A program made the position numbers and the translations under genes. The notes beneath the pieces are model-generated. The model did no database searches, was not told where the DNA came from, and saw only the letters and a list, made by a program, of their open reading frames with translations. A stretch of 64,000 nt of DNA from Bacillota bacterium (GTDB lineage Bacteria > Bacillota > Limnochordia > Darwinibacteriales > JAAYFS01): NCBI GenBank assembly GCA_012728115.1, contig JAAYFS010000062.1:1-64000 (forward strand), in the 5' to 3' direction. Below, in pieces: positions 1 through 64,000 of the stretch (position 1 is the first letter of the stretch; each line of letters starts with the position of its first letter).

Positions 1-154
1 AAAGGGGGTTCAAGCTTAGCTAAAACTATCTCCTTGTTATGGATAATACATATTTATCGTCTGCACTAAGAATGAATCTTACCCATGGTGTGTGAAGTTT
101 TATTTGCTCTAATCAGATAGCAAGGGTTTTTAAATTGATAACTGGAGGGTTAAT

Positions 155-592
155 ATGAAAACTGAATTTTTAATGCGAATAACCTTGTTGATGTTAGTTG
201 CAATTATAGCCACTGGTTGTATAGGCGGATCTTCTAATTCAGACGAACAGAAAATAAACGATATTTTGGATCAATACGAGCAGGCAACAAAAGCTAAGGA
301 CGCCAAGTTAATTGCCAGTTTGGCCACCTATCCTATCTATATTGCCAACGAGTATGTGACATCTGAAACTAAAGCAGCCGAAAGATTGGCCGCAAACTTT
401 AGATTCATCGACAGGTTTGAACAGTTTGAAATTACTGACCGAGAGATTAGTATCCAGAAAAATGAAGCGGTTGCCACGTTTACCGTAAAGTCTGCAACGA
501 CATCGCGCTTTGGTCCTCCTTCCTCAGAGGAACGCCAACAAACCATACGGTTTCGCAAAGTAGGAAAGACATGGAAGATAACTAAGTTTTAA
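155..592 (+). CDS. putative lipoprotein, NTF2/DUF4440-like fold possible
   Basis: ORF with signal peptide and lipobox-like ATGC; GGAGGG-type RBS upstream of the ATG. Confidence 0.7.
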   Translation: MKTEFLMRITLLMLVAIIATGCIGGSSNSDEQKINDILDQYEQATKAKDAKLIASLATYPIYIANEYVTSETKAAERLAANFRFIDRFEQFEITDREISIQKNEAVATFTVKSATTSRFGPPSSEERQQTIRFRKVGKTWKITKF

Positions 593-660
593 AAGGTAGT
601 AAATTTCCCTTTTAATTAGCATCAACTTTGTTAACTAGAACATTAAAACCGCTTTTTCTT

Positions 661-688
661 ATGAGTTCGATATTTCTATCGAGCTCAT
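661..688. other. inverted repeat (12-bp arms, one mismatch), possible weak terminator or operator
   Basis: ATGAGTTCGATA-TTTC-TATCGAGCTCAT followed by TTGTTTTGAT. Confidence 0.45.
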
Positions 689-786
689 TTGTTTTGATAT
701 AAAACATAGCTTAACATTAAAAGAGGATTCCCCTGTGTCAACCCCGAATTATCTGTGGGATATTTTTATGAAAAGGAGAAATTTAA

Positions 787-1323
787 ATGTCAGAAACAAA
801 AGAACTCGTCACTGAAGCATTGAGCGATATAGCAGCATACTTACCCAAACTTCCATCTATCATTATCGTTCTTGGCTTAGGGGTTTTTGTGATCCGTTTT
901 CTTCAAAAAGCAGTGGTTCGTCTATTACGCCGCCTACGACTCGATGATACTTTAATTAGCTTTGTAAATGCCTTTTTAACCTTTGCCTGTTGGGTTTTTC
1001 TGATCTCAATCGTATTTTCTATTCTCGGTTTCCCACAAATCAGCGTTGCCTTCTCTGGTAGTATTGCCTTAATTCTGGTTGGTGTAGCCTCTAACGCTAA
1101 TAGTATGATCCAAGACCTTTTAGCTGGGATCTTCTTGATTGCGGATCCCGATTTTAAAATTGGCTCCTATGTGAAAGTAAATAACATTGCTGGAAGAGTA
1201 GTTAAGCTAGACATCAAAAAAACCAAGATTATGGATGACGAAGGTAATGTACACGTGATTTCTTATAAAGTATTTGATTCCTCAGTTTATACAATTGAAA
1301 CTAATGGCGAACATGAAGAGTAA
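787..1323 (+). CDS. small MscS-family mechanosensitive channel-like membrane protein
   Basis: Hydrophobic helices followed by a beta-like MscS segment (FKIGSYVKVNNIAGRVVKLDIKKTKIMDDEGN); RBS AAAAGGAG. Confidence 0.8.
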   Translation: MSETKELVTEALSDIAAYLPKLPSIIIVLGLGVFVIRFLQKAVVRLLRRLRLDDTLISFVNAFLTFACWVFLISIVFSILGFPQISVAFSGSIALILVGVASNANSMIQDLLAGIFLIADPDFKIGSYVKVNNIAGRVVKLDIKKTKIMDDEGNVHVISYKVFDSSVYTIETNGEHEE

Positions 1324-1357
1324 TTTATTAAAATGGATTACGATTTTTGAGATAAAA

Positions 1358-1392
1358 CAAAAAACGAGCGATCATCGACCGCTCGCTTTTTG
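1358..1392. terminator. bidirectional rho-independent terminator between convergent genes
   Basis: A-tract, CGAGCG ... CGCTCG hairpin, T-tract. Confidence 0.75.
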
Positions 1393-1398
1393 TTTGCT

Positions 1399-3402
1399 TT
1401 AAATCTTTCCGATTAAGTAGCTTGGCTCGCCGTTTCTTAAAAATACAGGAATTATCTCCAACGGAGCTTCAACGTTCACCCATTGCCCACCTTCAAACAC
1501 CTTACCATCATGCATTGATGTCCAACTTACTCCCGCAGGTAAGTAAACCTTTCGCATTGTCGCATCTTCGTAAACAATCGGTGCAACTAAAATATCACTT
1601 CCGTACATGTATTGATCTTTAAGATCCCAAGAAATTGGATCTTCAGGAAATTCATAAAACATCGTCCGCATCACTGGCGTTCCTTCTTCATGAGCTTCCT
1701 TCATTAGTTTGCGAGTATATGGGCGAAGAGCTTCCCTGAGATGTAAGTATTTCACCAAAATATCGTATACCTCTTCCCCATAACTCCATACTTCATTATC
1801 TGAACCAGTAAACAATGCTGGAGATCCATCCTTTTTATAAAGGAAGGTAGCTGGCGACCGATCACCATGCAGACGCATCACTGGACAAAATGTCCCGTAT
1901 TGGAACCATCTAACTAAGAGTTTTCGGAAAGACTCATTTTGCGGATTCCCACCTAAAAAACCACCTATATCAGTTGTCCACCAAGGAATACCGCTAAGGC
2001 CCATATTGAGGCCAGCACAGATCTGCTTGCGGAAATCTTCGTATGTCGAGTGAACATCCCCTGACCAAACTAACGCACCATAGCGTTGACTTCCTGCCCA
2101 TGCACATCGTACTAAGTTGACGATATTTTTTTGACCTTCTTTTTTCATCCCGTCATAGAAACCCTTACTAAAAAGTTGAGGAAAGATATTCCCCACCTGG
2201 AGGTTTGGTCCAAGGTAATAACGATAGTTATCAAAATCATAAACTCCATACTCTGGTTCTGCTTCATCCAACCAGAATATTTTTATACCATAATCATAGT
2301 AGTTCTTTTTACATTTCTCCCACACATACTCCCTAGCTTCTGGATTGGTGGCGTCATAGAAAACACTATCACCGCCAAATTGCATCGAGATATTAACTCC
2401 TTTTTCAGCTCTGACCAGAAGACCTCTTTCTAACATTTCCTCATAATTTTCACTATTTAAGCCGATCTGCGGCCAAATAGATACCATTAATTCGATTCCC
2501 ATTGATTTAAGTTCATCGACCATCGCTTGTGGATCAGGAAAGAATTCTTCATCAAAGCGATAGTCTCCTAAAGCTGTCCAATGGAAGAAATCAACAACGA
2601 TTACGTCGATCGGTAGATTTCTTCGCTTATATTCTCTAGCTACCTCCAGAAGTTGTTCTTGATTGTAGTATCTTAATTTGCACTGCCAGAATCCCAAACC
2701 GTATTCAGGCATCATGGGCACTTTACCCGTTACGTTAGCATATGCCTCAACGATCTCTGCAGGGGTGTCACCCGCGGTAATCCAATAATCAAGCTGTTTT
2801 GTGCTGGCTGCGTACCACTCGGTAATATTATTACTAAAACTAGCCTTTCCGATCGCTGGATTATGCCATAAGAATCCATATCCTAAGCTTGATAGCACGA
2901 ACGGAATACTCGCTTGGGAATTACGATGAGCTAATTCGAACGTACATCCTTTAATGTCTAAAAACTCTTGTTGATACTGCCCCATTCCATAGAGCTTTTC
3001 GGGATTATTGGCCTCAAAAGACATCGTTAATTGATAATCTCCACCGATGATCGGTTTAAAATGACGAGCATGAAGATTTAATGCTCCACCAGAATCGATC
3101 TCTCTTAACAACAATTTACCTTTTTGGTTGTAAAAACTAATACGGCAGTTGCGATTCCAAGTATTAGGAACAAACTCAGCCATTATTTTCCCGTTTCTAA
3201 TCGTTGCACGATTTTTCTCGATCTTGATTTCGGTTTGGCATTCTTTCTGTGGAAGCAAAGCCCACAGTGTATCATCGATGGTATGTAAGAATGTTGAACG
3301 AACTCGTAAGCTGTTTTCTCCCCAGGGCTCAACAATCATTTGTTCACCCTTATTCCGCCAAAGAAGCCTATTACCATCTTGTTTAAATAACCCGATACCC
3401 AA
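1399..3402 (-). CDS. glycoside hydrolase family 31 (alpha-xylosidase/alpha-glucosidase-like)
   Basis: GH31 signatures KIFWLDEAEPE, WWTTDIGGF, RLHGDRSP. Confidence 0.93.
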   Translation of the reverse strand: MGIGLFKQDGNRLLWRNKGEQMIVEPWGENSLRVRSTFLHTIDDTLWALLPQKECQTEIKIEKNRATIRNGKIMAEFVPNTWNRNCRISFYNQKGKLLLREIDSGGALNLHARHFKPIIGGDYQLTMSFEANNPEKLYGMGQYQQEFLDIKGCTFELAHRNSQASIPFVLSSLGYGFLWHNPAIGKASFSNNITEWYAASTKQLDYWITAGDTPAEIVEAYANVTGKVPMMPEYGLGFWQCKLRYYNQEQLLEVAREYKRRNLPIDVIVVDFFHWTALGDYRFDEEFFPDPQAMVDELKSMGIELMVSIWPQIGLNSENYEEMLERGLLVRAEKGVNISMQFGGDSVFYDATNPEAREYVWEKCKKNYYDYGIKIFWLDEAEPEYGVYDFDNYRYYLGPNLQVGNIFPQLFSKGFYDGMKKEGQKNIVNLVRCAWAGSQRYGALVWSGDVHSTYEDFRKQICAGLNMGLSGIPWWTTDIGGFLGGNPQNESFRKLLVRWFQYGTFCPVMRLHGDRSPATFLYKKDGSPALFTGSDNEVWSYGEEVYDILVKYLHLREALRPYTRKLMKEAHEEGTPVMRTMFYEFPEDPISWDLKDQYMYGSDILVAPIVYEDATMRKVYLPAGVSWTSMHDGKVFEGGQWVNVEAPLEIIPVFLRNGEPSYLIGKI

Positions 3403-3445
3403 TTCTATCTCCTCCCTGCGGTAGACTTACCTAAATTATTCTTCG

Positions 3446-4159
3446 TTACCGATCGTTTTCCTTGAAAGCCCCCATAATCGTTGGAAATATGTTCCATGGC
3501 TTAATATTCTGCGGATAACATTTAAAAGTCAGATGGCTTTTCAGTGTTGGATGATTAAACGATAATTTATATGCCCAAAGCGCCAATTGAAATTGGCTAT
3601 CTTGGGGGATGTTACTATATAAGCGATCACCCAACAAAGAATGTCCAATTGTCGCAAACTGTACTCGCACCTGGTGCGATCGACCCGTTATTAAATTAAC
3701 TCTTACTAAGCTAAACTGATTGTTAACCTCGTTGGTTACACCAAGAAGTTCGTATGTCAGGATAGCCTCCTTTCCTTCTTTTTTACCAACTGCTTTTACC
3801 TTCAATGATTTTGGATCTTTTTTTAAATAATGAACTAAGCGACCCTTCTCTTGCTCTAAAATCCCGCGAACAATTGCTAAATAACCTCTTTCTATTTGAT
3901 GATTCCTCAGCTGCTCTCCTAACCTTTTTGCCGCTTTGCTCGTTTTAGCAAACACCATTACTCCCCCAACGGGGCGATCCAGACGATGAACTAACCCAAG
4001 GTATACATTACCAGGCTTATCGTAACGTACCTTAATATCTTGTTTAAGAATACTTAAAAGATCAAGATCCCCTGTTCGATCTCCTTGTGATAAAACATTC
4101 GGGGGCTTTTCTACTACCAGAATATGATTGTCTTCTGCCAAAATTCGAATATGTGTCAT
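3446..4159 (-). CDS. RluA-family pseudouridine synthase
   Basis: VHRLDRPVGGVMVFAKTSKAAKRL motif and C-terminal LITGRSHQVRVQFA. Confidence 0.93.
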   Translation of the reverse strand: MTHIRILAEDNHILVVEKPPNVLSQGDRTGDLDLLSILKQDIKVRYDKPGNVYLGLVHRLDRPVGGVMVFAKTSKAAKRLGEQLRNHQIERGYLAIVRGILEQEKGRLVHYLKKDPKSLKVKAVGKKEGKEAILTYELLGVTNEVNNQFSLVRVNLITGRSHQVRVQFATIGHSLLGDRLYSNIPQDSQFQLALWAYKLSFNHPTLKSHLTFKCYPQNIKPWNIFPTIMGAFKENDR

Positions 4160-4286
4160 TCAAGCGCCTCCCATATAATACCTGTTAACGTTTTGGACAC
4201 TCGTCATACTGACTCCTGCCTTGAATTTGTCAATTCTTTAATATATACTGACGAAGGATGCAAACCTTTGAAAAGAGGTGAGAACC

Positions 4287-6161
4287 ATTATTGAACTAGC
4301 TTTAAACAAAGTAAAAAAATTCTATGGAGCCGACCTGGTACTTAACGATATCAGCTTTACTGTTAATCAAGGTGAGAAAGTCGGAATAGTTGGCGACAAT
4401 GGCTCTGGTAAAACCACTATTTTCAAAGGGATTACTGATTTCGAACCGATCGATGATGGCACGATTACTTTCCGAAAAAGTGCGATAGTTGGATATCTCG
4501 ATCAAATTCCTCAGTATCCAGAACATTTTACCGTTAAAAGTGTCTTACAAGAAGCATTTCAAGAGATCTATCAATTACAAGATTCTTTAACCAAATTGGA
4601 ACACGCTATGCAATCATTAACTGGGCAAGACTTAGAGCGCGCCATTAAGCAATATGGAGCTCTTCAACAAGAATTTGAGTTACAGGGTGGCTACGAACTT
4701 ACTGAGAAATTCGGTAGAGTTATAACTGGTTTAAAAATTTCCGAAGATATGCTTAACCAACCCTTTGGCACTCTAAGTGGCGGAGAAAAGACCAAAGTCG
4801 TGCTTGGACAAATTCTTTTACGCAATCCAGATATTCTTTTACTTGATGAACCCTCAAATCATTTGGATCTTGAATCGATCGAATGGCTGGAATCATATTT
4901 ACGCGATTATCAGGGTACTGTTCTCATTATCTCCCACGATCGTTATTTTTTAGACAAAGTGGTAACTAAAATTATTGAAGTCGAAGATGGCGAAGCCACC
5001 ACTTTCAAAGGTAATTACTCAAGATATTTTGAAGAAAAAGAACGTCAATTATTATTGGAGTTTGCCACTTATCAAGATCAGCAAGCAAAAATAAAGGCGA
5101 TGGAAGAAGCGATCCAAAGATACAAAATTTGGGGTACAGCAAAATATCACAAAAAGGCAGCTAGCGTCCAAAAACGATTGGATAAGATCGTAAGAATGGA
5201 ACGACCCGTGCTGGAAAAACAAAAAATGGAACTTAAGTTTGCCCAGACGGATCGTAGCGGTGATCTTGTGGTAGTTAGCGAAAAACTTAGTAAGCACTAT
5301 GGTGAAAGAGTTATTCTTTCAGATATCGATTTTAACTTGCGTTTTCGAGAACGGGTAGCCATCGTTGGAAAAAATGGAAGTGGTAAATCAACATTTCTTA
5401 AATGTATCTTAGGTTTAGAAAAACCGACTACTGGCACGGTTAGAATTGGCGCTCGCGTTGATGTTGGTTATCTACCACAAGATTGTGTTTTCCCAAATCC
5501 ACAGTTAACCGTATTGCAATGGTTAAGAGAACGGTTTCGAATGAGTGAACCAGAAGCTCGAAGCCGTCTGAGTCGCTTCTTGTTTTTTGGCGAAGACGTG
5601 GAAAAAAGAATAAACATGCTCTCTGGCGGTGAGCGCAGTAGATTAAAATTGTGCGAGCTAATGGAAGAGGAACCAAACTTGCTTATTCTCGACGAACCGA
5701 CGAATCATCTGGATATTTCTTCGATCGAGGTATTAGAGGATGCTTTGTTGGATTTTCCTGGTACCATCCTCTTCGTTTCTCACGTTCGATACTTTATAAA
5801 TAAAATAGCTCAGAAAGTAATAGAGCTCGAAAATGGTGACATAACAGAATATCTTGGCAACTACGATTACTATCGTCAGAAAAAAGCTGAACTGATTGTG
5901 GAGATAGCCCCGCCCATTAAAGAAAGAAAGCCGCGCAAAACCGATACTGCCAAAAGAAAAGAGACTACTCTTTTTAAGCAGTTAGAGGAAGAAATCCTCA
6001 TTATTGAAGAAAAGATTAAAGGACTTGATGAACAAATGATTGCTGCGGTTAATGATTATAAAAAACTTGTCGAGCTGTCTCACCAAAGAGATGATTATTC
6101 TAAACGACTTGAAGAACTTTACGAAAAGTGGGCTGAAGCTGATCCAACGGCTAACGATTAA
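4287..6161 (+). CDS. ABC-F family ATP-binding protein (two NBDs)
   Basis: Two Walker A motifs (GDNGSGKTT, GKNGSGKST), two signature motifs (LSGGEKTK, LSGGERSR), C-terminal coiled coil. Track ORF starts at GTG 4278, but the RBS position favours ATT 4287. Confidence 0.93.
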   Translation: MIELALNKVKKFYGADLVLNDISFTVNQGEKVGIVGDNGSGKTTIFKGITDFEPIDDGTITFRKSAIVGYLDQIPQYPEHFTVKSVLQEAFQEIYQLQDSLTKLEHAMQSLTGQDLERAIKQYGALQQEFELQGGYELTEKFGRVITGLKISEDMLNQPFGTLSGGEKTKVVLGQILLRNPDILLLDEPSNHLDLESIEWLESYLRDYQGTVLIISHDRYFLDKVVTKIIEVEDGEATTFKGNYSRYFEEKERQLLLEFATYQDQQAKIKAMEEAIQRYKIWGTAKYHKKAASVQKRLDKIVRMERPVLEKQKMELKFAQTDRSGDLVVVSEKLSKHYGERVILSDIDFNLRFRERVAIVGKNGSGKSTFLKCILGLEKPTTGTVRIGARVDVGYLPQDCVFPNPQLTVLQWLRERFRMSEPEARSRLSRFLFFGEDVEKRINMLSGGERSRLKLCELMEEEPNLLILDEPTNHLDISSIEVLEDALLDFPGTILFVSHVRYFINKIAQKVIELENGDITEYLGNYDYYRQKKAELIVEIAPPIKERKPRKTDTAKRKETTLFKQLEEEILIIEEKIKGLDEQMIAAVNDYKKLVELSHQRDDYSKRLEELYEKWAEADPTAND

Positions 6162-6168
6162 ACAATTT

Positions 6169-6197
6169 AGAGGCTGTGACAAAAACTCACAGCCTCT
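6169..6197 (+). terminator. hairpin downstream of the ABC-F gene
   Basis: Perfect 11-bp inverted repeat AGAGGCTGTGA / TCACAGCCTCT; poor T-tract. Confidence 0.6.
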
Positions 6198-6222
6198 AAC
6201 CATTTTATGCTCCTCGTATTCT

Positions 6223-6426
6223 TTACATTTCATCGAGTAGAGATAAACACTTATCTACTATGTTATTAATATGTTCTACATAAGAGATAATCTTACTTAA
6301 CATTTCTGTATTTCCATTTACCTGTACCAAGTGTGATGTAGCTGCAATAACGGATAAATAGTTTTTGGCCTTATCGATCAACAATTCCCTAATTTCTAGA
6401 TCAACCTTTTGTCTACAGGTTGTCAC
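6223..6426 (-). CDS. hypothetical small helical protein
   Basis: 67-aa ORF with GTG start; amphipathic helical composition; weakly supported start. Confidence 0.35.
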   Translation of the reverse strand: MTTCRQKVDLEIRELLIDKAKNYLSVIAATSHLVQVNGNTEMLSKIISYVEHINNIVDKCLSLLDEM

Positions 6427-6527
6427 AATCGCTCAATCCCGCCCTCCACTTTTTGGTAATGGTTATTCTTGTGATTAAAGTATAAAGTATATCTATGTTT
6501 CTATTTTTTGTCAATAAAAATATATAG

Positions 6528-6572
6528 AGTACAAAAAGATAGGCATATTGATATTCCCCAATCAATATGCCT
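6528..6572 (-). terminator. rho-independent terminator of the 6662-8575 gene
   Basis: Minus strand: AGGCATATTGAT-TGGGGAAT-ATCAATATGCCT (perfect 12-bp arms) then ATCTTTTTGT. Confidence 0.75.
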
Positions 6573-6661
6573 GTAAACCTATAGCTATACTCTTTTTGAA
6601 CCACCTAAACCAACTTGTGCTCTATAAAGATCAGTATTACCTCTTGTTCTAGTGATGCCTA

Positions 6662-8575
6662 TTAAAGGATCTTAAAACTTCCCTCGAACACTACCGTATT
6701 TTCTGGAGTTTCTAGATAATCGGTTGCTCTAATTTGATAGGTGTTTTGAGACGCATCTTCAATCACCCAACTATAGAAGAACGAACCCCAAGTATCCGTC
6801 GAGTTTGTAACCTCCATCCGTTTCCAACCATCGCCGTAGTTAATTTCGACAATACCAGGATGAGGGATACCATCTAAATAATCTACTCGCACATTGATCG
6901 TTTGTTCCGAACCCAAAAAGACCATTGGTTGAGCAAAGGGACGATTGATTCGCTTAACCCATGCTTGATCCACTGGGATGGCTTGACGATATACAACTAG
7001 TTCATCAATCTCACCCACAAAATAGCCTTCTTCTACTCCTCTTCCGAGATATTTTACCTTATTCAACTCCACTGGTAGATCGAGTTCTACGCTACCAACA
7101 ACTTCATTATTCTTAAACAAAGAGACCTTTCCATTCGATACGGATACGATCAATCGCACTAATTCATCAACTGGTAGGGAGTCCTCAGCGGTTATGGTAA
7201 CTAACTCTCCAGCTACAACTATTCCTAATTCTAATTTTCCTTCTTTGTTCGCTGGTGTTACATATAAATGGTTAGCTTGGTCTTCTCCTAGTGTTAATAA
7301 TCGCTGACCATTATCTCCGCCATACCATTTCAGCGTAATTAAAATAGTCATATTCGAAATATCCAAACCTTCGACACCGAAGGCTAAATATTGATTATCA
7401 CCGTTAAAGACCACTCGATGTACTTCTTCTTCGACAACAAAACTAGGAGCGCCATAAATGATACCATAGTTAAGTCCATCATCTGCTTTTAGTAAAACAT
7501 TTAGTAATAGGTCATCTTCATTAAAATTCCAATGAGCTATTCTGCTAATAGGTTTTAAAACAACGTTTCTAGGTAGATCTGGAATCTCCAGTTCCAACGG
7601 TTGCTCAAGATTTAATGGATAGAAAAGCTTTGATAATAGTTCATAAACGCGTGGATCATATTCTTTTAATTTGTCTCTCGTATTCACATGGTTATGAACG
7701 CCATCAGGTTGCCCCGTTCTACTTCTTCTATTTACATTGAACCAGGACTGAACTACTTCAGCAAAGTATTCATGGGAATTCTCCATCGCGTATGTATTGG
7801 CCCATAATCCTTCCTCTTTAGCTAATGCATAACAAGCCTCGATTTCCCTCCAAATTTGCCGATCGCCACGTTCAATTCCTGCTAAATGAATATTATGAGC
7901 AAACTCATGCACCGTAATATCTTCATCATAATATGGATCACCTGGCAAGTGTAGCAAGTTTTCTTCACCACTTGAACTTTCCCTACCGCCTAAACCTCTT
8001 GTCCAATTGATATCATCGCCAAGATGAGAATATTCGGGCATATCGGTGGTTACCTGATGCCTTCCAATAATCGAGTGCTGGGAACGTTGATCTAGCATTG
8101 CTTGATAAATATTGGGGTAATCAACTATAATCTTTGCCATCATCGCGTTAATAATTTTATAGGCCTCTATCAGTGCCGCATCATCTACTACCGATGATGA
8201 AATGATTGGGATTCCTGAAGCCAAGATAAACTTTTCATAGAATGGGTCAAGCCCGTATCTTTCTGGAGGTGGAATAACGAGAATGGTCCGGTGAACTAGA
8301 TCGTATAATTGGTCAGTTAGTTCCACGATTTCTGCGCTGTTAATCTCCTTAAGGTTAATAATTCTTTCATGCAAAATATTTTCCATCTTTCGGTATTCCT
8401 GAATATATTCATTTTCACCTTTCTCGACTACCGCTTGGTAATACGCTTGAAAATCCGCTAACATATCTTCGAAATCAGAAATAACCAATGGTAGTTTTTC
8501 AGTAGCATTAACAGTATTTAATCCGAAGATCAAAATCAACAAAAGAACCAGAGTACTAGAAATGATTCGTTTCAT
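6662..8575 (-). CDS. secreted zincin-like metallopeptidase with LamG/concanavalin-like domain
   Basis: Signal peptide; HEFAHNIH (HExxH) and downstream ENSHEYFAEVVQSWF; C-terminal LamG-like region (NGKVSLFKNNEVVGSVEL...GEIDELVVYRQAI). Confidence 0.75.
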   Translation of the reverse strand: MKRIISSTLVLLLILIFGLNTVNATEKLPLVISDFEDMLADFQAYYQAVVEKGENEYIQEYRKMENILHERIINLKEINSAEIVELTDQLYDLVHRTILVIPPPERYGLDPFYEKFILASGIPIISSSVVDDAALIEAYKIINAMMAKIIVDYPNIYQAMLDQRSQHSIIGRHQVTTDMPEYSHLGDDINWTRGLGGRESSSGEENLLHLPGDPYYDEDITVHEFAHNIHLAGIERGDRQIWREIEACYALAKEEGLWANTYAMENSHEYFAEVVQSWFNVNRRSRTGQPDGVHNHVNTRDKLKEYDPRVYELLSKLFYPLNLEQPLELEIPDLPRNVVLKPISRIAHWNFNEDDLLLNVLLKADDGLNYGIIYGAPSFVVEEEVHRVVFNGDNQYLAFGVEGLDISNMTILITLKWYGGDNGQRLLTLGEDQANHLYVTPANKEGKLELGIVVAGELVTITAEDSLPVDELVRLIVSVSNGKVSLFKNNEVVGSVELDLPVELNKVKYLGRGVEEGYFVGEIDELVVYRQAIPVDQAWVKRINRPFAQPMVFLGSEQTINVRVDYLDGIPHPGIVEINYGDGWKRMEVTNSTDTWGSFFYSWVIEDASQNTYQIRATDYLETPENTVVFEGSFKIL

Positions 8576-8784
8576 TTTCGGCCCCCTTATTATGTATATA
8601 CATAAACCGCTAAACTGCTTTATGTGCGAAAATGCATCGCATAATGTAGTGCACGCTGTGCATTACAATAATTAACTCTACCCTCCTTTCTCTTCATCAT
8701 CCTTGCAAAACAGGAGTTTATTACTGTAGCAATCTCAAGTCCTCTACATAGTCTAAAACGAAGTTATATTAAGGAGGAAAACAA

Positions 8785-9072
8785 ATGTCTGATTGTCAAA
8801 CCTTTAATAATACTCAAATGGTCAGTGCTGTTCCGCCACCACCAGTCACCTGCTCAGGGGTGTATTACATTGTTCAATCTGGGGATAGTCTTTCAACAAT
8901 TGCAAGACGTTTCGTCCAAATGACTGTTCAAGATATCCTAGTCGCCAACCCACAAATTACTAATCCGAATATTATCTATGTAGGTCAAATAATATGCATA
9001 CCTCACAACGTTGCCTCTTTAGTAGACCATCCATCACTTCAAACCGCTCGACCAATCGGATGTAGTTGTTAA
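8785..9072 (+). CDS. LysM domain protein (SafA-like small spore/cell-wall protein)
   Basis: Single LysM repeat YYIVQSGDSLSTIARRF...NPNIIYVGQIICIP; strong RBS AAGGAGG. Confidence 0.85.
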   Translation: MSDCQTFNNTQMVSAVPPPPVTCSGVYYIVQSGDSLSTIARRFVQMTVQDILVANPQITNPNIIYVGQIICIPHNVASLVDHPSLQTARPIGCSC

Positions 9073-9079
9073 GTACCTT

Positions 9080-9100
9080 AAGAGTGCCGAAGGCACTCTT
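9080..9100 (+). terminator. rho-independent terminator of the LysM gene
   Basis: AAGAGTGCC-GAA-GGCACTCTT then TAATACTTT. Confidence 0.75.
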
Positions 9101-9123
9101 TAATACTTTAATGCTAATATTCA

Positions 9124-10125
9124 TTATATTAATGGGGGTTTTTCTTGATAAAACACCGTAACAGTCTTTCTTTCTAACTCTTTCTTTGCGGAATCAAAAG
9201 AAAATATTTTTTCATTTTTGTAATGAATCTTAATATTTAACTCTTTATCATCACTCATCGATTGATATGAACTACCTCGATAGTACTCAAAGAAATCGAT
9301 TGTTGGATTTAAAGAGTCTAATCCTTTATAAAAACTGGTAAGTGAAGAAACATCCATGGTTGTAGAATAAGTAATCAAAACTCCTTCGCTTAATCCTTTA
9401 TGGTGATATAGGCATAAGTTATCAACTCCAACAGGAACAAAGATTTGATATTTAGCCAACGCTGCCTCATCTACCATATTTTTTAACTTTGGAGCACCTT
9501 GCCGAAGTTTTGTGGCTTCAAGATTTTCTGAAAAATAGGTTTTGAAATTCTTGTTCAGATTTCTATTGAATGTCTCTACAAATTCCCGCATACATGCTTC
9601 AATCATCAAGTCATATCCTACATTTTGAGAAATCAAACCAGAGAACTTGACTTTGGTTTCCCCATAATGTTCCATATTCAATATTTGAGTTTGAACACCA
9701 GCTAATTGTGAATTAAAAGAAAAACTATTTACAGAATACTCAATTGTACCAGTCTTTACGAATGGAATCTTTGATAAATTCACATTCATATCTACAAGCA
9801 AAACCAAGTCAACGTGAGCGTTTAGGTGGTCAATCTTCTGTAACAGATAAACATCGTTATGCCCGCTTGCCACCAAATAATGTCTCAAGTACTGAGCAAG
9901 TTTTTCCTTGAGTCTTTGATCTACTTCTAGATTACTTACCATTATGCCGATTCGTTTGTTAAAGCCCTCAACCGAATCGTTATTTCCAGGAGTAGCAACA
10001 ACAGTGCTGTAATTTGAATCGAACTCAGTCTTCCCCAGCCAAAATCTCCCCGATTTAAACGCAACGGTAAAAGCAACGAGCACAATCAGAACAAGCAAAG
10101 TGACGATCGTTTTTCGCTCCTTCAT
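9124..10125 (-). CDS. hypothetical membrane-anchored protein
   Basis: 333-aa ORF, N-terminal TM helix, no motif recognised. Confidence 0.75.
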   Translation of the reverse strand: MKERKTIVTLLVLIVLVAFTVAFKSGRFWLGKTEFDSNYSTVVATPGNNDSVEGFNKRIGIMVSNLEVDQRLKEKLAQYLRHYLVASGHNDVYLLQKIDHLNAHVDLVLLVDMNVNLSKIPFVKTGTIEYSVNSFSFNSQLAGVQTQILNMEHYGETKVKFSGLISQNVGYDLMIEACMREFVETFNRNLNKNFKTYFSENLEATKLRQGAPKLKNMVDEAALAKYQIFVPVGVDNLCLYHHKGLSEGVLITYSTTMDVSSLTSFYKGLDSLNPTIDFFEYYRGSSYQSMSDDKELNIKIHYKNEKIFSFDSAKKELERKTVTVFYQEKPPLI

Positions 10126-10467
10126 AATTCTCCTCTCAATCCTCCACTTTTTAAGGTCCTTAGATAGTACTTCACCAAAACGAAGCTAGCTCCTTTTAAA
10201 CCAAAAAGGATGCTATATTTTATTAATAAATCAACCAATATGTTTTTATTATTACTTCGCTTAAACTCAACTAATTACCTGAAAATATTTATAATACATA
10301 TTTACTCTAAGTAGATGTGAAAATGCGCACATTAGAAGTGAAAATCTAAGGCAAGTTGCTTTAGCATCCTAAGTCTATTATAATAACAATGCGTCTACTA
10401 AACAACAGATTGCCTATTTTCTTTGCTTAATATAAAAACAAAAAGCAACGATTTAGGGGATACTTGA

Positions 10468-11025
10468 ATGAAAAAGGAAGATCGTCGTGTAAAGTATACC
10501 AAGATGGTATTAAAACAGAGCCTGCTAGATTTATTGCAAAGTACACCGATCAGTAAAATAACTGTTACCAGTCTTTGCGCTCATGCAGACATTAATCGCA
10601 ATACTTTCTATACTCATTTTTCGAGCCCTTATGATCTTTTAGCCCAAATCCAAGATGAATTGATCCAAGAATTTGAAAAATCAATCGAAAGTGTTCTCGA
10701 TAATGTACCAAAAATGTTGGTTGAAATCTGTAATTCAATCAAGAATAACGCTGTCCTCTGTAATATTCTTTTCTCGGAACATGGGGATAAAGATTTTCTC
10801 AAAAAAGTAATGTACCTTGCCCATGACAAGAGTCTCAATGAGATGAGTCAAAGAGCAAAAACAAGTGATCGAGAATTGCTCGAATCTATATATCGTTTTT
10901 GTGTTAATGGAAGTGTTGCAGTTATTGAAGATTGGATTAAGACTGGTATGAAAAAAGATCCACAAGAAATCGCTAGTTTTATCGATAAAATCAGTAATTA
11001 TGGACTCCAGGCTTTCTTGGATTAA
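10468..11025 (+). CDS. TetR/AcrR-family transcriptional regulator
   Basis: N-terminal HTH: PISKITVTSLCAHADINRNTFYTHFSSPYDLL. Confidence 0.9.
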   Translation: MKKEDRRVKYTKMVLKQSLLDLLQSTPISKITVTSLCAHADINRNTFYTHFSSPYDLLAQIQDELIQEFEKSIESVLDNVPKMLVEICNSIKNNAVLCNILFSEHGDKDFLKKVMYLAHDKSLNEMSQRAKTSDRELLESIYRFCVNGSVAVIEDWIKTGMKKDPQEIASFIDKISNYGLQAFLD

Positions 11026-11136
11026 GAGTTCTAACCCATGGTCCAGATTAGTACTTTGTAGCAGAATCAGGTTTTCATTCAATTTTTCACATCTTAAGAA
11101 CACAGACTTCATTTGAAGATAGTAAGGAGAGTGAAG

Positions 11137-12561
11137 ATGCAAAAAATATTATATCCTATCTATATCGCATACTTAATTCTCATCATTTCCCTGGTTTTTT
11201 TCGATCGCAGAAAGCCTATGGTTAGATTTAGCTGGATTCTTGCGTTGATCTTTATCCCTGGTATTGGACTATTGCTATACTTATTTATCGGCAGCGATCG
11301 TTTCTTAGATTATCGTAAAGAAAAAATTCGCCGAAGACGCGGAGCTATCCTTGTTGAATTAGAGCAAGTCGCCAATAACAACTGCGGACCAAAACCAGTG
11401 AGTTCAAAGGCTCAGCTTTTCCACCAAAACTATTGTGGTAGTATCCTCACAACTGATAATGAGGTTGAACTATATACTAAGGGAAAAGATAAGTATGAAC
11501 GACTATTTCAGGACCTGCAGGAAGCTAAAGATCACATCCATATTCAATATTTCGCGTTTGAGCGAGATTTCATAGGAAAGAAACTGATCAATATTTTGAT
11601 CGAAAAGGTTAACCAGGGTGTCGAAGTGAAACTTATGTATGACAGTATCGGTTGCCTACTTACGTTTATTTATCCTCTGCTTCATAAGCTTAAAAAAGCA
11701 GGAGGTCAGGTATCGACCATTAGACCGCATGCGCTTGATGTTAATTATCGGAATCACCGAAAAATAGTGGTTATTGATGGCAAAGTTGGTTACACTGGTG
11801 GAATGAACATCGGTTCTAAGTACCAAGACGGCGTAAGAAATTTAGTCTGGCGAGATACGCATATCAGAATTGTGGGTAGTGCGGTTAAATATCTCCAGCA
11901 AGTGTTTCTCTTTGACTGGATCACTTCTATCAAAAAGCCTGATATTGGGTTAAGGTACGAACTGTGCCATTATTTCCCAAAAATTTTTGCTACAGGAAAA
12001 ACTGATGTTCAAGTGGTTGCCAATGGATTATATGATAAATATAAGCAACAGGATATTATTAAACTTAGCTACTTTAACTTGATGTCCCGAGCCAATAAGC
12101 GCGTGTGGATCCAAACACCTTATTTTGCACCATCAAGTTTAATAATGCAAACACTCAAAACGTTGGCCGCCCTTGGGGTTGATGTAAGAATAATGACATC
12201 TTCTTCCTACGCTTTCGGCGGTTTCTTCCATCGCAGCATCGGAAACTACTTTTTAAGACACTTGATGGAATGTAGCGATGTAAAAGTATATAAATATAAT
12301 GGTATTATGCATGCTAAGACTATGTTAGTTGATGACCAAGGACTTTGCATTGGATCCGTAAATCTAAACACTCGGAGTTTAGAACGAGATGATGAACTAT
12401 ATGTTTATTCTGAATCAAAAGAGCTAATTGAGCAGTATGAAAAGGTCTTCTTAAAGGATTTTAAAAATAGCACTGAATTAGATTACGTGAAATTCAAAAA
12501 ACCACCTATTCTGGTTCGTGCAGTTGAATCGGCTATGAGTTTTTTCTCACCGCTTTCATAA
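11137..12561 (+). CDS. cls: cardiolipin synthase (PLD family)
   Basis: Two HKD motifs (NHRKIVVIDGKVGYTGG, MHAKTMLVDDQGLCIGS); RBS AAGGAGAG before ATG 11137. Confidence 0.92.
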   Translation: MQKILYPIYIAYLILIISLVFFDRRKPMVRFSWILALIFIPGIGLLLYLFIGSDRFLDYRKEKIRRRRGAILVELEQVANNNCGPKPVSSKAQLFHQNYCGSILTTDNEVELYTKGKDKYERLFQDLQEAKDHIHIQYFAFERDFIGKKLINILIEKVNQGVEVKLMYDSIGCLLTFIYPLLHKLKKAGGQVSTIRPHALDVNYRNHRKIVVIDGKVGYTGGMNIGSKYQDGVRNLVWRDTHIRIVGSAVKYLQQVFLFDWITSIKKPDIGLRYELCHYFPKIFATGKTDVQVVANGLYDKYKQQDIIKLSYFNLMSRANKRVWIQTPYFAPSSLIMQTLKTLAALGVDVRIMTSSSYAFGGFFHRSIGNYFLRHLMECSDVKVYKYNGIMHAKTMLVDDQGLCIGSVNLNTRSLERDDELYVYSESKELIEQYEKVFLKDFKNSTELDYVKFKKPPILVRAVESAMSFFSPLS

Positions 12562-12580
12562 AAAATATCCAGCCTAATGT

Positions 12581-12608
12581 AAAAACGACCGTGTGCGCGG
12601 TCGTTTTT
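12581..12608. terminator. bidirectional terminator between convergent genes
   Basis: AAAAACGACCG-TGTGCG-CGGTCGTTTTT. Confidence 0.85.
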
Positions 12609-12624
12609 ACAGTTTTATCTACTT

Positions 12625-13017
12625 TTACGTCATAACACTAGCAATAAAGCTACCGATAAATCCAAAGATAACGAGAATACCTACATTCACAAACCAAGCC
12701 CAACTGATTATCGCATGTGCATTTCCAAGTATAATGGTACTTAATACAGAATAAAGAATGGCTACCGTAACCCCATTCACCCATAACTTGCGGGAACATT
12801 TGCGACATGAATAAAACGTGGCGATGATGATAATGATGTAATTTGCTATTTTAAGGGCCCTTGGCGTCTCCTGCCAGTCCCAGATTAAAGATACTAATGT
12901 TAGGATTACTGCACAAGCGGAAAGTGCAACAAACGCGACTAAAAGACCGTACCAGATCATCTTAATATTGAAAGGGCTTCGTCGTTCGCCAAAATTCGTT
13001 ATTCCTACCACCCGCAT
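12625..13017 (-). CDS. hypothetical multi-pass membrane protein
   Basis: 130-aa ORF with about 4 predicted TM helices. Confidence 0.65.
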   Translation of the reverse strand: MRVVGITNFGERRSPFNIKMIWYGLLVAFVALSACAVILTLVSLIWDWQETPRALKIANYIIIIIATFYSCRKCSRKLWVNGVTVAILYSVLSTIILGNAHAIISWAWFVNVGILVIFGFIGSFIASVMT

Positions 13018-13104
13018 CCTATCCCCCCTGTAAGAAACATCCTATTAAAGAATATTGAAAGTTACGGTTCAATATGTCTTAATCTCGAGTTTTTCAAAAA
13101 GAAA

Positions 13105-13134
13105 AAAGGTGTAATCCAAATGGACCACACCTTT
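13105..13134 (-). terminator. terminator of the EF-G-like gene
   Basis: Minus strand: AAAGGTGTGGTCCATTTGGATTACACCTTTTTT. Confidence 0.8.
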
Positions 13135-13147
13135 CGATTGTTTTGCT

Positions 13148-15223
13148 TTAAGACACTTCGTTCTTGCTTTCAGCAATGATTTGCTCAGCTTGTTGAGCTG
13201 GTACTTCTTCATAATGGCTAAACTCTGTTTCGTAGTAGCCACGACCTTGAGTAATCGATCTTAAGTCGATAGCATACCTAAACATCTCAGCCATTGGAAC
13301 TTGAGCTTTAATAACTTGATTCCTACCTTGTTGTTCCATACCCATGATACGACCGCGTTTCTTATTTAAATCTCCCATTACATCTCCCATGTACTGTTCA
13401 GGAACAACAACTTTCACATCCAAAATAGGCTCAAGTAGAATTGGATTAGCTTCCATAAATCCTTTCTTAAAGGCCATTGAAGCAGCGATCTTGAACGCCA
13501 TTTCTGAGGAGTCGACGCTATGGTAAGAACCGTCTAGAAGTGTTACACGAATATTTTCTACAGGATAACCAGCTAAAACCCCTTCTTCCATGGTCTCTCT
13601 AATACCTTTTTCTACCGCAGGAATGTATTGACGAGGAACAGCTCCTCCGAAGATTTGGTCAACGAATTCCAAACCACCTTCAACTTCGGAATGAGCAGGC
13701 TCAATCTCGATCACTACGTGACCGTATTGACCTCTTCCACCTGATTGTTTTTTATGTTTTCCTTCTACCTTAGCTTTACCACGAATTGTTTCGCGATATG
13801 GCAATTTTGGTAAGGATAAATCTACTTCAACACCAAATTTCTTTTGGAGGCGACTACACATAACTTCCAAGTGAAGTTCCCCATTACCATAAATAACCGT
13901 TTGCCCTGTCTCTGCATTCTTTTCAACACGGAAAGTTGGATCTTCTTCAGCAAGTCTTTGTAATCCAGAACCGATTTTGTCCTCATCGCCCTTAGCCTTT
14001 GGTTCTACCGCCATGCTCATCATTGGCTTTGGAAATTCGATTCCTGGAACAATAACTGGGAAAGCTTTCGATGAAAATGTATCATTTGTAGAGGTACCTT
14101 GGAGTTTAGCAACAGCCCCAAGATCACCAGGGCCAATTTCGGAAACTGCTATCTGTTCTTTACCCTTGGTTACAAACAATTGTCCAACTCGTTCTTCCTT
14201 GCCAGTTGAAGAGTTAAAGACAACAGAATCTGATTTTAATGTACCTGAATAAACTCTAAAGAGAGTTAATTTTCCAACATATGGGTCAGCCATAGTCTTG
14301 TAAACTAAGGCGACTAAATTTTGGTTATCACTGTTGATTTCAACTTCTTCATCTGTCTTTTGATTCTTGACCTTAACTGATACATCCTTAGCTGATGGCA
14401 TACAAAAGACAAGATAATCAAGGAGGCCATCCACACCAATATTCGCCGTGGCAGAACCGCAGAGAATTGGAATAACTTCCTTGGATTTGGTTCCAAGACT
14501 CAAAGCAGTTTCGATCTCTTTATTACTTAATTCTTCGCCTTCTAAGTACTTCATCATTAACTCATCATCGGCTACTGCAACAGCTTCAATCAATTCCTCG
14601 CGTGCTTGCGCAACCTCATCTACGAGATCAGCTGGAATATCTGTCTCGGTCACTTTTCCAGACTCTACCACATATGCCTTTTGTTTAATAATATCTACAT
14701 ATCCTTTAAAGGTATCAGCTGAACCAATTGGAATTTGAATTGGTACACATTGATTACCTATATGATCGCGCAATTGCTCAACCACTCTAGTAAAGTTGGC
14801 GTTTTCGCGTTCCATTTTATTAATAAAAATCATGCTTGGTAATTCAGCTTGGGAAACGTATTCCCAAGATTTTTCGGTACCTACTTCTAAACCAGAAGAC
14901 GCACATACCACGAGCAGAGCACTGTCCGCAACACGAACGGACGCAATTGCGTCTCCAGCGAAGTCGAAATATCCTGGTGTATCAAGCACATTAATTTTGT
15001 GATTCTTCCATTCAATTGGAGCAGTCGCCAAATTGATACTTATGCTGCGCTTAACTTCCTCAGGATCGTAATCCAAAATGCTTGTTCCATCATCAACTTT
15101 ACCTAGACGGTTTGTCATCTTAGCCAAAAACAGCATTGCTTCAGCTAACGATGTCTTTCCAGCTCCGCTGTGTGAAAGCAGAGCAACATTGCGTAGACTA
15201 TCAGTTGGGTAAGTTTTCACCAA
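13148..15223 (-). CDS. elongation factor G-like GTPase (EF-G2 type)
   Basis: GTPase motifs SHSGAGKTS, LDTPGYFDF, NKMERENA; EF-G domain IV GGRGQYGHVVIEIEP. Confidence 0.92.
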   Translation of the reverse strand: MVKTYPTDSLRNVALLSHSGAGKTSLAEAMLFLAKMTNRLGKVDDGTSILDYDPEEVKRSISINLATAPIEWKNHKINVLDTPGYFDFAGDAIASVRVADSALLVVCASSGLEVGTEKSWEYVSQAELPSMIFINKMERENANFTRVVEQLRDHIGNQCVPIQIPIGSADTFKGYVDIIKQKAYVVESGKVTETDIPADLVDEVAQAREELIEAVAVADDELMMKYLEGEELSNKEIETALSLGTKSKEVIPILCGSATANIGVDGLLDYLVFCMPSAKDVSVKVKNQKTDEEVEINSDNQNLVALVYKTMADPYVGKLTLFRVYSGTLKSDSVVFNSSTGKEERVGQLFVTKGKEQIAVSEIGPGDLGAVAKLQGTSTNDTFSSKAFPVIVPGIEFPKPMMSMAVEPKAKGDEDKIGSGLQRLAEEDPTFRVEKNAETGQTVIYGNGELHLEVMCSRLQKKFGVEVDLSLPKLPYRETIRGKAKVEGKHKKQSGGRGQYGHVVIEIEPAHSEVEGGLEFVDQIFGGAVPRQYIPAVEKGIRETMEEGVLAGYPVENIRVTLLDGSYHSVDSSEMAFKIAASMAFKKGFMEANPILLEPILDVKVVVPEQYMGDVMGDLNKKRGRIMGMEQQGRNQVIKAQVPMAEMFRYAIDLRSITQGRGYYETEFSHYEEVPAQQAEQIIAESKNEVS

Positions 15224-15341
15224 AGTTCCTCCTCTGTAGTAATTGTTGCTCTAAGCTCTGTTTGTAATAATCCATATTTTTTAACATTTGGAACTTCAAC
15301 ATTTAAATCGAAGTCTCCTGCTTAGATCACGAAAATCTTGC

Positions 15342-15869
15342 TTATGCCCCGATTCTCTCCAGAAAATCTGGCTCCCATAATACTCTAGTAGGCCGTTTGA
15401 TTCTGTAGTTTGGTAGGAAGTACTCTCTATCCGACCAATTACGAAGTTCACTTATCCGAATAGGAGCTCGTAGGTACCGAATATCTTTCACCGAATAATA
15501 GATAGCCATTGGTTCGTTATTTTTATTGAAGGGTTTAAGTTCATTCCAGGGTGCTTTAAATATTTCTTCAAAACGAGTTTTAAACTCTTTATTGATCTTA
15601 TCTGGTGGATCTAACCAAACTGTATCTAAGGTTCCTATGTAATCAACAACCGCTTCTTCGCCTGGAGTTAATGCGGTATGATTCATCCTAATTAGGAGCT
15701 TTATTTCATCATTCGCCGTGAAACCAGAAAAAACCTTTTTTACATTAGCACCGAACACACTATGTGGGTATCCTTCGCGCAGTTGTTTAAGAGCGTGAGC
15801 CAACTCATCAGCATCGATAGCTACCAATATTCCAGGCTTTTCTTGATAGTTCTGTACCTCTTTGGTCAT
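15342..15869 (-). CDS. hypothetical protein
   Basis: 175-aa ORF, coding-like composition, no motif recognised. Confidence 0.65.
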   Translation of the reverse strand: MTKEVQNYQEKPGILVAIDADELAHALKQLREGYPHSVFGANVKKVFSGFTANDEIKLLIRMNHTALTPGEEAVVDYIGTLDTVWLDPPDKINKEFKTRFEEIFKAPWNELKPFNKNNEPMAIYYSVKDIRYLRAPIRISELRNWSDREYFLPNYRIKRPTRVLWEPDFLERIGA

Positions 15870-15932
15870 GCCTTTTCCCCTCCATATTCTGTTTATTAAT
15901 ACTATTATCTGCAGTAATTGACGAAATTACCC

Positions 15933-17333
15933 TTAATCGAACGTGGATAACCAGCCCCAATCTCTATAAATGTTTAGCGTTTGCTCACTCATATTAAGTT
16001 GCGCTTTCCACCCCAAAAACTCAAAAAAATCAAGGCTAACATAAAATTTTTCATTATCGCGTAAGGCAGCTTGTGAAATTGGAAAGAAAATGTCTCTCCA
16101 CTGAATCACTGCTTTATCTGTGAATACCGTCAACTGCTCAGAATCAAAACTTACAATGAATTTATCGTGATCATAGTAAAAATAATGAATCGTTAGATCT
16201 AATAGGTCAGCCAAATCATCTAAACAAACCATAATGTCATCCTCAACTACCCGAAAAGCGCAAACAGATTCTAACGGTTGATTGTTATAACTAACTGATA
16301 AGTAAAAGTTCTCGACTTCACGTAACCAATAGTACTGGTTATCTTTTGTCCTGATTAAGATATCATGATGAACCAACAGATCAACACCGTTGACATTCTC
16401 TATCCTCCATAATTCTTCCAGACTAGAATTACGCACCTTAAATAATGATAATCCATCTTGCTTGGAAAAACTAAACAGTCCATATGATTCATCGAAAATT
16501 AAAGTATCACCGAGCCGCGAATCAAAAAATTGACTGATTACCCCGAATCTTTCTCCATTCCAACCCCAAGAATAAAACATCTTTTGGCTGGTCATCACCA
16601 TTATTCTTGGTAAAGCATCGTTATCAACCTTGCCAACCGCTAAACCATCAATCTGTCCCCAAGGAAAGTTCTCCCAAATCAGATTCAGCTGGTTCTCCTG
16701 CCAACTTAAAACACCTACGTATCCCGTTCGATAAGAAAAAACAACTTCATCCTGATTGTTTCCAGTTAGGTTTGCACCGTACACAAAACTAACCGTTTCT
16801 TCAGGCTTAGAACGCCAAAAATTATACAACTCACCTTGCCATGATAGATAGATCCGTGCTTCACCTGCTTGGGTGAGAACAAGAATATCTCCCCACCCAT
16901 CACCATTAATATCGATCACTTGCAGATAAGAAATCGGCGACCATAGATAATTTGGTTGAGCAGCCCTTTCCCACCTACCTTGGCGTTTCTCATAGATATA
17001 GAAAGCACCAGCATTATCTGTTCCAATGATCAGTTCAGGGCGAAAATTTCCATTCAAGTCACCAATCGCCAGTGATGTCACATTTCCTGGAAATCCACTT
17101 ACCGTTTCTACAACTTCGTCATCCAACATGATGTCGACCCAACCATTACCGCCTATCAATAGTTGCGGTCTTCCAATATCTAAAAGATCGGCACTAACCA
17201 CTGTTTTCCCAACGAATTCTGGAGCTTCATAACGAAAATATATTTCGGAATTTGCACTACTAGTTTGCACTAAATAGATAAAAATCACCAATACTTGGGC
17301 CGCGATCAATCGTTTCTTCAAAACAAGAAACAC
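15933..17333 (-). CDS. secreted FG-GAP/VCBS-repeat protein with copper amine oxidase N-domain-like C-terminus
   Basis: Signal peptide; repeated GDLNGNFRPELIIG / DINGDGWGDILVL motifs. Confidence 0.75.
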   Translation of the reverse strand: MFLVLKKRLIAAQVLVIFIYLVQTSSANSEIYFRYEAPEFVGKTVVSADLLDIGRPQLLIGGNGWVDIMLDDEVVETVSGFPGNVTSLAIGDLNGNFRPELIIGTDNAGAFYIYEKRQGRWERAAQPNYLWSPISYLQVIDINGDGWGDILVLTQAGEARIYLSWQGELYNFWRSKPEETVSFVYGANLTGNNQDEVVFSYRTGYVGVLSWQENQLNLIWENFPWGQIDGLAVGKVDNDALPRIMVMTSQKMFYSWGWNGERFGVISQFFDSRLGDTLIFDESYGLFSFSKQDGLSLFKVRNSSLEELWRIENVNGVDLLVHHDILIRTKDNQYYWLREVENFYLSVSYNNQPLESVCAFRVVEDDIMVCLDDLADLLDLTIHYFYYDHDKFIVSFDSEQLTVFTDKAVIQWRDIFFPISQAALRDNEKFYVSLDFFEFLGWKAQLNMSEQTLNIYRDWGWLSTFD

Positions 17334-17498
17334 CTCCGATTACTGGACGATTGTAGTTGATTTTCTGAATGTTATCATATTATATATTAGAAGAAAAGAC
17401 CATTTTATCCTTCTTCAAGACGAAGAGACAGGTACAAAAAAACCCGCGGCAAGAATGTATCCTTACACGCGAGTATCTGTACTAATCGATTGTGGTAC

Positions 17499-17576
17499 TG
17501 GTCGGGGCGACAAGATTCGAACTTGCGACCTCTACCACCCCAAGGTAGCGCGCTAGCCAAACTGCGCCACGCCCCG
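17499..17576 (-). tRNA. tRNA-Pro (anticodon GGG)
   Basis: Minus strand CGGGGCG...CGCCCCG-A-CCA acceptor stem; anticodon arm CTACC-TTGGGGT-GGTAG; T arm with GTTCGAATC; CCA encoded. Confidence 0.95.
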
Positions 17577-17631
17577 ACACCGACAAAATTAAGGATACCA
17601 CAATCTTTCCAAAAAGACAAGCCTCGTTCTG

Positions 17632-19113
17632 TTAAAGAATGATGCAAATCAGCCCGCCGCTACCCTCATTAATTATTTTAGTTAATGTCTCTTGCAATTT
17701 TTCTTGAGCGTTATCTGGCATTCTTGTAAGTTTACTTGTAATACCATCTCTCACCATATCTTGAAGGGATTTTCCGAGAAAATCACGATTCCAAAGTGAA
17801 TCTGGATCTTGTTCAAACTCTTCGGTTAAAGATTCAACTAACTCGGTTCCTTGCTTTTCGGTACCTACTAAAGGTGTCACTTCGGTCATGATGTTTGCTC
17901 GTACTAGGTGGATTGAAGGAGCACTAGCGGTTAGTTTGATTCCGAAATTGCGACCCTGTTTTATTAGCTCGGGATGTTCAAAGGTAATATCTTCCAAGTC
18001 TGGCATTACAATGCCATATCCTGTTTCTCTTACTTGCTGCAATGCTGAAGCGATTTTGTCATATTCCTTTTTTGCTAATGCTAAATCATGCATTAGTCCC
18101 ATCAGATGATGTTCGCCTTCGACAACGATTCCCGTTAGCTCAGACAAAATCAGATAGAAAAGGGCCTTTGATGCACCCAATTCGATTACAGCGACTCCTG
18201 TTCCCATTTCAATATTCGCCAATGTTACAGACTCAATCGGTTCATAACTAGTCAAATTCTGAACGGTGGTTTCAATATCTCTTAACCGTTCTACCTTAGT
18301 GACACTCTCGAAAACTGCCTCTTCATAAGCTACTCTCAGCCAATGATCTGGACGCAATTCTTCAACCCATTTTGGTAAGCGAATGTGTATCTCTCTAACT
18401 GGGAACTCAAAGAGGATCTCTTGGAGTAGGTCGGTAATATTCTCCTGGGTCATCCTCAAACTATCGAGAGGAACAACTGTAACACCTTACCTTTCTTCTA
18501 GCTCATTAGCTAAAGCTTGGGTTTCCCTACTTTCCGGGTGCATGGAGTTAAGTACTACTAGAAACGGTTTTTCCAATTCTTTCAGTTCTGTAATAACACG
18601 TTCTTCAGCTTCAAGATAATCATCTCGAGGAATATCAGAGATCGATCCGTCGGTTATGATCACTAATCCAATGGTAGAATGCTCTGCGATCACTTTACGA
18701 GTACCCAACTCAGCTGCTTCCTGGAAGGGAATTTGATGCTCGTACCATGGAGTCATCACCATTCTGGGCCCGTCTTCGTCCATGTATCCCTTAGCACCAG
18801 GGACTGTATAGCCAACACAATCTACTAGGCGCACCTTTGCTTTAGCATTTTCCTCAAAAACTATTTCAATTGGCTCATCAGGCACGAATTTGGGTTCGGT
18901 GGTCATTATTGTCTTGCCAGCCCCACTCTGGGGCAACTCATCTTTAGTTCTCTCCTTGACGTATGGGTCTTTAATATTTGGCATCACCAATAAATCCATA
19001 AAACGCTTAATGAATGTGGATTTACCAGTTCGCACGGGTCCAACAACACCGACGTATACGCTACCTCCAGTGCGTTCAGCTATATCATTAAGAATATTAA
19101 AATTTTCCATCAA
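17632..19113 (-). pseudogene. spoIVA: stage IV sporulation protein A gene, full length but interrupted by one in-frame TAA at 18487-18489
   Basis: N half (18487-19113: IAERTGGSVYVGVVGPVRTGKSTFIKRFM...MTTEPKFVPDEP) and C half (17632-18459: ...INEGSGGLICIIL) align ungapped with recalled B. subtilis SpoIVA; the stop is in the same frame at the Tyr of SEKYDIPV. Confidence 0.9.
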
Positions 19114-19256
19114 GGCTTCCCTCCTTTGAATTGGGTTTCCCGTCCGGCTGATTCGTGCCTATAATGATGCAGCCTGGAAATCATGAAGGCTTTACATGCT
19201 AATGGACATTATAACTATATTAGCTCTCGATGGAAAATATAACAAAAAAAAGAAAG

Positions 19257-19285
19257 AAAAAGACGATAAAAGAATCGCCTTTTTC
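19257..19285 (-). terminator. terminator of gpsA
   Basis: Minus strand: AAAAAGGCGAT-TCTTTT-ATCGTCTTTTT. Confidence 0.75.
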
Positions 19286-19290
19286 TCCAA

Positions 19291-20289
19291 TCAACCTTTT
19301 ATTTCTTTTTTCGCATCCCTTTCCATTAGCTCCTCTACAACTATCAGAGGTTCAGCACCAGCAAGGATACGATTCACACCTAGAACAATCGGTAATTCTA
19401 CACTAACTCTTTTGGCTAATTCCACCACACTCGCTGTGGTCGGTATACCCTCAACTACTTGCCCAGTTTCAAAAATCTCATCTAGTTTCTTTTTCTGCCC
19501 GATTAATTCTCCTGCAAGTCGATTACGACTATGATGCGAGGTGCATGTTGCAATCAAGTCTCCCATCCCAGCGATTCCGAAGAATGTCATCGGATTAGCT
19601 CCATACGCAACCCCAAACCGCGATATTTCTGCCAATCCTCTCGTAATAACGGCACTCTTGGTGTTATCGCCAAATCCTAACCCATCAGAAATTCCAGCAG
19701 CGATCGCTATTACGTTTTTCACCGCTCCCGCAAGCTCAACTCCGATTAAATCAGTATTCGTATATACACGGAAACTAGGGGTCATTAATTCTCGTTGAAC
19801 AATTAAAGAAGGAGCATGCTCGCCAGCAACAACGGTAATCGATGGCAGTTCCCTTGAAACTTCTTCTGCATGATTGGGACCAGACATCGTCATTACGTTT
19901 GTCTTGGGTAATTCTTCAGCTAATATTTCTGACATCCTTTTCATCGTTCCAACTTCTAAACCCTTGGCGGCATTGACTATCAAATGATCTGGCTCAATGA
20001 ATGGAGCGATCTGTCGTGCTATAGCACGAACACCCTTTACTGGGATAGTCAGGACAATCAATTGAGATTGCAAAGCATACTCTAAATCGTTAGTTATCTC
20101 TACATTCTGTGGCAAAATAACTCCTGGTAAATACCTTTTATTCTCTCGAAGTTCATTCAATTCTCTAGCATAAGCTTCTTTTCGTGCCCATAATAGCACT
20201 CTCTTCCCATTATTAGCCAGGTTACATGCTAGCGCAGTTCCCCAACCTCCTGCGCCTAGAATTGTACAGTTTACACGGGTCTTACTCAA
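19291..20289 (-). CDS. gpsA: NAD(P)H-dependent glycerol-3-phosphate dehydrogenase
   Basis: ILGAGGWGTALACNLANNG; GAVKNVIAIAAGISDGLGFGDNTKSAVITRG. Confidence 0.96.
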   Translation of the reverse strand: MSKTRVNCTILGAGGWGTALACNLANNGKRVLLWARKEAYARELNELRENKRYLPGVILPQNVEITNDLEYALQSQLIVLTIPVKGVRAIARQIAPFIEPDHLIVNAAKGLEVGTMKRMSEILAEELPKTNVMTMSGPNHAEEVSRELPSITVVAGEHAPSLIVQRELMTPSFRVYTNTDLIGVELAGAVKNVIAIAAGISDGLGFGDNTKSAVITRGLAEISRFGVAYGANPMTFFGIAGMGDLIATCTSHHSRNRLAGELIGQKKKLDEIFETGQVVEGIPTTASVVELAKRVSVELPIVLGVNRILAGAEPLIVVEELMERDAKKEIKG

Positions 20290-20885
20290 TTTCTTTGCCC
20301 CTTTTCCCCAAATTTATATTCAGTTCCAGCCATAAGCCGTTGAATATTTGGTCGATGACGGAAGATCGTAAAAATTGAAATGAGTAATCCCAACCAAAAA
20401 TACGTTATCGGATAATCCAAGAAATAAAAGATAATGGGGAGTGCACTGACAGCTATAATTGAAGACAGTGATATATAGCGACTTATCGCTAGAGAAAGTA
20501 ACCATATGCCTACCAGAACTAGAGCTATAAACGGTGATATAGCTAGTAAAACTCCTGCAGTTGTTGCCACTCCCCGGCCTCCTTTAAAGCCAAGAAAGAT
20601 TGACCAATTATGTCCAGCGATCGCTACAATTCCTAAGACCAACCACCAGGTAGGATCAGTAAACAGCTGGCGACCGAGGGTAACAGCAAAAAAACCCTTA
20701 CCAGCATCGAATAACAACACGATCAATGCTGGAATTGGACCAAGAGTACGTAATACATTCGACATTCCTATATTTCCGCTACCAAATTCGCGTACATCAA
20801 CATTTGCCCAAATTTTGCCTGTTATTAATCCGAAAGGAATCGATCCCAGTAAGTATGCTGCAATTATGGCAATAACTAACTCCAT
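20286..20885 (-). CDS. plsY: glycerol-3-phosphate acyltransferase PlsY
   Basis: AYLLGSIPFGLITGK, GSGNIGMSNVLRT, FKGGRGVATTAGV. Confidence 0.95.
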   Translation of the reverse strand: MELVIAIIAAYLLGSIPFGLITGKIWANVDVREFGSGNIGMSNVLRTLGPIPALIVLLFDAGKGFFAVTLGRQLFTDPTWWLVLGIVAIAGHNWSIFLGFKGGRGVATTAGVLLAISPFIALVLVGIWLLSLAISRYISLSSIIAVSALPIIFYFLDYPITYFWLGLLISIFTIFRHRPNIQRLMAGTEYKFGEKGQRN

Positions 20886-22196
20886 CTAAGTCCTCTCCCT
20901 TACAATCAACATTATTGGAGTTCCAATAAACCCAAACTCTTCCCGCAGCCTGTTTTCTAAGTAGCGCTCATAAGAAAAATGCATTAAGTCACTACGATTA
21001 ACGTGGATAATAAACACTGGAGGGCTAACTTGGGCTTGGGTGACGTAGAAAATTTTCAAGCGAACGCCTTTATCTGAGGGCGTTTGGTGCATAGCAACTG
21101 CATCTTGAATTATCTGATTCAATTTTCCAGTAGGAATACGTAGGCTACGTTGCTCGGCAACTACTTTTACTAGGTCTAAAAGCCTATTAATTCTTTGACC
21201 TGTAAGGGCAGAAATAAACATCACTGGTGCATAGTTAATAAAAGCCACTTCGGTACGTATTGTTTCTTCAAATTCTCGCATTGTATTAGAGTCTTTTTCG
21301 ACCAAATCCCATTTATTAACAGCAATTATAACTCCTCTACCCTTTTCATGGGCATACCCAGCAATCTTCTTATCCTGTTCAGTAACCCCTTCAGTAGCAT
21401 CAAGCATCAGGATTGTCACATCTGATCTTTCGATCGCTCGCAAGGTACGCAAAACACTGAAATACTCTAACTCTTCTTCAACAAGTTTCTTTCTTCTAAG
21501 GCCCGCAGTATCGATTAAAAGATACTTTTGACCATCATGCTCGTAATATGTATCGATCGCATCCCTGGTAGTTCCAGCGATATTGGTGACGATAACTCTT
21601 TCTTCATTCAAAACCTTGTTAATAAACGACGACTTCCCGACGTTCGGTCTGCCTACTATAGCTACCTTCAAAAGATCATCTTCATCGACATTCGCAGTTT
21701 CAGGGAATAACTCAACCACACGATCCAATAGATCGCCTATGTTCTTTCCATGTTCCGCCGAAACCATAATGGGTTCACCAAGCCCTAAACGATAAAAATC
21801 TGCTTGATATTCCCAAGCATTACTCTGATCATCCACTTTATTGATGCATAAAATTACAGGTTTTTCAGTCTTTCTCAGTAAGTCTGCAACCTCCTCATCA
21901 GCTGCAGTGATTCCCTCCCGACCATCGACAACAAAAATAATGATATCGGCTTCTTCAATCGCTATTTTCGCCTGTAAAAATACCTGCTCTTGAATGATAT
22001 CTTTCCCTATATCGATTCCACCTGTATCAATAATTGTAAAGTGATTTCCTAACCATTCTACATCGTTATAAATTCTATCCCTTGTAACCCCTGGAGTTCC
22101 CTCAACAATAGCAATCCTGTCTTTGGAAATCCTATTGAACAATGTGCTCTTTCCCACATTTGGTCTACCGACAATAGCTACAACTGGCTTTGCCAT
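20886..22196 (-). CDS. der: ribosome biogenesis GTPase Der
   Basis: Two GTPase domains, each with GRPNVGKS; KH-like C-terminal domain. Confidence 0.97.
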   Translation of the reverse strand: MAKPVVAIVGRPNVGKSTLFNRISKDRIAIVEGTPGVTRDRIYNDVEWLGNHFTIIDTGGIDIGKDIIQEQVFLQAKIAIEEADIIIFVVDGREGITAADEEVADLLRKTEKPVILCINKVDDQSNAWEYQADFYRLGLGEPIMVSAEHGKNIGDLLDRVVELFPETANVDEDDLLKVAIVGRPNVGKSSFINKVLNEERVIVTNIAGTTRDAIDTYYEHDGQKYLLIDTAGLRRKKLVEEELEYFSVLRTLRAIERSDVTILMLDATEGVTEQDKKIAGYAHEKGRGVIIAVNKWDLVEKDSNTMREFEETIRTEVAFINYAPVMFISALTGQRINRLLDLVKVVAEQRSLRIPTGKLNQIIQDAVAMHQTPSDKGVRLKIFYVTQAQVSPPVFIIHVNRSDLMHFSYERYLENRLREEFGFIGTPIMLIVRERT

Positions 22197-22264
22197 CTAC
22201 ATCTCTCCTTAAACAAACCATAAACAAAAAAATACCGTAGGATTGGCTGAGATATTAGTATTCG

Positions 22265-22747
22265 CTAAGGTGAAGCGGTTTCCCTTTTATCTTTGGCAAA
22301 CTTCTCCTTCGTTCTTGTCACGATCTCGACCAACTGTGGAAACGCTTTTTGGGTGCCCCTTATTACTATTGGCCTACCGATTGAAACCCATTTTAACTGG
22401 CGTGATAAAAATCCTCCAAGTCGCATAATATTATTCACCGCTGGCAAAGTATCAACAAAAAGAAAATCCTCCACTTTGCCGCCAGCTAATGTTACTCCGC
22501 TTCTAATTGCCTGTTCGATTCCTTTTTTTTCGCTTCCCCGTCCACAAACATAGACTTTATTATTAAATTCATCTTCACCCACATAGAGCGTTCTTCCTCG
22601 ATATTGAGAATCAACTTGATCATAGTACAGCGTTGATTCGATCTGTTCGACAGTCGGTGTGCGATCCGCTGGCAGTTTTCCGACATGAATTGCGGCTGCT
22701 ATCGGTGATGAATGTGCTCCTCCATAGCACCAATAGATAATGATCAA
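22265..22747 (-). CDS. DUF3189 family protein
   Basis: MIIIYWCYGGAHSSPIAAAIHVGKLP; position in the YIEGIA cluster. Confidence 0.8.
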   Translation of the reverse strand: MIIIYWCYGGAHSSPIAAAIHVGKLPADRTPTVEQIESTLYYDQVDSQYRGRTLYVGEDEFNNKVYVCGRGSEKKGIEQAIRSGVTLAGGKVEDFLFVDTLPAVNNIMRLGGFLSRQLKWVSIGRPIVIRGTQKAFPQLVEIVTRTKEKFAKDKRETASP

Positions 22748-22775
22748 GAAGATTCCTCCCTTGTATCAAAAATCT

Positions 22776-22967
22776 TCAATGTTTGACGATGATATATGTT
22801 CCATCACCCATACTGTGAATAGCGGCCATTAAAATTCGCGCTAAGTAAAGCGCTTTCCGTTCGAGTTCTTCGAAACTATTGGCGTAAAAGATCGGGATTC
22901 CACCACCAACTTTTTCCTTATCGGTAGTGATTATCGCAAGAATTGTATGAGCTTGTGTGGTCTTCAT
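22776..22967 (-). CDS. capping complex subunit for YIEGIA (small protein)
   Basis: 63-aa ORF TILAIITTDKEKVGGGIPIFYANSFEE next to the YIEGIA gene. Confidence 0.7.
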   Translation of the reverse strand: MKTTQAHTILAIITTDKEKVGGGIPIFYANSFEELERKALYLARILMAAIHSMGDGTYIIVKH

Positions 22968-23019
22968 TGATTCGTTATCGCTCCCTGTTCTAACATCTAC
23001 TCTGCATGTACTTGTTCAT

Positions 23020-23922
23020 CTACTTTAGCATCTGTCCTGCTTTTGATTGCAAGGGCTTGCGAATAGCCCCTTCTAATACTGGAACCCTCGCAATAGCTTC
23101 TACAAATGCCTTTTTATCATTATGAGCAGGTATAATCGATAATACTAGTTTTCCAGAGTCAGGATCACGTCTTACCAACGGAGTATATTCTTGCTCTCCA
23201 ACATCCATGTAAACACCGATCATTGAAGAAACATCGTGAGCGATCGCCTGCATTTGTCCAATGTTTGCGAGAGTTGCTTTCGCATTTGCATCTTTTGGAA
23301 TAATAGCCGCGCCTAGTCCACATTCTACATAGCGTTTGCGAGCCGCCTCTAAACCGACATTCATCATACTAACGCCATCTACTACTAGGATCGGTCCATC
23401 AAATTCAATCTTCTTGACTTCAATATGTGCAATATCTCTTATACATTGACCACGCATCGCCCGGCTAAGTAATAGTATTACAACAAGAGCAACCACAGCT
23501 GAACCAAGTATTCGCCATCCCAAAGAGAATTTCAGGAGTTCCGAGACAATTGCCACCGCCATCGCTGTCCATATTGCCAGATAATTGCGAGCTTCAAAGA
23601 CCCTGGCAATCCCTTCGATATAGGAGTTTCCTCGCTGGACCAGTTCATTGGACTCCATATTTGACAAAGTTTCTCGCTCAATACTCCTAACTTCTCTAAA
23701 TTGTGATGCTGCTAAAAGCAAGAAAGAGACCGCACTAAATTCTTTTTCTATAAATGAAGGAACCAGTACGGAACCGAGCGCAGCACCAATAAAACCAATA
23801 AATAGGTGAATTGCCCAGCCCTGTGGATAGCTCGGATATTGCCGATAATCTCTCCTTAACATGTATACTCTAGCACATAAACCTGCTGTTGTTCCTAATA
23901 TTATGGTTGTAATGTACTCCAT
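23020..23922 (-). CDS. YIEGIA family membrane protein
   Basis: Contains SYIEGIA; multi-pass N-terminal region. Confidence 0.85.
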   Translation of the reverse strand: MEYITTIILGTTAGLCARVYMLRRDYRQYPSYPQGWAIHLFIGFIGAALGSVLVPSFIEKEFSAVSFLLLAASQFREVRSIERETLSNMESNELVQRGNSYIEGIARVFEARNYLAIWTAMAVAIVSELLKFSLGWRILGSAVVALVVILLLSRAMRGQCIRDIAHIEVKKIEFDGPILVVDGVSMMNVGLEAARKRYVECGLGAAIIPKDANAKATLANIGQMQAIAHDVSSMIGVYMDVGEQEYTPLVRRDPDSGKLVLSIIPAHNDKKAFVEAIARVPVLEGAIRKPLQSKAGQMLK

Positions 23923-23929
23923 GTCCTAC

Positions 23930-25078
23930 CTATTCTCCATCTCCATCGTTTTCATCATTCGGTCGATTTCCAAGGCCCATTTCTTTCGAAAAGAAGTTCT
24001 TAATCGAGCCTAATCCTTCTTTGTTTAAAATTACATAACCAACAGCGACTGCAGCAGTTATACCAAGAACCCAAAGAATGGATCTCCTAGCTGCACTCCC
24101 TATGGTTGCGTCCTCGGTTTGGGCTGCCCCCGGGCTTGATAATCCAGCTGCCGCTGGAATAATTTGAGCGAAAAACTGAGCCGATTGCTTTGCCAAATCC
24201 AACGGAATGGTATGAGTACCGAATTCAAGTAGGATTACTCTCGGTCCTATATCTTGATTATAGTTGCCACGAGCATCAAAAATACCTTCGATAATCCCAG
24301 GAAATTTCTCATCCGCTATTGCTTTGATCCTCTTGGCATACTCCATTGTCGCTTCTCTATTTTGATTCTGACGCCCAACCACTATACGGACTTTACTAGC
24401 AGGTTTGCCATCGATTTCCACTTGATACACTTCTGGAGGAGTTGCATCCCTGTGAATATCGATGAGAGTCGCGGGTTGCTGTTTAATTAATTCCATCACT
24501 GTTCGTCGCGACCGAGCGTATGCTTGTCCATCATGAGGTAGATGACTATTATCTGACCAATGCACCTCATAACCTTGTTCCCGCAAAGATTCTGCCATTA
24601 CCCTGCCAACCTCTAAGATATCTCCACCTTGCGCTTCAGAATCTACTCCACTAGTTGGTACGTAGGATTCAGCATTATGGGTATGATAGATGCCGATACT
24701 TTTCCACTCTTCCGCTTCGACATCAGAACTACCGAACAAAAATCCGGTTAGTTTTTCCCACCAACTCTTGGGAGCGGCTGTTTGGAAGATATCAGAAATA
24801 GTGGGTAATTCAACTGTTTCCTTGTATTCAACAATTATGTTATCGTCTTCATAACCAACCACCTCATATCGTCTATTATCAGAGGCGATATAACTGTCGC
24901 CGATATCTAGTATTCTTGCGGTTCTTGTCAGTATTTGTCCTTCCTCGGTGACCAGGGTAAAGTACGATCCGTCATTTCGTTCAGTAAGATCCAAATCCAG
25001 CCATGAATTAGCGCTTAGTGTATTAGAAAATAGTAGCAAAGATAGGATTAAAGTTATGAAAAATGATTTCTTCATCAA
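23930..25078 (-). CDS. spoIIP: stage II sporulation protein P
   Basis: IGIYHTHNAESYVPTSG, LIDIHRDATPPE, LLEFGTHTIPLDLA. Confidence 0.93.
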   Translation of the reverse strand: MMKKSFFITLILSLLLFSNTLSANSWLDLDLTERNDGSYFTLVTEEGQILTRTARILDIGDSYIASDNRRYEVVGYEDDNIIVEYKETVELPTISDIFQTAAPKSWWEKLTGFLFGSSDVEAEEWKSIGIYHTHNAESYVPTSGVDSEAQGGDILEVGRVMAESLREQGYEVHWSDNSHLPHDGQAYARSRRTVMELIKQQPATLIDIHRDATPPEVYQVEIDGKPASKVRIVVGRQNQNREATMEYAKRIKAIADEKFPGIIEGIFDARGNYNQDIGPRVILLEFGTHTIPLDLAKQSAQFFAQIIPAAAGLSSPGAAQTEDATIGSAARRSILWVLGITAAVAVGYVILNKEGLGSIKNFFSKEMGLGNRPNDENDGDGE

Positions 25079-25746
25079 TCATCACCCTCTTCATTGAATT
25101 GAACAAGATCCATTTCTGTGCGGTCCTCGTTCTCAGGTCCTCCTTGAATACGTTCACGGGTTTCACCTACTAGTTCGGCCAATGCTACTGCGATTAATCC
25201 TGATAAAACGATCGTATCAAAGATACCTGCACCACCTATCGCTACTGTTGCTGGCATTTTCATTGAAACCGCACGGATTAGGTTCACAACATCGTTAATG
25301 ATAATTCCAACTGTGCCTGCGATAAACGCAGCCCGTCTGGATCTTCCTGATAAATAACCGACTACACCACCGATTAATCCAAAGAGCCAGATCGGATCGA
25401 TAATTGCATTTGCTGGTTCAAAATTCATAAAAATACTAACAGCAAATATAGCTGCCGCAGTTACTAAAGAGGCGACCACTGATCTGATCTTCTCCGCCGA
25501 ACTATCTGATTTAGAAAACAAGTAAATAGCTAATGCTAATGGTATTAGAGCACCCCCAACATTGATACTGGTCTCAATTTCACCACGCATTATTGGAATA
25601 TCGATAAAACTGCCTGCTATCATCAAACCAATAAACACTAAAGCTTGAGCGTCTGTTAAACGCATCCGATCTAAAATGCGGTGAGCAACACCAAAGTACA
25701 CTAAAGCCGCTACGATCAATAAGAGAATCATACCTGTAGGCATCAT
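25075..25746 (-). CDS. DUF1614 family membrane protein
   Basis: Multi-pass protein; GGVVGYLSGRSRRAAFIAGTVGIIINDVVNLIRA; overlaps the spoIIP start by 4 nt. Confidence 0.8.
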   Translation of the reverse strand: MMPTGMILLLIVAALVYFGVAHRILDRMRLTDAQALVFIGLMIAGSFIDIPIMRGEIETSINVGGALIPLALAIYLFSKSDSSAEKIRSVVASLVTAAAIFAVSIFMNFEPANAIIDPIWLFGLIGGVVGYLSGRSRRAAFIAGTVGIIINDVVNLIRAVSMKMPATVAIGGAGIFDTIVLSGLIAVALAELVGETRERIQGGPENEDRTEMDLVQFNEEGDD

Positions 25747-25818
25747 TATCTTCCCTTCTGTTTATCATTAGGTATGTAGTTAGGTTATAGTGTACCCTTG
25801 TCGTTTCTCAATATAACA

Positions 25819-25850
25819 AAAAAACGTTCCCCAAATTTGGGAAACGCTTT
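25819..25850 (-). terminator. terminator of the ispH-rpsA gene
   Basis: Minus strand: GCGTTTCCCAAATTTGGGGAACGTTTTTTT. Confidence 0.85.
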
Positions 25851-25879
25851 TCTGCTACCAACACCTTAATCAAACACTC

Positions 25880-27961
25880 TTATCTATGGTTCTTAAATAG
25901 ATCGCCGAACACATCACCGAGGTTTGTAGTTAGTTCTTCGTCTTTAATTTCTTCAACTTCTTTAGGTTGACGTTGTTTTGGTGCTTTGACAGGTTCAGGT
26001 TTTGGTTGAAGTTCCTTGATACTTAATCCAATGCGTTTAGCATCTGAATCTAAGCTAATCACCTTTACTTCAACTTCATCGTCAGATTGGACAACCTCTT
26101 CAACCTTTTCGATATGACGATGAGCCAATTGACTAATATGGATCAATCCCTCAACGCCATCTTCTATCTTCACGAAAGCACCAAAGTCAGTTGTCCTGGT
26201 CACTGTTCCAGTTACCACATCTCCAACACTATACTTTGATTCGATGTTATCCCATGGATCAGCAATCGTTTGCTTTAATCCTAAAGAGATTCGGTCATTC
26301 TCAGAATCTAAGCCTAGGATCATAACCTTAATCTCATCATCTTCTGAAACAATGGCTGAAGGATGGGAAACTCTACTATAAGCCATTTCAGAAACATGTA
26401 ATAGCCCTTCTACTCCATCACCGATATCGACAAAAGCACCAAAGTCGGTGATTCTGCGGACCACGCCAGGAACTATATCGCCCTCTTTAAGGCTTGCATA
26501 TACTTCTTTTTTCTTTTGCTCAAGTCTTTCTTCTAAAACAGCTCTATGTGAAAAGACAACATTATTCTTCTTGCGGTCTAGCTCGATGATTTTTAACTCT
26601 AAGTTTTGGCCAACATACTTCTCTAAATCTTCCTCAAAACTTAAGGAAACTTGGCTAGCAGGAATAAATCCTCTAACACCAACGTAGACCAACAATCCGC
26701 CTTTAACGGTCTTTACCACTTTCGCTTCCATAGTGGAACCGTTTTGGAAGATTTCTTCCAATTTGCCCCAAGCTAGTTCAGCATCGGCTCTTCTTTTTGA
26801 AAGAATAACGTTACCTTCAGAATCGTCGATCTTTAAAACTTTCACGCGAATTTCATCTCCTACGCTCAAAACATCTTCAGGAGTGATCTCGGGACTGAAA
26901 CTAACTTCGTTAAAGGGCAATCGTCCTTCACTCTTGTATTGAATATCTACTAAGACTTCCCCTTCACCGATTTGGACCACAGTGCCATTAATGATATCTC
27001 CTACTTGAAGATTAGGCACAACATCAAAATCTTGCATTTGACCTTCTGCATCTTGTGTTTGTTCAACTTCCACGTTCTCATCTTTCACTTCTTCTGCTGT
27101 CTTTTCTAGCTCTTTTTCTTCTGCCAATTTACTCATCTCGTTAAGTACCCCCTCAATTAACCAACTTGGAGTTGATGCCCCAGCACTTACTCCTGCTTTT
27201 TTAACTCCGCGAAACCATTCAGCTCTAAGTTCATCGGCGGTTTCGATTAAATATGTTTTGGCACCAACTTCTTGACAAACTTCCGCTAACCTCCTAGTGT
27301 TAGCACTGTTTCGACCTCCAATTATGACCATTACATCCACATTGGCTGCTACTTGCCGTGCAGAGAATTGTCGCTGTTCAGTTGCGGTGCATATAGTGTT
27401 AAAAGCCTTTAGTACATCAGCCTTTCCAGCTAAGGCACTTACACACTCTTGGAAATTGGAGATCGATTGAGTAGTTTGTGCTATTACACCGATGCGCTTG
27501 GTCAGTGGAAGCTTATCAATGGCTTGAGGTGAGTCTATGACCCATGCGATCTCGCCTGTAGCTCCATGAATAGCTTTCACTTCGGGATGTGCACTATCTC
27601 CCACAATAACAATCTGATACCCTTCTTCTTTCAGCTGACTTGCAAAACGCATCGCCCGCTTTACAAAGGGACATGTTGCATCAACTACCGTTACACCTTC
27701 TTTCGCCGATAGTTGATCCATCACCTTTGGCGGAATTCCGTGACAACGAACAATAACAACTCCTGCATCTATATCCTCAGGTCGTTCTTCAACAGTTACC
27801 CCTCTGCTTTCTAATTCCTTAACTACCTGAGGATTATGGATAAGTGGACCTAATGTCTTAATCGGAGCACCAGAATTGCTTTCGGCGGATTTTAATGCAG
27901 TTTCTACTGCTCTTTTAACGCCAAAACAAAATCCTGCTGCCTCCGCTAATATTATTTCCAC
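25880..27961 (-). CDS. ispH: 4-hydroxy-3-methylbut-2-enyl diphosphate reductase / 30S ribosomal protein S1 fusion
   Basis: IspH domain (AGFCFGVKRAV, VDATCPFV, GGRNSANTRRL) plus four S1-like repeats; GTG 27961 preceded by GGGAGGGGG. Confidence 0.95.
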   Translation of the reverse strand: MEIILAEAAGFCFGVKRAVETALKSAESNSGAPIKTLGPLIHNPQVVKELESRGVTVEERPEDIDAGVVIVRCHGIPPKVMDQLSAKEGVTVVDATCPFVKRAMRFASQLKEEGYQIVIVGDSAHPEVKAIHGATGEIAWVIDSPQAIDKLPLTKRIGVIAQTTQSISNFQECVSALAGKADVLKAFNTICTATEQRQFSARQVAANVDVMVIIGGRNSANTRRLAEVCQEVGAKTYLIETADELRAEWFRGVKKAGVSAGASTPSWLIEGVLNEMSKLAEEKELEKTAEEVKDENVEVEQTQDAEGQMQDFDVVPNLQVGDIINGTVVQIGEGEVLVDIQYKSEGRLPFNEVSFSPEITPEDVLSVGDEIRVKVLKIDDSEGNVILSKRRADAELAWGKLEEIFQNGSTMEAKVVKTVKGGLLVYVGVRGFIPASQVSLSFEEDLEKYVGQNLELKIIELDRKKNNVVFSHRAVLEERLEQKKKEVYASLKEGDIVPGVVRRITDFGAFVDIGDGVEGLLHVSEMAYSRVSHPSAIVSEDDEIKVMILGLDSENDRISLGLKQTIADPWDNIESKYSVGDVVTGTVTRTTDFGAFVKIEDGVEGLIHISQLAHRHIEKVEEVVQSDDEVEVKVISLDSDAKRIGLSIKELQPKPEPVKAPKQRQPKEVEEIKDEELTTNLGDVFGDLFKNHR

Positions 27962-28016
27962 CTTACCCCCTCCCATTATGTTTTCAAAAAATGTAATGCA
28001 CCTCAATGTTACTTCT

Positions 28017-28610
28017 TCAAATTATGGAATATTCCTTCCTCAATAACTCATCGAATTGGGCTTTCATTTTGGTGGTAAGATTTTTCACATCTTCTTTGGA
28101 CACTTTATTTTGTTTTTCAACCCTTATTGGTTCGCCAATTATTACAGTCATTGGCTTGCGGAACCTGCGATCTGCAACGCCTCGTACTACTATTGGAATA
28201 ATCGGAGCACCCGTTTTAATAGCTATTAAAGCGGCCCCCCCTTGAATTGGAAGCATTTCATCCACATTGGCCCGGGTCCCTTCTGGGAAAATACCTAAGA
28301 GTTTGTTTTGAGTTAACACATCAATACTATGTCTAATTGCACTTCGATCAGCCATTCCTCGCTTAACGGGAAAAGCATTTAGTTTACAAAAGAATTGACG
28401 AAGGATCGGATACTTAAATAGTTCAGCTTTGGCCATAAAATGAACTGGTCTTTGAACGCAACAACAAACAAGAATCGGATCTAAGTAACTGACATGATTA
28501 GCAGCTAAGATCGCCGCCCCTTTGTTAGGAATATTTTCTTCACCAAAAACCCTTACACCATATATAAGGTCGAAAAACTTTAAAACTAATTTTCGTAAGA
28601 AATTATACAT
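28017..28610 (-). CDS. plsC: 1-acyl-sn-glycerol-3-phosphate acyltransferase
   Basis: NHVSYLDP and FPEGTR motifs; start chosen at ATG 28610 with GGGGGAAG upstream. Confidence 0.93.
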   Translation of the reverse strand: MYNFLRKLVLKFFDLIYGVRVFGEENIPNKGAAILAANHVSYLDPILVCCCVQRPVHFMAKAELFKYPILRQFFCKLNAFPVKRGMADRSAIRHSIDVLTQNKLLGIFPEGTRANVDEMLPIQGGAALIAIKTGAPIIPIVVRGVADRRFRKPMTVIIGEPIRVEKQNKVSKEDVKNLTTKMKAQFDELLRKEYSII

Positions 28611-29259
28611 TTGTCTTCCCCCTGGCACATAACAACAGCACCTGTTCAACTACTTCCTCAATAGTCAAATCGGTAGTATCGATTTCGAAAGCATCCTCGG
28701 CTTTCCGCAAAGGAGATATTTCTCGATTAGAATCCTTCGTATCACGTTCTCTAATTTGTTCCTCAATTTCTTCAAGTTTAAACGAGAAACCTCTCCGTGC
28801 TAGTTCCAAAGCACGTCTTCGAGCACGCTCTTTAACCGAAGCCTTTAAAAATATTTTAAGATCTGCATCTGGCATCACACAGGTACCAATATCTCGCCCA
28901 TCCATCACCACATTATCTTGTTGAGCGATTTGCTTTTGTAAATCAACTAAAGCCTGCCTAACCGCAAAGTGGCTTGCTACCAATGAAACATTTGCCGTGA
29001 CCTCAGGTTCACGAATCTTTCTGGTGATATTCTGACCCGCTAGAAATATCTCATCGGACCTAATCTCGAAATCAAACTTCTTGATCAACTCTGCAATCTG
29101 TTTTTCGTTATTTGGATCCACATTGTTAGCAAGCACCATGTAAGTTAAAGCACGATACATCGCACCAGTATCAATATATAATAATCCGAGCCTCTCAGCG
29201 ATCATTCGAGCGATGGTACTCTTTCCTGCGCCAGCAGGTCCATCAATCGCTATTCGCAC
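28603..29259 (-). CDS. cmk: cytidylate kinase
   Basis: IAIDGPAGAGKSTIAR, YIDTGAMYRALT, VVMDGRDIGTCVMPDA. Confidence 0.97.
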   Translation of the reverse strand: MRIAIDGPAGAGKSTIARMIAERLGLLYIDTGAMYRALTYMVLANNVDPNNEKQIAELIKKFDFEIRSDEIFLAGQNITRKIREPEVTANVSLVASHFAVRQALVDLQKQIAQQDNVVMDGRDIGTCVMPDADLKIFLKASVKERARRRALELARRGFSFKLEEIEEQIRERDTKDSNREISPLRKAEDAFEIDTTDLTIEEVVEQVLLLCARGKTNV

Positions 29260-30349
29260 CTGTGAGGACCTCCTTTAGCGCCTTGATAAACCGTTGATTC
29301 TGCTCCTTGGTTCCAATTGTAACTCTAATAAAGTTTCTTAAACCAAAAGTCCGTGCGGAGCGAATAATAACTCCTTTTTGTAATAGAGCGTTAAAAACTG
29401 GATCGGCATCGAAAGAACCCAAATCTACAAGAATAAAGTTTGCTTGTGTTTTTACATAATTTAAACCTAATTGTTCAAACTCACTATATAAATAGTTTTT
29501 GCCTGCCTCATTCACTTTCAAGCTTCTTTTCAAATGCTCATTATCCTCGAGACTCCTTAGAGCAGCTATCTGAGCGAGTCCATTTACATTAAACGGTTCT
29601 CTAACTCGATTTATCAGATCGATAATTCCCCTATTACCTATTCCATATCCAACCCGTAGTGCGGCTAAACCATAAATTTTAGAAAATGTTCTAGTTACGA
29701 TCAAGTTTTCATAGGTAGGCAGTAGCTCGAGAGTCTTTGGATAATCATCGGCAGTAACATACTCGAAATATGCTTCATCCACCACCACTAAAATATGTCT
29801 TGGGACTTTCTTCAGGAATTCATCAAGTTCCTGATGAGTTATGATCGTTCCAGTCGGATTGTTCGGATTGCAAATAAAGATAATCTTAGTTCGAGCGCTG
29901 ATTTGAGCGAACATAGCTTCTAGATCATGAGTGAAATCCTTTAAGGGCACTCTTAATTCCTTCGCTCCCATTAAACGAGTAACAAAACTATACTCACTAA
30001 AGGTAGGCCAAGCCATAATGACTTCATCGTCGGGTTGTAGAAAAGCTTCCCCAATCAGTTTTAGAATTTCATCGGAACCGTTCCCAATGATCACCTGTTC
30101 TGGAGCAACCCGAACGTTTGTCGCTATCTTGTCTTTTAAATCTACAGAACCACCATCGGGATAAATATGTAGTTTATCGAGATTGTCTTTAACTGCTTGA
30201 ACCGCTAATGACGATGGACCGAGCGGGTTTTCGTTTGATGCCATTTTGATCACATCAGTTAGATTGAGTTCTTTTTTTACTTCGCTAATTGGTTTGCCAG
30301 GAACATATGGTTCGATATTCAAAATTTCGTGGCGAAAAACTATTCTCAT
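29243..30349 (-). CDS. hisC: histidinol-phosphate aminotransferase
   Basis: PLP-dependent class I/II fold; ASNENPLGPS, NPNNPTGT, TFSKIYGLAALRVGY. Confidence 0.92.
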   Translation of the reverse strand: MRIVFRHEILNIEPYVPGKPISEVKKELNLTDVIKMASNENPLGPSSLAVQAVKDNLDKLHIYPDGGSVDLKDKIATNVRVAPEQVIIGNGSDEILKLIGEAFLQPDDEVIMAWPTFSEYSFVTRLMGAKELRVPLKDFTHDLEAMFAQISARTKIIFICNPNNPTGTIITHQELDEFLKKVPRHILVVVDEAYFEYVTADDYPKTLELLPTYENLIVTRTFSKIYGLAALRVGYGIGNRGIIDLINRVREPFNVNGLAQIAALRSLEDNEHLKRSLKVNEAGKNYLYSEFEQLGLNYVKTQANFILVDLGSFDADPVFNALLQKGVIIRSARTFGLRNFIRVTIGTKEQNQRFIKALKEVLTGANSD

Positions 30350-30434
30350 CCTACTCTTCCTTTTCCTATACTAATTAAAAATGCTGACCTATTAACACTG
30401 CTATTAACAAAACTTATTAGTTCACTTATCGGTA

Positions 30435-30800
30435 TTAATCCACTAAATCTGGTCTAAGTTTGTGTGCCTCGTTTAAATAAACATGTTTTACTGTATCCTT
30501 TGTCAACTTTGTGCTCTGACAATGCACTAATAATCTGATACATAAAGGTAGACTACCCAATACTTTACTTTCTTGGACACACATTAATGGAGTATTTTTG
30601 ATTAACCCAGCTTCGCGTACTGCCGCGGCTGGGTAATAAGCATTTAAATCATCAGTCATTGTAAAAATGATGCTGATTAAATCCCGTTCTGAAAGTTGAT
30701 TCCTTACCATTACCTCAGTAAGGAGTTCGACCGTTTTTGAGGAAATCTCTTCCAACGTATTATCATTAACCGTAGTGGCACCACGGATCGCAACTATCAG
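30435..30800 (-). CDS. aroH: chorismate mutase AroH
   Basis: IVAIRGATTVNDNT...; FTMTDDLNAYYPAAAVREAG. The track ORF extends upstream into the previous gene; a CTG start at 30800 is inferred. Confidence 0.88.
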   Translation of the reverse strand: MIVAIRGATTVNDNTLEEISSKTVELLTEVMVRNQLSERDLISIIFTMTDDLNAYYPAAAVREAGLIKNTPLMCVQESKVLGSLPLCIRLLVHCQSTKLTKDTVKHVYLNEAHKLRPDLVD

Positions 30801-30801
30801 T

Positions 30802-32061
30802 TTAATCTCTCCTCTCACCGTGATTTGTTGCAGAAATACCAGCCAGATATCCTGTTGAGAACGCTGCTTGCAGATTGAATCCGCCAGTAAAACCATCAAT
30901 ATCGATCACTTCACCCGCAAAATACAGGTTTTCGATCAATTTTGACCTCATCGTTCGAGGATCAATCTCGGTCAGGTTAACACCGCCAGCAGTAACGATC
31001 GCTGCGGGTATTCCTAGTGTATCAACAATGGTTAAGCGTAATGCTTTGAGGGTATTAACCAATTGCCTTCTTTCTGCCTTAGTTACTTGATTAACATATT
31101 TTTCTGGTTCGATACCTGATTCAATGATTACTATAGGAATTAGGCTTTTTGGTAATAGATCGTCTAAGGAATTTTTCAATTGTTTTCTGATATATTTATT
31201 AAAGTCCCTTTGAACTCGCCTTTCTAATATCTCAAAGCTGAGCGCTGGTTTTAAATCGATTGTTAACTCTACCTTCGATTCTTTGTTTTCTAGCCATTTG
31301 GCAACTTTTCTACTCAATGTCAAAACAATCGGACCAGATACCCCAAAATGAGTAAAGAGCATCTCACCAAAAGCTCGATCACTTTCTTTACCATTATCAA
31401 TTGTTATTTCAACATTTCTTAGGCTTACACCTGCCACCGATTTTACCCAACTTTCTTTAACTCGCAAAGGTACGAGTGAAGGAAAGGGTTTTTGGATGGT
31501 ATGCCCTACTTGCTTTGCTAATAGAAAACCATCTCCCGTCGAACCAGTTCCAGGATAACTCGCCCCACCTGTAGCTAAAATAACTGCATCGGCATCAAAA
31601 AACTCATTATCGGTGGTTTCTACACCAGCTATCCTGCCATCATCGGAAAGGATCAATTTTCTTACAGCTTTTTGGCTAAAGATCTTAGCTCCATTATTAC
31701 GAGCATGCCTCACCAAGGCATTTGCCACTTGATCAGCATCATCTGATACGGGAAACACTCGCTGACCACGTTCTATCTTGGTTTCAACCCCTAACTCGTT
31801 GAAAAAATTAATAGTGTCCCAGTTTGAAAACCTTGTTAACGCACTATATAGGAATCGCCCATTTTCTGGGTAATTTTTAATAAACTCTGGTAAATCGACT
31901 GTGTTAGTAATATTGCATCTTCCTTTACCAAAAATCCTTATCTTCGCTCCTAAACGTTTAGTTTTTTCCAAAAGAACTACATTCGCTCCGTAAGCTGCTG
32001 CAACTCCCGCTGCCATTAAGCCTGATGCTCCTCCACCTACAACTACAATTGTTCCTGTCAC
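30802..32061 (-). CDS. NAD(P)/FAD-dependent oxidoreductase (HI0933/YhiN family)
   Basis: VVGGGASGLMAAGVAA; KGRCNITNT; FAGEVIDIDGFTGGFNLQAAFSTGY. Confidence 0.93.
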   Translation of the reverse strand: MTGTIVVVGGGASGLMAAGVAAAYGANVVLLEKTKRLGAKIRIFGKGRCNITNTVDLPEFIKNYPENGRFLYSALTRFSNWDTINFFNELGVETKIERGQRVFPVSDDADQVANALVRHARNNGAKIFSQKAVRKLILSDDGRIAGVETTDNEFFDADAVILATGGASYPGTGSTGDGFLLAKQVGHTIQKPFPSLVPLRVKESWVKSVAGVSLRNVEITIDNGKESDRAFGEMLFTHFGVSGPIVLTLSRKVAKWLENKESKVELTIDLKPALSFEILERRVQRDFNKYIRKQLKNSLDDLLPKSLIPIVIIESGIEPEKYVNQVTKAERRQLVNTLKALRLTIVDTLGIPAAIVTAGGVNLTEIDPRTMRSKLIENLYFAGEVIDIDGFTGGFNLQAAFSTGYLAGISATNHGERRD

Positions 32062-32783
32062 GGTTGCTTCACCGCCCGCTTTAGCTGATTAACTTCATTT
32101 GAACTCAAGTTTCGATAGGTACCCCGATGTAAATTCCCTAACGAAAGCGGACCAAAGGAAATCCTTTGTAGCCTGGTAACCTTATAACCAACAGCTTGAA
32201 ACATCTTTCTCACTTGTCTATTTTTCCCTTCGCTTATTGTTATCTTCACCAATGATTTGTTGTGGCCTTTTTTGAACAACTGTACATCCGCGGGAAGTGT
32301 CCTTACTCCCTGATCGATTATCACTCCATTTTCAAGCCTATTAAGATCATCATCCGTAATTAAGCCAGTTATTTCAACAAGGTAAGTCTTTTTAACCCCA
32401 TATCGTGGATGCATCAGTTTATTTGCTAATTTCCCATCATTCGTTAGCAAAAGCAATCCTTCAGAATCATAGTCAAGTCGTCCTACGGGATAGATTCTTT
32501 CCGAAACATTGTGGACCAAATCGAGTACGGTCTTTCTTCCTAATTCGTCTTTCACACTGGTTATGTAGCCACGTGGTTTGTTTAGCATAATGTATACAAG
32601 TCGTTGATTTACTTGGATCAGCTTTCCGTTAACCCTAATTTGGTCCTTACTAGGATCAGCCTTTGTTCCTAGTTCGGTAACGACTCGTCCATTCACACTA
32701 ACATGTCCATTCTGGATCAATTGTTCACACTCACGTCGAGAAGCAACTCCAGCGTGAGCAAGAATCTTCTGTAGGCGCTCCAT
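32058..32783 (-). CDS. rluB: pseudouridine synthase RluB family
   Basis: S4 domain plus VGRLDYDSEGLLLLTNDG and GKNRQVRKMF. Confidence 0.94.
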   Translation of the reverse strand: MERLQKILAHAGVASRRECEQLIQNGHVSVNGRVVTELGTKADPSKDQIRVNGKLIQVNQRLVYIMLNKPRGYITSVKDELGRKTVLDLVHNVSERIYPVGRLDYDSEGLLLLTNDGKLANKLMHPRYGVKKTYLVEITGLITDDDLNRLENGVIIDQGVRTLPADVQLFKKGHNKSLVKITISEGKNRQVRKMFQAVGYKVTRLQRISFGPLSLGNLHRGTYRNLSSNEVNQLKRAVKQP

Positions 32784-32844
32784 TTTTTGTCACTCTCCCA
32801 ATACTACAATCATATCTAATCTAATCTTGCTTCGCAACCAAAAT

Positions 32845-32868
32845 AGCCCCTTGTGTTAACAAGGGGCT
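32845..32868 (-). terminator. terminator of the ytfJ-like gene
   Basis: AGCCCCTTG-TTAACA-CAAGGGGCT then ATTTTGG on minus. Confidence 0.7.
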
Positions 32869-32881
32869 TAAAGATTAATTC

Positions 32882-33280
32882 TTAGATCCTTGGCCTGCCA
32901 TTATTAAAAATACCTTGTACTCTATCGATTACTCCAGGAACCATGTCTAATAACCGATCATAGATTGCTGTATTATCAACTGGAAGTAGTCGCACTTGTC
33001 CTTGTCCCACCACCAAAAAAGCGACAGGATTTAAGGAAATGCCACCCCCACTCCCCCCACCAAACGGGAAACTACCATCTGCTTGTTTACCTTCTTTTTG
33101 TGATTCGAACTCCGTTCCGCCCGCAGCAAAACCAAAGGACACTCTACTAACAGGCACAATCACATTCCCATCGGGTGTTTCAACTGGATCACCTAGGATG
33201 GTATTCACATCCACCATGCTTTTTAGACTCTCCATCGCTGTTTCCATCAAACCCTCTATCGGATGCTGTTCGCTATTCAA
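32882..33280 (-). CDS. ytfJ: GerW/YtfJ family sporulation protein
   Basis: VIVPVSRVSFGFAAGGTEF ... GGGSGGGISLNPVAFLVV. Confidence 0.92.
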   Translation of the reverse strand: MNSEQHPIEGLMETAMESLKSMVDVNTILGDPVETPDGNVIVPVSRVSFGFAAGGTEFESQKEGKQADGSFPFGGGSGGGISLNPVAFLVVGQGQVRLLPVDNTAIYDRLLDMVPGVIDRVQGIFNNGRPRI

Positions 33281-33294
33281 ACCTTGATCCCCCT

Positions 33295-33870
33295 TTAAGT
33301 AACAAAACTACGAATCCTCTCGTAAATAATCTGACCGAGACGGATTTGAAATATACAGTTAAACTCTAAATCGTAGTAGAGTGGTGCTGGTTCAAACGAA
33401 GGCAAAATATCGATTATTGGTTGGTTCAAAAATCTTATTTTTTTACTATGGATTATCCCAATCAAAGGGGAGATTACCGCCCAGATAAGGCCAGTTAAAA
33501 TACCATTTACCGATGGATCACCAGCATTAAAACGCAATTTTAACTTTAAAGAATAAATTTCCCTTAAAAAAACGCTCATTAAACGAAGACCGAAAATGAA
33601 AATATTCGAATCCTTCAATCGGAAAGTACTCCCGCCCGAGTTTTCCCCTTTGCCACCAGATCCTTTTTTGTCACCTTTCTCAGAGCCAAATGGCAATCTT
33701 TTGGCAATCATCTTAAATAAACGTAAACCGAGCGGAATTTTCAATGGACCGAGCCAAATAATAACTCGTATCTGCGAAAAGTCATTATGGATTTGAAATT
33801 CAAACCTTAAGGGAATAATAAGAATCAGGACGAGAGTAAAAAACAAAAGACCGAGCACCATGGTAATCAC
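33295..33870 (-). CDS. DUF2953 family protein
   Basis: N-terminal TM and FNAGDPSVNGILTGLIWA; adjacent to ytfJ and scpB. Confidence 0.8.
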   Translation of the reverse strand: MITMVLGLLFFTLVLILIIPLRFEFQIHNDFSQIRVIIWLGPLKIPLGLRLFKMIAKRLPFGSEKGDKKGSGGKGENSGGSTFRLKDSNIFIFGLRLMSVFLREIYSLKLKLRFNAGDPSVNGILTGLIWAVISPLIGIIHSKKIRFLNQPIIDILPSFEPAPLYYDLEFNCIFQIRLGQIIYERIRSFVT

Positions 33871-33901
33871 CTCTAGCCTCGATCTTAATTTTCCTTAAAT
33901 G

Positions 33902-34435
33902 TTAGCTTTTATTCTTCTCATCCTCAAACAGTTTCTTATCAGGCAGACTATTTAAACTATCTAATCCAAATTGCTCTAAAAAAACATCGGTAGTACCATA
34001 AAGCAAGGGTCTACCTGGACCATCTTTTCGACCGACATCCGTTACTAATTCTCGATCGATTAAAGTGTTTAAGGCACTGTCAGAACGAACGCCGCGAATC
34101 TTTTCAATTTCACTTTTGGTGATCGGTTGCTCGTATGCGATGATAGCTAGGGTTTCCATGCTAGCAGTCGACAAAGGCGCTTGAATCACTGGTCTCCCTA
34201 ACCGATCAATCCACGGAGAAATTTCGGGACGCGTAACCAATTGGTAACCGCCCGCCACAAAGCGAATCATAAGACCCGATCTTTCATTGTATTTTTCTTT
34301 CATCAATTTTTCTATGATTACTTGCACTGCTTCCTTTTCCAACTCAACTATCTCGCCAATCTCCGCTGACGAAATGGGCTTTGAAGACGCAAAAATTAAA
34401 CCTTCAATGATTCTTTCAGCTTCATTCAAAGTCAT
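33902..34435 (-). CDS. scpB: segregation and condensation protein B
   Basis: IEGLIFASSKPIS, YQLVTRPE, STASMETLAIIAYEQPITKSEIEKIRGV. Confidence 0.96.
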   Translation of the reverse strand: MTLNEAERIIEGLIFASSKPISSAEIGEIVELEKEAVQVIIEKLMKEKYNERSGLMIRFVAGGYQLVTRPEISPWIDRLGRPVIQAPLSTASMETLAIIAYEQPITKSEIEKIRGVRSDSALNTLIDRELVTDVGRKDGPGRPLLYGTTDVFLEQFGLDSLNSLPDKKLFEDEKNKS

Positions 34436-35205
34436 ACGGTTAACTCCTTCTGGTGAGCATAATCGGTGCGAAGGACTATTTTTCCAAACGCTTGCTGTTG
34501 ATGAATTACAATCTCATTGAGTCTCGCTAATTCTAAAACAGCTAGAAATGTCGTCACGATCTCTTGTCGGTTTTTAGCTATTAATAATTGCTCGAAATCG
34601 ATTTCTTTTTTGCCCACCAACTGAATTCGAATTTCTGCTAACCTTTTTTGGACGGATATCTTTTTCTTGCGAATATGTTGAAACCTGATCCTCTCACGCT
34701 CAAGATGGTCTCTGGCTTCTAACATTTGCGCATAACTCTTAGCCAAATCTTTAACGGTTACATCACCGATCAAGTTTTTGAAAAGCGGCTTTGTGGTTGA
34801 AAATTCCTGCGGGTTTCCTCTTAAATATATCGCTTTTCCTTGTGCTTCCCAATTTTGAAGCTCCTTTGCAATCGCCTTAAAAGTCTTATATTGAAGGAGC
34901 TTTTCGATCAGGCTTTCTCTTGTTTCTGTCTCCTCATCCTCATCGATATCTGTATCTTCCTCCGGAAGCAAGGTACGCGCTTTTATGGCGATTAAAGTGG
35001 CTGCCATAAGTAAAAATTCGCTACTAACTACCAAATCCATTTGTTGCATTTGATGGAGATAAGCAAGATACTGTTCTACGATACGAGCGATCGAAATGTC
35101 GAAGATGTTGAGTTCTTCCTTACTAATTAACTCCAAAAGAAGATCAAAAGGTCCTTCGAACACTTCTAATTTTACGAGGTAACCCATTATTAAACTCCAC
35201 CTCAA
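34432..35205 (-). CDS. scpA: segregation and condensation protein A
   Basis: LEVFEGPFDLLLELISKEELNIFDISIA; 4-nt overlap with scpB. Confidence 0.96.
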   Translation of the reverse strand: MRWSLIMGYLVKLEVFEGPFDLLLELISKEELNIFDISIARIVEQYLAYLHQMQQMDLVVSSEFLLMAATLIAIKARTLLPEEDTDIDEDEETETRESLIEKLLQYKTFKAIAKELQNWEAQGKAIYLRGNPQEFSTTKPLFKNLIGDVTVKDLAKSYAQMLEARDHLERERIRFQHIRKKKISVQKRLAEIRIQLVGKKEIDFEQLLIAKNRQEIVTTFLAVLELARLNEIVIHQQQAFGKIVLRTDYAHQKELTV

Positions 35206-35214
35206 TGTTCAAAG

Positions 35215-35844
35215 TTAGATACTAATTATCGAGATCAAGGAAAGTAACAGCCTATAAATCGGCCCAATGACAAATTGTGCGCCACCAGTGACCAGTAGAA
35301 TTATCAAGATTAATGGAGCATATTCCGAAATTCTTGCATAAGCAAAAGCATACTTCGGTGGTAACAAGCCACCGAGTATCTTCGAGCCATCTAAGGGTGG
35401 TATAGGTATCAAATTAAAGGCCGCCAATCCCAAATTGTAGGCAATATTTATATTTAAAAACGTAACCAATGAGAGCGTAAAAGCAGTAGGTGTTAGAAAT
35501 AGATAACAAATTGAAGTAAGGTTATAAAACACCCAGGCCAAAATTACGTTTGATACTGGCCCAGCTAAAGCAACATAAATCATTCCTCTTCTTCGGTTCT
35601 TAAAGTAAACTGGATTGATCATCACTGGTTTAGCCCATCCGAACCGAAATAGAAGAAGCATAATCGCTCCCATAGGGTCTAAATGGACTAATGGGTTTAG
35701 GGTTAAGCGACCTTGATACTTTGGTGTCGGATCACCAAGCTTATAGGCCATCATGCCATGCGAAAACTCATGAACGGATATCGCCAAGAGTAATGCTGGC
35801 ACCCCAAATAAAAATGTAGCCAAATTAAGGTTACCGAAACCCAT
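35215..35844 (-). CDS. site-2 protease family metalloprotease
   Basis: HEFSHGMMAYKLGD and NLIPIPPLDGSKIL. Confidence 0.93.
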   Translation of the reverse strand: MGFGNLNLATFLFGVPALLLAISVHEFSHGMMAYKLGDPTPKYQGRLTLNPLVHLDPMGAIMLLLFRFGWAKPVMINPVYFKNRRRGMIYVALAGPVSNVILAWVFYNLTSICYLFLTPTAFTLSLVTFLNINIAYNLGLAAFNLIPIPPLDGSKILGGLLPPKYAFAYARISEYAPLILIILLVTGGAQFVIGPIYRLLLSLISIISI

Positions 35845-35846
35845 AA

Positions 35847-37166
35847 CTACACCCCAATCTTAGTTTTTAACCATCTTTCAGGAACACGATGTTTTGTTAA
35901 CAAATCCTCATATGTTTCCCTTTCGACCAAGAGTTCTGCATTACCTTCATAAACGGAGACCACTGCAGGTCTAGGTAGCATATTATAATTACTTGACATT
36001 GAGTAGTTATATGCGCCCGTTGATAAAACCGCAAGGATATCACCAGGCTCCAGGATTGGTAATTCAGCATCAAAGATCAGCATGTCTCCTGTTTCGCAGC
36101 ACTTACCAGCTACAGAATATACTCCATTCGCTTTCTGGGTTGCTTTATTTGCCACGATTGCCTTGTATTCCGCCTGATATAAAGCGACTCGCGGATTATC
36201 TACCATCCCGCCATCCACCGCAACATACGTTCTAACTCCAGGGATGTCTTTAATTGCACCAATGGTGTAAAGGGTAGTACCAGCTTCCCCAACAATTGAT
36301 CGGCCTGGTTCAACAAGCAGTTTGGGCATTCTTATCCCATGTTTCTCTGCAGATTTAAAAAGTTCAGTTACAACCGCTTCCCCGTATTCAGCGATCGATA
36401 CAGGAACATCCTTATCGGTGTAGCGAATACCTAAACCTCCACCGATATCAAGTTCAGTTAACTCTATTCCATGATCCAAAGCTGTTTTCATAAAACCAAC
36501 CATAATATCGATCGCAACTCCGAACGATTCAACCTCAAAGATTTGCGATCCGATATGACAATGAATACCCTTTAGGTTAATCCCAGGAATACTAGCAGCC
36601 TTTTTGACTGCCAATAATGCTTGATCATGAGCAAGTGGGATTCCAAATTTGGAATCCTCTTGTCCCGTTTGAATATAGGTATGCGTATGAGCTTCCACCC
36701 CTGGCGAAATGCGAAGATAAATATCTGCCGAACAACGATGTTTTTTAACTAATCCTGCTAAAAGATCTAATTCATAGAGGTTGTCTACCACTATTCTTCC
36801 AATACCCGCTTGGATTGCCATCTCTAATTCATCTTTAGATTTGTTGTTTCCATGAAAATATATTTTTTCAACGGGGAATTTAGCCTTCAATGCGGTATAA
36901 AGTTCTCCCCCACTGACTACATCCAAACCTAAACCAAGGTTATCGATTAAATGACACATACCAAGAGTCAAAAACGACTTGCCAGCAAATATAACCTCAA
37001 AATCGGGAAGTTTAGCAAAAGCCTGTAAGTAAGCTTGTGCTTTATTTCGCACCTCTTCTTCATCGAAAACATAAAGAGGAGTTCCAAACTCCTTTGCTAG
37101 TTCGACTGTATCACAACCACCGATTGTTAAATGTCCTAGACTATTTATTTTCATTGTGCCGTTCAC
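35847..37166 (-). CDS. lysA: diaminopimelate decarboxylase
   Basis: GTPLYVFDEEEV, GKSFL, GIHCHIGSQI, CCETGDML. Confidence 0.97.
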   Translation of the reverse strand: MNGTMKINSLGHLTIGGCDTVELAKEFGTPLYVFDEEEVRNKAQAYLQAFAKLPDFEVIFAGKSFLTLGMCHLIDNLGLGLDVVSGGELYTALKAKFPVEKIYFHGNNKSKDELEMAIQAGIGRIVVDNLYELDLLAGLVKKHRCSADIYLRISPGVEAHTHTYIQTGQEDSKFGIPLAHDQALLAVKKAASIPGINLKGIHCHIGSQIFEVESFGVAIDIMVGFMKTALDHGIELTELDIGGGLGIRYTDKDVPVSIAEYGEAVVTELFKSAEKHGIRMPKLLVEPGRSIVGEAGTTLYTIGAIKDIPGVRTYVAVDGGMVDNPRVALYQAEYKAIVANKATQKANGVYSVAGKCCETGDMLIFDAELPILEPGDILAVLSTGAYNYSMSSNYNMLPRPAVVSVYEGNAELLVERETYEDLLTKHRVPERWLKTKIGV

Positions 37167-37189
37167 GAAATTTCCTCCCCAAATTTAGA

Positions 37190-37217
37190 CCCCCGCCAAT
37201 TGCGGGGGCTTTTTTTT
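37190..37217. terminator. GC-rich hairpin terminator, strongest T-tract on plus strand
   Basis: CCCCCGCCAATTGCGGGGGCTTTTTTTT between two minus-strand genes. Confidence 0.7.
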
Positions 37218-37235
37218 ATTCTAGCACAATGTATT

Positions 37236-38204
37236 TCAGATAGCAATATTTGCGACTTTCTCGAACTTACCACACCTCGAACCCCAACAAGCGATTAATG
37301 ACTCCTGATCAGAAATCCTGACTATCTCGCAATGATTTGGACAATCGTGACATTCAAAAGTTTGGGTGGTGATTTTATTATCAATTATCTCAAAACCGCT
37401 GAATGTTGTTTTTCCTTTCTTGGTGACTTGCTCTCGGGCAAGGATACTTACCCCTAAAGCTCCCATTACATCGAAATGGCGTGGAACACTGGTTTCTAGC
37501 CCTAAAGCTTGTTCAAAGGCGACTTTCATCGCTTTGTTTGCCGCTACACCACCCTGAAAAACTACTGGTGGTAAGATCTCTTTTCCTTTGGCTACATTAT
37601 TTAGATAGTTTCGTACCATTGCCTCACACAAACCCGCTAGAATATCTGGCAGACTGACCCCAAGTTGTTGCTTATGGATCATATCTGATTCAGCGAAAAC
37701 AGTACATCTACCAGCAATTCGCACAGGGTTCGTGCTTGTTAGTGCTATCTTGCCGAAATCTTCGATATTTATGTTTAATCGTGCAGCTTGTTGATCGAGA
37801 AATGAACCTGTCCCAGCAGCGCAAACAGTATTCATTGCAAAATCAGCCACCACTTGGTTTCTCAGAATAATGATCTTGGAATCTTGTCCCCCGATTTCCA
37901 ATACTGTTTGTACATCTGGTACTTCATGGCACGCAGCGACAGAGTGAGCGGTGATTTCATTTTTTATTACATCTGCTCTTAGGAGCGAACCAGCTAATTG
38001 CCTGCCACTGCCTGTAACCCCAACCCCAAGAACTTCCCACTCTCCCAAATTGGTTAAGAGTTTCAAACCTTCCTGAATTACCTTGATAGGTTGTCCTAAA
38101 GTACGCAAATACAATTTTTCAACAATCTCATCAGCTTCGTTCATCAGCACGAAATTTGTGCTAACTGAGCCGACATCAACACCAAGATACACTTTTCTTT
38201 TCAT
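37236..38204 (-). CDS. acyl-CoA dehydratase activase (BcrA/BadF/HgdC family)
   Basis: GVDVGSVSTNFVLM, EIGGQDSKII, FAMNTVCAAGTGSFLDQQAARL; extra C-terminal Cys motifs CHDCPNHC and CWGSRC. Confidence 0.93.
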   Translation of the reverse strand: MKRKVYLGVDVGSVSTNFVLMNEADEIVEKLYLRTLGQPIKVIQEGLKLLTNLGEWEVLGVGVTGSGRQLAGSLLRADVIKNEITAHSVAACHEVPDVQTVLEIGGQDSKIIILRNQVVADFAMNTVCAAGTGSFLDQQAARLNINIEDFGKIALTSTNPVRIAGRCTVFAESDMIHKQQLGVSLPDILAGLCEAMVRNYLNNVAKGKEILPPVVFQGGVAANKAMKVAFEQALGLETSVPRHFDVMGALGVSILAREQVTKKGKTTFSGFEIIDNKITTQTFECHDCPNHCEIVRISDQESLIACWGSRCGKFEKVANIAI

Positions 38205-39285
38205 TGGTTTTCTCCCTTTGTTTTCTTTCTAAAAGGTCTACAAATGCCTCCAATCTTGTCTGGAATCCTGCTTCGCCTGTGTGTTCATCCACTACTAAAG
38301 ACATCACTGGCAAATCATAATCCCTGCTTACATTAGGAAGCACACTTTGGGCGACAATTTCTGGCATACACGTAAAAGGCAGAATATGGATTACCCCATC
38401 AATGTTCTTTTCTGCAAACATAATGGTTACCGCAACGGATTCTAAACCATGCCCTCCGACAAATCCGCGCAAATATCCTTCGGTTTTTTTAACTAAGTCA
38501 CTGCCGTTATAAAGATTCAAAGACGCGAGAAACAGGTGTTTTTTCACCCAATCTTCTAACCAAATGGTACGTTCTACCTCAACACCAAGATTGCCTAATC
38601 TCTCCTCAAGTTTCAAATTCACAAATGGCTCAAGCACTGTATATATTTCTCCAACAATTCCAATCTTTAAAGGTTCAATATTTAACTCTGCTAAGGAAAG
38701 TATTTCGGCAATCTGTTCGTTTTTCACTCTTTTTATATCTTTAAGTAATGCTGCTGTTCTTAAGTTATTTAGAGCCAAATGTAATTGACGTCCAACTTCC
38801 CCTTTTCGTTTTTCTCTCGGTCGAACCCAAAAGGCGGCTCGTTCAAGCTCTTCGACTGCTTTTAGTTTTTCCCAAGCGATTTGACATCCCTTAATGAAAC
38901 TTCTAAATCCTTTTTTGGCAAAGAGACGACTCAGCTGAGATATTAGATGACGCAAGTTTCCTTTAGGAGGTTCTAAAACAATCATTTCCACAGATTGTCC
39001 TAGTTCTTCCAGGATAGCCATTTGAACGGGTGCATAATAACCTAAACGACAAGGTCCATTACCACCTGCCATTATTATAACTTCCGCACCGAGTTCAACA
39101 GCTTCTAAAAAGTTACCAATGTTTAATTTCATGGGTAAGCATACGGACTCTGGACTATACTTTGTTCCAAGATCCAGGGTTTTCTTACTACAGGGAGGAG
39201 GAATAATCGGATCGTGACCCATTTCATATATTAAAGCCTCGATCGCGATGTACAGATTTCCCATATGTGGTACCGTCACCTTCAT
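38176..39285 (-). CDS. DUF2229/HgdB-like acyl-CoA dehydratase activase-related protein
   Basis: ESVCLPMKLNIGNF, MAGGNGPCRLGYY, ILPFTCMPEIVAQSV. Confidence 0.88.
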   Translation of the reverse strand: MKVTVPHMGNLYIAIEALIYEMGHDPIIPPPCSKKTLDLGTKYSPESVCLPMKLNIGNFLEAVELGAEVIIMAGGNGPCRLGYYAPVQMAILEELGQSVEMIVLEPPKGNLRHLISQLSRLFAKKGFRSFIKGCQIAWEKLKAVEELERAAFWVRPREKRKGEVGRQLHLALNNLRTAALLKDIKRVKNEQIAEILSLAELNIEPLKIGIVGEIYTVLEPFVNLKLEERLGNLGVEVERTIWLEDWVKKHLFLASLNLYNGSDLVKKTEGYLRGFVGGHGLESVAVTIMFAEKNIDGVIHILPFTCMPEIVAQSVLPNVSRDYDLPVMSLVVDEHTGEAGFQTRLEAFVDLLERKQREKTNEKKSVSWC

Positions 39286-40235
39286 GCATACTTCCTCCTT
39301 TCAAGCATATCGAGATACGCTTCAATACGCGTCACCAATCCGGCTTCTCCAGTATGTTCATCGAGATTAAGTAATAGATACGGCAGATTTTGCTTTCTTG
39401 CGATTTGGGCAACCAACTCTGACGTTAAAGAATCTGTACCACAGCCGAACGCTGCTAGAGAAATTACGCCATCAATCTGTTCAACATTCCGTCTATCCAA
39501 TAAATAGTTTAGAGTACCGAGGATCTTGCGACCAGAGGTCCAGAACATCCTTTTTGGCAGCCTATTAGCGTGTTCATTAACCAAGTTTGGTTTGAATTGT
39601 TCGGGAGTAACAACACGGATTTTAGCCGCTGTCAATCGTTCAAGTAAATTCATACTAATGGTTTTATCATAAAGTAAGTAACTATGTCCTAACACTCCGA
39701 CCGTTAACCGTGCCATATCTTTTTCTAGATTGCATTCTCGTTTAAGTCGTTCTTCATACTCACGTTGAACTTTGGTTGCTTCTCCATAAGCACGTAAAAC
39801 TTTGTGCCATGGTGCGAATTGAAGCCCAAATTGGATATAAGTCTTGGTTATTTGTCGCTCAGATTTGCGTCCATCTATCGTAGGTGATAAAAGCTTAACC
39901 TGCTTTGAAATACTTGCTTTCACCATATCTGGTAGTCCCATAAATTTCGGACAAATATATTCTCTTTTCGAAACACTGATAATTTGAGGAATGAAAAGAT
40001 AATCAACACCCTTTTCCACCAGCTCACATACATGACCGTAGTACACCTTAACTGGTAAACAAGTTCCTTCAACAGCTAGCGAAACTCCCCAATCAATAGT
40101 TTGTTTGCTGGTTGGACTAGACACAATTGTTTGGAATCCAAGATTGCTTAGATACTTCTGCCACAAAGGGTAGTAGTAATGATAATAAAGTGCTCTCGGA
40201 ATCCCAACAGTCTTTGCCATTTTCGTACCTCCCAA
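39282..40235 (-). CDS. DUF2229 family protein (activase-related)
   Basis: VGIPRALYYHYYYPLWQKYLSNLGF, VEGTCLPVKVYYGH, AAFGCGTDSLTSELV. Confidence 0.88.
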   Translation of the reverse strand: MGGTKMAKTVGIPRALYYHYYYPLWQKYLSNLGFQTIVSSPTSKQTIDWGVSLAVEGTCLPVKVYYGHVCELVEKGVDYLFIPQIISVSKREYICPKFMGLPDMVKASISKQVKLLSPTIDGRKSERQITKTYIQFGLQFAPWHKVLRAYGEATKVQREYEERLKRECNLEKDMARLTVGVLGHSYLLYDKTISMNLLERLTAAKIRVVTPEQFKPNLVNEHANRLPKRMFWTSGRKILGTLNYLLDRRNVEQIDGVISLAAFGCGTDSLTSELVAQIARKQNLPYLLLNLDEHTGEAGLVTRIEAYLDMLERRKYA

Positions 40236-40241
40236 GCTATT

Positions 40242-41717
40242 TTATTGTTTCTTCTTTTGGGCCCGCTGATCTTTCGGATCAGTCATTCGTGGACGAACCG
40301 AGATGCTGGGAATCGGATATCGAAAGATAATCCGGAGCAATGCAGGAAAATCAAAGGGGATCAATGGCCATAGATACGGAACACCGAAGGAGTTCGTTAG
40401 TCCAAAAATCAAAACTACTATTAAAGTTGTTACTCCCAAACCGATCCAGCCGAATATCACAGTGCCGAAAAAAATCAAGTAACGAAAGATTCTGATTGCG
40501 TGAGCAAACTCCAGACTTGGAGTCCCAAACGTACCGATCGCAACCACAGCAATGTAAAGGATAGGCTCGGGTGCAAAGATTCCCACATTGACAGCCAAAT
40601 CGCCTAAAAGAATCGCACCTACTATACCAAGCGAGGTTGCTAAAGCATTCGGGGTATGAATCAATGCCATTCTAATCATATCTAATCCGATTTCTAATAA
40701 AAGAAATTGAACCCACAGCGGAACCTTGCCAACTTCTTTTGGACCGATGAATTCTAGCCATTGAGGCAAGTTTTCCGTATGTACTATAGCAAACCATAGG
40801 GGAATTAAAAATAGCGAAAGAAAAATCCCAAATGTTCTAACCCAGCGCAAATACGTTCCGACTGGAGGGTTTTGAAAGTATTCTTCAGCATGCTGCGTAA
40901 AATGCCATGCAGTTACAGGTATGAGTAACACGAAAGGGGTTGTATCCACAAAAATCGCTAGATGCCCCTCGTATAAATGAGCAGCAACCACGTCAGGGCG
41001 TTCAGTATAGCGGGTTAAGGGTAAGGGATTGAAAGACTTTTCGACTAGGTATTCGGTCAAGTTTTTTCCGCCCATAACTAAAGCATCGCGATTGATCGTT
41101 GAAATCCTTTTCTTTACTTCTTTCACTAAGTGAGGATCAGCAATATCATCGATATAACCTAGGAATACGTCTGTCTTGGAACGCTTTCCGACCTTCATAG
41201 CCTCAAATCTGAGATTCACATCTCTTACTCTTCTTCTAACCATCACCATATTAAAAATCGCGGTTTCAACAAATCCTTCGCGTGAACCACGCGTCACTCG
41301 TTCAAGATCTGGTTCTTCCACACTTCTGACTGGGTATTCACGAACATCAATCACAAATATCGGTATTATCCCATCGATTAAAAGAAGCATCGGTCCAGAC
41401 AATAACTCATCGATCGCTTCATCAAGATTGTCCTTAGTCTCTACTTCAAAATATGGAAGGAAATCTTTAATAATATGCTCGGTAACGTTTAAGGCTAAGC
41501 CCCCTCGGGGGATATTCAGCAATCTTTTCATGATTTCAACCGTTTCAATATCCTTAATAAAGCCATCAAAAAAAACTAACGCTGCTTGCCGTCCTGCAAT
41601 GTTGAGCTCTCGAATTATTAAATCGAAGGTCACTCCAAAACCTAATCGCTTTTTGATAATCTCCAATTTCTCTTCTAACTTTTTAGGGGTTTCGTTCATT
41701 TCATATTTCCTCCACAA
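40242..41717 (-). CDS. spoVAF: GerA-family spore germination protein, SpoVAF-like
   Basis: FDLIIRELNIAGRQAALVFFDGFIKD; PRGGLALN; GSREGFVETAIFNMVMVRRRVRD; multi-pass C-terminus. Confidence 0.88.
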   Translation of the reverse strand: MWRKYEMNETPKKLEEKLEIIKKRLGFGVTFDLIIRELNIAGRQAALVFFDGFIKDIETVEIMKRLLNIPRGGLALNVTEHIIKDFLPYFEVETKDNLDEAIDELLSGPMLLLIDGIIPIFVIDVREYPVRSVEEPDLERVTRGSREGFVETAIFNMVMVRRRVRDVNLRFEAMKVGKRSKTDVFLGYIDDIADPHLVKEVKKRISTINRDALVMGGKNLTEYLVEKSFNPLPLTRYTERPDVVAAHLYEGHLAIFVDTTPFVLLIPVTAWHFTQHAEEYFQNPPVGTYLRWVRTFGIFLSLFLIPLWFAIVHTENLPQWLEFIGPKEVGKVPLWVQFLLLEIGLDMIRMALIHTPNALATSLGIVGAILLGDLAVNVGIFAPEPILYIAVVAIGTFGTPSLEFAHAIRIFRYLIFFGTVIFGWIGLGVTTLIVVLIFGLTNSFGVPYLWPLIPFDFPALLRIIFRYPIPSISVRPRMTDPKDQRAQKKKQ

Positions 41718-41760
41718 ATGCTATCTACCGAAGAAGAGCGCCTTGAGAGGCGCTCTAGAG

Positions 41761-42093
41761 TTAGCGAATTGTTGTAGGAACAAACATATCGATGATCCCA
41801 ACAACAAAAGCCGCGAGTAAAGCGCCTAGAATTGAAACCGACATACCTGGCACAATAAATTGAGTTGCCCAAATTACAATCGCCGAAACTAAAAATCCGA
41901 CAATTCCTCTACCATACGGTGAGACATTCTTGCCCAAGGTGGCTTCGATTACCCAGCCAATAGCAGCTATAACAATCGCTGCTAACAAAGCGTTAAAAAA
42001 TCCTAGAGCTCTAAATCCTGGAATAATGAAACCAACGAGCATCAACACTATCGCTGAAATTATGAAACGGACAATAGCGCCTACCCATTCCAT
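41761..42093 (-). CDS. phage holin family (4-TMS) membrane protein
   Basis: Two tandem TM-pair repeats: IVRFIISAIVLMLVGFIIPGF / GIVGFLVSAIVIWATQFIVPGM. Confidence 0.75.
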   Translation of the reverse strand: MEWVGAIVRFIISAIVLMLVGFIIPGFRALGFFNALLAAIVIAAIGWVIEATLGKNVSPYGRGIVGFLVSAIVIWATQFIVPGMSVSILGALLAAFVVGIIDMFVPTTIR

Positions 42094-42141
42094 AGTAACT
42101 CACCTCATTCTTGGTTATTTACAGTCTATTATTGCCAAAAA

Positions 42142-42164
42142 AAAACCCGGTTATCCCGGGTTTT
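42142..42164 (-). terminator. terminator of the dodecin gene
   Basis: AAAACCCGG-GATAA-CCGGGTTTTTTTTT on minus. Confidence 0.8.
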
Positions 42165-42171
42165 AGATAAA

Positions 42172-42384
42172 TTAATCAGTTCCTTCTACAGCAAAAGCAA
42201 TTTGAACATCTGCTTTATAATTTACTATCTCACCATCTTCATTAACGCGTCCCGTCCAGTTGAGTACCTCCACCCCACTAATGTTACGAATGGTTTTCGA
42301 TGCTTCCCTGACGGCTTTTCTGACAGCATCTTCCCAACTTTCTTGTGATTCGCCAACAAGTTCGACAATCTTAGCAACAGTCAT
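42172..42384 (-). CDS. dodecin family protein
   Basis: KIVELVGESQESWEDAVRKAVREASKTIRNISGVEV. Confidence 0.93.
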   Translation of the reverse strand: MTVAKIVELVGESQESWEDAVRKAVREASKTIRNISGVEVLNWTGRVNEDGEIVNYKADVQIAFAVEGTD

Positions 42385-42438
42385 GTTAAAATACCTCCTT
42401 TCAGAGATATTTTAACCAACCGCCCCTTATTTCTTGCA

Positions 42439-43386
42439 CTATTTCAATACCGACTTAAACACCCTTAACATATTTCCTGCCATAATTTTTTCGATCACGT
42501 TTCCTGAAAAACCACGTTGTTCGAGACCATGAATAATTGCAGGTACCTTTGCACAATCTTCCAATCCTTGAGGAGTACTATCGATCCCATCAAAATCGGA
42601 ACCAAGACCGACCACATCAATACCACCTATATTAATTAAATAGGTAATATGATCGAGAACTGTTTCGATAGTAGCGTTTTTTCTCTGGTCTACTAAGAAT
42701 TCTGGCAGGAAATTTACACCAATTACTCCGCCTGAGTCAGCTATCGCTTTGATTTGTTCATCGGTTAAATTTCTTCGATGATTGCATAAGGCTTTAGCAT
42801 TTGAATGAGAGGCAATGATCGGATTTTTACTTAAACTGATTATATCCCAAAATCCCTTTTCCCCTAGGTGAGATACATCAATTACCATACCAAGACGATC
42901 CATTTCGCTAATTACTTCTTTACCGCGGTCACTTAAACCGCCAGGCTCTTTTTCACCGACTCCATCAGCAAGTTCATTACGGTGATTCCATGTTAAGGAA
43001 AGAGCTCGAACCCCTAGTTCATAAAAGATTCGTAACAAACCTATGTTTCCTTGGAGCGCTTCGCCACCTTCTAAAGAAAGGATTGCTGAAATTTTGTTTT
43101 CCTTTTTTAGTTTGTCAAAATCAGCGGCAGTTTTAACAAGACCTATCGCATCTTGATGAGTATCAATGAGTTGCCACAACAACTCAACCATAGATAATGC
43201 TTGTTCGAGAGCTATGTTTTTAAAACGCGGATGAATGAAGATGGCAAAAACCTGAGCAGTAATTCCGCCTTGACGCATCCGCTTTAAATCAACATGACAA
43301 AAATCTAAAGATTCAAAGTTCACTTCACCAGTTTGCCGTAAATGTATTTTACTTAACGTATCGATATGAGCATCAAAAATCTCCAT
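42439..43386 (-). CDS. membrane dipeptidase (peptidase M19)
   Basis: DAHIDTLSK, LSLEGGEAL, LTWNHRNELADG, IDVSHLG, GLGSDFDGI. Confidence 0.94.
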   Translation of the reverse strand: MEIFDAHIDTLSKIHLRQTGEVNFESLDFCHVDLKRMRQGGITAQVFAIFIHPRFKNIALEQALSMVELLWQLIDTHQDAIGLVKTAADFDKLKKENKISAILSLEGGEALQGNIGLLRIFYELGVRALSLTWNHRNELADGVGEKEPGGLSDRGKEVISEMDRLGMVIDVSHLGEKGFWDIISLSKNPIIASHSNAKALCNHRRNLTDEQIKAIADSGGVIGVNFLPEFLVDQRKNATIETVLDHITYLINIGGIDVVGLGSDFDGIDSTPQGLEDCAKVPAIIHGLEQRGFSGNVIEKIMAGNMLRVFKSVLK

Positions 43387-43407
43387 TATTTTCTCTCCTT
43401 AAAGAAC

Positions 43408-43435
43408 AAACCTGCTTGGTCACCCAAACAGGTTT
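43408..43435 (-). terminator. terminator downstream of spoVS
   Basis: AAACCTGTTTGGGTGACCAAGCAGGTTT on minus. Confidence 0.6.
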
Positions 43436-43449
43436 GGTTCGCTTACGAA

Positions 43450-43713
43450 CTATCTTGGTTCTACAATAAGTTTGATTGCCGTACGTTCTTCATTATCAAT
43501 CAAGATATCGGTAAATGCTGGAATACAGACCAGGTCTATACCACTTGGGGCCACGAAACCTCTTGCAATGGCAACTGCTTTCACGGCTTGATTGAGTGCA
43601 CCAGCACCGATCGCCTGAAGTTCAGCTCTACCATTTTCACGCAAAACACCTGCCAACGCTCCCGCCACTGAATTTGGACTCGATTTAGCTGACACCTTTA
43701 ATATTTGTTCCAT
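43450..43713 (-). CDS. spoVS: stage V sporulation protein S
   Basis: LKVSAKSSPNSVAGALAGVLRENGRAELQAIGAGALNQAVKAVAIARG. Confidence 0.97.
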   Translation of the reverse strand: MEQILKVSAKSSPNSVAGALAGVLRENGRAELQAIGAGALNQAVKAVAIARGFVAPSGIDLVCIPAFTDILIDNEERTAIKLIVEPR

Positions 43714-43815
43714 ATGTGCCCTCCTTTTGGAAAAAATCTTACTTCTTCAATTACTGCCAATTATTACTATATATATTAGCCACTTCTATTTAAATTCCTT
43801 TTTTCACAGTGTATT

Positions 43816-44601
43816 TTACTCATAATTGATTTGCTGGATATTAATTGCTTTCCCTGAAGCATCAAGATCTACCAAAATTCCCCATAACTGAGATGGACCT
43901 TTTGCAACCGAAAACCGAACAGGGAGTTGAGTTAAGAATTTGTGAATCACTGTGTCTTTGTCCACACCGAGAACACCATTCAACGGACCACACATCCCTA
44001 AATCAGTTATATATGCGGTACCCTGAGGAAGGACACGATAATCGGCAGTGGGTACATGGGTATGTGTTCCAGCAATTATACTAACTTTTCCGTCCATAAA
44101 CATTGCGAAAGCGATCTTTTCGGAAGTTGCTTCAGCGTGAAAATCAACCACAATAAATTTTGTTCGCTCTTTTACTTCAGTTAGAATTTCTTCCATTTTG
44201 GTGAATGGGCAATCAAAATCGGCCATGTAGACTCGTCCGCTTAAATTGACTACCGCAACTAAGTATGGACCAAGATCAACATAGCAAAGATAATTTCCAG
44301 GAACACCAGTTGGATAATTCGCGGGACGCAAAATTCTTGGTTCCTCTTGAATATAGGCCATCATTTCTTTTTGATCCCAGACGTGGTTACCACTGGTTAT
44401 AACATCAATACCCATTTCGAACAATTGGGTAGCTATTTTCCTAGTTAAACCAAAACCTCCAGCGGCATTCTCACCGTTTGCAATTATAACATCGGGATTA
44501 TGTTCCCTTTTTATTTTCGGAAGATAGTCTCGAACGATTTCTCTTCCTGGACGTCCGAAGATGTCACCAAGCATAAGTACTCTTAAAACGCCTTCCTTCA
44601 A
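43816..44601 (-). CDS. ymdB: YmdB family metallophosphoesterase
   Basis: MLGDIFGRPGREIV, ANGENAAGGFG, TSGNHVWDQKE, GTHTHVPTADYRVLP. Confidence 0.96.
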   Translation of the reverse strand: MKEGVLRVLMLGDIFGRPGREIVRDYLPKIKREHNPDVIIANGENAAGGFGLTRKIATQLFEMGIDVITSGNHVWDQKEMMAYIQEEPRILRPANYPTGVPGNYLCYVDLGPYLVAVVNLSGRVYMADFDCPFTKMEEILTEVKERTKFIVVDFHAEATSEKIAFAMFMDGKVSIIAGTHTHVPTADYRVLPQGTAYITDLGMCGPLNGVLGVDKDTVIHKFLTQLPVRFSVAKGPSQLWGILVDLDASGKAINIQQINYE

Positions 44602-44628
44602 AAATGACCCTCCTAGCTAAATGTGAAA

Positions 44629-44649
44629 AACCAGGCAAAAACGCCTGGT
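44629..44649 (-). terminator. terminator of rny
   Basis: Minus strand: ACCAGGCG-TTTTT-GCCTGGTTTTTC. Confidence 0.75.
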
Positions 44650-46200
44650 CTATTTCGCATATTCTACTGCTCTAGTTTCGCGAATAACAGTAACCTTGAT
44701 CTGGCCAGGATATTCGAGTTCCGATTCTATTCTCTTGACAATATCTCTAGCTACCAAAGTAGCATTCGCATCGTCGATAGAATCAGGCTTAACCATGATC
44801 CGAATTTCCCTTCCAGCTTGAATTGCAAATGACTTATCTACTCCATCAAAGGAATTAGCAATTTCCTCAAGCTTCTGTAGCCTCTTGATATAAGTCTCAA
44901 GAGTTTCTCTTCTTGCACCAGGTCGAGCAGCCGAAATCGAGTCAGCAGCTGCAACTAAGACAGCCTCAACACTCTCTGGCTCGCAATCACCATGATGGCA
45001 TGCTACAGCATGAATCACTTCAGGATGTTCTTTATATTTCTTCAATAAGTCAACACCTATCTCAACATGAGTACCTTCTATCTCATGATCCAAAGCTTTA
45101 CCTATATCATGCAGCAGGCCAGCTCTTCTTGCGAGACGTTGATCAGCACCTAATTCGGCAGCCATTATGCCAGCTAAGTGAGCGACTTCAATGGAGTGTT
45201 TTAGAACGTTTTGACCATAACTCGTTCTAAACCTCAATCTTCCCAAAATCTTCACTAGCTCAGGATGTAATCCGTGCACATCAGTTTCAAAGGTAGCTTG
45301 TTCACCCTCATCTCTAATAACAGCATCAACTTCTTTGCGAGCTTTTTCAACCATTTCCTCGATACGAGCTGGATGAATTCGCCCATCTGCAATGAGTTTC
45401 TCCAAAGCAATTCTAGCAATCTCTCTCCTAATCGGATCAAAACCAGAAAGGATAACTGCTTCAGGAGTATCATCGATAATAAGGTCGATACCTGTTAGAG
45501 TTTCTAAAGCACGAATATTACGTCCTTCTCTACCTATGATTCTACCCTTCATTTCGTCATTTGGTAGGTTGACCACCGATACAGTTGATTCTGCCACGTG
45601 GTCTGCGGCAGTACGTTGGATCGCAAGCGAGATGATATTACGAGCACGTTTTTCTGCTTCTTCCTTTGCCTGAGTTTCGATATCCTTAATAAGCATAGCT
45701 GTCTCGTGTTTGACTTCTTCTTCGACAGTCTTAAGGATAATTTGCTTAGCCTCATCAGAAGTTAAGCCAGATAACCGCTCGAGTTCTTGACGTTGTTTTT
45801 CTAAAACTGCAGCGATTTCAGCGGCAGAAGACTCCACTTCTTTTTCTCTTCTTTGCAAAGTGTCGTCCTTTTTGTCAAGGGCATCACTCTTACGATCAAG
45901 CATTTCCTCTTTCTGCATCAGCCTTCGTTCTAGCTGTTGCAATTCAGTTCTTCTTTCTCTAGATTCTCTCTCTAATTCATTTCTTAGTCTGTGAATTTCT
46001 TCCTTGGCTTCGACAAGTGCTTCTCGCTTCTTTGTCTCGCCATCTCTTATGGCATCTGCTACAATACGTTTTGCTTCTTCTTCTGCTGACAAAATCTTGG
46101 CTTCTGCTATAAACTTGCGGATTAGAAACCCTGCTCCTCCGCCAATTAGCAACACCAAGAGGTATTTAGCTATTGTTATGACTATTTCTATTATCTTCAC
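44650..46200 (-). CDS. rny: ribonuclease Y
   Basis: N-terminal TM, long coiled coil, KH domain ([15 protein letters not shown]), HD domain ([16 protein letters not shown]). Confidence 0.97.
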
Positions 46201-46212
46201 CTCCCACCTACA

Positions 46213-46233
46213 ACTTGAAGAAATTCTTCAAGT
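46213..46233. promoter_or_regulatory. 21-bp palindrome immediately upstream of the rny RBS
   Basis: ACTTGAAGAA-A-TTCTTCAAGT (perfect 10-bp arms), 12 nt upstream of the rny start codon. Confidence 0.55.
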
Positions 46234-46253
46234 ATAATAAACTATGAATAAAG

Positions 46254-46276
46254 AAGACCGAGTAGAAACTCGGCCT
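46254..46276 (-). terminator. terminator between recX and rny
   Basis: Minus strand: AAGGCCGAGTTTCTACTCGGTCTTCTTTATT. Confidence 0.75.
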
Positions 46277-46368
46277 TGCTTAAACTAGACCTCATTTTTA
46301 AGAAACTACTCTGGACTATAAGACAGGTTTAACGTGTGCTTAGATACCCTTGTCTTATTTTAGACTTT

Positions 46369-46857
46369 TTATAAATCAGTGTCAAGTAAATGAGGCAATA
46401 CATCGGCCAACACTTTCCTAGTTATTTCCCAGCTAAAGCCCCGTCTTTGCAACAATGACCCCAATTTTCTATAACACTTATCTAAAGGCGAATCCTTTAA
46501 AGCTCGATACCCTTTCTCAACAACTTCTTTCGCTAAGGACATTTCCTTATCCTTATCGTTTAGCACTTCATTAATAATGTCGTCACAAATCCCCTTCTTT
46601 TCTAACTCCAACCTCAATAAGTAGTTCCCTGTGGGACGAAATCGATTGCGATACTCGACCCAATTCTTTGCACAACGAGCATCATCAAGATATCCCAACT
46701 CTGTTACCCATTCGAGCACTTCATCAATCTCATTCTTACGAAAACCTGAGCGAGCTAAGTATTGTTGCATTTCATACCTAGTTCGATCTCTTGTAGTTAG
46801 GAAGCGGATTGCTTTTTGTCGTGCTTTTCTTGCGCTATCGCTTTCACTCTTTTTCAT
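46369..46857 (-). CDS. recX: regulatory protein RecX
   Basis: Helical RecX repeats; [15 protein letters not shown]; directly downstream of recA. Confidence 0.92.
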
Positions 46858-47875
46858 CAGCTACTTTTGCCTCTTGTTCTCCTTTTCCAAATAAACCGAC
46901 AGCTTCTCTGACCTTAAATTCAATTTCCTGAGTCAGTTCTAGATTTTGCTTTAAAAATTCGCGGGCATTCTCTCTTCCTTGGCCTAATCTTAGATCTCCA
47001 TAGGAGTACCAGGCTCCACTCTTATTAACAATTCCCAAATCGGCTCCAACATCGAGAATGTTACCCTCTTTAGAAATTCCTTCACCATATATGATATCAA
47101 ACTCAGCTTCCTTAAAAGGCGGAGCAATCTTATTCTTTAACACTTTCACCTTAGTACGGTTTCCAATCAACTCGTTATTCTGTTTGAGTGTTTCTACTCT
47201 TCTTATATCTAAACGAACGGATGCGTAGAACTTCAACGCGCGCCCGCCAGGTGTTGTTTCTGGGTTACCAAACATAATCCCCACTTTTTCACGCAATTGA
47301 TTAGTAAAAATAACAGTTGAATTTGACTTACTAATTGCTCCTGTAAGTTTTCGTAATGCTTGTGACATCAATCTCGCTTGTAAACCGACATGCGCATCGC
47401 CCATCTCGCCCTCAATTTCTGCCCTTGGAACTAGCGCTGCTACTGAGTCAATTACAACTACATCCACAGCTCCACTTCTCACTAAATGCTCAGCAATTTC
47501 TAAGGCTTGTTCAGCATGATCCGGTTGAGATATTAACAGATTGTCGATGTCAACACCTAGTTTTTTTGCGTAAATTGGATCTAAGGCATGTTCGGCATCA
47601 ATCATTGCTGCAATTCCGCCTTGTTTCTGTGCTTCTGCGATTATATGAAGGGTAAGAGTGGTTTTTCCCGAAGATTCTGGTCCATAGATTTCAACAACTC
47701 TTCCCCGAGGAACTCCACCTACTCCCAGAGCAATATCTAAAGTTAATGCTCCTGTAGGGAAAACCTCCACGTTAAGTTTTGCAGCGGCTTCTCCAAGCTT
47801 CATGATCGAACCTTTACCGAATTGTCTTTCTATCTGCGTCACTGCAGTATCTAAAGCTTTTTTCTTATCTTCCAT
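46844..47875 (-). CDS. recA: recombinase RecA
   Basis: [50 protein letters not shown]. Confidence 0.98.
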
Positions 47876-47915
47876 TCCTTTTATCCTCTCCCAAGTGTAG
47901 TTTTCAGCAAAAAAC

Positions 47916-47929
47916 GAAACTGTTGTTCG
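47916..47929. promoter_or_regulatory. candidate LexA/SOS box upstream of recA
   Basis: Minus strand CGAACAACAGTTTC, imperfect match to the Gram-positive SOS box CGAACRNRYGTTYC, about 41 nt before the recA start. Confidence 0.45.
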
Positions 47930-47975
47930 ATTATGTAATTAAAAAAAGAAGACACTCCTTGGTGCAGACTTAAAC

Positions 47976-49415
47976 TCACTCCAATATTTCGACATCGTCA
48001 ATATGATTCCTTCTTTCAACGAAGGTTCGCGTAAAGGAAAAAGTCGAGCGCAAGCCTTGTACTTGGATTCCGTCCACAGCATTAAGTATGAATCTTTGGG
48101 ACTGATCGCACCACAGAAAATATAGTAGACCAAGGCTAAAAGGGGTTGGAGTTCGAGCTTGAAAGCCACGAATACCAGAAGCACCCGTCGTTCCAGCATT
48201 AATGTACATCGTTTCTTCTTTTTGAACCACTTCAAGCACATGATTATGACCAAAAAGTATCACTGGGAAAACTCCTGGTTCAATAGCCAAAGCAATTCGA
48301 TTATTATGTACCCCAAAGATATCTGGCACATCATCTTGATTGCGGTATTTTTCATTGATTGTTCGGGCTATTTCATCTAGAGTCGAAATCGGTGGGGGTG
48401 TTGGCGAGTAACTATCTGCAGCTACATCAGAAATCCCAGAAATTTTTAAACCTTTGACTTCAACCGAACGATCAGTTATTAATACCACGTTCTCGGTAGC
48501 CGCTAAGCGATCTACAACATCAGGCGAATCATGGTTTCCAGTTGTAAAAACGTATGGCACACCAAGAGTCTCGATCTGGTTAACTAATTCCGCTTCTAAA
48601 GGAGTTCCCCAATCTGTTAAGTCACCCGTATCAATAATAAGGTCAACAGCAAAGTTATCAATTATTTGCCTAACAAAATCGTAGGCAACTGGATTATTGT
48701 GGATATCGGATACATGGAGAACTAACAGATCTGCTTCTAATTGCCCGATCGGTTGGATTCCTTCGATCTGTTTGAAAGCTTGATAGAGGTTATTAGCGAG
48801 AGATTGGATCTGTTGGCCAAGTTCTTCTACTTTCAGAAAGGATTCCTGGATAAGGTTAACCATCCACGGGGCAGCTTGCAGAATTCCTTGATACTGAGGA
48901 TTTTCAAAAGCAGTCACATCATATGTAATATAGCCGACACAAAAGATCGTAAAAACAAGTAAACATCCGATTACTAGTCCCGCCAAATAATTATTTAAGG
49001 ATGCTTTTTTTGAAATAAAAACGCCGAAAAGCCCTCCTAATCCACCCAACAATACCATTTTCATCACAAAGGCTATGATGATTTTTTGTGCCTGTGTTTG
49101 AACCTCAGCGATTATGTGTTCAGCTATATCCTGATCCTTTGCCGAACCGATCGCTTTTAGAATATCCATATCGATGTTCTGCAAAGTAACCACTAACTGC
49201 AGTGGAGCAGAATGTGTTGATGCATGTATTTCTCCGATCGGCGGAATCGAAAATGAAGTTGATCCAGGAAAGCGAATGCCAGTAGTTAATGAGAAACGCA
49301 ATGCGCTCGCTTGGAAAGTCATTGTACCAAAAAGATTAATAAATATTATAGCGCCTATGCCAGCTAAAAAAAGTGGTAGATATCTTCGTCTTTTTGAATA
49401 CACATTGCGGTCCAC
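47976..49415 (-). CDS. membrane-anchored metallophosphoesterase
   Basis: N-terminal TM helices; VLHVSDIHNNP, DTGDLTDWGT, TTGNHDSP, LFGHNHVLEV. Confidence 0.92.
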   Translation of the reverse strand: MDRNVYSKRRRYLPLFLAGIGAIIFINLFGTMTFQASALRFSLTTGIRFPGSTSFSIPPIGEIHASTHSAPLQLVVTLQNIDMDILKAIGSAKDQDIAEHIIAEVQTQAQKIIIAFVMKMVLLGGLGGLFGVFISKKASLNNYLAGLVIGCLLVFTIFCVGYITYDVTAFENPQYQGILQAAPWMVNLIQESFLKVEELGQQIQSLANNLYQAFKQIEGIQPIGQLEADLLVLHVSDIHNNPVAYDFVRQIIDNFAVDLIIDTGDLTDWGTPLEAELVNQIETLGVPYVFTTGNHDSPDVVDRLAATENVVLITDRSVEVKGLKISGISDVAADSYSPTPPPISTLDEIARTINEKYRNQDDVPDIFGVHNNRIALAIEPGVFPVILFGHNHVLEVVQKEETMYINAGTTGASGIRGFQARTPTPFSLGLLYFLWCDQSQRFILNAVDGIQVQGLRSTFSFTRTFVERRNHIDDVEILE

Positions 49416-49421
49416 CAGAGT

Positions 49422-49964
49422 TTATTCCTCCTCAATAATACCTTTTAACATCTCCAAAGCCGATTCTGAAGTTAACCTCTTGATTCTAATTCGATCACCA
49501 GAAAATTGAAAACGCTTTACCAACAAATTTGTGTCTGAACAAGCAGCAACATACACTAAGCCAACTGGCTTTTGGGCTGTTGCCCCCCCAGGACCAGCTA
49601 TTCCAGTAACTCCTAGGCCATAATCTGTTTTTGCCAGGCTACGTACACCCTGTGCCATCTGAATCGCTACCTGTTCACTAACAGCACCGAATTCTTGCAA
49701 TGTGCTTTCATATACCCCTAACAAATCTATCTTAGCTTGGTTACTGTACGTCGTTAAACCACATTGAAAATAGAGTGAACTACCTGGTATATTGGTAATT
49801 CGATGCGCAATTAAACCACCTGTACACGATTCGGCAATCGCAAGGGTCCGATTCTTAAATGTTAATAACTCACCGATAATACTTTCAAGTTCAGGTTTCT
49901 TTTTGTTTATATCTTTTACAGTTGAACAGTTTTTTATCATCTGATTCTCCTCCTTAATATTCAA
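49422..49964 (-). CDS. CinA C-terminal domain protein (nicotinamide-nucleotide amidase, PncC-like)
   Basis: LAIAESCTGGLIAHRITNIPGSS, GVTGIAGPGGATAQKPVGLVYVA. Confidence 0.93.
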   Translation of the reverse strand: MNIKEENQMIKNCSTVKDINKKKPELESIIGELLTFKNRTLAIAESCTGGLIAHRITNIPGSSLYFQCGLTTYSNQAKIDLLGVYESTLQEFGAVSEQVAIQMAQGVRSLAKTDYGLGVTGIAGPGGATAQKPVGLVYVAACSDTNLLVKRFQFSGDRIRIKRLTSESALEMLKGIIEEE

Positions 49965-50032
49965 AATAATTTGATTTCATGTTATAATTTAGCCACCAGC
50001 CGCTTTGCCTAAGGGAAATCCAGGAGGTTTTT

Positions 50033-51025
50033 ATGAAAAGAAAAATGCTCTTAACCAGGCTGTTTGGTGTTCTTTGCGTATTTACTCTACTTTTTAGCGG
50101 TTGCGTCAGTTCGGTGAACCAAATTGTTAAACCAAGCACCCAAGGAGAGTTGATCATCACTACCTCTGCAGAGTCGCTACCCGATGAAGAAATCGTCCGT
50201 GCCGAAATAATCTTTTCAAGAGGAAAGCATACTTTCATCGAATACATGAATGTTGAAGGAATCAATCTTACTGCCAACCTGCTTGTTCCTGTCGGTACCT
50301 GGGATATTCAAATTATCCTCTTTGATCAGGAGGGAAATCCTATTTTCCAGGATCAAAAAGAAGATGTAACAATCTTCCCCGACCGGGCAACTGATTTGAA
50401 AATGAATCTTAGACCTGCCAACGGAAGGGTTAACTTAGTGATCGACCTCGAAGGGCATGTTTATCAAAATCAAATATTTCGAGTTAGAGTTCATTTTAAC
50501 GACAAAGTATATGAACTCAAACGCGACGATATCTTCGAACCCCTTACAAGTGAATTTTCACTAGTGCCTGGATCGTATGATTTTAAGGTAGAACTTTTCA
50601 CTTCTTCTTTTCGGGCCACCGATCGAGTTGATCCTGGTGTTTGGAAAACAATCGATGTTAAGCCTACAGAAGAATTAACCTATGTATGGACACCCCAACA
50701 GGAGTTTCTAAAAATAATCGCCGATATTCACTTAGTTCCAGAACCACCAATTAATCTGAGTGCCTGGTACGATCCAAAAAACGCTCAAGTTGTACTTCAA
50801 TGGTCTCCTTCCTCTACCGAACACATTATAGGATATCTCATTTACGTCCAGGAGGATCCGTTTAGTCGTTCCGTAAGACTAAATGAGGAACCTTGGCAAC
50901 AGTTGACGTTCACCCATGATGTTTCTGAATTGGATGCTTTACAATTAACTTATAGTGTGGCAGCGGTGTCGCCAATAGGAATCGTAGGGTATAGAAAAAA
51001 TACCGATGCGATCATTATTGAGTAA
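50033..51025 (+). CDS. hypothetical lipoprotein with FN3-like C-terminal domain
   Basis: LLFSGC lipobox; WYDPKNAQVVLQWSPSSTEHIIGYLIYV; RBS AGGAGG. Confidence 0.75.
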   Translation: MKRKMLLTRLFGVLCVFTLLFSGCVSSVNQIVKPSTQGELIITTSAESLPDEEIVRAEIIFSRGKHTFIEYMNVEGINLTANLLVPVGTWDIQIILFDQEGNPIFQDQKEDVTIFPDRATDLKMNLRPANGRVNLVIDLEGHVYQNQIFRVRVHFNDKVYELKRDDIFEPLTSEFSLVPGSYDFKVELFTSSFRATDRVDPGVWKTIDVKPTEELTYVWTPQQEFLKIIADIHLVPEPPINLSAWYDPKNAQVVLQWSPSSTEHIIGYLIYVQEDPFSRSVRLNEEPWQQLTFTHDVSELDALQLTYSVAAVSPIGIVGYRKNTDAIIIE

Positions 51026-51027
51026 GT

Positions 51028-51056
51028 AAAGTGGAAGGTTCAATGCCTTCCACTTT
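51028..51056. terminator. bidirectional terminator between convergent genes
   Basis: AAAGTGGAAGG ... CCTTCCACTTT. Confidence 0.7.
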
Positions 51057-51519
51057 AACTAAGTAACCAATAAGCAAAAAGAATTCCGTATACCGCCCCT
51101 ACGATCACCTCGACTGGAGTATGTCCGATCAGTTCGCGTAATCTATCAGGATGAACTTCACGTTTTCCTAAGTCCTCAACAATCTGATTCAATACTTTCG
51201 CTTGCTTACCCGCTGCTCTTCTAACTCCGGCTGCATCATACATCACAATCAACGAAAAAACTGCAGCCAAGGCAAACACTGGAGAGCTCCAACCCTCATA
51301 TAAACCTACTCCCGTTGCCAACGAAGTTACAAAAGCTGAATGAGCACTTGGCATCCCGCCAGGTTCAACGAGTCTACGAAAATTGAGTTGTCTTTTTGTA
51401 ATTCCCCAAATAACTGTTTTGGCGGTTTGAGCAACCAACCATGCCCAAAGTGCCGTTATCAAAACATTATTCTCCCTAATTCCACTAAAAATCTCGTTTA
51501 TTATAATCACACCTTTCAT
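51055..51519 (-). CDS. divergent PAP2 family protein (DUF212)
   Basis: PGGMPSAHSAFVTSLATGVGL; VIMYDAAGVRRAAGKQAKVLN; GHTPVEVIVGAVYGI. Start trimmed from the track ORF. Confidence 0.9.
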   Translation of the reverse strand: MKGVIIINEIFSGIRENNVLITALWAWLVAQTAKTVIWGITKRQLNFRRLVEPGGMPSAHSAFVTSLATGVGLYEGWSSPVFALAAVFSLIVMYDAAGVRRAAGKQAKVLNQIVEDLGKREVHPDRLRELIGHTPVEVIVGAVYGILFAYWLLS

Positions 51520-51565
51520 TAACTCTCGTCTCAATGAATAGACTTTCTTTGAAGGGGGAATTAAC

Positions 51566-52012
51566 GTGAATACTATCTTACCCTTATTAATTGTACTCCT
51601 AATTGGCGTGATTACCAAGAACAATGTTTTAGCAGCAGCAGCTGGAATTGTATTGGTGTTGAATTTTCTGAATTTGCAGCGTTTTTATCCTTTAATTGAG
51701 GTGAGAGGAGTCGAATTAGGATTACTCTTTCTGACCATCACTCTTTTAATGCCTTTTGCCTCTGCAAAAATTGGTTGGGAAGATATCGTTCGAACTTTAA
51801 CTTCTACCACTGGACTATTCGCTGTGGTCGGTGGAATCATCGGAGCCTATCTCAATAGTCGAGGGTTGAGCTTGCTTACTATCCAACCAGAGATCATTCC
51901 TGGTATCCTCATCGGTGTTGTGATCAGTATCGCTTTTTTTGGGGGAATCTCTGTTGGACCCGTTATGGCAGCTGGCTTCACCGCTGTTTTAATCAATCTT
52001 TTGTATCGCTAG
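51566..52012 (+). CDS. DUF441 family membrane protein
   Basis: Multi-pass; LLIVLLIGVITKNNVLAAAAGIVLVL ... GVELGLLFLTITLLMPFASAKI; RBS AAGGGGGAA before GTG. Confidence 0.85.
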   Translation: MNTILPLLIVLLIGVITKNNVLAAAAGIVLVLNFLNLQRFYPLIEVRGVELGLLFLTITLLMPFASAKIGWEDIVRTLTSTTGLFAVVGGIIGAYLNSRGLSLLTIQPEIIPGILIGVVISIAFFGGISVGPVMAAGFTAVLINLLYR

Positions 52013-52034
52013 CCTTATTCATTTATCTAAAGTT

Positions 52035-53525
52035 TTAACACAGTAAACGCCTAAACGAAATCAATTTCCTAAGTATTTCGCTTACTTGATTTATCTGGTC
52101 AAAGGTAGTTTGATGCGAAAGACTAAAACGGACAGCATGAGCCTTTTGTTTATTTGTAAGTGCCGCTATAACATGAGATGGTTTTTTACCACCACTACAG
52201 GCAGAACCACTTGAACAAGCAACCCCTTCTAGATCTAAATCAAGCACCAATTCGTGTGCTGGATAGTCATCGAGAGAAAAACATAGGTTGTTAGCTAATC
52301 TTTTTGATGGATGCCCATAGATCTTAGCACCAAATTCTTCTTTTAGAGTGGTTTCTAACATATCTCTCAATTCTCTAACCGATTGGACTTTACTCTGAAA
52401 TTCCAATATTAGTTCACAAGCGATACCAAAGCCAATTATACCAGGCATATTTTCGGTCCCCGATCTAAGATTATTCTCTTGTCCACCCCCACTGATCAAA
52501 GGTAGAAAAGGAGTTCCTTCTTTCAAGAAAAGTGCTCCGATCCCTTTAGGAGCATAAATTTTATGCCCAGAAATCGATGCTGCGTCAAAAATTGCTCTCT
52601 CGTGTGATTGGAGAAACCCACTAAAACCTAGCCCCTGAATTAAATCCGTATGGAAATATGCACCATGTTTATGTGTTAAATACGCAAGTTCTTCGATGGG
52701 TTGAATGGTTCCGACCTCATTATTTGCGTACATAATGCTAACTAACCCAACATTCTTGGTCAATATCGATTCAAGATCCTTTGGATTGACCGCACCATAG
52801 TGATCCACGGGTAGCACTGTTACTTTATATCCTTTTTCTTGTAATCTTGGTAGATGAGCTAAAATTGAAGGATGCTCGATTACACTGGTAACAAAATGTT
52901 TTCTCTCTTGCGGCAAAGCTTCTAAGATGCCCCAGATCGCCAAGAAATTTGCTTCTGTTCCACCACTAGTATAGATAATCTCTGATTCTTTAGCTTTGAA
53001 TAACCTCGCAACATTTTCCCGCGCCTTTACCATAGCTTCTTTGGCAATTCGCCCATCATAATGAATGCTTGATGGATTACCAAAACCCTCTTTTAATGCC
53101 CAATTTATCCCAGCCACAACCTCACTATGAACAGGCGTTGTCGAAGCGTGATCAAGATAAACAACATTTCTTTCTCCGCCACGAATTAACTCTCTTAGCG
53201 TCAACTCGTCTTTATCCTGTTCGATCAAACCATTCCAGTTACTTATTCCTGGAACAACGAACACATTTTTATAGCCCTGTCTTTTTAGATAACGTGCGGC
53301 AGCGTTCGAACGATTGATGGTGTTACAGATAATAATGATCTTCTTATCAAAAGGTAAATATCCTTTATGAACCACTCTTGGGAGTTCACCTAAGGGTATC
53401 TTAAATGAGTTAGGTAGATGCCGATCACAGAATTCATGATGTTCACGGACATCTATTAGAAGAGTTGATTTTGCTAACATAGGATCCGCTAGTATTTCAT
53501 TTAACTCTTTCGTACTTATTTGCAT
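52035..53525 (-). CDS. rhodanese domain - cysteine desulfurase (NifS/IscS) fusion
   Basis: N-terminal rhodanese (LIDVREHHEFCDRHLPNS, catalytic loop CNTINRS) then NifS domain (YLDHASTTPVH, SGHKIYAPKGIGALF, CSSGSACSGGK). Confidence 0.93.
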   Translation of the reverse strand: MQISTKELNEILADPMLAKSTLLIDVREHHEFCDRHLPNSFKIPLGELPRVVHKGYLPFDKKIIIICNTINRSNAAARYLKRQGYKNVFVVPGISNWNGLIEQDKDELTLRELIRGGERNVVYLDHASTTPVHSEVVAGINWALKEGFGNPSSIHYDGRIAKEAMVKARENVARLFKAKESEIIYTSGGTEANFLAIWGILEALPQERKHFVTSVIEHPSILAHLPRLQEKGYKVTVLPVDHYGAVNPKDLESILTKNVGLVSIMYANNEVGTIQPIEELAYLTHKHGAYFHTDLIQGLGFSGFLQSHERAIFDAASISGHKIYAPKGIGALFLKEGTPFLPLISGGGQENNLRSGTENMPGIIGFGIACELILEFQSKVQSVRELRDMLETTLKEEFGAKIYGHPSKRLANNLCFSLDDYPAHELVLDLDLEGVACSSGSACSGGKKPSHVIAALTNKQKAHAVRFSLSHQTTFDQINQVSEILRKLISFRRLLC

Positions 53526-53577
53526 GTTCGCACCTCCACCTAATTACATTATGAGGTAGTGGCGGGTGTTGTGAAAA

Positions 53578-53619
53578 AAATCTCTTGTCATTAATTGTCG
53601 CATTAATGACAAGAGATTT
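53578..53619 (-). terminator. terminator of the FtsH-like gene
   Basis: Long inverted repeat AAATCTCTTGTCATTAATG.../...ATTAATGACAAGAGATTTTTTT on minus. Confidence 0.85.
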
Positions 53620-53621
53620 CC

Positions 53622-55115
53622 TTAGACCGCAGCTTTTAGCATTTGCCTAAATATACTTCCAGAGATTTTTTCGTTTTCTAGCAAATGTGAAGCCAACATT
53701 TCCATTTCCTTTTTAAATTTCAGTAATATCTCTTTTACTAGCTGTTCCTGTTCCTTGATAATCTTAGTAATTCCCTCATGTATAATAGTTTGGGGAATAT
53801 CCTTACTTACAATACCGAGATCGGATAACCCTGAAAGAATCATCTTCTTTGCTATTTCGGTAGCCTGTTCAATATCATTGACTGCACCAGTAGATCGCTG
53901 TCCAAAAACAAGTTCTTCTGCCACAGCCCCCGCTAGACACACTTGAATTCTACCTGCCAACTCATCCTTAGTATAAAGATACTGATCATCAGCTGGACTC
54001 AATCTCATATACCCTAAAGCATTACCGCGTGAAGAGATAGTAATAGATGAAACCGAGCCAGCGCGATTTACCTCACCTAAAATCGCATGCCCAATCTCAT
54101 GATAGGCAATTCGCCTCTTTTCTTCTAAGCTAGGATGGCGATCTAATTTTTCACCCAGCATTACTTTTTCGATCGCATCTCTAAGGTCAGAAGCGGAAAT
54201 TTCGGATCTGTTCTTTCGCAACGCATAAATGGCCGCTTCATTCAACACGCTTTCTAAATGTGCTCCAGAGAATCCAAAAGTCTCTTTTGCAACCGCTTCT
54301 AAATCCACATCTTGAGCCAAAGGCTTATTTCGCGCATGGATTTTTAGAATATGAAGTCTACCATTTTTGTCTGGAAGATCAACTTTTACGATTCGATCAA
54401 AGCGCCCTGGGCGCATCAAAGCGGGATCAAGCATATCCACCCTATTGGTCGCTCCTACTACCAGAACCTTTATTTTCTGACCTACTCTGATTCCATCGAT
54501 CTGAGTTAGTAATTCATTAAGTGTTTGGTCGTATTCCATATGTCCCGAATTGCGACCTCTTTTTGCCCCCAAAACGTCAATTTCATCGATAAAAATAATT
54601 GCACTACTTTTACTGGCTTTATCGGCATCTTGATAGGCCTTTTTAAATAGTTTCCTCACTCTAGACGCTCCAACCCCAGCGTACATCTCTACAAACTCAG
54701 AACCCACTGCTGATAAAAACACCGAATCGGTGTAGTTTGCCGCTGCTTTAGCCATTAAGGTCTTACCAGTGCCTGGAGGTCCCGCAAGTAAAATTCCTTT
54801 TAAAGGCCTAATTCCGAGTTTCCTAGCCCTCTCTTCATTTCGCATTAAATTGAGAGCTTCCTTTAATTCACGTTTAGCCACTTCTTGTCCCCCGATATCC
54901 TCAAAACTTACTGAAGGAATCGCTAATCCCGAAGCTGCATTCGCCCGTAGAGATTCGAATTTTTTACCATCGCCCCGTCCTTCGATTAAAAATCGTAACA
55001 CAAAAAACATCGTTCCTATAACAAGAAGCGGTGTCACATCAAAACCTTGATAGATAAGGAAAATAAGAACTGCTAAGCCAATTCCAGTCATAATTTCTCT
55101 ATAGAGTTGCTTCAA
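53622..55115 (-). CDS. FtsH-like AAA+ zinc protease without extracytoplasmic domain
   Basis: GPPGTGKTLMAKA, SRH ALMRPGRFDRIV, HEIGH, VNDIEQAT; TM helices separated by only a few residues; TTG 55115 best placed relative to GGGGGTG. Confidence 0.9.
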   Translation of the reverse strand: MKQLYREIMTGIGLAVLIFLIYQGFDVTPLLVIGTMFFVLRFLIEGRGDGKKFESLRANAASGLAIPSVSFEDIGGQEVAKRELKEALNLMRNEERARKLGIRPLKGILLAGPPGTGKTLMAKAAANYTDSVFLSAVGSEFVEMYAGVGASRVRKLFKKAYQDADKASKSSAIIFIDEIDVLGAKRGRNSGHMEYDQTLNELLTQIDGIRVGQKIKVLVVGATNRVDMLDPALMRPGRFDRIVKVDLPDKNGRLHILKIHARNKPLAQDVDLEAVAKETFGFSGAHLESVLNEAAIYALRKNRSEISASDLRDAIEKVMLGEKLDRHPSLEEKRRIAYHEIGHAILGEVNRAGSVSSITISSRGNALGYMRLSPADDQYLYTKDELAGRIQVCLAGAVAEELVFGQRSTGAVNDIEQATEIAKKMILSGLSDLGIVSKDIPQTIIHEGITKIIKEQEQLVKEILLKFKKEMEMLASHLLENEKISGSIFRQMLKAAV

Positions 55116-55656
55116 CCATTTCACCCCCATCTATGGTCTTGACCAGGATGGAACCATCCCGTGCTACTACGCGGTATAAGATATTTTGCTCTGTCCAAAG
55201 TTGAACATAGATATAGTTATTATCAACACTTATACGCTGTTGAATATCGAACTCGTCAGCAATTCTGGCTACTTCCTCCGCCATAACTCGAAAGTTACCG
55301 ACAGTGAGGGCTTCTTGAATGGCAAAATGCATCTGATGATAGGCTCGGTCTAACAGATCATTGGAGTTATCAGTTATTGTAAAATTAAATTTACCGCCAT
55401 TCTTACTAGAAACTGCGAAAACATTATCCATTACCTCTTTAAGAGGTTTATCGTTATCTAAAATTAAAATAAGATCAAAGCCATAGGACTCTTGCGATAA
55501 CCTAACAGCTTGAACACCCTCAATCGTTTCAAAAGCATTTACCATTGGTACTATGGTACGCTGGTAAAACGTCAGCTTTTGAACTCCAAAAATTATTCCA
55601 ATAGCCAACAAAAAAACCACTATCGCTACTGGAATATTAAATCCCTTAAAGGTCAT
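55099..55656 (-). CDS. hypothetical membrane-anchored protein coupled to the FtsH-like gene
   Basis: N-terminal TM helix plus about 150-aa soluble domain; 3' end overlaps the FtsH-like start. Confidence 0.75.
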   Translation of the reverse strand: MTFKGFNIPVAIVVFLLAIGIIFGVQKLTFYQRTIVPMVNAFETIEGVQAVRLSQESYGFDLILILDNDKPLKEVMDNVFAVSSKNGGKFNFTITDNSNDLLDRAYHQMHFAIQEALTVGNFRVMAEEVARIADEFDIQQRISVDNNYIYVQLWTEQNILYRVVARDGSILVKTIDGGEMVEATL

Positions 55657-55729
55657 TACAAGCATCCTTTCCTAGGCTAGAGTTACTTACATAAGTCAGT
55701 ATACCATATTTTTTACCCCGAAAAAACAG

Positions 55730-55757
55730 AAGGATAACATTAACAAATGCTATCCTT
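55730..55757 (-). terminator. terminator of pgsA
   Basis: Minus strand: AAGGATAGCATTTGTTAATGTTATCCTTCTGTTTTTTC; overlaps the 3' end of the pgsA ORF. Confidence 0.6.
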
Positions 55758-56286
55758 AACTGGATGGTTTATTAAAATCCTTAAAGATATTTTGGGCTTT
55801 AATAAAATAATCTACGCCAGAAATTATCGTTATCCCTGCAGCAAACCACAGAATTGCTAGTCCACCTGGTACACCAACGATCAAAGCTAAGATCGCGATA
55901 ATCTGAGAAAGTGTCTTTAATTTACCTAGCTTCGAGGCGGAAATAACTACTCCCTCCGCTGCTGCTAAAATTCTTAAACCAGATATGGCAAATTCACGAC
56001 CTATTATGACAAAAGCGACCCACGCATTGATTTCGCCCAGTTGTACCAGGCTTAACAATGCAGCAGATATTAGAAGTTTGTCAGCAATAGGATCGATCAG
56101 CTTGCCAAATTTCGTTATTTCTTTTCTAACGCGAGCGACATACCCATCCAACCCGTCTGTAATCGCGGCAATCATGAAAATCGCCGCTGCTAGATAGTTT
56201 CCATAAGGAATGGTTTCCAAAAGCAGAATCATGAAGACAGGCACCAAGAAAATTCGAACCATAGTTAACCAGTTTGCTAAATTCAA
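55756..56286 (-). CDS. pgsA: CDP-diacylglycerol-glycerol-3-phosphate 3-phosphatidyltransferase
   Basis: CDP-alcohol phosphotransferase motif DGLDGYVARVRKEITKFGKLIDPIADK. Confidence 0.95.
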   Translation of the reverse strand: MNLANWLTMVRIFLVPVFMILLLETIPYGNYLAAAIFMIAAITDGLDGYVARVRKEITKFGKLIDPIADKLLISAALLSLVQLGEINAWVAFVIIGREFAISGLRILAAAEGVVISASKLGKLKTLSQIIAILALIVGVPGGLAILWFAAGITIISGVDYFIKAQNIFKDFNKPSS

Positions 56287-57629
56287 ATCTCACTCCCCCC
56301 TACTATTTCCCCAACCAAATCATATGGATGTGCTTCTGTAATAGTTACCCGTTTAAATTCTCCAGCTTTGGCAAGTTTGTTTCCTATATATATTACTCCA
56401 TCGACTTCAGGAGCTTGTCCGTAATGGCGACCTTGAATTAAAAGATCTGTTTCGGTTGATCGACCCTCGATCAACACTTCGAAGGTTTTTCCTACCAATT
56501 GTTCATTCAATTCCAACGAGATCCTTTGTTGAAGGGTCATTAAACTTTGATAACGTTCTTCTTTGATTTCCTCTGGTACCTGATTCGGCATCGAAAAAGC
56601 TAGCGTATCCTCTTCTTGCGAATATTTAAACACACCGACATGATTCAGGCGTGCTTCCTTCAAAAACTCATAAAGTAGGCTAAAATCATCATTAGTTTCT
56701 CCAGGAAAACCAACAATAAAAGTACTGCGTAAAAAGACCTCTGGGATGCTATCCTTAATGGACTTGATTGTGGTTAAGAGTTTTTCAAAATCCCCTGGTC
56801 GACGCATGGCTGACAATATTGATTTGGATGCATGTTGGAGTGGCAAGTCAATATATTTCACGATCTTTTCGTTCGTTGCTATTAACTCTAGTAGCTCCTC
56901 AGATAATTGCGATGGGTAAGCATATAGCAGTCTGATCCAAGGAATATCTACCTTAACAAGCTCTTTGATTAAATCATTAATACTTAATCCAATATCCCGT
57001 CCAAAACTAGTAGAATCTTGAGCAATTAAGTTGATTTCCTTTACTCCGACTTCGCTTAGAGCTCTCGCTTCTGCTACAATGGAAGCGATCGACCGACTCT
57101 TTAGCCTACCACGTATTTTGGGAATTACACAAAAAGCACAACTGTGATTGCACCCTTCCGAAATTTTTAAATACGCCATATGATTACCAGTAGCTAAAAC
57201 TCGGGGAACTGCGGGTTGATCGTATGAGAATTTGCTTTGAGGTATGGAATGAACTTTTTTTCCTTGAAAGATGGAGGTAATTACGTTATGGATCTGATCC
57301 ATTTCGGCATTGCCTAAAATACCATCGATTTCTGGGAGTTCGTCAATTAGTTCTTGCGAGTAACGAGCGGATAAACAACCCGTCACTATTAAAGCCTTAC
57401 AATTGCCACTTTCTTTGTAATTGGCCATCTCCAAGATGGTGGTGATCGATTCTTCTTTCGCCGGACCAATAAATCCACAAGTATTAATAATGATGACATC
57501 TGCTTCCTCGGGAGCGATTTCCAATTGATAGCCATGTTCTTTAAGATAACCTAAAATGATCTCGCTATCTACAAGGTTCTTAGCACATCCTAATGATATC
57601 AATCCTACTTTAATTTTAGCTATTGACAC
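56283..57629 (-). CDS. rimO: ribosomal protein S12 methylthiotransferase RimO
   Basis: GLISLGCAKNLVDSE, EGCNHSCAFCVIPKIRG radical-SAM motif, C-terminal TRAM. Confidence 0.97.
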   Translation of the reverse strand: MSIAKIKVGLISLGCAKNLVDSEIILGYLKEHGYQLEIAPEEADVIIINTCGFIGPAKEESITTILEMANYKESGNCKALIVTGCLSARYSQELIDELPEIDGILGNAEMDQIHNVITSIFQGKKVHSIPQSKFSYDQPAVPRVLATGNHMAYLKISEGCNHSCAFCVIPKIRGRLKSRSIASIVAEARALSEVGVKEINLIAQDSTSFGRDIGLSINDLIKELVKVDIPWIRLLYAYPSQLSEELLELIATNEKIVKYIDLPLQHASKSILSAMRRPGDFEKLLTTIKSIKDSIPEVFLRSTFIVGFPGETNDDFSLLYEFLKEARLNHVGVFKYSQEEDTLAFSMPNQVPEEIKEERYQSLMTLQQRISLELNEQLVGKTFEVLIEGRSTETDLLIQGRHYGQAPEVDGVIYIGNKLAKAGEFKRVTITEAHPYDLVGEIVGGSEI

Positions 57630-57817
57630 TCAAAAATCTCCTTTCAGAGAATAATGCTAGATATTGGGCAAAAGATATTACCATAACTAGAACGCTCGTA
57701 CATAGTTTCGCTTTCTCCATGCTAAATCCTTCCGAAATAACAAGCGATGAAAAGAAGGATATTCTCAAAAAGATATAGAATTAACTGGGAGACTTGTTTA
57801 GACTGGTGGTTATAATA

Positions 57818-58036
57818 GTGAGAAAGAATGCCTTGGCATATTTGGGACTGGTTACTCAATTGGGACTGGTCATTGTTTTTTCTGTTATTCTCGGAGCCGT
57901 TGTAGGCTTGTATCTGGATAATTTTTTTGGAACAAAATTTCTTACCATTGTTTTCATCCTCTTAGGTTCTTTCTCAGGCCTATACTCCGTTTTTAAAACT
58001 TTGATTAAAATATCCATGGACGACTTGGATAAATAG
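57818..58036 (+). CDS. atpZ: AtpZ/AtpI family protein
   Basis: Two TM helices; LGLVTQLGLVIVFSVILGAVVGLYLDNFFGTKFLTIVFILLGSFSGLYSVFKTL; next to atpF. Confidence 0.85.
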   Translation: MRKNALAYLGLVTQLGLVIVFSVILGAVVGLYLDNFFGTKFLTIVFILLGSFSGLYSVFKTLIKISMDDLDK

Positions 58037-58070
58037 AATCGCAATAATATTTAAAGGAAGGGTGGACAAA

Positions 58071-58592
58071 TTGATTGATCCAGTATTATTTCTACAACAA
58101 ACAGTTAACTTTATTCTCTTAATGATCTTATTGAGCTACGTTTTCTACAAGCCCGTTCGCAAAGTGATTGACGACCGCACCAAGGCAATTGAGGACCAGA
58201 TCGAATCAGCAAAAAACGATCGTGAAACAGCTGAAAAATTACGCCTAGATTTGGAAAAAAGACTAGCTGAAAGTAGAAATGAAGCTAAAGAATACATAGA
58301 CCAAGCCATCAAACGTGGTGAGCAAATGAAAGAAGATTTGCTCAACGAAGCACGTGCGGAAATCGAAAAAATGAAGGCACGCGCTCAAAAAGATATCGAA
58401 TTAGAAAAAGAAAAAGCATGGGCTGAATTGAAAAACAATGTAGCTGGATTATCTTTTGAGATCGCTTCCAAACTTGTAAAAGAAAGCTTAGATCAAGAAA
58501 AACATCAATCTTTGATTAATGAGGCAATTTTAAGTCTAGATCGGCTAGATACTAAGGATCACAATTACTTTTCTTTTGGTGATAAATCATGA
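58071..58592 (+). CDS. atpF: F-type ATP synthase subunit b
   Basis: N-terminal TM; YKPVRKVIDDRTKAIEDQIESAKNDRETAEKL; long coiled coil; RBS AAGGAAGGG before TTG 58071. Confidence 0.93.
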   Translation: MIDPVLFLQQTVNFILLMILLSYVFYKPVRKVIDDRTKAIEDQIESAKNDRETAEKLRLDLEKRLAESRNEAKEYIDQAIKRGEQMKEDLLNEARAEIEKMKARAQKDIELEKEKAWAELKNNVAGLSFEIASKLVKESLDQEKHQSLINEAILSLDRLDTKDHNYFSFGDKS

Positions 58593-59128
58593 AGGAATCC
58601 GTTGTAGCGAATCGCTATGCGCAAGCTTTGTTTGATGTTAGCTTGCCAGAAGAACGAGAAAAATTATGCAGTACACTCACAGAAGTTGCTAAGATCCTTA
58701 ATCAGCCACAGTTTAAAAACTATCTGATGCATCCTAGAGTGACCCTCGATAAAAAACGTGAGTTTATTCAGGTTATGAAGCTTTCAACCATCCTGGAAAA
58801 ATTTTTACTCCTAGTGTTAGATAAAGGCAGAATCAACATCGTTCACGAGATTGCTACTTGTTTTGAACACCTTGTAGCCCAAGAAAAAAATTCTACCAAA
58901 GCTAAAGTAGTCTCAGCAGTGGAGCTAACGAACGAAGCCCTTGTCAGGATAAAAAGCAAGCTTGAAAACCTTACAGGAAAATCGGTTGAGGTTAATAACA
59001 TTGTATCTTCCGACGTAATCGGTGGCTTAGTAATAGAAGTTGAAGGAAAAGTTATTGACAGTAGTCTTGCCCGTTCCATCGAGCAACTTAAAAAATCAGC
59101 GCTCGCCTTACAAGTAAAGCAATATTAA
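58589..59128 (+). CDS. atpH: F-type ATP synthase subunit delta
   Basis: ANRYAQALFDVS; SSDVIGGLVIEVEGKVIDSSLARSIEQLKKSAL; 4-nt overlap with atpF. Confidence 0.94.
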   Translation: MKESVVANRYAQALFDVSLPEEREKLCSTLTEVAKILNQPQFKNYLMHPRVTLDKKREFIQVMKLSTILEKFLLLVLDKGRINIVHEIATCFEHLVAQEKNSTKAKVVSAVELTNEALVRIKSKLENLTGKSVEVNNIVSSDVIGGLVIEVEGKVIDSSLARSIEQLKKSALALQVKQY

Positions 59129-59146
59129 GATCATAAAAATAACCTT

Positions 59147-59192
59147 AAGCTGAGTAAATGATAGGAAACTACATTTACTCAGCTTTTTTATG
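59147..59192 (+). terminator. strong rho-independent terminator after atpH
   Basis: AAGCTGAGTAAATG ... CATTTACTCAGCTTTTTTA, 14-bp arms. Confidence 0.88.
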
Positions 59193-59278
59193 CCCTTAAA
59201 TATTTCGTTCGGAATTGGAGAAACTAATTGGACCATACCGATGATAAACAACATAATTATTTTACAAGGAGGAAATCT

Positions 59279-61084
59279 GTGATCCTAGATTCATTAGAAA
59301 TAACCGTCCCAATTCTAAGAAGCACCCAAACCCTCTTTGCTGATGATAATCTCGAAGAAGAATTTTTACCCCCAATTGAGCTGCCGCATTTTAATGTTGA
59401 ATTCTCACTAACTGGTTTTAAAAAAATTATTAACGAAATCCGAAAACGAAACTTTGATAGCTGGGAATGGTTTGTTTTAGCGAAAAAAGCGGATTGTCAC
59501 AGTTTAACACAAAATTTTGGCAGGCTACTTTGCTTGGAGCATTTAGAAGAAAGATGGAAGCGGTTCGGTGTAATCCCCTACCCCCACCAGGTTAAAACTG
59601 TGGAGAAAGTAATTAAGGAACTCAAAGGCCAAGCAATTTTGGCTGATGAAGTTGGGTTAGGGAAAACTATCGAAGCAGGAATGATTTTAAAGGAGTATAT
59701 GCTCAGAGGGTTAGTTAATCGTGCGCTGATCCTTACTCCAGCTTCTTTGTGTTGGCAGTGGTACCAAGAGTTACGCGAAAAATTCAATATTGTCTCAGGG
59801 ATTCAACGCTCGGAGTGGGACTGGGAATATTCTGATATTTTGATCGCTTCCATTGACACCGCCAAACGTCCCCCCCACCGCGACATTATCAAGAAAATCC
59901 CGTATGATATGTTGATCATCGATGAGGCTCATAAACTAAAGAATTCGAAAACCGCCAATTGGCAACTTATAAATCAAATGCAAAAAAAATACTGTTTAAT
60001 GTTAACTGCCACTCCAATTCAAAACGACCTAAAAGAACTATTTAACCTGATTTCTCTCTTAAAACCAGGTCAATTGGGTAGTTATCGTTCTTTTAAGGCT
60101 AAATTTGTTGCGGACAAACGAACCCCGAAGAACCCTGACCAGTTAAGAGAACTCCTCTCTCAGGTCCTAATTAGAAACCGCAGAGGTGAAGGAACCGTCG
60201 AGTTTACCGAACGCCATGTACAACCTATTATTGTTGAGTTATCTTCTGAAGAACGCCAAGTTTACAATCAAATCAGCAGTTTTATTAAATCAATTGGTTG
60301 GAAGGCGAACCATACAAATATTCTTCCATACGTCACCCTGCAACGAGAAGTATGCAGTAGTTTCTATGCCGCGGGATTAACCTTACAGAAGATGTGCCAA
60401 AAATATGGTGAAAATGCTAATCCGAAATTAGTTGAACTATTGCAATTAACTAGCAGTCTCCGAACGAATAGCAAATGCGATGTTTTAGAGAAACTATTAC
60501 GTAGGATCAATGATAAAGTAGTAGTGTTTACGGAGTATAAAGCAAGCCAAGAATACATTCGTTATCGGTTAGAACGAGCTGGCTTTTCTACCTTGGGATT
60601 TGACGGTTCATTGTCGCGTGGCAAAAAGGAGTGGATCAAACATTTATTTCAAAAGAGTGGTCAAATTCTAGTCAGTACCGAATCTGGAGGCGAAGGCTTA
60701 AACCTCCAATTCTGTAACCATGTGGTCAATTATGATTTGCCATGGAATCCAATGCGTTTAGAGCAGCGGATCGGTAGAGTTCATCGATTAGGACAAACTA
60801 AAGATGTGCATATCTATAATTTAATCACCAGAGGAACGATTGAAGAACACATTATGTATCTATTACACCAAAAAATAAACATGTTTGAGATGGTGCTCGG
60901 CGAACTTGAATCGATCCTAATTAGCCTTAAACTTGATCGTTCTTTCGAAGGATTGCTTACCGAGATCTTTCTCCGTAATGACGATGAAAAGGAAATCCAA
61001 AAGAAACTAGATGAATTAGGAGAGCGAATTATTCAGAGTCGCGAAGAAATCCAAAAATCACCATGGGAGCAGATTTATGGATAA
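59279..61084 (+). CDS. SNF2-family DEAD/DEAH helicase (YqhH-like)
   Basis: ILADEVGLGKTIEAGMILKEY, IIDEAHKLKN, LTATPIQN, STESGGEGLNLQFCNHVVNYDLPWNPMRLEQRIGRVHRLGQ; GTG 59279 preceded by AAGGAGG. Confidence 0.95.
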   Translation: MILDSLEITVPILRSTQTLFADDNLEEEFLPPIELPHFNVEFSLTGFKKIINEIRKRNFDSWEWFVLAKKADCHSLTQNFGRLLCLEHLEERWKRFGVIPYPHQVKTVEKVIKELKGQAILADEVGLGKTIEAGMILKEYMLRGLVNRALILTPASLCWQWYQELREKFNIVSGIQRSEWDWEYSDILIASIDTAKRPPHRDIIKKIPYDMLIIDEAHKLKNSKTANWQLINQMQKKYCLMLTATPIQNDLKELFNLISLLKPGQLGSYRSFKAKFVADKRTPKNPDQLRELLSQVLIRNRRGEGTVEFTERHVQPIIVELSSEERQVYNQISSFIKSIGWKANHTNILPYVTLQREVCSSFYAAGLTLQKMCQKYGENANPKLVELLQLTSSLRTNSKCDVLEKLLRRINDKVVVFTEYKASQEYIRYRLERAGFSTLGFDGSLSRGKKEWIKHLFQKSGQILVSTESGGEGLNLQFCNHVVNYDLPWNPMRLEQRIGRVHRLGQTKDVHIYNLITRGTIEEHIMYLLHQKINMFEMVLGELESILISLKLDRSFEGLLTEIFLRNDDEKEIQKKLDELGERIIQSREEIQKSPWEQIYG

Positions 61085-61958
61085 TGTAGAGCTAATCATG
61101 CAGTTTTTTAAGCTATGTAATCTAGAACCTGTTGAAATTACATCAGGTGTTTGGCAAATAGAAATAACAACTGACATGGCTAGGGAATTAGACGGTTATG
61201 GAGCAAAGGGTGGTTTGTTTCAATTTACGTTTGAAAAAGAACTCGCGGAAAAATACGGCGCTGAGCTAATTAGTCCAGGTAGTTATCGCTTGGATAGCTT
61301 TTTAAAATACATTAGAAAGCAAGCAACCTACTCTACTGCCTGTCTCCCTATCCATACTTTTTATGAACCAAGCATCCGTACAAAGCTATTGAACAAACTT
61401 GCGGCAACAAATAGGAATAGTCGTTTCTATGTGATCGACTACTCCTACAAATATGCCCCCTATTTTATGTTGGTTGTGAAACTATCCTATCTAGCTTATG
61501 AAAAGCGGGAAAAGATTCGAAAACTAATTGTTGATATGGTCTCTGGCAATATTATCAATTACGACATCCCCGAGCAATTGTTTAAAAATGGATCTCCAGA
61601 TACAAATTGTTATAAACGCAAACTAAGCTATAAAAAGGCTTACGAGCGGATTCAAGAGTTTTTGACCAATGATCTAGCTATGGAAGACCCATCATGGGCA
61701 AAGGCAGCAAAAGAACAGATTCACCAAGATCGCCAGAGGCTCGAAGAGTACTACAAAGACTCCGAGGATGATATTGCTAAAGAGCGACGATTACAGGAAT
61801 TAATGGAGCGAACCTTTCCAAGAGTACAAATTCTCCCCACTAGAGCAGCAACACTTTATATCCCAAAACTTGAATACAAAGTAATGGAAGCCAATCAAAC
61901 TGATCGGCTTCTCAATATCGTTTATGATCCAATTGCTAATCGTCTACAAAACTCATGA
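61077..61958 (+). CDS. YqhG-like family protein
   Basis: ORF coupled to the SNF2 gene by 8-nt overlap; same order as B. subtilis yqhH-yqhG. Confidence 0.75.
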   Translation: MDNVELIMQFFKLCNLEPVEITSGVWQIEITTDMARELDGYGAKGGLFQFTFEKELAEKYGAELISPGSYRLDSFLKYIRKQATYSTACLPIHTFYEPSIRTKLLNKLAATNRNSRFYVIDYSYKYAPYFMLVVKLSYLAYEKREKIRKLIVDMVSGNIINYDIPEQLFKNGSPDTNCYKRKLSYKKAYERIQEFLTNDLAMEDPSWAKAAKEQIHQDRQRLEEYYKDSEDDIAKERRLQELMERTFPRVQILPTRAATLYIPKLEYKVMEANQTDRLLNIVYDPIANRLQNS

Positions 61959-63289
61959 GCAGTTTTAAAAATTGAACCTGCTCCCATTGTAATTACCATA
62001 TCATTTGGTTCAACTATCTTTAACAGGTGCTCTACCAAGTCCGCTTCTTTAATGTAACTGGCGACCACACCCTTTTGTTTAACTTTCTCAACCAGAACTT
62101 CGGCACTTACTCCTGCAATAGGTTTTTCTGGTGGAGGCGAGTATACATCTGTTATCAGTGCTAAGTTGCAGTTTGTGAATGAGCTGGCAAACTCCTCCAT
62201 TAAGTACGAAGTTCTAGAATATCTATGCGGTTGAAAAACCGCAATTATACGCCTGTTCCATCCATCTTTTGCAGCCTTAAGGGTCGCTTGAATCTCCGTT
62301 GGATGATGAGCATAATCATCAATTACTAAAATGTCATTTTTAAGGCAAATCTTTTGGAATCTTCTTTGTGCCCCGCTAAAGTTTGCTAATGATGATTGAA
62401 TTTGTTCTAATTCGATCCCCAGATACTTACCCACAGCAATAGTCGCCAAAGCATTGCTTATATTGTAATCCCCTGGAATCTGTAGTTCAAAATTACCGAA
62501 AGTTTCCCCTTGGTAAACTGCGTCGAAAAAGCAATTACCTTCACTTTGGGTAATATTCTCAGCCCACCAATCTGCATTACGATCATGGAGAGCGTAAGTA
62601 ATTTTATTTTCCACTTCATGAACGATTTCTTTTACAACCTTATCATCAACACCAAGGATTGCAACTCCATCCTTTTTACAATTAGCAAGAAATTGTCTAT
62701 ATGTACTGACTAAGTTTTCAAATTTACCTTGGTAATTTTCTAAATGATCAGCTTCGATACTAGTGACCACCGCGATCGTTGGATGGTATCTTAAAAAACT
62801 TCGATCGCTTTCATCTGCTTCTCCGACAACATATCCGCCCCGCCCATGTTTTGCGCCAGGACCAAAAGGTGCAAATCTCGCTCCAATCAATACTGTCGGA
62901 TCAAAACCAGCCTGTTCAAGAAGCAAAGAAATCATTGAACTGATGGTGGTCTTACCGTGTGCTCCTGCAACTGCGATCCCTTTCCCATTATTCAGAAAAT
63001 CCGCCCAGACTTCCGAACGATGTAGTACTGGTATTCCTTGCTTTTGAGCTTCCACTAATTCGACATTATCAAAGGGAACAGCAGTGGAATAAACTACTTT
63101 TGTCGCCCCAACTACATTACTTGGGGAGTGCCCGATATCTATCTGCGCACCTAGTTCAGTCAAGTAATCAGTAGTTTCAGATGGTGACAAATCAGAACCA
63201 GAGACTTTAAATCCCATTTCCAGAAATATCTTGGCTAAGGGTCCCATCCCTGTCCCACCAATACCTATTAAGTGAATATGCTGGTCCAT
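61922..63289 (-). CDS. murC: UDP-N-acetylmuramate-L-alanine ligase
   Basis: HLIGIGGTGMGPLAKIF, AGAHGKTTISSMI, VIDDYAHHPTEI. Confidence 0.97.
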   Translation of the reverse strand: MDQHIHLIGIGGTGMGPLAKIFLEMGFKVSGSDLSPSETTDYLTELGAQIDIGHSPSNVVGATKVVYSTAVPFDNVELVEAQKQGIPVLHRSEVWADFLNNGKGIAVAGAHGKTTISSMISLLLEQAGFDPTVLIGARFAPFGPGAKHGRGGYVVGEADESDRSFLRYHPTIAVVTSIEADHLENYQGKFENLVSTYRQFLANCKKDGVAILGVDDKVVKEIVHEVENKITYALHDRNADWWAENITQSEGNCFFDAVYQGETFGNFELQIPGDYNISNALATIAVGKYLGIELEQIQSSLANFSGAQRRFQKICLKNDILVIDDYAHHPTEIQATLKAAKDGWNRRIIAVFQPHRYSRTSYLMEEFASSFTNCNLALITDVYSPPPEKPIAGVSAEVLVEKVKQKGVVASYIKEADLVEHLLKIVEPNDMVITMGAGSIFKTAHEFCRRLAIGS

Positions 63290-63375
63290 ATATTTTCACC
63301 TCTCTTGTGGTAATTATAGCACTATATTTGTTAATATTTCCAGTAGCATCTCTATTTATGTTGATGGGTCATACA

Positions 63376-63409
63376 AAAGGTAGGCCTCCAGGGAACAGGC
63401 CTACCCTTT
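63376..63409 (-). terminator. terminator of the second spoIIP-like gene
   Basis: Minus strand: AAAGGGTAGGCCTGTTCCCTGGAGGCCTACCTTTTGT. Confidence 0.8.
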
Positions 63410-63416
63410 CAGACAT

Positions 63417-63995
63417 TTATTCAATCAAACCTGCAACTACCTCAGCCAAAAGCTTCGCACTTTCGATTGCCTCATCGAGGGTATTGCCTTTCCAGTCTCC
63501 GATTATGACCATCACACTATTGGGATGCAGCTGACCACTATAATCCGATTTAAACACACGCACTCCCCGCGAAACTCCAGGATATTTTGCTTCTAACGCA
63601 TCACTTATTTTTTGTGCAAATGCCAAATTCTCTTCAACCCTTGTGTTATCTTGATCGCCTACTACAAACAGGATTTTAGCCACATTAGATCCATTCACCA
63701 ACGCAGTAGTGTATCCTTCTGGTTTATCCTCCAATCCATCGCGATGGATATCAAGCACCATCTGGATCTGAGTGTTTTGCCCCAGTAGCTCTTCAACCAT
63801 TTTTGCCGAATTTATGAACGCATCGCTATAACGTGGTTTATCATGGATAGTACGATCGTGAATAGCTGTAATTCCATGTTGGCGAAGGGTGCTCACAAAT
63901 ACATTGCCTACCTCAACAACATCCCCTGGAGAACCGCCCGTCTGATGGCTATCTTTTGGCTTGTAGTTTTCGGTCGCATGGCTATGATAGACCAA
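63417..63995 (-). CDS. SpoIIP-family protein (5' end probably outside window)
   Basis: VYHSHATENYKP, VLDIHRDG, C-terminal LAEVVAGLIE; similar to the SpoIIP gene at 23930-25078. Confidence 0.88.
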   Translation of the reverse strand: MVYHSHATENYKPKDSHQTGGSPGDVVEVGNVFVSTLRQHGITAIHDRTIHDKPRYSDAFINSAKMVEELLGQNTQIQMVLDIHRDGLEDKPEGYTTALVNGSNVAKILFVVGDQDNTRVEENLAFAQKISDALEAKYPGVSRGVRVFKSDYSGQLHPNSVMVIIGDWKGNTLDEAIESAKLLAEVVAGLIE

Positions 63996-64000
63996 TATTC

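Follow-up and report, generated by a model that had tools for sequence, protein, structure and literature searches.

A single in-frame TAA in spoIVA of an uncultured Limnochordia-like bacterium is probably either an error in the draft consensus or a nonsense mutation of very recent origin

The minus strand of a 64,000-nucleotide stretch (the window) from the draft genome of an uncultured Limnochordia-like bacterium (66 contigs, 1.95 Mb; 1,945,817 bases) carries two ORFs, 18487-19113 (208 amino acids from a TTG) and 17632-18459 (275 amino acids from a TTG), which an earlier note had taken for the two halves of SpoIVA (stage IV sporulation protein A), separated by a single in-frame TAA with no frameshift. 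Indeed, both ORFs are in one frame, the TAA at 18487-18489 is their sole separator, and translation across it reads ...ANELEER*GVTVVPLDSLRM... with no further internal stop. The preferred start is the ATG at 19110, which directly follows the TTG and stands behind the strong Shine-Dalgarno sequence AAAGGAGGG (Shine-Dalgarno region AAAGGAGGGAAGCC, 19114-19130 on the minus strand; -13.2 kcal/mol for the duplex with the 16S tail). Counted from this ATG, spoIVA covers 17632-19110 on the minus strand, comprising 492 codons when the internal stop is disregarded, followed by a terminal TAA at 17632-17634; the read-through product has 492 amino acids, and the stop is codon 208. Directly downstream lies a tRNA-Pro (GGG) at 17499-17576 on the minus strand, the sole tRNA in the window. 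Elsewhere in the window, a single minus-strand ORF at 25880-28006 fuses an IspH-like protein to several S1 RNA-binding repeats, an arrangement known in clostridia.

The assignment of both ORFs to SpoIVA was borne out by Pfam. The N part (18490-19110, 207 amino acids) matched positions 1-206 of 237 of SpoIVA_ATPase and the C part (17632-18486, 284 codons) matched both SpoIVA_middle and SpoIVA_C in full, so that the three domains follow each other in order across the stop (E = 1e-105, 8e-67, and 3e-32). In the read-through alignment we found the Walker A motif GPVRTGKST, the Walker B motif RLVDCVG, an altered G4 motif (LNSMH), and LDS at the G5 place; the roles of these motifs were mapped in PMC7952092. 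The gene resembles spoIVA of endospore-forming Firmicutes such as Bacillus subtilis and Clostridioides difficile in its three Pfam domains in the same order within 492 amino acids, its conserved Walker A motif, its NS/T variant of G4, and its conserved C-terminal region, but differs from it in that its reading frame is interrupted between G4 and G5 by a single in-frame TAA, codon 208. Such a pair of gene halves cannot have arisen by chance. SpoIVA is encoded once in this genome, by the copy with the internal TAA; a second, intact copy was looked for, and no other match was present in the genome. When the window was inspected by eye, no other gene broken in the same fashion was seen, and the remaining same-frame ORF pairs were adjacent genes or antisense frames.

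SpoIVA was surveyed in 101 genomes: this one and those of relatives that share its order, class, or phylum. SpoIVA was present in 91, and an internal stop was found only in the copy described here; in relative G022 the gene is in two pieces on two contigs, again without an internal stop. The earlier note had proposed looking for the same TAA in relatives, and none has it: spoIVA is uninterrupted in about 90 relatives from these three ranks, and the TAA was absent from all other full matches, including all 55 that were aligned. The aligned sequences, which are 52 to 77% identical to this SpoIVA, encode Tyr at the stop position in 48 of 55 cases, as the note had said of this site, and His or Phe in the others (four and three, respectively). 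The codon is mostly TAT or TAC, and a single base change is therefore enough for TAA; the closest relatives all have TAT, one base away. Identity is highest, at 70 to 77%, with sequences from draft genomes that carry the label Limnochordia or Bacillota. A tblastn search of the ORFs against one relative, G017, for stops and frameshifts returned mostly antisense ORFs, with spoIVA as the informative case.

If the C part had been left untranslated for long, it should have decayed. Both parts are well preserved, as had been noted before: near-invariant sites were changed in 0 of 72 positions of the N part and 0 of 35 of the C part. Against nine close relatives, the C part had diverged 1.26 to 1.76 times as much as the N part, which falls inside the range of 1.14 to 2.34 between pairs of intact relatives. 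The stop is therefore either of very recent origin or absent from the organism itself.

Single in-frame stops also interrupt other well-preserved genes of the genome. Scanning the genome for coding stretches that pair up in one frame yielded 70 candidates, which were sorted by reading and Pfam and were mostly adjacent genes. Besides spoIVA, the scan gave yebC (C61:32249), with TGA at an Arg/Lys codon; the gene was present in 29 of 30 relatives, none of which has the stop, and the place is occupied by Arg in eight and Lys in one of nine compared loci. In four further genes a domain spans the stop: a moeA copy (C26:52567, TAG; MoCF_biosynth), a BTAD regulator (C42:4729, TAA), an AddA-type nuclease (C46:11533, TGA; PDDEXK_1), and a nucleotidyltransferase (C66:2933, TAG). 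Weaker cases are feoB (C30:2334, TAG) and genes with one in-frame stop each for a VWA protein (C63:50810), a DUF4097 protein (C7:11588), and an ABC-2 permease (C8:5551). The moeA match is absent from most relatives of the same order, which leaves no codon for comparison, and this copy may be a true pseudogene. It adjoins an uninterrupted MoeA-like frame at C26:50752-51843.

Since TAA, TAG, and TGA all occur in unrelated genes, the simplest account is a common, non-specific source of single-base changes. A base changed at random in a long ORF creates a stop in 4.4% of cases; with this share, about ten stop-broken genes fit an estimated 200 or so substitutions scattered over 1.93 Mb, a rate close to 1 in 10,000 bases. 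As a control, 262 kb of relative G017 contained no evident interrupted gene, a sample too small to prove an excess in the genome studied here. Real genomes also hold some nonsense pseudogenes. A mutator lineage was considered as the source of the stops and set aside; MutS is present with an open frame.

From the stop itself, the fact that no relative shares it, the absence of decay, and the similar stops elsewhere in the genome, we infer that the TAA in spoIVA is very probably a scattered single-base event, either a consensus error of the draft or a nonsense mutation that arose very recently in the sampled population. The two are nearly balanced, with the consensus error perhaps slightly the likelier. 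The gene would thus be an otherwise ordinary full-length spoIVA with a single-base nonsense change at a Tyr codon. Single-base nonsense changes and consensus errors in draft genomes look like this: a lone stop, without decay, in a gene that all relatives have intact, and several comparable cases within one draft genome, among which all three stop codons occur. Assembly error and recent nonsense mutation had indeed been among the options offered in the earlier note and are favoured by the evidence, whereas the other two, stop read-through and a functional split, are contradicted by it.

One could also suppose that the lineage no longer sporulates and that spoIVA is an older pseudogene in decay. 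The stop does sit in a gene essential for sporulation and the genome is small (1.95 Mb), but the near-invariant sites are unchanged and divergence is not relaxed in either part of the gene. Furthermore, SASP genes and the genes for SpoIVB and SipL, the clostridial partner of SpoIVA (PMC6436350), are present with open frames, and a general loss of the sporulation programme is not indicated. An older pseudogene is thus already contradicted, and we regard it as very improbable.

A functional split would yield separate N and C proteins, which either come together again as SpoIVA or act independently. In its favour, both parts are intact, and an in-frame TTG and ATG do follow soon after the stop. 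However, the place of the break does not suit a split of the ATPase from its C-terminal domains. In an AlphaFold2 model of read-through SpoIVA (mean pLDDT of 78; about 91 to 96 around the break), helix 195-208 ends with residue 208, and strand 212-215 and helix 222-233 come next. The motif map of PMC7952092 places G4 at NSMH (188-191) and G5 after strand 7. With the break after helix 195-208 and G5 behind strand 7, the N part is predicted to be a P-loop (TRAFAC-type) ATPase that lacks the last core strand, the G5 motif, and the last helix, and the C part would begin with the end of the ATPase fold, ahead of the middle and C-terminal domains. In the model, the stop is therefore inside the P-loop ATPase fold, ahead of the last core strand, and not at a domain border. 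No solved structures related to the C part were found. The first start codons of the C part, TTG 18459 and ATG 18453, for which the absence of a convincing ribosome-binding site had already been remarked, show hardly any Shine-Dalgarno pairing (-1.4 and -1.5 kcal/mol), compared with -13.2 kcal/mol at the spoIVA start and a median of -11.2 kcal/mol for long ORFs. Moreover, they are not new starts but the conserved Leu and Met codons (LRM) of the intact protein in near relatives, and no relative has a split spoIVA. With the break in mid-fold and no ribosome-binding site for the C part, a functional split was rejected as extremely unlikely.

Read-through or recoding, in which ribosomes would insert an amino acid at the TAA (18487-18489) and so produce SpoIVA in full length, needs nothing beyond the two conserved parts in one frame. 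TAA, however, terminates 534 of 1034 long ORFs and is therefore the main normal stop of this genome. None of the 47 tRNAs found by ARAGORN in 1,928,480 of 1,945,817 bases (99%) has a stop-reading anticodon; an Rfam search gave 51 tRNA-like places, so that about four lack ARAGORN typing. RNA structure just downstream of the stop did not exceed that of shuffled sequence (z = 0.78), the stop is conserved in no relative, and a TAA-specific device would not explain the TAG and TGA that break other genes. Selenocysteine and pyrrolysine use TGA and TAG, unlike the TAA in spoIVA. A literature search for spoIVA with read-through or a nonsense mutation gave nothing relevant. With no suppressor tRNA found, TAA as the main stop, and no downstream structure, recoding was rejected and is hardly credible here.

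The consequences differ for the two forms of a scattered single-base event. If the base is wrong, the organism would make a normal SpoIVA. If the stop is real, translation would end at residue 207 and yield a truncated ATPase without the end of the nucleotide-binding fold and without the SpoVM-binding C-terminal region, and the cell should fail at building the spore coat. C. difficile cannot form heat-resistant spores without SpoIVA (PMC6436350), and a real stop should therefore harm sporulation here as well. In either case, the cause of the stop is most likely ordinary, and not a new way of making the protein. An isolated in-frame stop in a conserved gene of a draft genome calls for caution: relatives and other stops in the same assembly should be compared before a split or recoding is proposed. 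It is very doubtful that a real stop is fixed in the species and that SpoIVA is still made, either because TAA is efficiently read through or because two fragments come together within the ATPase fold. A stop that was nevertheless real and tolerated would show that the ATPase of SpoIVA functions as two pieces or that read-through of TAA can occur during sporulation.
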